This document shows positions 1 to 6,412 of a stretch of DNA of 6,412 nt, one piece after another. Positions within the stretch are counted from its first letter, which is position 1. Every line of letters starts with the position of its first letter. Origin of the DNA: Acidithiobacillus sp. (GTDB lineage Bacteria > Pseudomonadota > Gammaproteobacteria > Acidithiobacillales > Acidithiobacillaceae). The stretch is taken from positions 1 through 6,412 of the forward strand of contig DAIAVG010000082.1 in NCBI GenBank assembly GCA_027445725.1, written 5' to 3'. The notes below the pieces were generated by a model. The model did no database searches and had not been told where the DNA came from. It was given only the letters and a program-made list of their open reading frames with translations. Made by a program: the position numbers and the translations under genes.

Positions 1-43
1 GCAAGGACACATGCGGACGCACAAGAATCAGATGGCCTGACAT
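1..43 (-). CDS. Possible start of a gene running off the left edge
   Basis: A minus-strand ATG at 43-41 is preceded, 6 bases away, by GGGAG (complement of 50-54). The frame stays open to the window edge, giving MSGHLILVRPHVSL. It would lie 125 bp downstream of the XRE regulator on the same strand, where a HipA-type partner is often found, but these 14 residues do not resemble a HipA start that I recognise. The start codon sits inside a 12-bp palindrome (39-50) and inside the distal arm of an 8-bp inverted repeat. With so few codons an open frame is expected by chance, so this rests only on the ribosome binding site and position. Confidence 0.25.
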   Translation of the reverse strand, partial: MSGHLILVRPHVSL

Positions 44-78
44 CGATGTCTCCCAAGAGTAGAGGAGGGGATGTCAGG
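36..78. repeat. Inverted repeat CCTGACAT/ATGTCAGG with an inner palindrome
   Basis: CCTGACAT at 36-43 is an exact 8-bp inverted copy of ATGTCAGG at 71-78. The left arm also overlaps a perfect 12-bp palindrome, GACATCGATGTC, at 39-50. There is no T-run beside either structure, so it does not look like an intrinsic terminator. The same GACAT/ATGTC half-sites recur upstream of the XRE gene at 529-548, so binding sites for that regulator are one explanation. In minus-strand RNA the hairpin would pair the candidate ATG at 43. The arms are seen directly; any function is inferred. Confidence 0.4.
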
Positions 79-168
79 GTATAGATCGGGGGAGGGTTAA
101 ATGAGATCTGAACGGGAGAAGGGGATTACAGGTCGATATCCTGTTTTTTTCCTGGCAAGTTTGCCCGC

Positions 169-480
169 CTAACAAAGACCTATGGTGGCCTGAAGAATCT
201 CTTGCAAAGTCGGAAAACGCTTGTGACGCAGGTTTCCATACAAAGGAATGTCTGTCTGAATGGGCGCTTCCTGCTCCGGCTCCTGCAGGGGGATTAGCTG
301 AATCTGCAGCCCCAAAATTTCGGCAATTTCACCGACTGTGCTTACCGACAGTCCAGCCCCCTGCTCATAGGAGATCAAAGTAGCACGAGAGACGCCGACA
401 CGCTCTGCAAGTTCCGCCTGGGTGATTCCCAACGCCCGTCGGGTTCTGCGGATTTCTGCGCCGAAGCTCTTTGCATCCAT
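169..480 (-). CDS. XRE-family (HipB-like) helix-turn-helix regulator
   Basis: A 103-residue DNA-binding protein of the Cro/CI (XRE) class. The helix-turn-helix covers about residues 7-62: ITQAELAERVGVSRATLISYEQG (20-42) contains the turn and recognition helix, and helices at 44-58 pack behind it. After LGLQIQLIPL (56-65) a charged, proline-bearing tail (66-103) ends in PTLQEILQATIGLC. Domain plus the short LGLxIxL strand resembles HipB-type antitoxins, which bind palindromes and repress their own operon. The ATG at 480 is well fixed by AGGAGGT (complement of 486-492), 5 bases upstream. No toxin partner is visible: the next 125 bp has none, and the frame starting at 43 is too short to identify. 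It could be an antitoxin with its toxin beyond the edge, a solitary regulator or an island remnant. The fold is sure; the pairing is not. Confidence 0.85.
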   Translation of the reverse strand: MDAKSFGAEIRRTRRALGITQAELAERVGVSRATLISYEQGAGLSVSTVGEIAEILGLQIQLIPLQEPEQEAPIQTDIPLYGNLRHKRFPTLQEILQATIGLC

Positions 481-485
481 GTGGC

Positions 486-492
486 ACCTCCT
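486..492 (-). promoter_or_regulatory. Strong ribosome binding site of the XRE gene
   Basis: The minus strand reads AGGAGGT here, a near-perfect anti-16S match ending 5 bases before the ATG at 480. It decides the start of the regulator. Confidence 0.8.
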
Positions 493-528
493 GAATCGGA
501 AGACTCAATGTGCCTCAGACAAGCCTTA

Positions 529-548
529 ATGTCGAGAATATTTGACAT
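529..548. promoter_or_regulatory. Candidate operator upstream of the XRE gene
   Basis: ATGTC (529-533) and GACAT (544-548) form an inverted repeat with a 10-bp spacer, 49-68 bp before the start codon of the XRE gene. Palindromes in such positions are typical autoregulatory sites of HipB-like proteins. The same half-sites occur at 39-50 and 71-75. The arms are only 5 bp, so chance is possible. Confidence 0.3.
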
Positions 549-889
549 GCACAGTTTGGCAGATTGCAGAGCTAGAGGACTGGACGGCGATGGTTGTTGC
601 ACCAAGTCCCGGAAGCAACACGAGTGACGGAGCCTGCGACGGCGCGAGGGTTGCGCTGGGACGATACCGGGCGGACGTACTCCTTCTTTATCTTGCATTC
701 ATTCTTCTCTCTGATACCATCGGCATCAATACGAATTCATTTTTTTTGCATGTATGTCGTATAGACTAATGCGACTGGGTTGCATAGGTGATTACCAAAA
801 TCCAGTGTTCATGAACAACTGGATTGGATTTGGAACGAGCCTAAAACTACAAGCGCAGTCCTCACTCATTCTCGCTATCCCAACTACGA
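549..889. other. Stretch without a recognisable gene
   Basis: No frame here on either strand gives a protein that I recognise or has a convincing ribosome binding site. The part 600-680 is GC-rich and 680-770 is AT-rich, with a run of eight T at 740-747 region. The plus-strand frame opening at 542 (75 codons) and the minus-strand frame opening at 698 (107 codons, overlapping the XRE gene in another frame) look like chance frames. Since a decayed transposase follows at once, this may include unrecognisable insertion-sequence or island debris. I found no clear terminal inverted repeat. Confidence 0.5.
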
Positions 890-905
890 AAGCGCTGCAC
901 TGACA

Positions 906-1218
906 GTAAACTCGCAGGAGTTTCTGGGCCTTTGCGTAGAGGATAGCCACGCGTGGTAGCCTTATGTGCTTGGCGTCAAGGTGAGCGCTGCCAACGCCTA
1001 GCACAGCAATCTCCTCGTTAGCGCACGGGCCTTCCACGGGAATCCCTATGATAGCCAAACCCTGCACGAGCAACTGGAACAGAGTGCTATCCTGATCCAG
1101 GATGTCAGCACCCCGCCAGAGCAGGTCTTCGTCGCTCTGGGCTATCGGGTCGGGGATGCGAACAATCCTGCCGCTCATATAATCCACGAAGGCAAGCAAG
1201 CACAAAGCCTCAGCGGCC
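906..1218 (+). pseudogene. Decayed IS5-family transposase fragment
   Basis: Plus-strand translation recovers the middle-to-C-terminal catalytic part of an IS5-family DDE transposase. From 963 the frame reads PYVLGVKVSAANA, stop (999-1001), then HSNLLVSARAFHGNPYDSQT and LHEQLEQSAILIQDVSTPPE, QVFVALGYR and HIIHEGKQ. These match the family pattern PYEFGVKVS, GNPYDGHTL, LEQ..L, VFVDLGYRGVDADNP, IIHRGK. The expected D of VDLGYRG is A here, and GVDAD is VGDAN. In-frame stops at 957-959 and 999-1001, a short deletion before 960 and a likely one-base slip near 935 break it. Weaker similarity to the KLYxLHAPEVEC segment goes back to about 906. The N-terminal half and the C-terminal approximately 80-100 residues are missing. 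It is an inactive fossil, facing the cus operon. A 142-codon frame on the opposite strand (792-1220) is its antisense shadow. Confidence 0.78.
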
Positions 1219-1287
1219 ATAGGTGTAGGTGTTGCAGTACGGCATTTTCTGCCATCTCCTAAGTTTCAGGAATCGCCTTCTGCTCAT
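1210..1287 (-). pseudogene. Truncated start of a Tat-exported protein gene, next in the cus operon
   Basis: On the minus strand, 18 bp after the cusA stop, AAGGAG (complement of 1294-1299) stands 6 bases before an ATG at 1287. The frame opens MSRRRFLKL, an exact match to the twin-arginine consensus S-R-R-x-F-L-K. A hydrophobic stretch should follow, but the frame continues RRWQKMPYCNTYTYGR and stops at 1210-1212. The signal is therefore lost after about codon 9, and the remaining sequence abuts the IS5-family fossil. Tat signals of this kind are found on periplasmic multicopper oxidases of copper-resistance loci and on other cofactor-bearing enzymes; which one this was cannot be told from nine residues. 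The 25-codon product is probably non-functional. An alternative is a chance small frame, but the strong ribosome binding site, operon spacing and motif together argue against it. Confidence 0.55.
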
Positions 1288-1293
1288 CTCATT

Positions 1294-1299
1294 CTCCTT
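1294..1299 (-). promoter_or_regulatory. Ribosome binding site of the truncated Tat gene
   Basis: The minus strand reads AAGGAG, 6 bases before the ATG at 1287 and 6 bases after the cusA stop codon. It shows that translation was meant to continue past cusA. Confidence 0.6.
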
Positions 1300-1305
1300 G
1301 TAGAA

Positions 1306-4300
1306 CTACCGCAAGCCTAATCTCCGCCGTTGCCAAAGCGCATACAATGCAGGAATCACCAATAGTGCCAGGAGCGTCGCGCTGAACATGCCGCCAATCA
1401 TCGGCGCGGCAATCCGTTTCATCATGTCGGCACCTGTGCCATGGCTCAGCATAATGGGCAAAAGTCCTATCACGACCAAGGTAAATGTCATCGCTAATGG
1501 TCGCAGACGTAGCATTGAGCCCTCAATAATCGCAAGTTGAAGATCGTGCCAATTGTTTAACGAATTTCGCATCTGATGCTTTACCAGTGCCTGATCCAGG
1601 TACAGTAGCATCACCACACCGAATTCCACTGCGACGCCCGCGAGAGCGATAAATCCAACGGCGACTGCAACCGATAGTTTATAGTGTAGCGCATAAACCA
1701 ACCAGAGACCTCCCACCAGCGCAAATGGTAATGTCACTAATATGATAGATACCTCGGCCCAGCGACGAAAATTGAGATAGAGAAGCAGCACAATCACCAA
1801 TAGTACGGCGGGAATCACCAACATCAGACGTTGCTCCGCCTTTTGCATGCTGCGATATTCTCCGACCCAGGAAAGTGTGTATCCGGCGGGAAGATGAACC
1901 TGAGAAGCAATTGCCCGTTGTGCCTGACGCACATAACTGCCGATACTCGTCCCTGGCTTTAGATCAATGGTGATCCAGGTATTCAGGCGACTATTGTCGC
2001 TAGTCAACATGGAAGGGCCATTTTCCAACGTGATCCGAGCCACCTGCGCCAATGGAATTTGCGCCCCACCGGGCGTTGCAATGCGGCTCTCGAGGAGAGT
2101 CGCAAGGGATTGCCGTAGTCGCCGAGGATAGCGCAAGTTCACTGGAAACCGCTCTACCCCCTGCACCGCCGTAGTAATGACCTGCCCTCCTACGGCAGTA
2201 GAAACCAAGCGATTCACATCTGCTATGGAGATCCCGTAGCGCGCTGCGGCGCGTCGGTCCGTATGCACGACGATGTAGCGACCACCAGTGACACGAGTTG
2301 CATATGCGGAATCTGTATGCGGGACGCCCAGTAAGACCTTTTGTACTTCCTGACCCAATCGGTTCAGCGTGCCAAGGTCTGTGCCGGTAATTTTTATCCC
2401 CAGCGGAGTTTGCAAGCCCGTGGTCAACATATCGACTCGGCCCTTGATCGGCTGGGTCCAGTTGTTTGTGAGGCCAGGAATTTGCAGGGCGGTATTCATC
2501 AAGTTCTGCAAATGATGCTGGGTCATACCGGGCGGCCAATGATCCGGGCGCCTTAGCGTTACCACCGTATCAAACATGGAGATGGGTGACTGATCGGTCG
2601 CAGTTTGCGCTCGACCCGCCTCCCCAAATACGCTCTTTACCTCAGGGAATGTCTTGAGAATCCGGTCGGTGAGTTGTAGCAGCGCGCCCGCTTCGCCATA
2701 GGAGATCGCCGGGTTTTGCGCGACGGGCATATACAGCAAGGTGCCCTCATCGAGGGGAGGCATCAACTGGGTACCAAGACGCTGCCACGGATAGACCAAG
2801 CTGGCGGCCAGCAGGGCAGACACTAACAGGACCAGCCAGGGGAACTTCAGGACGCCGCGAATCATAGGCTGATACAGAGCTACCAGCCATCGGTTAATTG
2901 GGTTTTTTCGCTCTGCGGGGATATGGCCGCGAATAAACCATCCCATGAGGATGGGAACCAAGGTGATGGAAAGTATGGCCGCTGCGGCAATGGAAAAGGT
3001 TTTAGTATAGGCGAGCGGTGCGAAGAGTTTCCCCTCTTGTCCCGTTAGGGCAAATATGGGAAGGAAGGAAATCGTAATGATCAACAGTGAAAAAAACAGC
3101 GCAGGCCCCACCTCCAAGGCAGCCATTTGCGCACTATGCCATGGGTTCGCCTCAGCCTGCCGTTCAAGATGCTTATGCATATTCTCAATCATGACGACTG
3201 GCGCGTCGACCATCACTCCAATGGCAATGGCAATTCCGCCCAGCGACATGATATTCGCCGGAATATCGAGCCAATACATAATGACGAATGCAACCAGTAT
3301 ACCCACGGGCAGTGCGATGAGCGCCACCAAGGCAGAGCGAACCCGAACCAAAAACAGTAGGGCGACCAAAGAGACGGCAATCATCTCTTCGAGCAATTTG
3401 CCGGTCAGAGTGCCAATACTTCGTTGGATGAGCGGACGCTGGCTGTACGTGGTAACTACCTGCACTCCCTTGGGCAGGGCGGGGCGAATTTCTTGCAGCT
3501 TTTGTTGAATGCGCTGAATCAGGGCATTGGCATTGCCATTTTGATTCATCATGACGATACCACCGACTACCTGACCCTGCCCATTGAGATCGGCGATACC
3601 GCTCGGCAATACCGGGCCCAGTTGAACGCGGGCCACCTGACCGATGGTGATCGGAACGTCATTGGCGACGGTCAAGGGAGCCTGTCGTAGATCCTGTAAT
3701 GAATGGATATAGCCCGAGGTACGCACAATGTAACGGGCCCCGCCCATGTCCACGACCGAACCGCTGGTCTCACCATTGGCAGCGCGAATTGCGGCTTCCA
3801 CTTGCTCCAGCGTCAATCCATATGCCAACAACCTGTTAGGATCCACGACGACTTGATACTCTTGAGTCATACCTCCTACAGTGGCCACCTGAGCGACTCC
3901 AGGGATACCTTGCAAAGCAAATTTCAGAAACCAGTTCTGCAGTGTCGTGAGTTGGGCGAGATTCAGGGTGCCCGAGGGATCCGTCAGAGCATATTCATAA
4001 ACCCAATCGACACCGGAGCTGTCCGGACCCAAGGCTGGGGATACGCCGGGGGGTAGCTGCGCCTGCGCCTGATCCAGATATTGCAACACTAGGTTTCGCG
4101 CCTGGAAAATATTCGTCCCATTCTTGAACAGCACATAAACGTAGGAGTCGCCAAACATCGAGTATCCGCGCACCGCTTGTGCACCGGGCACCTCTTGCAG
4201 CGTGGTTTCGAGCGGATAGGTCACCTGATCCTGGACAATCTGGGGAGCTTGTCCAGGGTAGCTGGTTTTCACAATGACCTGGGTTGGAGAGATATCGGGA

Positions 4301-4416
4301 ATGGCTTCCAGGGGAATGTATTGCAGGGCCAGAATCCCGGCAACGGTGACGAATAGCATAGCCAGCAACACCATAAATGGGTTGTTCATACACCAACGTA
4401 TCGTGGCTTTAATCAT
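1306..4416 (-). CDS. cusA: Cu(I)/Ag(I) efflux RND transporter, CusA-type
   Basis: The inner-membrane, proton-driven pump of a CusCBA system, 1036 residues against 1047 in E. coli CusA. It has the HME-RND layout: TM1 (about 12-32), a periplasmic half with SYPGQAPQIVQDQVTYPLET (52-71), TM2-TM6 (about 340-495), TM7 (about 527-541), a second periplasmic half, then TM8-TM12 (about 866-1027). The copper site methionines equivalent to E. coli M573, M623 and M672 are present as M563 (LLYMP), M614 (SPISM) and M663 (VDMLTTG), which supports Cu(I)/Ag(I) rather than Zn/Co/Cd. TM4 GVMVDAPVVMIEN holds D404 (E. coli D405), and E931 matches E939. Leucine 974 stands where E. coli has proton-relay K984. Relay methionines M390, M402, M409, M491 and M999 are kept, but the equivalents of M271, M486 and M755 are L270, I476 and V746. 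The ATG lies inside the end of cusB (8-bp overlap), implying coupled translation. The E. coli comparison is from memory of that sequence. Confidence 0.95.
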   Translation of the reverse strand: MIKATIRWCMNNPFMVLLAMLFVTVAGILALQYIPLEAIPDISPTQVIVKTSYPGQAPQIVQDQVTYPLETTLQEVPGAQAVRGYSMFGDSYVYVLFKNGTNIFQARNLVLQYLDQAQAQLPPGVSPALGPDSSGVDWVYEYALTDPSGTLNLAQLTTLQNWFLKFALQGIPGVAQVATVGGMTQEYQVVVDPNRLLAYGLTLEQVEAAIRAANGETSGSVVDMGGARYIVRTSGYIHSLQDLRQAPLTVANDVPITIGQVARVQLGPVLPSGIADLNGQGQVVGGIVMMNQNGNANALIQRIQQKLQEIRPALPKGVQVVTTYSQRPLIQRSIGTLTGKLLEEMIAVSLVALLFLVRVRSALVALIALPVGILVAFVIMYWLDIPANIMSLGGIAIAIGVMVDAPVVMIENMHKHLERQAEANPWHSAQMAALEVGPALFFSLLIITISFLPIFALTGQEGKLFAPLAYTKTFSIAAAAILSITLVPILMGWFIRGHIPAERKNPINRWLVALYQPMIRGVLKFPWLVLLVSALLAASLVYPWQRLGTQLMPPLDEGTLLYMPVAQNPAISYGEAGALLQLTDRILKTFPEVKSVFGEAGRAQTATDQSPISMFDTVVTLRRPDHWPPGMTQHHLQNLMNTALQIPGLTNNWTQPIKGRVDMLTTGLQTPLGIKITGTDLGTLNRLGQEVQKVLLGVPHTDSAYATRVTGGRYIVVHTDRRAAARYGISIADVNRLVSTAVGGQVITTAVQGVERFPVNLRYPRRLRQSLATLLESRIATPGGAQIPLAQVARITLENGPSMLTSDNSRLNTWITIDLKPGTSIGSYVRQAQRAIASQVHLPAGYTLSWVGEYRSMQKAEQRLMLVIPAVLLVIVLLLYLNFRRWAEVSIILVTLPFALVGGLWLVYALHYKLSVAVAVGFIALAGVAVEFGVVMLLYLDQALVKHQMRNSLNNWHDLQLAIIEGSMLRLRPLAMTFTLVVIGLLPIMLSHGTGADMMKRIAAPMIGGMFSATLLALLVIPALYALWQRRRLGLR

Positions 4417-5767
4417 GGGTGCTGCCCCCCATTGCCATCCCTTTCATGCTGGACGCCGCAGGCGTTGCCGGTTGCGCAGCTGTTTTGCTGGGCATTGTAG
4501 ACGCAGTGTTGACCGTCGCGGCGACGTTACTACCTAACATCCGTGCCTGAACGGACTGAAATTGCGACTCCGAATAGAGCAGGAACTGGGCATTCTCGAC
4601 CACTCGCTCACCGGCCTGCAGTCCTTTGGATATTGCGGTCCATCCGTCGGCTTCCGGTCCAAGCTGTACTTGCACAGGCCGAAAATGGCCGCCCGGCTCA
4701 TGCAGCATCACAAAATCCCCTTCCTGGCTGCGGACTATCGCGCTGCTCGGGATTGCGAGCATGCGCTGGGCTTGTGCGAGTAGGGTGGCATCGGCATACA
4801 TTCCAGGGCGCAAGGTGCCGCCTGGATTCGGGAAACTGAGGCGCGCTGTCACAGTGCGACTTTGGCTATTGACGGTGGGGTAGAGAAAGCTCACCCGGCC
4901 ACTCCACGTTTTTCCTGGGTAATCCGGAAGCTGTAGGGTCACCTCGTCGCCTAGGTGTACCCGGGAGAGTTGATATCCATAGAGCGCTACATTGACCCAG
5001 ATACGTTGGAGGTTAGCCACCTGCATGAGGCTGCTCTGTGGGGTGATATACCCTCCTTGCCGGGCTGACAGGCTGTCGATCACCCCGGAAGCGGGCGCAT
5101 AGACAGGGATCACCTTTTCCGCGGCGCCGGTCTGCCGAAGTTGTTGAATTTGCGCATTGGAAAGTCCCAACAACTGCAACTTGGTCTGCGCCGCAGAAAC
5201 CAGACCATTCCCCAGGTCGATTCCGGCGGCTTTTTGCGCTACGAGATAGTCCTGCTCGGCGCTGTAAAGTTCTGGCGAATAAATCTCGGCAATCTTCTGA
5301 CCACGAGATACAGGATCGCCAACGGCTTTGACCGGCAGTTGTTCGACCCACCCGGAAAAGTGTGGATTGATGGCATACAGGCGGTTTTCATCAATGGCCA
5401 CCGTTCCTACGGTATGGATGGCTTGCCCCATCTGTCGTTCCTGGACTGTAACCAGGCGCACCCCCAAGGTTTGAACCATTCGGGAATCGACGGCGAGGCC
5501 TGATGTTGAAGATTGAGCGGTATGGGCAGGCTGAGAATATATTGGAATATATTTCATCCCCATGTTGTCTTTCATCGGATGACTTGAATGAATGGCAGGA
5601 TTCATGGGATTGGCCCAATACAGGATATGCCTAGGGCTTGGTGTGGTGGTCGCGCGCGGAGAGTGCGAACCTACCGTTGGCGCTGGCCACCACAGAGTCA
5701 CGGCCGCTCCAATTCCTACACCGATAAGCAATAGCGCGGAGCCCACCAAAACTTGGCGCGTTTTCAT
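4409..5767 (-). CDS. cusB: Periplasmic adaptor (membrane fusion protein) of Cu/Ag efflux, CusB-type
   Basis: A 452-residue adaptor that links the RND pump to the outer-membrane channel and can pass metal to the pump; E. coli CusB has about 407. Residues 6-27 form an uncleaved anchor or signal segment without a lipobox cysteine. A heavy-metal-binding domain follows (about 48-78: LYWANPMNP, then HPMKDNMGMKYIPIY). M55, M69 and M71 fall where E. coli CusB has its metal-binding methionines; M65 is extra. Next come the lipoyl/barrel-sandwich halves (about 117-167 and 221-257) around a short helical hairpin (168-212), the beta-barrel (258-330, with LRPGMYADATL) and the membrane-proximal domain (335-400). 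An Ala/Thr/Pro linker from 415 ends in SSMKGMAMGGSTHD, a Met-rich tail beyond the usual core. The ATG is set by AAGGAGG upstream and overlaps the stop of the preceding gene by 4 bp (ATGA). Confidence 0.93.
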   Translation of the reverse strand: MKTRQVLVGSALLLIGVGIGAAVTLWWPAPTVGSHSPRATTTPSPRHILYWANPMNPAIHSSHPMKDNMGMKYIPIYSQPAHTAQSSTSGLAVDSRMVQTLGVRLVTVQERQMGQAIHTVGTVAIDENRLYAINPHFSGWVEQLPVKAVGDPVSRGQKIAEIYSPELYSAEQDYLVAQKAAGIDLGNGLVSAAQTKLQLLGLSNAQIQQLRQTGAAEKVIPVYAPASGVIDSLSARQGGYITPQSSLMQVANLQRIWVNVALYGYQLSRVHLGDEVTLQLPDYPGKTWSGRVSFLYPTVNSQSRTVTARLSFPNPGGTLRPGMYADATLLAQAQRMLAIPSSAIVRSQEGDFVMLHEPGGHFRPVQVQLGPEADGWTAISKGLQAGERVVENAQFLLYSESQFQSVQARMLGSNVAATVNTASTMPSKTAAQPATPAASSMKGMAMGGSTHD

Positions 5768-6412
5768 TCGCTTCCTCCTTGCACATGTGTTGCCAGGAAA
5801 TTCAATTCGGCTTGGCTGGCATAGGCATTCTGGCGCAACTCGATCGCCTCGGTCTGGGTCGCGAGAACGCGATCCTGTGCCTGCAAAACCGCCCGAAAGC
5901 TGGTATGGCTGGAAGTAAAATCAGCCAAGGTCGCTTGATAGGCCAATTGTGCTTCCGGTACCAGTTTTCGCCGCGTCCGGTGATATTGGTTTTGGTAGGA
6001 GATGTATGCTGCAAAAACTCCACGCACCTGGCGTTCCAGTGATAAACGCTCCTCATCGTACTGGTCCTGTGCTGCAATCGACTGTGCCTGCGCTGCCGCA
6101 ACGGTTTGATCTTGGCGATCTGCTGGGAAAATCGGCAGACTGAGGTTGACGCCCACCGATAACCAATTCGGGCTCCCTGGCGCAAAATCCTGTCCATAAG
6201 CGGTACTCAGGGTAATTTCCGGGAGATAGGCCGTGCGTGCTACGCGCACTGCCTCTTGCGCTGCGGCAGATTGCTCCGCAGCAGCACGTAGTAATGGCTG
6301 TGCCGCGATCTGCGTTATCAGCTGGGCCAAGGATGGGGGTGAGGGTAATTGTGGCCAGCTTGAAGAAATGTGCGGCGGACTTGGAAGGGCCAAGGTTTCG
6401 GCAAGTCGCGCT
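5764..6412 (-). CDS. cusC: Outer-membrane efflux channel, TolC/CusC family (C-terminal part)
   Basis: Partial gene, entering from the right edge with 215 residues visible before the stop at 5764-5766. The frame is already open at the edge (ARLAETLALPSP), so the true start lies outside; the TTG at 6393 is merely an internal leucine. The visible part is the second OEP repeat of a TolC-family channel. About residues 30-60 form the end of a long helix (LLRAAAEQSAAAQEAVRVAR), then YLPEITLSTAYG and VGVNLSLPIF form the outer-membrane strand pair, and a long Ala/Gln-rich helical stretch (about 100-205) ends in SQAELNFLATHV. Such channels form trimers that carry substrate across the outer membrane. 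Gene order channel-adaptor-pump is the usual cusCBA order, so the symbol comes from context; the family alone could equally serve other pumps. Full-length relatives are about 400-480 residues, so roughly half is present. Confidence 0.88.
   Translation of the reverse strand, partial: ARLAETLALPSPPHISSSWPQLPSPPSLAQLITQIAAQPLLRAAAEQSAAAQEAVRVARTAYLPEITLSTAYGQDFAPGSPNWLSVGVNLSLPIFPADRQDQTVAAAQAQSIAAQDQYDEERLSLERQVRGVFAAYISYQNQYHRTRRKLVPEAQLAYQATLADFTSSHTSFRAVLQAQDRVLATQTEAIELRQNAYASQAELNFLATHVQGGSE
5774..5780 (-). promoter_or_regulatory. Ribosome binding site of cusB inside the upstream gene
   Basis: The minus strand reads AAGGAGG, 6 bases before the cusB ATG and within the last codons (Gly-Gly-Ser-Glu) of the outer-membrane channel gene. 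Together with the ATGA overlap it fixes the start and favours reinitiation. Confidence 0.75.

Follow-up and report, generated by a model that had tools for sequence, protein, structure and literature searches.

The stretch of DNA analyzed here (6,412 nt; the window) lies at G000:C1:1993765-2000176 within a 2.81-Mb Acidithiobacillus genome and carries on its minus strand the end of cusC, followed by cusB (5767..4409, from the reading frames of the window) and cusA (1306..4416). The cusA gene, whose stop codon occupies positions 1308-1306, is intact: it is an open frame for an HME-type RND pump protein of 1036 amino acids (aa), which the phylogeny below places in the family's X-linked CusA clade. 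A second cus cluster of the same genome has, by eye, CusF-like and cytochrome b561-like genes after cusA. To the left of the cus operon in the window, a small helix-turn-helix protein, HipB-like by eye, is encoded at 169-480 on the minus strand, beside another frame that leaves the window; by eye, this region is a mobile-element-rich stretch that also has relaxase-like and transposase-like genes.

Directly 3' of cusA is a short minus-strand frame with its own ribosome-binding site, an arrangement shared with the X family. It consists of a Shine-Dalgarno-like AAGGAG (1294..1299), a spacer of 6 nt (1293-1288), and an ATG at position 1287, 18 nt past the cusA stop, that opens the peptide MSRRRFLKL. 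These elements, from which the original prediction of a fourth cus operon gene started, are exact in the sequence. The frame (1287..1210) translates as MSRRRFLKLRRWQKMPYCNTYTYGR, with a stop at codon 26. As had also been claimed, the hydrophobic part of a signal peptide is missing: the 25 codons contain no hydrophobic stretch and, by eye, neither an h-region nor a cleavage site. The twin-arginine motif SRRRFLK is present, and the start fits the pattern M-x-R-R-x-phi-phi-K. The gene was said to be cut off after about nine codons; the cutoff is real, but the recognizable homology covers eight (MSRRRFLK, 1264..1287), as judged by blastn and by a 24-nt start matrix, and the remainder of the frame consists of unrelated codons until the stop.

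Beyond codon 8, no similarity to X was found, and a search for the rest of X in positions 1-1310 of the window gave no match below an E value of 0.06. The methionine-rich stretch and the two beta-beta-alpha repeats that make up the body of X are likewise absent from the window. What follows the stub is about 50 nt of junction DNA (1215..1263, delimited by blastn) and then, on the plus strand, a fragment of an IS5-family transposase with two in-frame stops (933..1214, tblastn). The fragment corresponds to residues 294-386 of 481 of an annotated transposase (NC_019369) at 48% identity (E value of 6e-20); given this identity and the two stops, the element is decayed. This middle piece is the only recognizable part; nothing else of the transposase could be located in the window. 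The 49 nt adjoining the stub are not explained by IS5, which counts against the explanation that we prefer (see below). Within this junction, a stretch of 39 nt (1216-1254) is 88% alike to a part of one frame, recB-like by eye, in a single genome of the same genus (E value of 6.9e-6 for that genome).

Related loci reveal the gene to which the stub belongs. A DNA search with the end of cusA and its flank against 57 genomes gave matches in 30. At eight places, six of them among the loci considered here, the alignment does not end with cusA but continues into the beginning of the gene that follows, and so extends about 11 nt into the start of the stub. The original prediction had proposed a search of relatives for cusA followed by a longer frame, and such a frame was found in eight cases among the 30 tblastn rows obtained with the first set of relatives, in which the window is listed twice (L001 and L003). 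In these eight loci (L005, L006, L007, L009, L015, L016, L022, and L027), an intact frame of 182 to 187 aa starting with M(N/D)RR, here called X, directly follows cusA; in five of them (L005, L006, L007, L016, and L022), it is preceded by AAGGAGAA. The stub is homologous to X at the DNA level. Thus, the claim that it is the cut-off start of a fourth, twin-arginine-type gene of a cus operon is borne out, while the expected intact gene of "hundreds of codons" turned out to encode an uncharacterized protein of about 183 aa. At one locus of the same genus (L013, genome G003), X is broken. Other cusA copies in this set are followed, by eye, by a CusF-like, a cytochrome b561-like, or an unnamed frame, and in two genomes from a different family in the same order (L023 and L024), a CopA-type multicopper oxidase gene directly follows cusA, with the starts MVTRRRFLQQ and MHTRRRFLQQ. 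It seems that the exported protein encoded in the slot after cusA differs from lineage to lineage.

For the phylogeny of the pump, 50 CusA tblastn rows were collected, of which one lacked the C terminus and three were too short; from the remaining 46, we removed 14 by hand (the same place from another collection, or near-copies), and the C-terminal tree was built with 32 rows. The window CusA falls inside a 13-row clade (support of 99/94) in which X lies directly downstream in 11 cases and is broken in the other 2, namely, the window and G003. Within this clade it forms the deepest branch, at 0.18 changes per column, and the content of the locus before the break is therefore read by parsimony, together with the 24 nt of DNA. 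A strain that has the 3' flank of the window's cusA and an intact gene was not found among the genomes searched.

The 24-nt start matrix was derived from 12 different intact or near-intact X-gene starts of 14 loci, some of which are not beside cusA and one of which is the broken X of G003. On this matrix, the stub start in the window scores 19.2 bits, below the lowest of the X starts themselves (25.1 to 37.6 bits on their own matrix). None of 7,199 other ATG, GTG, or TTG sites in five stretches of the same genome reaches this score, the best having 10.4 bits (the window start and exact X starts were excluded, and two of the five stretches overlap by 4 kb). Versions of the stub peptide with random codons reach it in 0.46% of 20,000 trials. 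Although the comparison covers 24 nt only, these controls, together with the position of the stub relative to cusA, which is that of X in relatives, make it extremely unlikely that an unrelated ATG came to stand behind a Shine-Dalgarno-like hexamer by chance; of the alternatives considered, we regard this as the least probable. A more specific alternative is that a CopA-type multicopper oxidase gene once began at the stub, multicopper oxidases being the example that the original prediction gave. The presence of such oxidases directly after cusA in two order-level relatives speaks for it, as does the RRRFL that they have in common with the stub (by eye). However, the two oxidase starts score -5.0 and -6.4 bits on the X matrix, they share 9 to 10 of 24 nt with the window start (13 to 18 for X starts), and their first arginine pair occupies residues 4-5, whereas that of the window and X occupies residues 3-4. 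Furthermore, the CusA proteins of these two genomes are the most distant rows of the tree. Because random codons so rarely reach the score of the stub, and because the oxidase starts and the control start codons lie far lower, the match is not merely that of a shared Tat motif. With both its CusA and its start-codon DNA grouping with the 183-aa gene, the protein lost from the window was probably not a multicopper oxidase, and we give this alternative little chance.

Alternatively, the 25-codon frame could be a working small gene or leader peptide. A good ribosome-binding site and start codon remain, and the frame may still be translated, with no sign of function; in a search of 28 other genomes of the family, however, its tail gave nothing but short matches, of which that to the recB-like frame (39 nt) is the longest. 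The tail also runs into the decayed transposase relic, and the frame lacks any hydrophobic stretch. We find this reading slightly less credible than that of an oxidase start. Since the body of X is absent from the window, the stub is a gene relic and not a working member of the family. Our preferred explanation, which we consider very likely, is that the frame is the dead 5' stub of X, the fourth gene of a cusC-cusB-cusA-X copper efflux operon, the remainder of which was lost by rearrangement. The ribosome-binding site and eight codons would have been kept, and about 175 further codons would have been lost; on the far side of the rearrangement, there is now the decayed IS5-family transposase fragment. 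Comparison with relatives shows the loss of the body of X; the order of events is what we infer.

The G003 genome offers a second case of loss. Over 6,335 bp, its cus cluster and that of strain YTS05 share 96.7% identity, and the match stops about 90 nt into X (L072, about 7853-7942). By eye, X in G003 has a frameshift at its start, upstream of the break, and the break is adjoined by an IS-like relic that resembles the start of an IS3-type orfA. Elsewhere in G003, only a distant X relative was found. The G003 break is independent of that in the window, and on this reading X next to cusA was lost at least twice in the genus. The genome of the window itself has two intact X copies (C1:2003897-2004442, 3.7 kb past the end of the window, and C1:2046241-2046786) and one distant relative (38% identity over residues 65-175). 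Each intact copy is preceded by the gene for a Crp-like regulator and by a short frame resembling DUF2892 (names by eye). The two cassettes (L065, G000:C1:2002876-2004527; L066, G000:C1:2046156-2047863) are 95 to 97% alike in their matching pieces and apparently represent a duplication; in L065, the match is interrupted at its regulator end by about 1.1 kb of sequence that includes a transposase-like frame (by eye).

In relatives, intact X encodes about 183 aa: the M-x-R-R start is followed by a methionine-rich stretch and then by a predicted two-repeat beta-beta-alpha domain. His and Met residues are among those that are invariant. A protein search gave 149 relatives; among the 120 listed, those named by their source are called "hypothetical" or "uncharacterized protein," with one exception, a "predicted lipid-binding transport protein." Distant relatives (<60% identity) occur in 12 plasmid records, where they have either no annotation or that of a hypothetical protein. 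Intact X matches no Pfam or NCBIfam model above the cutoff, no solved relative was found by sequence, and X was not mentioned in the literature that we searched; the Figure 3 legend of PMC5328820 names "hypothetical protein" genes in copper clusters, and these may include X. Of the 69 relatives used for structure modeling, 62 were counted for the twin-arginine start (7 short ones were excluded): an arginine pair lies within the first 12 residues in 60 of these full-length sequences, and the fuller motif RR-x-phi-phi is present in 56. A hydrophobic stretch follows the arginine pair (by eye). Such a start is typical of Tat export, the route that X would take. A conserved GPM motif was found in 66 of the 69 sequences, and about 30% of the 25 positions in front of it are methionine. 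The AlphaFold model based on the 69 sequences (mean pLDDT of 77) shows two repeats, each a beta-hairpin plus a helix, at residues 73 to 172, while residues 11-42 are below a pLDDT of 50; among the solved structures compared with the model, none stands out.

The distribution of X is patchy, with relatives in 21 of 115 genomes by protein search: 12 genomes, all of the same family (12 of its 29 genomes), have relatives with at least 73% identity, and the remaining 9 have only relatives with 30 to 38% identity. Because of this patchiness, and because many cusA copies of the family are followed by other genes, X is not an obligatory part of the pump. A scan of a separate contig collection (genome_contigs) gave 63 loci of X relatives. 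The CusA C terminus is encoded just upstream of X in 18 of them, and a 19th has a short piece of cusA; the estimated distance from the end of the CusA alignment to the X start is 26 to 60 nt in 16 loci and 389 nt in 2 (L108 and L109). Among the sources of loci of this type are Acidithiobacillus sulfurivorans, A. marinus, A. concretivorus, A. montserratensis, strain YTS05, Thiomonas, and Burkholderiales. An intact X extends cusCBA in part of the Acidithiobacillaceae and in Thiomonas-type genomes. X precedes cusCBA in a Halothiobacillus metagenome-assembled genome (MAG). Raw tblastn counts for the flanks of the 63 loci, many of which have a short flank, are 20 for CusA, 10 for a CopB-like ATPase, and 10 for metallo-beta-lactamase-fold proteins. 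A Pfam check of X neighbors (18 proteins from 17 loci) identified a SCO1/SenC protein in one Acidiphilium locus and an ArsR-rhodanese protein in one Acidocella locus. At L126, L127, and L128 (two Acidiphilium loci and one Proteobacteria MAG), the X relative stands right after a metallo-beta-lactamase-fold gene. The metallo-beta-lactamase-fold neighbors hint that X may serve some process other than copper efflux, such as sulfur metabolism. This mixed gene context outside cus operons weakens a purely copper-related reading of X, and with metallo-beta-lactamase-fold and rhodanese genes nearby, a copper role is not certain.

In comparison with known systems, X resembles CusF of the CusCFBA system in that it is also small, probably exported, and encoded with CusCBA. 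CusF is a barrel, whereas X has a predicted alpha+beta repeat domain, a twin-arginine start, and a methionine-rich stretch; lacking a Pfam or NCBIfam match above the cutoff, it shows no likeness to CusF by sequence and may at most be related to it at the level of the fold. With the multicopper oxidases CopA, CueO, and PcoA (TIGR01480), X has the twin-arginine start in common, and these oxidases take the place after cusA in the two order-level relatives. However, X has about 183 aa and, by Pfam, no Cu-oxidase domains; in the window, no gene body remains. The full-length relatives of the lost gene form a hypothetical-protein family (with members in, for example, Acidithiobacillus concretivorus and Acidithiobacillus sp. 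YTS05), of which the window keeps only the first eight codons. As for the breakage, a section of PMC5328820 describes the second Cus-like operon of A. ferrooxidans ATCC 23270, a member of the same bacterial family, as interrupted by a transposase gene; going by that section, the likeness is that of a cus operon broken by a transposase gene, and the break in the window is in the fourth gene.

With respect to function, we infer from these features that X may be coproduced with CusCBA as a partner that binds Cu(I) in the periplasm and would buffer copper or pass it to CusB/CusA, the task that CusF has in other cus operons. In the genome of the window, this task, if needed, would fall to the two intact copies elsewhere. 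It is conceivable, if somewhat short of probable, that the CusCBA pumps of acidophiles and Thiomonas-type bacteria have in X a fourth component so far without a name: a methionine-rich copper chaperone, exported by Tat and with a fold unlike that of CusF, which stands in for CusF in these operons and has been repeatedly lost through mobile elements, with copies elsewhere serving as a backup. As a gene relic, the stub is ordinary; its interest lies in the uncharacterized CusCBA neighbor that it reveals, a conserved unnamed gene that several proteobacterial lineages, including metal-leaching organisms, have beside the gene of a well-studied copper pump. Natural strains with and without X beside cusA provide a ready comparison. 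Should X deliver copper to the pump, a missing part would be supplied to those cusCBA operons that lack CusF.
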